NCBI RefSeq assembly: GCF_041415945.1
Contig: NZ_JBGCUS010000006.1
Coordinates: 1-15,650 of the forward strand
Direction: 5' to 3'
DNA from: Ancylobacter sp. IITR112
GTDB taxonomy: Bacteria > Pseudomonadota > Alphaproteobacteria > Rhizobiales > Xanthobacteraceae
DNA length: 15,650 bases
A program made the position numbers and the translations under genes. Numbering within the stretch: position 1 is the first letter of the stretch; the number at the start of each line of letters is the position of its first letter. This document shows positions 1 to 15,650 of this stretch, piece after piece. The notes under the pieces were generated by a model, which did not search any database, had not been told where the DNA came from, and saw only the letters and a list, made by a program, of their open reading frames with translations.

Positions 1-125
1 CTCTTTCGCCTCGGCGTCGGAATCTCCACGGCCGGCCGCTCGTCCTCGATCGCTGCAAGGCTGGTGACTTCCGCGCCAGCTTTCGGGCGGGTGAAGGCCG
101 CAAGGCCGGTTGCTTTCTTTGCCAT
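1..125 (-). CDS. ParG-like partition protein, N-terminal part (gene split by the window ends)
   Basis: The ATG at 125-123 has a strong ribosome binding site (AAGGAG, about 7 nt upstream) and lies 36 bp downstream of the parA stop. These 41 codons encode a basic start (MAKKATG) and a Pro/Glu-rich, probably disordered tail ending in RRK, then run off the left edge. If the window is circular, the two leftover bases plus base 15650 complete an Arg codon and the frame continues without a stop into the RHH domain at the right end, giving 98 aa. ParG of plasmid TP228 has the same plan: a flexible basic N-terminal tail that acts on ParF, followed by a DNA-binding RHH fold. Position directly after a small ParA supports the role. 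Circularity is inferred; partner function comes from family knowledge and context. Confidence 0.72.
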   Translation of the reverse strand, partial: MAKKATGLAAFTRPKAGAEVTSLAAIEDERPAVEIPTPRRK

Positions 126-142
126 AGGTTCCGCTCCTTAGA

Positions 143-182
143 TACGCGCTTACGTATTTAGCTATTTACGCTCTAACGTGTC
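143..182. repeat. 8-bp repeat array between parA and the parG-like gene (5 units)
   Basis: Five consecutive 8-bp units with a tetramer box at every eighth base: boxes ACGC, ACGT, AGCT, ACGC, ACGT, each followed by a 4-bp spacer. Unit 2 (151-158) is TACGTATT, which recurs in two other arrays. The array covers the last codons and stop of parA and ends just before the ribosome binding site of the parG-like gene. Tandem 8-bp phasing fits RHH dimers binding side by side. Seen directly; the binding role is inference. Confidence 0.75.
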
Positions 183-785
183 CTTGATCCATGTCCACAA
201 AGCCCGAATTTCCTCCGCTGCCTTCCCCTCGGCCTCGAACTCCGTCACGGCGCTGCCGGTCGTGACAGCGCGGGCGAACGCGCGCCGGTCGGTGATCTCG
301 CCGGGAACGATCGGCAGGCCGTAGGCTTCCAGCGCCGCGCGCGTCTCTCCGATCTCCGGCGCACGGAACGGGCAGGCGGACAGGACGAACGCCCCGCGCA
401 CCTTCGCCGCCGTCACGATCTCGACAGCGGCCGGGACCGCAGCGAGGTCAAACGCGGACGGTCGAACCGGAATCAAGACCAGCTCCGACCTACGGGCGAT
501 CTGGCCGGCCGCCGGGGCGGCATGGGGCGGGGCGTCCACCACGGCCAAGGTGATGCCCTCACCCTCGGCCGCTCTAAGCGCCGCGTCCAGCTCGCCGGCC
601 TGCGCCGTGGCGACGATCGGCGTTCCGGCTTCCCGCGCGCTCGCCCATGCGGTCGCGCTCTCCTGCGGGTCCGCATCAATGACGCAAACCCGTTCGCCGG
701 TCGCCTCGGCCGCCACGGCGGTATGAACCGAAAGCGTGGTTTTTCCGCTCCCGCCCTTCTGGCTCAAAAACGCAATGACGTTCAT
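162..785 (-). CDS. parA: ParA-family partition ATPase (ParF type, class Ib)
   Basis: A 207-aa Walker-type ATPase that would move plasmid copies apart on the nucleoid. Residues 10-16 form the deviant Walker A motif KGGSGKT with its signature lysine. DADPQ follows at 37-41 and VDAPP (Walker B-like) at 83-87. The short length and the absence of an N-terminal helix-turn-helix place it in class Ib with ParF, whose partner is an RHH ParG rather than a ParB. The ATG at 785 is preceded by AAGGA about 7 nt upstream, inside an 8-bp repeat array, so autoregulation by the partner is likely. The ParG-like gene follows in the same direction. Family assignment is secure; the partner and operator are inferred from context. 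Confidence 0.93.
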   Translation of the reverse strand: MNVIAFLSQKGGSGKTTLSVHTAVAAEATGERVCVIDADPQESATAWASAREAGTPIVATAQAGELDAALRAAEGEGITLAVVDAPPHAAPAAGQIARRSELVLIPVRPSAFDLAAVPAAVEIVTAAKVRGAFVLSACPFRAPEIGETRAALEAYGLPIVPGEITDRRAFARAVTTGSAVTEFEAEGKAAEEIRALWTWIKDTLERK

Positions 786-856
786 GCGTCAATCCTTCTT
801 TGCGTGAATACGTATTAAAGCACATAGCTAGGGACGTTACTACGTCGTTAAGCTAG
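785..856. repeat. 8-bp repeat array in the parA promoter/leader (about 7 of 9 units recognisable)
   Basis: From the parA start codon to the parE stop codon the sequence falls into nine 8-bp registers. Good units are TGCGTCAA (785-792), TGCGTGAA (801-808), TACGTATT (809-816), GACGTTAC (833-840) and TACGTCGT (841-848). Units 825-832 and 849-856 carry AGCT or a shifted AGCT instead of ACGT, and two registers (793-800, 817-824) are degenerate. The array covers the whole parE-parA gap, including the parA promoter and ribosome binding site. It resembles the operator/centromere arrays of parFG systems, where tetramer boxes alternate with 4-bp spacers. Repeats are seen; function is inferred. Confidence 0.8.
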
Positions 857-1158
857 TGCGGCCATTCCTCGGGCTGCCAGTCCCGCGACGTGTGGATGAC
901 GCGCACGATCACGACACTTTCCCGGCCCTCCACGTCGCGCAACTCATAAGCGATGATGTAGGGAAGCCGGGCGAGGGACTTTTCATAGGTTCCGCTCACC
1001 CGTCCCGGCCGCCCGGTCGCCATCTCGCCTAGCTTGTTCCCAGCGTCCTCGATCGCGTCCACGACCCGCTCGGCGGCGAATGGGTTGTCCTCTGCGATGT
1101 AGCGCAAGATTTCGAGGTTATCCCGCTGCGCCTCAATCGACCAGACAACCGGCCTCAT
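853..1158 (-). CDS. parE: ParE/RelE-superfamily toxin
   Basis: A 101-aa protein of the ParE/RelE toxin fold. The N-terminal helical part (MRPVVWSIEAQRDNLEILRY) matches the family's opening, with a helix pair, a central R-x-G region, then a beta core reading LPYIIAYEL and VVIVRVIHTSRDW. The conserved ending R-V-I-H-x-x-R-x-W is typical of ParE-type gyrase poisons. Its start overlaps the parD stop by 4 bp (ATGA at 1158-1155), so it is translationally coupled to its antitoxin. Role: addiction module killing plasmid-free cells. ParE (gyrase) and RelE (ribosome) branches are hard to separate by eye; the ParD-type antitoxin favours ParE. Confidence 0.9.
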   Translation of the reverse strand: MRPVVWSIEAQRDNLEILRYIAEDNPFAAERVVDAIEDAGNKLGEMATGRPGRVSGTYEKSLARLPYIIAYELRDVEGRESVVIVRVIHTSRDWQPEEWPH

Positions 1159-1424
1159 CCGCGCGCGGCTTTCCGGCGCTTCGCTTCCTCGATAACCTCA
1201 CGCATTTCCGCGACGGCCTGCGCGTGGGGGATCACGCGGCCGGCCGCTGCGTCGGCCATGCCGCGCTTGATGCCGTCGATGATTTCAAGCTCGCGATCGA
1301 CGTAGGCGGCGACGGCCTCGCCGGCGAGGAAAGATTTGCTCCGCCGCGTATCGTTCGCGATCCGGTCGAGTTTTTCTTTCACATCGGGCCGAACCCGAAT
1401 CGTCATGGTGGTGCTGGCGGTCAT
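1155..1424 (-). CDS. parD: ParD-like RHH antitoxin
   Basis: An 89-aa antitoxin. Residues 5-45 form an RHH domain: beta strand around TMTIRVRPDVKEKL, then two helices through SKSFLAGEAVAAYVDRE. The C-terminal helical tail (MADAAAGRVIPHAQAVAEM onward) is the part that binds toxin. The reading frame stays open upstream to 1535, but the start at 1424 has GGAGG 7 nt upstream and leaves the canonical N-terminus, so it is preferred. A palindrome GTGTACAC at 1451-1458 just upstream is a candidate ParD operator. An 8-bp repeat array lies further upstream at 1501-1532. Confidence 0.88.
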   Translation of the reverse strand: MTASTTMTIRVRPDVKEKLDRIANDTRRSKSFLAGEAVAAYVDRELEIIDGIKRGMADAAAGRVIPHAQAVAEMREVIEEAKRRKAARG

Positions 1425-1450
1425 GGAATCGCCTCCGATCGTGTTGAATC

Positions 1451-1458
1451 GTGTACAC
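1451..1458. promoter_or_regulatory. Palindrome upstream of parD, possible ParD operator
   Basis: GTGTACAC is a perfect 8-bp palindrome 27 bp before the parD start codon, and the flanking TCGTGT element is repeated 10 bp away. RHH antitoxins normally repress their own operon through short palindromes in this position. The site is seen; the function is inferred from location only. Confidence 0.35.
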
Positions 1459-1500
1459 CCTAGCACGTTTTCCCGGCCACTGCCATCGCCTTCTAAGAAA

Positions 1501-1532
1501 TACGAATACACGTCAATACGTATTAACGTAAG
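1501..1532. repeat. 8-bp repeat array upstream of parDE (4 units)
   Basis: Four contiguous units: TACGAATA, then CACGTCAA, then TACGTATT, then AACGTAAG, with the CG step at exactly 8-bp intervals. The third unit is identical to units in the arrays at 143-182 and 785-856. The array ends about 77 bp upstream of the parD start, in promoter position for parDE. This suggests the partition RHH protein could also bind here. Confidence 0.72.
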
Positions 1533-1632
1533 CAACTAAGCGCCAGCCTTGCCCCTCGCTCCCTCTCGAAAGCCCATAGGACGGTTGCCGCAAGCGCAAG
1601 CGTTGCGGTTTAGGTGGTGAGGGTGCCGCTTG

Positions 1633-1684
1633 CCGGCCCGCCTATACGCGGGCCGGAACCGCCGCAGGGCTGCGAAAGCAGCCC
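1633..1684. terminator. Two strong hairpins downstream of repA
   Basis: Two perfect inverted repeats follow the repA stop on the minus strand. The first has 9-bp arms CCGGCCCGC (1633-1641) and GCGGGCCGG (1648-1656) with a 6-nt loop. The second has 7-bp arms GGGCTGC (1667-1673) and GCAGCCC (1678-1684) with a GAAA tetraloop. Neither has a long T tract, so efficient intrinsic termination is uncertain. The 1536-1700 stretch otherwise has no gene and may contain origin sequence. Confidence 0.45.
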
Positions 1685-1700
1685 GAACAGCGGCGACCGT

Positions 1701-2579
1701 TTATGTTTGCCCTCTTAGATAAAGATCAGATGGGGATTCAGTCTGGTTATCGGACTCACGTTTCATCAACGATCTAGCCATCTGCGCGAGGCTGCGCCCA
1801 AGCCGATTGTCGCCCACGTCGAGCAAGGTTCGCTCATCGAGGGGCAGAGCCTCCCTGTAGGCCGCGATTACCTCGCTCCAAGCCCTCTGATCCTGTCCAT
1901 GATCCGCAGGCGGGGGCGGGGTCTTGCCGAACCGCCCAAGGAACTGCCGGGCCTTCTCCGGCAGGGACAGGCGGTAGGCGTTGCTCGTCTGCTGGACCTG
2001 TGGGCCGCGCCCCTCGTTGCCGGTCGGCTCGTAGCGCCGCAGCCAGTCGATGAAACCATGCGCCCGCAGGTTCTTCAGCGCCCGCACGATCGTATCGCGC
2101 GACCGGCCGAGCCGATCCATGATCGTGGTGATTGACGGCTCTAGCCGGCCGGTGCGGAAGTCGATGAGATTGACGAACAGCCGCAGCACGTCCAGCGCCA
2201 CCGATCCTAGCGGGCCGCTGCGCTCGCCCTTCTCGTGCAAGCCGGCCTCGTTGTAGATTTCGGCCGCCTTCAAGATCGCCTGAACGTCCTTGCGTGTCGT
2301 CGGCCGCCATATCCGGCCCTCCGATCGGCCCCGGATATGACTATGCCGGCGAACTGGCGTCGGGCATCGCTCGGCGGGGGGGGGCAGGACCAGGCTAAAG
2401 GTTCCCTGTCCTGATCCCCGCAGGGCGTCCCGGCGCTCATGGGCGAGCGTCGTAAGCTCCCCGGCCTCGTCGTCGGTGAACTCGCCCTTGCCGTAGCGGG
2501 TCCAAACCTCCCGCATGATTTCATCAAGCGCGTTCCCGCGCGCGCAGCCGATCGCGGCCGCGTAGTGCGTCCTCAACAT
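1701..2579 (-). CDS. Winged-helix plasmid replication protein (RepA-like)
   Basis: About 292 aa from the ATG at 2579, chosen because AAGGA and GAGGG lie just upstream. The frame is open to a TTG at 2654, but that start has no ribosome binding site. Residues roughly 125-207 form a winged helix-turn-helix: a helix through VALDVLRLFVNLID, a recognition segment SITTIMDRLGRSRDTIVRALKNL, then a basic wing ending in SNAYRLSLP. This layout is found in plasmid replication proteins of alphaproteobacteria annotated as replication protein A. Being the only rep-like gene on an apparently complete plasmid supports the role. A run of nine G (2376-2384) lies in the N-terminal coding part. A plain HTH regulator is the alternative. 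Confidence 0.66.
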   Translation of the reverse strand: MLRTHYAAAIGCARGNALDEIMREVWTRYGKGEFTDDEAGELTTLAHERRDALRGSGQGTFSLVLPPPAERCPTPVRRHSHIRGRSEGRIWRPTTRKDVQAILKAAEIYNEAGLHEKGERSGPLGSVALDVLRLFVNLIDFRTGRLEPSITTIMDRLGRSRDTIVRALKNLRAHGFIDWLRRYEPTGNEGRGPQVQQTSNAYRLSLPEKARQFLGRFGKTPPPPADHGQDQRAWSEVIAAYREALPLDERTLLDVGDNRLGRSLAQMARSLMKRESDNQTESPSDLYLRGQT

Positions 2580-2642
2580 ATGCCCTCGTCCTTCCATTTG
2601 AAGGACATGACAGCGCGGACGGCAGGCACGGCTCCCCATTTC

Positions 2643-2661
2643 CGCAAGAATCAATCTTGCG
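2643..2661. promoter_or_regulatory. Perfect inverted repeat upstream of repA
   Basis: CGCAAGA (2643-2649) and TCTTGCG (2655-2661) form 7-bp arms around a 5-bp spacer, 64 bp before the preferred repA start. It could be an operator for RepA or for the upstream CopG-like regulator, or part of the origin. No T run follows, so a terminator is unlikely. Confidence 0.4.
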
Positions 2662-2732
2662 AATTGGAGTGCTGTAGCGTAGATAAGGGGAGAGCTTTGG
2701 CCCCGTCTCTACGGTGTGTCTGACGGCCTACA

Positions 2733-2766
2733 AAAACGCTCGACCGCGCCAACGGTCGGGCGTTTT
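2733..2766. terminator. Bidirectional intrinsic terminator between copG-like gene and repA
   Basis: A 14-bp stem with arms 2733-2746 and 2753-2766, one G-T type mismatch and a 6-nt loop. The stem begins with AAAA and ends with TTTT, so it is U-tailed in both directions. It starts 4 bp past the stop of the CopG-like gene. It should end that transcript, so repA probably has its own promoter between 2580 and 2732. Confidence 0.8.
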
Positions 2767-2770
2767 GCCG

Positions 2771-2980
2771 TTATGTCCCTTGCTTCGCTTCGATATAGAA
2801 CCTCAACGCTTCCTCGATGATCGGCGCGCGCGATGACGCGCCCCGTTCTTCCTTGATCCGGTCAAGTCGCGCGACCAGCTCAACGGGAAGATCGGTGTTT
2901 ACGAAGGTGCGGCCAGCCTCTCGCAACCGTTGTCGGTGCGCGGCCACGTCCCTCCGAATCCTATCAGAATCGCTTTTCAT
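2771..2980 (-). CDS. CopG-like RHH regulator
   Basis: A 69-aa protein from the ATG at 2980. Residues 28-66 carry an RHH motif: strand RTFVNTDLP, helix VELVARLDRIKEERG, helix SRAPIIEEALRFYIEA. A GTG at 3046 would add 22 residues that look unlike the family, so the shorter form is preferred, although its ribosome binding site is weak. A small RHH gene directly before rep is the usual place for a copy-number repressor (CopG family). A terminator separates it from repA, so it could instead control itself or another gene. Confidence 0.68.
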   Translation of the reverse strand: MKSDSDRIRRDVAAHRQRLREAGRTFVNTDLPVELVARLDRIKEERGASSRAPIIEEALRFYIEAKQGT

Positions 2981-3067
2981 CGTTACTAGAAAGACCCGAA
3001 ACCGCCCGATTCTGCAACCCTTTGCGTAAGGGGGCGAGAAAGGCACTACTTCTAGGGCCGGGGACTA

Positions 3068-3107
3068 AACGTAGTTGCGTCAATGCGTATTCACGTCATT
3101 GCGTTCT
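3068..3107. repeat. 8-bp repeat array at the resolvase 3' end / upstream of copG (5 units)
   Basis: Five perfectly phased units: AACGTAGT, TGCGTCAA, TGCGTATT, CACGTCAT and TGCGTTCT. The core is CGT in every unit at 8-bp steps. TGCGTCAA also occurs in the parA array. The repeats overlap the last codons and stop of the resolvase gene and lie 88 bp upstream of the copG-like start. This is the most regular array in the window. Confidence 0.78.
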
Positions 3108-3682
3108 ATAGCCCGGTAGAGCGTGGCGCGATGCACCCCTAAAAGCCGGGCGATTTCCGCCACCGGCGTCTTGTCCTCATGGATGAGCTGGCGGGCGTGG
3201 GCGATCTGCTCGACCGATAGGGCAGGGGAAGGACCAAACCGCACACCTCGGGCCTTCGCCGCAACCCGGCCGGCGCTGGTGCGCTCCACGATCAAGCTGC
3301 GCTCGAAATCCGCGATGCCGGCGAACACGGTCAACACCATGCGCCCCGCCGGCGTCGTGGTATCAGCCCACGGCTCGGCCAGCGAGCGCAGGCCAGCGCC
3401 GGCGTCCTTGATCCGCTCCGCGATTGCCAGAAGGTCGCCGGTCGATCGGGCGAGACGGTCTAGCCTAGTGATCGTCACCACGTCGCCGGCGCGCAAATGG
3501 TCGAGCATCCGCGCCAGCTCGGGCCGGTCCCGCTTCGCTCCGGAAGCCTTTTCCTCGAAGATGCGGACGCAGCCGGCCGCGCCCAGGGCGGCACGCTGCG
3601 CATCGAGGTCCTGGCCGCGAGTCGAAACGCGGGCATAGCCGATGAACACGCGGCCGGCGTCGGAATCTGGTTGGCGGTTCAC
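3080..3682 (-). CDS. Serine resolvase/invertase (plasmid multimer resolution)
   Basis: A 200-aa small serine recombinase. The N-terminal catalytic domain begins FIGYARVST, with the nucleophile Ser at about residue 20 and GQDLDAQ following. The catalytic arginines sit in TRLDRLARS, and the E-helix GIADFERSLIVERTSAG leads to a C-terminal helix-turn-helix (PVAEIARLLGVHRATLYRAI). The frame is open to 3853, but a GTG at 3682 with AGGGGG upstream gives the canonical length and start, so it is preferred. A cluster of inverted TGTCGCAA motifs directly upstream is its probable res site. With no transposase gene of Tn3 type nearby, the likely role is resolving plasmid dimers. Confidence 0.9.
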   Translation of the reverse strand: MNRQPDSDAGRVFIGYARVSTRGQDLDAQRAALGAAGCVRIFEEKASGAKRDRPELARMLDHLRAGDVVTITRLDRLARSTGDLLAIAERIKDAGAGLRSLAEPWADTTTPAGRMVLTVFAGIADFERSLIVERTSAGRVAAKARGVRFGPSPALSVEQIAHARQLIHEDKTPVAEIARLLGVHRATLYRAIERNDVNTH

Positions 3683-3692
3683 GGTTTCCCCC

Positions 3693-3806
3693 TGTCGCAA
3701 ATCATGTCGCAAGTTTTCTACCACTTGCGACAAAGACATGCGACACGAAAACCCCTTATTTTCCGCGGTTGGCCGATCTGTTGCAGGTTTTACGACTTGC
3801 GCGACA
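3693..3806. other. Probable res site of the serine resolvase
   Basis: Repeated half-sites lie just upstream of the resolvase gene: TGTCGCAA at 3693-3700, TGTCGCAAG at 3705-3713, the inverse CTTGCGACA at 3724-3732, and TGCGACA at 3739-3745. A second element at 3779-3806 begins TGTTGCA and ends TTGCGCGACA. The pairs 3705-3732 and 3779-3806 are each exactly 28 bp with inverted ends, the usual size of a resolvase dimer site (site I of Tn3-type res). The motif and placement are seen; crossover activity is inferred. Confidence 0.65.
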
Positions 3807-3826
3807 AGGCTATGAGGTGACGGGAT

Positions 3827-3852
3827 TGTATAGCGTCGCTTGACACTATACA
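3827..3852. promoter_or_regulatory. Inverted repeat in the resolvase-higBA divergent region
   Basis: TGTATAG (3827-3833) and CTATACA (3846-3852) are perfect 7-bp inverted arms with a 12-bp spacer. The right arm contains a TATACA element suitable as a -10 box for higB, starting about 23 bp before its ATG. HigA-type antitoxins repress their own promoters through such palindromes. Operator function is inferred. Confidence 0.45.
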
Positions 3853-3874
3853 TTTAGCCTGATAGCGACGGCAC

Positions 3875-4165
3875 ATGAGAATCCGAAACGTGGTCCATAA
3901 GGGGTTGCGCCGATTCATCGAAGATGATGACGCCACCGGCTTGCAGGCGGCCGTAGTGCCGAAAGTCCGTCGCATCGTCACCTTCCTGCAAGATATGGAG
4001 CGGGAGGAAGAGCTGCGCACGGTCCCGAGCTGGAAGGCCCATCAGCTCACCGGCGATCGAAAAGGCACCTGGAGCCTGTTCGTCACCAAGAACTGGCGGA
4101 TCACGTTCCGGATCGACCAAACCGAAATCGAGATCATCGACCTCGACTATGAAGATTACCACTAG
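3875..4165 (+). CDS. higB: HigB toxin (RelE-superfamily mRNA interferase)
   Basis: A 96-aa protein with the HigB pattern: N-terminal VHKGLRRFIEDDD, a central helix VPKVRRIVTFLQDM, then the conserved core WKAHQLTGDRKGTWSLFVTKNWRITFRI and the closing IDLDYEDYH. The core and final Y-x-D-Y-H are hallmarks of HigB, a ribosome-dependent RNase. Toxin-first order with the XRE antitoxin 9 bp downstream is also typical of higBA. The ribosome binding site is weak. Its stop codon overlaps the antitoxin's Shine-Dalgarno sequence, suggesting coupled translation. Confidence 0.93.
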   Translation: MRIRNVVHKGLRRFIEDDDATGLQAAVVPKVRRIVTFLQDMEREEELRTVPSWKAHQLTGDRKGTWSLFVTKNWRITFRIDQTEIEIIDLDYEDYH

Positions 4166-4174
4166 GAGGTGGCT

Positions 4175-4507
4175 ATGAGTGCGATGCAGGGCATCCGTAT
4201 GAAAAACCCCGCCCATCCCGGCGGCTTCGTCAAAAGTGAGATCATCGAGCCTCTTGGCCTTTCGGTCACGAGCGCCGCGCAAGTTCTAGGTGTTACGAGG
4301 GCGGCATTGTCGGCCGTGCTGAACGAGCGCGCGCATCTTTCGCCAGAAATGGCGCTCCGGGTCGAAAAGGCTTTCGGCGTGTCGATGGATACGCTCATGC
4401 GGATGCAGAACAGCTACGACATTGCCCAGGCCCGCAAGCGGGAAGGGGAGATCAACGTCGCGCCATTCAAGGGAAAGCCGCTCGATCCGCAAGCGGCGCT
4501 GATCTGA
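4175..4507 (+). CDS. higA: HigA antitoxin (XRE helix-turn-helix)
   Basis: A 110-aa antitoxin starting at the ATG at 4175, which has AGGAGG five nt upstream; a GTG at 4169 lies inside that ribosome binding site and is rejected. NPAHPGGFVKSEIIEPLGLS is the classic HigA/VapI opening, followed by an XRE-type HTH (SAAQVLGVTRAALSAVLNERAHLSPEMALRVEKAFG). It neutralises HigB and represses the operon. The tail after about residue 80 is variable. It may also stabilise the neighbouring restriction-modification genes as part of the same addiction cluster (inference). Confidence 0.92.
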   Translation: MSAMQGIRMKNPAHPGGFVKSEIIEPLGLSVTSAAQVLGVTRAALSAVLNERAHLSPEMALRVEKAFGVSMDTLMRMQNSYDIAQARKREGEINVAPFKGKPLDPQAALI

Positions 4508-4527
4508 GCCGAAAACAATAAAGACAT

Positions 4528-4547
4528 GCCGCGCCGAGCAGCGCGGC
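4528..4547 (+). terminator. Hairpin between higA and mod
   Basis: GCCGCGC (4528-4534) and GCGCGGC (4541-4547) form a perfect 7-bp GC stem with a 6-nt loop, between the higA stop and the mod ribosome binding site. There is no T tract after it, so it may attenuate or protect the transcript rather than stop it. Confidence 0.35.
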
Positions 4548-4561
4548 CAGGGGGATATTGA

Positions 4562-6073
4562 ATGAAGAGTTTGCTTGAACAGCTTCCGGCCATCGTAGCC
4601 GAAGGCAAGCGTGAAGCCGAGCGCGTCATGGAGCGGGCGGAGAGCAACTATCGCCTCGGCCTGCAAACAAGGGAATTGGTCATTCCCTCACGCGACAGCA
4701 ACTGGCAAGATTTCCTCAAGGTCGCAGACAAAAAGGAGCAGGCATCAACCATCGGAGAAAATCGTCTGATTTATGGCGACAATCTCTTGGCGATTGGATC
4801 ACTCCTGGCTGGTGGTGACGACTCGGCATCGGTGCGCGGAAAAGTAAATCTCATCTATATCGACCCGCCATATGATAGTAAGGCGGATTATCGACGTAAG
4901 GTAGAATTACCCGGCGCATCCATCGAACAGCTTCCGAACGTCATCGAGCAGTTTGCATATACTGATACATGGAGTGAAGGCACGGCGTCATATCTGCGGA
5001 TGATTACGCCTCGACTTTTCCTCATGAAAGAACTTCTTACTCACAACGGCAGCATCGTTGTTCATCTGGACTGGCACGTGTGCCATTATGTCCGCATGGT
5101 TCTTGATGAAATTTTCGGAAAAGCCAACTTTGTTAATGAGATAGTCTGGTATTACTACAACAAAATGCAAGGCAACGTGAACCACTTTGCCAAAAATCAT
5201 GATGTTCTACTGTGGTATCGGGCAGGCGATGAATACACCTTCAACAAAATACGGGAAGAGCGCGAAGCACCCGTTAAACAACTCAAGAGAGTATGGGACA
5301 AGGATAAGGGCAAGATCGTCAATGCGAAAGGCCCTGACGGCAAGGTAATCTACATCGAGTCCACCGAGCGGACACTTGATGACGTTTGGCGAATTTCGAT
5401 GTTGCAGCCTGCGGATCGGAAGGAGAACCTATTCTTTAACACCCAAAAGCCAGAAGCTTTAATCGAGCGAGTTATTACGGCCATTTCCAACGAAGGCGAT
5501 CTGGTCGCTGATTTCTTCATCGGCTCCGGCACGACCGCTGCCGTCGCGGAAAGGCTAGGTCGACGCTGGATTGCATCAGATTTCGGGAAGCCTGCGTGTA
5601 TGGTGACACGCAAACGCCTGATCGACCAGGACGCCAAGCCGTTCCTCTACCAGCACATTGGCGACTACCAAGTTGAGCAAATGCGCTCCACGATGGGCAG
5701 CCGGTTCCGCATCGGTGATCTGGCCGAAATCGTGCTCGGCCTCTACGGCGCGCTACCGCTGCCCGTCGAGGAAAATCCGAACAAGAACATGGGCAGGCTT
5801 CAGGGGAGCAAAACGCTCGTCCTCGCGGACAGCCCCAACAAAATGACCGGCCTCGCCACGCTGCGCCGTGCAATCGAAATCCGCGACAACCTCATGGGCG
5901 GGTGGGATAAGGTCGTTATCCTGGGGTGGAATTTCTCACCCACGATCGGCCATGACATTGAGGCACTGGGGCAGGGGGACCGGCTGGAAGTGCTCGTGAT
6001 CCCCCCCGATCTGCTCGACCGGCTGAAGAAGAAGGGGCACAAGCTCAAGGCAGATGAGGTGCGTTTCTCGTGA
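4562..6073 (+). CDS. mod: Type III restriction-modification methyltransferase (Mod), 3'-truncated by an IS
   Basis: 503 aa of a beta-class N6-adenine methyltransferase. The catalytic motif IV DPPY is at 101-104 and the SAM-binding motif I, DFFIGSGTT, at 317-325; this order (IV before I) defines the beta class of Type III Mod proteins. The start has GGGGG about 8 nt upstream. The last codons read DEVRFS and then hit TGA, which is also the first three bases of the IS end. In full-length relatives the chain continues after this point, so the C-terminal part is missing. The catalytic core is intact but the truncation probably weakens folding or Res binding. The central part (about 4680-5560) is visibly more AT-rich than the flanks. 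Confidence 0.85.
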   Translation: MKSLLEQLPAIVAEGKREAERVMERAESNYRLGLQTRELVIPSRDSNWQDFLKVADKKEQASTIGENRLIYGDNLLAIGSLLAGGDDSASVRGKVNLIYIDPPYDSKADYRRKVELPGASIEQLPNVIEQFAYTDTWSEGTASYLRMITPRLFLMKELLTHNGSIVVHLDWHVCHYVRMVLDEIFGKANFVNEIVWYYYNKMQGNVNHFAKNHDVLLWYRAGDEYTFNKIREEREAPVKQLKRVWDKDKGKIVNAKGPDGKVIYIESTERTLDDVWRISMLQPADRKENLFFNTQKPEALIERVITAISNEGDLVADFFIGSGTTAAVAERLGRRWIASDFGKPACMVTRKRLIDQDAKPFLYQHIGDYQVEQMRSTMGSRFRIGDLAEIVLGLYGALPLPVEENPNKNMGRLQGSKTLVLADSPNKMTGLATLRRAIEIRDNLMGGWDKVVILGWNFSPTIGHDIEALGQGDRLEVLVIPPDLLDRLKKKGHKLKADEVRFS

Positions 6074-6096
6074 CGTTGCCCCCTGAATGCCCTCGT

Positions 6097-6918
6097 TCAT
6101 AACCAGAATCCGTTCTGGTTGTGGTCCTGCCTGGACCGGGCTGCGAACTCGTTTGGGGTAAGGCCGCCGAGGCTCGTGTGAGGCCGGTGGCCGTTGTAGT
6201 CGATCCGCCAAGCTTCGATGATCCGACGTGCCATCGGCAAGCCCTGGAACAGGTGCTCGTTCAGACATTCGTCGCGGAAGCGGCCGTTCAGGCTCTCGAC
6301 GAAGGCGTTCTGAACCGGCTTGCCGGGAGCGATGTAGTGCCACTCGACACCTGTGTCCTGCTGCCAACGCAGGACCGCGTGCGAGGTCAGTTCGGTGCCG
6401 TTGTCGCTGACGACCATGAGCGGCTTGCCACGACGTTGGATGATGGCGTCCAGCTCCCGTACGACCCGGTGGCTCGACAGCGACGTGTCGGCCACGAGCG
6501 CCAGGCACTCCCGGGTGAAGTCGTCGACGATCACCAGCACGCGGAACCGGCGTCCGTCCGCGAGCACATCGGAGACGAAGTCCAGGCTCCATCGCTGGTT
6601 GGGTGCCTGCGGCAAGGTCATCGGCGCTCGCGTGCCAAGCGCTCGCTTGCGTCCGCCGCGACGGCGCACCGACAGCCGCTCCTCGCGGTAGAGCCTGAAG
6701 AGCTTCTTGTGGTTGATCTCCTTGCCCTCTCGCCGAAGCAGGATCAGCAGACGCCGATAGCCGAACCGCCGACGCAAGCTCGCCAGCTCACGAAGGCGCT
6801 GGCGGAGCGCGGTATCGTCGCCTCGCGTCGAGGCGTAGCGATAGGTCTTCGGCTCGATGCCGATGAGGCCGCACGCACGCCGCTGCGAGTAGCCCTTCTC
6901 CTCGATCGCCCAGGTCAC
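6097..6918 (-). CDS. IS3-family transposase OrfB (DDE catalytic domain)
   Basis: 273 aa from a GTG at 6918; the natural product is probably an OrfA-OrfB fusion made by -1 frameshifting, with the OrfB frame open back to the slippery site at about 6954. An N-terminal HTH_21-like region ([19 protein letters not shown]) precedes the integrase core. Catalytic residues are D in WSLDFVSD, D in VVSDNGTE and E in [16 protein letters not shown], the D-D-35-E signature of rve transposases. The C-terminus [13 protein letters not shown] is typical of the IS407 group. No internal stop is present. Confidence 0.93.
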
Positions 6919-6941
6919 GACCTTCCTCCGGGAACTGGGCG

Positions 6942-7208
6942 TCAGAAGTTTTTTCCAAGAGCCTCGCGGAGAGTGGCTACGTCGAGCATCGACTCGGCCA
7001 GAAGCTTCTTCAGCTTCCGGTTTTCCTCCTCGAGCGCCTTAAGGTTGCGGGCGTCGGACACCTCCATCCCGCCGTACTTCGTGCGCCACGTGTAGAAGGT
7101 CGCGTCGCTGATCCCGTGCTTCCGGCAGAGGTCCACGACCGGGATTCCGGCCTGGTGCTCCTTCAGGATCCCGATGATCTGTTCCTCGCTGAACCGGCTC
7201 TTGCGCAT
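6942..7208 (-). CDS. IS3-family transposase OrfA (HTH and leucine zipper)
   Basis: 88 aa. Residues 1-45 form an HTH_8-type helix-turn-helix ([38 protein letters not shown]), and residues about 55-85 a leucine-zipper helix ([29 protein letters not shown]). The ATG at 7208 has AGGAGA six nt upstream. It binds the IS ends and supplies the N-terminus of the fused transposase. The last codons contain the A-AAA-AAC slip site that shifts ribosomes into OrfB. Confidence 0.93.
6948..6954 (-). other. Programmed -1 frameshift heptamer of the IS
   Basis: On the minus strand the sequence is A AAA AAC in the OrfA frame, just before the OrfA TGA. Slipping back one base reads AAA AAA and continues into OrfB ([11 protein letters not shown]). 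This is a classic X-XXY-YYZ slippery heptamer of the kind used by IS3 elements. Confidence 0.75.
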
Positions 7209-7269
7209 CGTCCGTCTCCTCTCGACGGATCCTAGCTTCTGAGCGGGGTCATTTCAGGGGGCAACGTCA

Positions 7270-7715
7270 CCTACCCCTCGCGGAACGGCGGCCTTGAACT
7301 GGCATTTATGGAAACCTGCGAGCGTGACGCCAGCGTTGAAGCCTTCTGCAAGATCAACGAGCAGAAACACACCTTCGCGCGCCTGCGATACATCAAGGAA
7401 GATGGGCTTCCGGCGTTCTACTCGCCCGACTTCTTCGTGAGAGCAGGCGGCGCGATTTATCTGGTGGAAACAAAGGCACAAGGCCAGCTCACCAGCCCGA
7501 ACGTGCTGCGCAAGCGCAGGGCCGCCGTTGCATGGTGCGACCGGATCAACGCCCTTCCTCCGGAACAGCGTAGCGATTCCGAATGGCACTATGTCCTTCT
7601 CGGGGAAGACACCTTCTATGGCTGGCGGGACAAGGGCGGCTCGATCGCTGATCTTCTCGCCTATGCACGGCTGCGCCCTGTCGAAGACAAAGGCCAGGCT
7701 AAGTTCGCCTTCTGA
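7270..7715 (+). pseudogene. res: C-terminal remnant of the Type III restriction subunit (Res nuclease domain)
   Basis: About 147 codons of res survive, beginning in frame at the IS edge with TYPSRNGGLELAF; an internal ATG at 7308 could start a 135-aa product. The fragment carries the PD-(D/E)xK-type nuclease motif: SPDFFVR followed by YLVETKA, preceded by FARLRYIKEDG. Conserved C-terminal elements include WCDRINALPPE and WHYVLLGEDTF. The helicase/ATPase part of Res, normally several hundred residues, is absent, so restriction cannot work. Loss of both the mod 3' end and the res 5' end at the IS points to an IS-associated deletion. Confidence 0.85.
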
Positions 7716-7736
7716 ACTTCATACCGGGGCAGGAAT

Positions 7737-8486
7737 CTATTGTCCCGGCGCTGGCACGGTGATGGTGCAACGCTGATCCGCGCCGGCCGTGCGCGCGGCC
7801 TCCCAACAAGCCGCTACCGCCTCCCTGTTCGCTTCAAGGAGCTGGTCGGCCGAGGCCACGCGCTGCCATGCTTCCGGGCTGCCGAACGCCATGAGGCTCA
7901 TACCGGCCTGCCACGGCCTTTCGCCCATGACGACGCTGGCGACACGCGGCGCGGCCGAGAACGGCAACACGCGCGGAAGGAACAGCATCACCAGCGCGCC
8001 GGCGAGCAGGCCGACAGCGAAGGCGACGACAAGCCACCAATTTTGCCGATCGCGCTCCCGCGCGCTGGCGACGTGCGCCGAAAGATTGCGGCCGGCGCGC
8101 TCGAGGTCGGACGCCTGCCGCTCGAGCTGCTGCGCGGCGGTGCGTATCAGAGCCTCGCCGCTGCGCTCGAGGAGCGCCGCATAGTGTTGCGCGCCCTGTT
8201 TGAGAATGGGCGATTGCTCTACGCCGTGCATCCGCTCCGCAACATTGTCGAGCGCCTGCACGAGCTGGGCGAGCTGGGGCTTGTAGTCCTGCGCCGGCTC
8301 GATCTTTTCGAGCTGATCGAAAGCCGCTTCCAGCCCGCGCCGCATGACCTTCATTTCCGCACCGATCTGCTCGCCCTGCGTCTCGATCGTGCGCCGTAGC
8401 GCGTCGAACGCGGCGGCCGGGTCGCCGGCGTCCTCGTCCAGTGCTTCCGGCTCGAATCCGTCCCTGTCGTCGTCCAGCCCCGCCAT
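7737..8486 (-). CDS. Membrane-anchored coiled-coil protein, DUF6118-like
   Basis: 249 aa, function unknown. An acidic N-terminus (DDDRDGFEPEALDEDAGD) is followed by a long helical, probably coiled-coil region (about 25-145), one clear transmembrane helix at 151-172 (WWLVVAFAVGLLAGALVMLFLP), and a C-terminal soluble domain with two cysteines (ACWEA, DQRCT). I recognise it as resembling the DUF6118 family found beside Ti-type traA genes. The start has GGAG just upstream and lies 11 bp after the traA stop, so it is co-transcribed with traA. It may tether the relaxase or relaxosome to the inner membrane (inference). Confidence 0.8.
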   Translation of the reverse strand: MAGLDDDRDGFEPEALDEDAGDPAAAFDALRRTIETQGEQIGAEMKVMRRGLEAAFDQLEKIEPAQDYKPQLAQLVQALDNVAERMHGVEQSPILKQGAQHYAALLERSGEALIRTAAQQLERQASDLERAGRNLSAHVASARERDRQNWWLVVAFAVGLLAGALVMLFLPRVLPFSAAPRVASVVMGERPWQAGMSLMAFGSPEAWQRVASADQLLEANREAVAACWEAARTAGADQRCTITVPAPGQ

Positions 8487-8497
8487 GTTCTCCGTGC

Positions 8498-11400
8498 CTA
8501 CCTTTCCATGCCGATGCCCCGGCTAAGCCGGTGGCCGCGTGTCATTTCGTCTTGCAGCTCGCGGGCAATGGTCTGGCCCCGGCGAAGCTCCTGCCCGATT
8601 CCAAGCTCCTGCCGGCGATTGCGCAGGATGGAATCTACCTGCGGGTCACGCTCAAGGCTCTTGGTCATGCCGTTCATCTGGCTTTCGACCTTGGCGCGGG
8701 CCTCGTCGTGCTGCCAGCCGCGAAGCTCCCGGCGCTGCCCCTGTAGCTCCTGCCAGCGTTCAACGAACCGCTCGGCCCTGACATTCGGGTCTTGCAGCGC
8801 GGCGTTTTCGCGCTTCATCCCGTCGATAACATGGGCGACACGCTCCCGGCCGGAAAGCTCGGTCATGGCGCGCACCGTCGCCGGGTCGTTTTGCAGGGTC
8901 GAGCGCATCAGGTCTTTCATGCCGTCGCGCACCTGGTCGAGCTGCTGGCCGGCATCGCGCATTTCCTGCCGCTGCATGTCGAGAACGGGCAGGCCCTCGC
9001 GCCGGTGCTGGTCGATCGACTGATAGGCCCGCGAATAGCGGTCAACGGCCGCCTCAAGCGGCGACTGCCCCCGCGCCCGCTCGGCCAGCCGGTCGGGCGC
9101 CGGCGCCGGCCGCAAGCTCCCTTCCCTTTCCGGCCGCTCGCTGCGCTCCTGAGAAGGGGCAGGACGCGCATTGAGCTTGAGGCCGGAGAACATACCGCGC
9201 CGCTGCTTCTCGGCCTGCTGCGGGCCTTGTCTGTCGATCTGCGGGCCGTCCTCGCCGGCGCGGTCCTGCTGCGGCCCCTCGGCCGCCGCGCCGCGCCCAA
9301 GTTTCAGGCCCTCAAACGGATTGCGGCGCTGCTGTCGATCGCCGGCGAGATCCTCGCGCGGATCTGCACGGAGATCCTGAGCGAGATCCGCACCGACTTT
9401 TTGCGAGGATCTGCGATCAAGCGCATGATCCCCTGCCGTCGACTCCCGCTCCGCACGTAGCCCGGCCGCGCGCTCGGCCGGAATCTCGATCTCGCTGCGG
9501 ACGCCCATTTGCTCCGCGATCCCGCGCCGCTCGGCAAAGTCGCGGGTATAGTCGAGCGTCGTTTCCTTCACGCCCGACCGGGACAGCCGGCGTTCTAGCT
9601 GGCTATATGCCAGCTCGCCGGCATCCTGAACCTTCCATGTGTTCCGGTGCGTCTGCGTCCCGTCCGGCAGGGTGACAGGGGTGGAACCCTCATGCTGTAG
9701 GCCGATCCTCTCCCCGATCTCCGGCGCGGCCTCCTTCATGGCCCGCTCAAGATCGACGCCCCATAGGGTGCGCTGCTCGCCCTTGTCGTTTTCCAGCGTC
9801 ACGAAATAGCTGCCGGATTTCTGCGGGTCATGCTCGAACGGCGCGGCCCCATGCTCGACCAGCCGGCCGGCATTGGTGAACTCGTCCTGGGCGGCGTAGA
9901 GCTGCGCCCCGTCACGATGCCGGGTCATGGCGACATAGGTTAGATGCCGATCCATCGTCCCCGACGCCAGCACATAGGAACGATCGACGGTCGCCCCCTG
10001 GTTCTTGTGAATCGTCGTGGCATAGCCGTGGTCGATCGCCTGATAGTCGCCCATCGGCACGGAAACGCTGTCGCCTCGGCCGTCGAGCGTGGCGACGATC
10101 CGGCCAGGTTCGACATGATCGACCGTCGCCAGCATCCCGTTTTTCACGCCAAGGTCGCGGCTGTTTTCGAGGAACACGATGCGATCGCCAATCGCAAAGT
10201 CGCGTTTGCCATCATTGGTCTGGAAGGTCAGCGCCTCGGCAGGCCCGTCCCGCTCATGGTCGACGGCCTGGGCGACGTCCCCCGCCCCTTCTCGGCCCTC
10301 GGCCAGCTCGCCGGCCTCGGCAACGCGCGCCAGCTCGCCCCGGTCCTGTAGCTCGGCCCGGATCGCGTCATTGATGGCGCGAACATCGGCACGGCGGTGC
10401 GCCATCGCAACGCGGGTGCCGTCCGGCCGCTCGTCGCGATCGGCAAGGTAATCGCGCACGATCTGGCCGCGCGCGTCCTCGCCGGTTTCGGCAAAGCTGA
10501 TATTGCCATGCTCCTGATAGGCGGCCAGGCCCTCGGCCGTGCGATGCGTGGCGAAGTCAACGGACGCCTCCCGCTGCCAGTCCACGCGCTGCCGGCGTAT
10601 CTCGGAAAGCTCGGCATGGCCGATTTCCTCCGTGATCGCCCGGAAGGGTGCGCCGGCCCCGATCGCCTGTAGCTGCTCATGGTCGCCTACAAGGACGATC
10701 TTCGCCCCGCGCGCCTCGGCCTCGCCAACGAGCCGGGCGAGCTGGCGGCTCCCGACCATGCCGGCCTCGTCGATCACGAACACGTCGCCGCGGCCGATCG
10801 TGCCGCGGTCGTTCTCCCAACCGCGGGACCATGACGCGAGGGTGCGGCTCTGGATGCCGGAACTTTCCTCCAAGCCCTCGGCCGCCTTCCCCGACAAGGC
10901 CGCGCCGTGGACCTGATAGCCCTCGGCCTCCCATGCCTCGCGCGCTGCGGCAAGCATGGTGGACTTGCCAGCGCCGGCGAAACCGACAACGGCCGCGATG
11001 CGCTCCCGGCCGGTGATATGCTCGATCGCCGCCCGCTGCTCGTCGGACAGCCGGGCGGAAGCATCGCCGGCGCTGCGCTGAATGGCGGCGTCCTGCCGCT
11101 CTATGGCGCGCTCGACATACCGGCGATCGACACCATGACCATGCGCCTCGTGCATCCGCTGCGCGCTCTCGATCATGCCGGATTCGATCTCGACCACTTC
11201 GCGGGTCGAATAGCGGGCAAGCTCGATCTCGCCGGTTGCCGGGTCCGCGCGCTCGGCCTGCAACTCGACCAGCGCCGGCGAGGCCATCACCTTCGCAAAG
11301 GCGCTCTGGAACTCCTGTGGATCGTCGTTGATGTAGCGATGCAGCGCCCGCGCAACGTCGTGCCGATCGAACACGCTCTTTTCCCCGGTGATGAGGGTTA

Positions 11401-12175
11401 GAACCTGCTCGGGCTTCTCCCGGATCAGCTCGGCATTGCGCCGGGCCGCTTCCTCGTCCAGCCGCGCCCGCGACACGTCGAGGCCGCGCCGCTCCATCTG
11501 CGTGGCATGGACACCCATATGTTCGGTCGGCGCGATCTCAAGGCCGCGCTCCATGTGCGAACGATGGTCGATCCGAATATCAAACCCGGCCATCGCAAGC
11601 CGCTCGTTGGCGATCCCTTCCCACCTCTGGCGAAGGTCACGAAGCTGCATGTCGGTCGTCGGCAGGTCGTTCGCCAGCAGCCATTTGTTTTCACGCTCTA
11701 GGTAGGTCTTTTCGCCTAGCCCGTTCTCCGTCACCTGCCGCGTGGTCATAAGGATATGGGCATGGTGATTGCGAACGTCGCTCGCCTCGTGCGGTGCATG
11801 AATGGCGAAGTCCACGGCCGCGCCGTAGCGGTTCGCCAATTCCTGCACCAATTCCCGCGTTGCCTCTAGCCGTTCCTCGGCCGACAGCTCGTGCGGCAAG
11901 GCAACCTCAAATTCGCGGGCTACGCGAGCGTCCTTGCGCTTTTCGGTAAACTCGGCGGCGTTCCACAAGTCCGACCGATCCCGCGCCCAATCGGCGTTGA
12001 CGCCCTCGGGCAAGACGATCTCGGCATGTTCGACGCCCTGCTTTGCCGTGTAGTCGTGCGTGATGCCGTCGCGCTCGTTGGTCAGCTTCTCCCCGGCACG
12101 ATAAGCCATTGAGGCGACGGCGCTACGGCCCTTCGCCCGCGAAATTGGCTTCATGCTGAAATGGTAGATCGCCAA
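8498..12175 (-). CDS. traA: TraA conjugative relaxase-helicase (MobQ / Ti type)
   Basis: About 1225 aa. A TTG start at 12175, with GAGG seven nt upstream, gives the canonical MAIYHFSMKPISRAKGRSAV opening; the frame extends to 12232 but would then overlap oriT. Residues 1-230 are the MobA/MobL relaxase: Tyr25 in AYRAG is the likely nicking tyrosine and NHHAHI (His 137, 138, 140) the metal-binding HUH motif. A RecD-like helicase follows, with Walker A GFAGAGKST at 398-406, Walker B VFVIDEAG at 465-472, and a late helicase motif TTIHKNQGATVDRSY. The C-terminal third is charged, Gln/Arg-rich and contains two F-x-GLKL repeats. It nicks oriT, unwinds the strand and is exported with it. Confidence 0.95.
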   Translation of the reverse strand: MAIYHFSMKPISRAKGRSAVASMAYRAGEKLTNERDGITHDYTAKQGVEHAEIVLPEGVNADWARDRSDLWNAAEFTEKRKDARVAREFEVALPHELSAEERLEATRELVQELANRYGAAVDFAIHAPHEASDVRNHHAHILMTTRQVTENGLGEKTYLERENKWLLANDLPTTDMQLRDLRQRWEGIANERLAMAGFDIRIDHRSHMERGLEIAPTEHMGVHATQMERRGLDVSRARLDEEAARRNAELIREKPEQVLTLITGEKSVFDRHDVARALHRYINDDPQEFQSAFAKVMASPALVELQAERADPATGEIELARYSTREVVEIESGMIESAQRMHEAHGHGVDRRYVERAIERQDAAIQRSAGDASARLSDEQRAAIEHITGRERIAAVVGFAGAGKSTMLAAAREAWEAEGYQVHGAALSGKAAEGLEESSGIQSRTLASWSRGWENDRGTIGRGDVFVIDEAGMVGSRQLARLVGEAEARGAKIVLVGDHEQLQAIGAGAPFRAITEEIGHAELSEIRRQRVDWQREASVDFATHRTAEGLAAYQEHGNISFAETGEDARGQIVRDYLADRDERPDGTRVAMAHRRADVRAINDAIRAELQDRGELARVAEAGELAEGREGAGDVAQAVDHERDGPAEALTFQTNDGKRDFAIGDRIVFLENSRDLGVKNGMLATVDHVEPGRIVATLDGRGDSVSVPMGDYQAIDHGYATTIHKNQGATVDRSYVLASGTMDRHLTYVAMTRHRDGAQLYAAQDEFTNAGRLVEHGAAPFEHDPQKSGSYFVTLENDKGEQRTLWGVDLERAMKEAAPEIGERIGLQHEGSTPVTLPDGTQTHRNTWKVQDAGELAYSQLERRLSRSGVKETTLDYTRDFAERRGIAEQMGVRSEIEIPAERAAGLRAERESTAGDHALDRRSSQKVGADLAQDLRADPREDLAGDRQQRRNPFEGLKLGRGAAAEGPQQDRAGEDGPQIDRQGPQQAEKQRRGMFSGLKLNARPAPSQERSERPEREGSLRPAPAPDRLAERARGQSPLEAAVDRYSRAYQSIDQHRREGLPVLDMQRQEMRDAGQQLDQVRDGMKDLMRSTLQNDPATVRAMTELSGRERVAHVIDGMKRENAALQDPNVRAERFVERWQELQGQRRELRGWQHDEARAKVESQMNGMTKSLERDPQVDSILRNRRQELGIGQELRRGQTIARELQDEMTRGHRLSRGIGMER

Positions 12176-12225
12176 TCCGTTGCCTCGATCCCGTTTCACC
12201 CTTTCCCGATAGCCTACCAGCCATT

Positions 12226-12265
12226 GGCGCACTGAGTTACGCAGTAACTCGTAAGTGCGCCCTTC
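12226..12265 (+). other. oriT: oriT, IncQ/Ti-like
   Basis: A nested inverted repeat: inner arms GAGTTAC (12234-12240) and GTAACTC (12244-12250) around GCA, outer arms GGCGCACT (12226-12233) and AGTGCGCC (12254-12261), with GTA as a bulge. Directly after the inner repeat comes GTAAGTGCGCCCTT, which matches the nic core of RSF1010/Ti-type origins, where the inverted repeat sits just 5' of a conserved TAA-TGCGCCCT. It lies 50 bp upstream of traA in the divergent tra promoter region, as in Ti plasmids. By analogy nicking falls in the GCG/CCC part, and the plus-strand genes to the right would enter first. Confidence 0.85.
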
Positions 12266-12443
12266 TCAACTCAATCGCTTCGCTCTCTCGTCGCTCGGTG
12301 TGGCGCTTGCGGCAAGGTCGATGCGATGAACTGAGGCCCTGATTGTGCTGCAATGCCGCCAAAAATTCAAGGTAGTGCATAATCGTGTTTGGTGACGTTG
12401 CTTGCATCGGATAGACTACGGCTCAAATTGGGAGTGCAGACCG

Positions 12444-13220
12444 ATGGCAATAGACAGCGCCGGAACACTTGCGTTGCTGATCGACGGCGACAATGCCACG
12501 CCGAAAATCATAACCGGGCTGCTAGCTGAGATTGCCAACTATGGCACTGCCAGCGTCAAGCGCATCTATGGCGATTGGACCAAACCGAACCTCAACGGCT
12601 GGAAAGAGTGCCTGCTGGAACACTCGATTCAGCCGGTCCAGCAGTTCGCCTATACGACCGGGAAGAACGCCACTGACGGCGCGATGATTATCGACGCGAT
12701 GGACTTGCTCTATACCGGCCGCTTCTCCGGTTTCTGCATCGTCTCAAGTGATAGCGACTTTGCCCGCCTGGCCGCGCGCATCCGTGAGCAAGGCGTCATC
12801 GTCTATGGGTTCGGGGAGCGCAAGACCCCCCGCCCTTTCATCACCGCTTGCGACAAGTTCGTCTATTTCGACGTGCTCAACACGGCCGGGGAACAGAAGG
12901 AAGCGGAAGCCGTCGCCGCACCTAAAGCGGCCGCCGCCAAGCCTGCTCCGGCGAAAGCGGCACTCGATCGCGCTGCCCTCGACATGCTGGCGAAAGCTGT
13001 CACCGCCTCGGCCGACGAAGACGGCCGCGCCAATCTGGCCCGCGTCGGCGCGCACCTGGCGAAACAGTCGCCGGATTTCGACGCCCGCAACTATGGCTTT
13101 CCCCGTCTCTCCGATCTGGTCGAGGCGTCGGGCATTGTCGAGGTCGAGCGCATTGGCGAAAATCCGAAAATCATCATGGTTCGCCTCAAGGGCGGACCAG
13201 CCCCTCGCCCCGCTAGATAG
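12444..13220 (+). CDS. NYN-domain RNase-like protein with C-terminal OST-HTH/LOTUS domain
   Basis: 258 aa from the ATG at 12444 (GGAG nine nt upstream). Residues 8-145 form a NYN/PIN-like nuclease domain of the LabA/DUF88 type: acidic residues in LLIDGDN (14, 16), KNATDGAMIIDAMDLL (78, 84) and SSDSDF (103, 105) would bind the metal. An Ala/Pro/Lys-rich linker (150-172) leads to a winged-helix OST-HTH/LOTUS-like domain (about 174-250, with NYGFPRLSDLVEASG). Such proteins bind and probably cut RNA. It is the first gene right of oriT and heads the traD-traG operon, 13 bp before traD. Its role in transfer is unknown; cleaving host or incoming-cell RNA is only a possibility. Confidence 0.85.
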   Translation: MAIDSAGTLALLIDGDNATPKIITGLLAEIANYGTASVKRIYGDWTKPNLNGWKECLLEHSIQPVQQFAYTTGKNATDGAMIIDAMDLLYTGRFSGFCIVSSDSDFARLAARIREQGVIVYGFGERKTPRPFITACDKFVYFDVLNTAGEQKEAEAVAAPKAAAAKPAPAKAALDRAALDMLAKAVTASADEDGRANLARVGAHLAKQSPDFDARNYGFPRLSDLVEASGIVEVERIGENPKIIMVRLKGGPAPRPAR

Positions 13221-13233
13221 AAGGAAATGGCAC

Positions 13234-13539
13234 ATGGCGCGCAAGACGATCGAACAGCGGTTGGCCGAGCTGGATGCGCAGCGCGCCACCCTCAAGGCCC
13301 GGCTCGGCAAACAGGAGCGCGCCAATGATACCCGCCGCAAGGTGCTGCTCGGCGCGCTCGTTCTGCATCGCCTCGAAAGCGGCAAGGATGAGGAATTTTC
13401 CCGACGCCTCCGCGAATGGCTCAAGCGCGAGCTACCCGACTTCCTGACGCGCCCCGGAGATAAGGAACTCTTTGCCGATCTGATCGCCAGCGCGCCGGCC
13501 AGGGAGACGACAGACAGCGCCGGGGGGGCCGCCTCATGA
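13234..13539 (+). CDS. traD: TraD-like conjugal transfer protein (small, Ti type)
   Basis: 101 aa, start at 13234 with AAGGA eight nt upstream. An N-terminal coiled-coil segment (QRLAELDAQRATLKARLGKQERA) is followed by DTRRKVLLGALVLHRLE and an ending of the FLTRPGDKELFADL form. The R-K-x-L-x-G-A and F-L-T-R-P-x-D-x-x-L-F motifs are those of the small TraD (and related TraC) mobilization proteins of Ti plasmids. Its stop overlaps the traG start (ATGA), showing coupled translation with the coupling protein. It probably assists relaxosome assembly; the exact function is not established. Confidence 0.83.
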   Translation: MARKTIEQRLAELDAQRATLKARLGKQERANDTRRKVLLGALVLHRLESGKDEEFSRRLREWLKRELPDFLTRPGDKELFADLIASAPARETTDSAGGAAS

Positions 13540-15185
13540 ATCAGGCGACGTTAGCCTGGGCCGCGTTCAAGAACATGCTGCGCGCCGCCGCGCGTGATCC
13601 GGTATGGGCTATTTCCAGCATCCTCATGTCGCCCTTCCGGGCTGGCCGCTATCTGCTGCAAGTCGGCTTCTTCGTCTTTCTGGTCACGCTGATGCTCGCC
13701 GTTGCGGCCAATGGGATTCCGCAAGAATGGTGGATCGCTAGAACGATTGCCGGCTTGCTCCTGCTGCTGTTCTTCCTGGTCCTCGTTTTCCGTGTCCTCA
13801 CCAATCCCCTCATTGAGCATTTCGGGGACATGGAAGGGGAAACCCACGGCTCGGCCCGCTTCGCCACCGACAAGGAAACCGCCGCCCTCGCCCGCGCCGA
13901 TACCGGCCTGCTGATCGGCCGCGACGGCAAAACCGGAAAGCTCCTGCGCTATGACGGCCCGGCCCATCTGCTGACGATGGCACCGACGCGCACCGGCAAG
14001 GGCGTGGGAACCATCATCCCCAACCTGCTCACGGCCGACCGCTCCGTGATCTGCATCGACCCCAAGGGCGAAAATGCCAGGATTGCCGGCCGCGCCCGCC
14101 AGACCTTCGGCCCGGTCCACGTCCTCGACCCCTTCGGCGTCACCGGCCAGCCCTCGGCCGCCTTCAATCCCCTCGACCAGCTTGACCCGGCCGGCCTCGA
14201 TGTCGCGGAAGATGCCAGCACCTTGGCCGACGCGCTCGTGTTCGATGAACCGGGCATGGCCGGGGAAGCGCATTGGAACGAGGAAGCCAAGGCGCTCATT
14301 GCCGGCCTGATCCTCCATATTGCAGCCAGCGAGCCGCGCGACAGGCGAAACCTCGCCACCCTGCGCGAAGCCCTCACCCTCGCCCCTGAAGCCTTCGCGG
14401 CGCTCCTGAAGGACATGCAGGCGTCAACGGCCGCCGGCGGCCTGATCGCCCGCGCCGCTAACCGCCACCTCGGCAAATCCGACCGGGAAGCGGCCGGCGT
14501 CCTCTCGGCCGCGCAGCGCCATACCCATTTCCTCGACAGCCCGCGCATGGTCGCGGTCCTCGGCGGCTCCGATTTCCGCTTTGCCGATCTCAAGCGCCGC
14601 AACGCCTCGGTGTTCCTCGTCCTGCCGCCCGATCGGCTCGCCACCTATTCCCGATGGCTGCGCCTGCTCGTCTCGCAAAGCCTGATCGACATGGCCCGCG
14701 ATCCCGTCAAGCCGGCTGCCCCGATCCTCTACCTGCTGGATGAGTTCGCCGCCCTCGGCCACCTCGCCCCCGTCGAGCGCGCAATGGGCCTCATGGCCGG
14801 CTACGGCGTCCAGCTCTGGCCGATCTTGCAGGACGTTCACCAGCTCCGCGCCACCTACGGGCAACGCGCCGGCACCTTCCTGTCAAACGCCGGCGTTTTG
14901 CAGGTGTTCGGCGTCAACGATCACGATAGCGCCCGCCTCGTCTCCGATCTGCTCGGCCAGGGAACCGTTGTGTTCCAGACCATGAGCCGGGCGCTCGATT
15001 CCGAAAAATCCGGCCTCTCCTACGGCGAGCAACACACGGCCCGGCCGCTGCTGACCCCTGATGAGGTCCGCAACCTGCCTGCACATGCCGAATTGCTGTT
15101 CCTCGCCGGGCAACGGCCGATCGTCGCCGGAAAGCTCGCCTATTACGCCGATGCAGAATTTCGGGGGCTGTATGATGCGCCCTGA
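13536..15185 (+). CDS. traG: TraG/VirD4-family type IV coupling protein
   Basis: 549 aa. Two N-terminal transmembrane helices (about 41-58 and 68-88) anchor it in the inner membrane. The cytoplasmic ATPase has Walker A APTRTGKGVG at 149-158, the TraG signature SVICIDPKGEN at 170-180, and Walker B ILYLLDEFAALG at 397-408. WPILQDVHQLRATYG and FGVNDHDSARLVSDLLG are further T4CP motifs. It connects the TraA-bound strand to a type IV secretion channel. No channel genes are in the window, so it must use a channel supplied by another element. Slightly short for Ti TraG, which has a longer C-terminus, but complete for the VirD4 core. Confidence 0.95.
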   Translation: MNQATLAWAAFKNMLRAAARDPVWAISSILMSPFRAGRYLLQVGFFVFLVTLMLAVAANGIPQEWWIARTIAGLLLLLFFLVLVFRVLTNPLIEHFGDMEGETHGSARFATDKETAALARADTGLLIGRDGKTGKLLRYDGPAHLLTMAPTRTGKGVGTIIPNLLTADRSVICIDPKGENARIAGRARQTFGPVHVLDPFGVTGQPSAAFNPLDQLDPAGLDVAEDASTLADALVFDEPGMAGEAHWNEEAKALIAGLILHIAASEPRDRRNLATLREALTLAPEAFAALLKDMQASTAAGGLIARAANRHLGKSDREAAGVLSAAQRHTHFLDSPRMVAVLGGSDFRFADLKRRNASVFLVLPPDRLATYSRWLRLLVSQSLIDMARDPVKPAAPILYLLDEFAALGHLAPVERAMGLMAGYGVQLWPILQDVHQLRATYGQRAGTFLSNAGVLQVFGVNDHDSARLVSDLLGQGTVVFQTMSRALDSEKSGLSYGEQHTARPLLTPDEVRNLPAHAELLFLAGQRPIVAGKLAYYADAEFRGLYDAP

Positions 15186-15214
15186 TCGCTCTAACGCCAT
15201 TCGGGCGAAGCGGA

Positions 15215-15234
15215 CCCGGCGCTAAAGCGCCGGG
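15215..15234. terminator. GC-rich hairpin downstream of traG
   Basis: Perfect inverted repeat CCCGGCGC (15215-15222) and GCGCCGGG (15227-15234) with a TAAA loop, 30 bp after the traG stop. No T tract follows, so it may work as a weak terminator or a 3' protection hairpin for the NYN-traD-traG transcript. Confidence 0.5.
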
Positions 15235-15375
15235 ACATTGTTACGAACGGCCCTCCGGCTCTCTACGGCGCTATTGGGGAGCGCGTTCGCCTCCGGGCCG
15301 GCGCGGCTCGCGCCGCGATCTACCTGACGACCTGGTGCAAGCTCTATTCAGGGAAGGACCACGGCCGCGACGGTA

Positions 15376-15429
15376 GCCCCCCGGCCGGCCCGCTCTCATC
15401 ATCTAGGGCCGTAGGGACGGCCGGGGGGC
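15376..15429. other. Large inverted repeat in the traG-parG intergenic region
   Basis: Perfect 11-bp arms GCCCCCCGGCC (15376-15386) and GGCCGGGGGGC (15419-15429) around a 32-nt loop. An overlapping alternative pairing, GGCCCGC (15387-15393) with GCGGGCC (15428-15434), competes with it. It lies in a 293-bp gene-free stretch (15186-15478) between the convergent ends of traG and the parG-like gene, and could terminate the par transcript or be part of an origin. Function unknown. Confidence 0.45.
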
Positions 15430-15448
15430 GGGCCACACGCGCAAGCGT

Positions 15449-15488
15449 TACGGATTAAGCTATTTACGTATCCACGTATTAACGTGCG
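15449..15488. repeat. 8-bp repeat array at the 3' end of the parG-like gene (5 units)
   Basis: Units TACGGATT, AAGCTATT, TACGTATC, CACGTATT and AACGTGCG follow each other in strict 8-bp phase; the last overlaps the stop and final codon of the parG-like gene. On the circular map the parG-like gene is therefore bracketed by this array and the one at 143-182. An array outside the promoter region could be the true centromere rather than an operator (inference). Confidence 0.77.
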
Positions 15489-15650
15489 TAAGGCTCGATC
15501 GGCGGCAATCCATGTTGCGCCAGCACCGCCGACAGCCCGGCCTCGGCCATCGCCTGAATCGTCGTTCCCTCTGCATCCGCGAGCTGGCGAAGGCGTTGCC
15601 AGTCCGATCGCCGAACCTTGACCGTTAGCGCGACAGTCTCGCCCCCTCCC
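15479..15650 (-). CDS. ParG-like RHH partition protein, C-terminal part (gene split by the window ends)
   Basis: 56 codons and a stop (15481-15479), open at the right edge. The sequence begins GGGETVALTVKVRRSDWQRL: a beta strand VALTVKV, then helices SDWQRLRQLADAEG and TIQAMAEAGLSAVLAQHG, a complete RHH fold. It continues in frame the 41 codons that start at 125 if the two ends are joined. As in ParG, the RHH domain is C-terminal after a disordered tail. It should bind the adjacent 8-bp arrays as a dimer and stimulate the ParA ATPase. If the molecule is not circular this would be an unrelated RHH fragment, but an exact frame and fold match by chance is unlikely. Confidence 0.72.
   Translation of the reverse strand, partial: GGGETVALTVKVRRSDWQRLRQLADAEGTTIQAMAEAGLSAVLAQHGLPPIEPYAR

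Follow-up and report, generated by a model that had tools for sequence, protein, structure and literature searches.

What reads the short phased repeats scattered over the maintenance region of a small plasmid from Ancylobacter sp. IITR112, and what do they do there? The window, the stretch of 15,650 nucleotides analysed here, is a whole contig and a complete small circular plasmid; one gene, parB, spans both contig ends, and the contig is circular because the end-crossing 98-aa frame is uninterrupted, identical and contiguous, in another genome (L034). Beside parB lies parA (162..785, minus strand), which encodes a 207-aa partition ATPase of the ParA family, above the cut-off of NCBIfam NF041546 and with a deviant Walker A motif (KGGSGKT) at the N terminus. 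Its closest solved structure is ParF of TP228 (4dzz, E 8e-20), which bears out the ParF type assigned in a preliminary description of this DNA. Type Ib ParA proteins are described as having about 200-250 aa, no N-terminal HTH and a deviant Walker A motif (PMC9178275); the plasmid ParA matches this account in its length, its KGGSGKT motif, its NF041546 assignment and its nearest structure.

ParB is 98 aa in all and is encoded on the minus strand in two parts, a tail of low model confidence (1..125) and a putative RHH core (15479..15650). The pattern K-x-x-G-L-x-A-F in the tail is invariant. ParB looks like an RHH protein, as had been proposed, with a score just below the cut-off of Pfam Antitox_RHH; its structure model is weak (pLDDT 67) and gives RHH matches that are not significant, and no RHH protein is among the matches listed from PDB sequence searches. 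The earlier likening of this partner to ParG gained no support at the level of sequence, since sequence searches found no relation between the two. Of 385 genomes searched within the class, 5 gave a ParB match; two of these matches are strong, one being the window's own.

The remaining maintenance genes lie on the minus strand: a parE-like toxin of an addiction module (853..1158; Pfam PF05016); a parD/RelB-like antitoxin (1155..1424; NCBIfam NF048017 below cut-off, no Pfam family at 1e-3), a relative's copy of which is annotated as a CopG family RHH protein; an HTH replication protein (1701..2654), annotated as replication protein A in a relative; a 69-aa CopG-family RHH protein before rep (2771..2980; Pfam PF01402); and a serine resolvase (3080..3853; Pfam PF00239). 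A sigma-70 promoter scan of positions 1-3900 found no site.

Five arrays, in which a tetramer box (ACGT, GCGT or AGCT) recurs at exact 8-bp steps, are distributed among these genes. Array A (15450..15489) has five 8-bp units over the parB end and the gap to the convergent traG, not a promoter position, with boxes starting at 15450 (ACGG), 15458 (AGCT), and 15466, 15474 and 15482 (ACGT). The five units of array B (144..183) run from the parA end to the parB start, with boxes at 144 (ACGC), 152 (ACGT), 160 (AGCT), 168 (ACGC) and 176 (ACGT). Array C (770..857), over the parA start and the gap upstream of it, has about 10 units, two of them boxless (a box scan placed boxes in 8 of 10 units from 770); the preliminary description had rightly seen it, but its extent of 785-856 was too short, as the units start at 770. 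Array D (1501..1533), upstream of parDE and between parD and rep, consists of ACGA at 1502 and exact ACGT boxes at 1510, 1518 and 1526; with just three exact boxes it was missed by the box scan, which required four or more, and was detected by the profile scan and genome pattern search described below. Array E (3068..3108) lies upstream of copG-rep and overlaps the 3' end of the resolvase gene, with five units whose boxes, each ACGT or GCGT, start at 3069, 3077, 3085, 3093 and 3101. Arrays C, D and E thus precede the first gene of the parA, parDE and copG-rep operons, respectively. Exact units recur between arrays, as noted earlier, with TACGTATT at three sites (151, 809 and 1517) and TGCGTCAA at two (785 and 3076).

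A chance origin of the arrays is ruled out by counts of phased pairs and by comparison with simulated windows. ACGT pairs in the window number five at distance 8, two at 16 and three at 24, none occurs at non-multiples of 8 over distances 5 to 40, and ACGT ranks first among the 136 strand-collapsed tetramers. A profile trained solely on the arrays of Zymomonas pZZ6.02 and Agrobacterium vitis pAvF25f scored 36.3 for D, 31.6 for B, 30.5 for A, 23.3 for E and 22.6 for C, so that all five reported arrays stand above the maximum of 11.0 reached in 1000 order-2 Markov windows; the coding edge of array C scored 11.3. The pattern ACGTN4RCGTN4RCGT matches only on the plasmid in the 5-Mb genome, at arrays D, E and A (its reversed control gives 2 matches), and array sites in the host chromosome are rejected on this pattern. 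Raw scores for periods 5 to 14 are uninformative without background correction, because longer periods score higher.

The boxes are also conserved. Across orthologous copies of all five arrays, substitutions affect 53 of 1223 box positions and 184 of 1131 spacer positions, a rate almost four times lower in the boxes than in the spacers. The bias is strong in array B (box 6/150, spacer 30/120) and mild in A (11/133 and 16/122), and appears likewise in C (14/560 and 86/509), D (15/200 and 32/200) and E (7/180 and 20/180), as well as in the CATG arrays of a second group of plasmids (18/358 and 57/352).

Those CATG arrays are part of a pattern that the earlier reading had missed: among relatives with related replicon backbones, the box differs from one ParB class to the next, whereas the spacing of 8 bp is constant. 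When the 136 tetramers around par were ranked in an unbiased way, the top one was ACGT in each of the 9 alphaproteobacterial plasmids with the window's ParB class and in both Zymomonas plasmids. It was CATG in all 6 plasmids of a second ParB class, ATTG in all 5 of a third, for which a scan of the whole locus was clear in just 2 of 4, and TGCA in the single plasmid of a fourth (23 pairs, 0.1 expected). Many of the compared loci are near-identical and so not independent. Two plasmids of a fifth class gave no clear phased tetramer around par, nor did the second ParA locus of an Ochrobactrum plasmid. Among genome loci, parA adjoins parB in 38 of 38; where ParB is at least 69% identical (18 loci), ACGT heads the ranking in 17 and comes third in the other, so the phased repeats do not prove to be lacking in close relatives, the outcome named earlier as refuting; in distant loci ACGT is first in only 3 of 19. 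The 8-bp step holds across the 25 of 38 loci tested, all 19 distant ones included, with ParB down to 35% identity: the median z is 6.85 for period 8, no other period from 6 to 12 has a median above 2.77, and period 6 exceeds period 8 in one distant locus (L058). Nitrosomonas eutropha Nm57 carries 15 exact copies of ATGAAACC in a head-to-tail run immediately upstream of parA, as well as a run of ATGCAACC after parB. No backbone plasmid was named in the titles among the literature matches listed from open-licence papers.

Taken with the gene content of these relatives, the 98-aa RHH ParB is most likely the reader. Recognition by another plasmid protein, whether the ParD-like antitoxin, CopG or Rep, has in its favour that the antitoxin and CopG genes adjoin arrays D and E and that a distant Rep (35%) occurs in the Zymomonas plasmids with ACGT arrays. 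The window's matches in those two plasmids are confined to parA and this Rep, with none to parD, parE, copG or the resolvase, which rejects the antitoxin and argues against CopG; the TGCA plasmid (L022) has the same CopG as the window, yet no ACGT array precedes copG there, and its Rep is 90% identical although its box is TGCA, so that CopG and Rep are rejected as well. In Klebsiella and Thiothrix relatives only parA and a distant resolvase match, with no rep, TA or copG match, and the elimination of other readers holds only across the Zymomonas and Klebsiella groups together. A reader other than ParB is very unlikely, the least credible of the alternatives. Scarcely more probable is that the arrays are recombination borders, used by the resolvase or by homologous exchange, that mark module ends: plasmid homology does often start or end at them (after D at 1537-1551, at E at 3108), but joint travel of arrays and parAB would itself yield exchange at such borders, the boxes vary by ParB class, and the Zymomonas plasmids have ACGT arrays without a match to the window's resolvase.

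It is unlikely, if somewhat less so, that the arrays are operators only, through which ParB or another regulator represses parAB, parDE and copG-rep, the true centromere being a single array or lying elsewhere. RHH proteins are common repressors, and the upstream placement of C, D and E would suit such a role; the genes on either side of array A, however, converge, and B is internal to the par operon; box conservation is strong in B though mild in A, and distant relatives too have an array after parB. A narrower question is raised by site E. There an ACGT array is intact in 4 of 4 plasmids examined (5 fetched) of the ATTG/GCAA class, whose own ParB differs from the window's class, and the array is absent from Shinella p6 despite its ParB of the window's class; in-phase CATG pairs at this site are weak evidence because they also occur outside the CATG class, in the TGCA plasmid and one fifth-class plasmid. 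That the ACGT array is no relic in the ATTG/GCAA-class plasmids, and lets them borrow ParB from an ACGT-class plasmid in the same cell, is a rather doubtful proposal. The five-box run is kept in all four, and Rhizobium sp. X9 holds plasmids of both classes together, but the four have similar E sites and could represent a single lineage, decay could be slowed where the site overlaps the resolvase 3' end, and the check for co-residence covered two strains.

Judged from sequence comparison, the five arrays very probably serve the ParA-ParB system encoded on the plasmid itself, both as its centromere and as operators. ParB would be a small RHH protein whose dimers each recognise a single palindromic tetramer, ACGT or AGCT, and adjacent dimers would pack at 8-bp steps into a short row on each array; the flexible ParB tail would engage ParA, which would move the plasmid over the nucleoid. 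Weighing against this account are the ACGT array kept at site E under another ParB class, the lack of array E in Shinella p6, the fifth class with no clear box, the few distant loci in which ACGT comes first, the near-identity of many compared loci, the weak structure model and the empty promoter scan. What the sequences show is the arrays, their conservation, their confinement to the plasmid within this genome and their co-variation with the ParB class; we infer ParB binding, with one dimer per box, and centromere function, and more tentatively ParB control of three operons: because arrays C, D and E sit upstream of them, ParB probably represses the parA, toxin-antitoxin and copG-rep operons, which would couple segregation, addiction and copy number. 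The arrays could in this way tie plasmid inheritance to copying and addiction genes, and if ParB does control rep and toxin-antitoxin genes, one switch would serve segregation, copy number and addiction. A broader reading, possible but somewhat less than even in our judgement, is an exchangeable centromere code within one replicon family, in which every ParB class recognises a tetramer of its own (ACGT, CATG, TGCA or GCAA/ATTG) at an unchanging 8-bp step, in arrays at par, addiction and replication operons; exchanging the ParAB cassette would then give the maintenance region a new address and allow plasmids whose Reps are almost the same to coexist in one cell. The related backbones, with their four ParB classes and a readable box for each, offer a natural replacement series, so that tetramer choice by RHH proteins, change of centromere specificity without loss of function, and the effect of partition class on compatibility are testable now.

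MetJ, a chromosomal metabolic repressor with no ParA partner, binds as RHH dimers to palindromes of 8 bp that stand in tandem and are centred on ACGT (AGACGTCT); the plasmid system has a ParA partner, and the likeness is one of description. The small ParB of the pTAR ParAB system of Agrobacterium binds repeats in a combined centromere-operator. Open-licence papers gave no match for MetJ when at least three of four terms had to be present, nor any for pTAR together with RHH terms.

The nearest known arrangements are TP228 ParFGH, for its tetramer boxes, and pSM19035, for its arrays at several promoters. The TP228 box is ACTC, whereas the box here is the palindrome ACGT; the arrays here stand at five places, TA and rep among them, and ParB has no detected sequence relation to ParG. 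As described in PMC7308502, TP228 ParFGH combines a small ParA with an RHH partner that is both centromere binder and repressor, and its centromere consists of tetramer boxes with AT-rich spacers; a small ParA, a putative RHH partner and regularly spaced tetramer boxes near the par genes, with a putative centromere role, are found here too. In the delta-omega-parS system of pSM19035, as PMC9499535 presents it, an RHH ParB is paired with contiguous repeats over the promoters of a copy-control gene and both par genes, the repeat is a non-palindromic 7-bp WATCACW, and full ParA activation needs at least four contiguous repeats. The plasmid probably shares an RHH-type ParB and has contiguous repeats upstream of several operons, but has an 8-bp step and a palindromic ACGT box, and its arrays also precede a TA operon and occupy two sites that head no operon; array E carries five consecutive boxes, C is gapped and D consists of three exact boxes plus the near match ACGA, with no sigma-70 promoter found by the scan. 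Of the undescribed distributed segrosome proposed earlier, the comparisons support the partner as probable reader of arrays over several operons, but spread over several promoters is not new, because pSM19035 has it (PMC9499535). Closely related Reps combined with several partition families, whose DNA specificity separates the plasmids, are described for Clostridium perfringens ParMRC (PMC9426499); the partition protein there is an actin-type ParM, whereas here it is of ParA type and the tetramer is what is swapped.

The window spans the whole of contig C6 in its genome and represents a 15,650-bp circular plasmid, because the gene at its left edge resumes at the right edge to give an intact 98-aa frame, and an identical frame is uninterrupted in another genome (L034). 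The gene row consists of parB, parA, a ParE-like toxin and antitoxin, rep, a CopG-type RHH gene, a serine resolvase, and then a HigBA-like pair; comparison with annotated relatives suggests that further frames encode a methyltransferase, transfer functions, and a relaxase. The three nearest annotated plasmids share the replicon label rep_cluster_1420. Judged by frames only, positions 4562-7715 hold a methyltransferase frame, then two transposase-like frames on the opposite strand, then a frame resembling a separated restriction-gene end.

All five arrays of 8-bp phased boxes claimed in the preliminary description are present in the window. Tetramer boxes (ACGT, GCGT, AGCT) lie where parB ends, towards the convergent traG (array A, 15450..15489), in the parA-parB gap (B, 144..183), over the parA start and upstream of it (C, 770..857), upstream of parD (D, 1501..1533), and upstream of copG-rep (E, 3068..3108). 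Transcription of parA, parB, parDE, and copG-rep is leftward; three arrays (C, D, and E) are upstream of operons and two (A and B) are not, and a sigma-70 promoter scan of positions 1-3900 found no promoter. ACGT ranks first among 136 strand-collapsed tetramers in the window scan, its pairs being 8, 16, 24, and 32 bp apart with none at non-multiples of 8 within 5 to 40. An 8-bp profile trained solely on the arrays of Zymomonas pZZ6.02 and A. vitis pAvF25f, and thus out of sample, scores 36.3 for D, 31.6 for B, 30.5 for A, 23.3 for E, and 22.6 for C (11.3 at the coding edge of C), against a maximum of 11.0 in 1000 order-2 Markov windows. Matches to a three-box pattern in the 5-Mb genome are confined to this plasmid; the reversed control pattern has two matches.

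Among nine plasmids with the window's ParB, the RHH-like partner of ParA (the window, L003-L009, and L014), four or more boxes in a row occur at site C in nine, A and B in eight each, E in seven, and D in six, the window's own D, with three exact boxes, being counted as a miss. Substitutions relative to the window affect 53/1223 box positions, 184/1131 spacer positions, and 441/4011 positions of flanking non-coding DNA in orthologous arrays (9-16 distinct rows per site, identical rows excluded; the Fisher tests ignore relatedness). The contrast is weakest at site A (box 11/133, spacer 16/122). CATG arrays of related plasmids give 18/358, 57/352, and 333/2713, respectively, with flanks that include coding DNA.

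ParB matches were found by tblastn in 32 of 72,556 plasmid records. The compared set joins some of these to plasmids that share the rep backbone but carry a different ParA-ParB, and the box of each ParB class is the top tetramer for 8-bp phasing within a uniform region around par. ACGT is top in 9/9 plasmids of the window's class T1 (window, L003-L009, L073) and in both Zymomonas plasmids; CATG is top in 6/6 of class T3 (L016, L017, L019, L023, L025, L026). ATTG is top in 5/5 of class T2 (L015, L020, L021, L027, L072), with GCAA second in four, although these rows have near-equal counts and are non-independent, and the whole-locus scan is weaker (2/4). The single T4 plasmid, L022, has TGCA (23 pairs vs 0.1 expected), and the scan around par gave no clear box for T5 (L024, L074). 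ParA of T2-T5 (without L074) shows 24-41% identity, whether to the ParA of the window or from class to class; Rep identity to the window's is 64-90% for ten Rep proteins of compared plasmids.

ParB is the common factor among array carriers. In the two Zymomonas plasmids, tblastn at 1e-3 finds no counterpart of the window's parD, parE, copG, or resolvase, the shared genes being just parA and a distant rep (35%). Relatives from Klebsiella (ParB 47%; ACGC first, CGTC second) and Thiothrix (GTCA first, ACGT second) give no hit to rep, TA, or copG at the same threshold, sharing just parA and a distant resolvase (49% and 29%). Rep and resolvase are thus ruled out as readers by different plasmids, each without a match to one of them. 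L022 has a CopG identical to the window's and a 90% identical Rep; even so, it uses TGCA as box, and the stretch upstream of its copG lacks an ACGT run. pZZ6.02 carries three more ACGT arrays around a macro-domain gene, away from parAB (L010 1361-1408, 2621-2684, 2910-2949).

In all 38 genome loci retrieved with a ParB homologue, parA adjoins parB; numerous loci in the 97-100% range are almost identical copies. Among the 18 loci whose ParB is 69% identical or more, ACGT takes first place in 17 and third place in the other; it comes eighth at Zymomonas AN0101 (67%), where the contig breaks off 628 bp short of parB. The 19 distant loci (35-54%) have ACGT first in three and second in two, and GTCA, CGTC, ACGC, and CATG are frequent top boxes. 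For 25 of the 38 loci (every distant one, L047, L052, and four others; 20 simulations each), period 8 has a median z of 6.85, against 2.39, 0.04, 1.74, -0.08, 0.23, and 2.77 for periods 6, 7, 9, 10, 11, and 12; period 6 exceeds period 8 at L058, and periods 8, 9, and 11 tie at L057. By the period-test cut-off, 10/19 distant loci carry arrays near or ahead of the start of parA as well as after parB. Perfect 8-bp satellites flank a related parAB on both sides in Nitrosomonas eutropha Nm57 (L063 ~4230-4360, 5290-5335), with units ATGAAACC (15 exact copies counted) and ATGCAACC.

Site E counts against a class-specific reading: a run of five ACGT-type boxes, discordant with T2's own ParB, is kept in all four T2 plasmids examined (L015 10673-10712; L018 from 486; the copG-resolvase gap in L021 and L072; L027 left out). 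The T1 plasmid L006 is without the run. At this site, two or three in-phase CATG boxes occur in 3/6 T3 plasmids and an ACGT run in 0/6; a CATG pair is also found in L022 (T4) and L074 (T5). Conjecturally, hybrid backbones arising by module exchange would explain these mismatches.

Plasmids with similar Rep proteins but unlike ParB classes coexist within single strains. Rhizobium sp. X9 holds p.4 (T1, L004) and p.1 (T2, L072), with Rep 89% and ParB 26% identical; Shinella XJ20, the source of L017, L006, and L073, holds p4 (T1), p5 (T3), and p6 (T2 next to rep plus a T1 block), with Rep 67-85% identical. A simple compatibility rule fits poorly with the second T1 block on p6. ParMRC families have been linked to plasmid compatibility (PMC9426499).

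The best reading of the arrays, from sequence comparison, is a distributed, class-specific 8-bp centromere, with putative binding and regulation. The definition of type Ib partition is taken from PMC9178275. Excerpts on pAMI2 mention no centromere (PMC3925955), and the type Ib module of a Paracoccus plasmid has three 13-bp repeats (PMC3832669). RHH ParBs bind repeat arrays statically (PMC13245405), TP228 has AT-rich spacers between tetramer boxes and its ParG doubles as repressor (PMC7308502), and in pSM19035 the promoters of copS, delta, and omega carry six parS sites of 7-10 heptads each, with a requirement for four contiguous repeats (PMC9499535).
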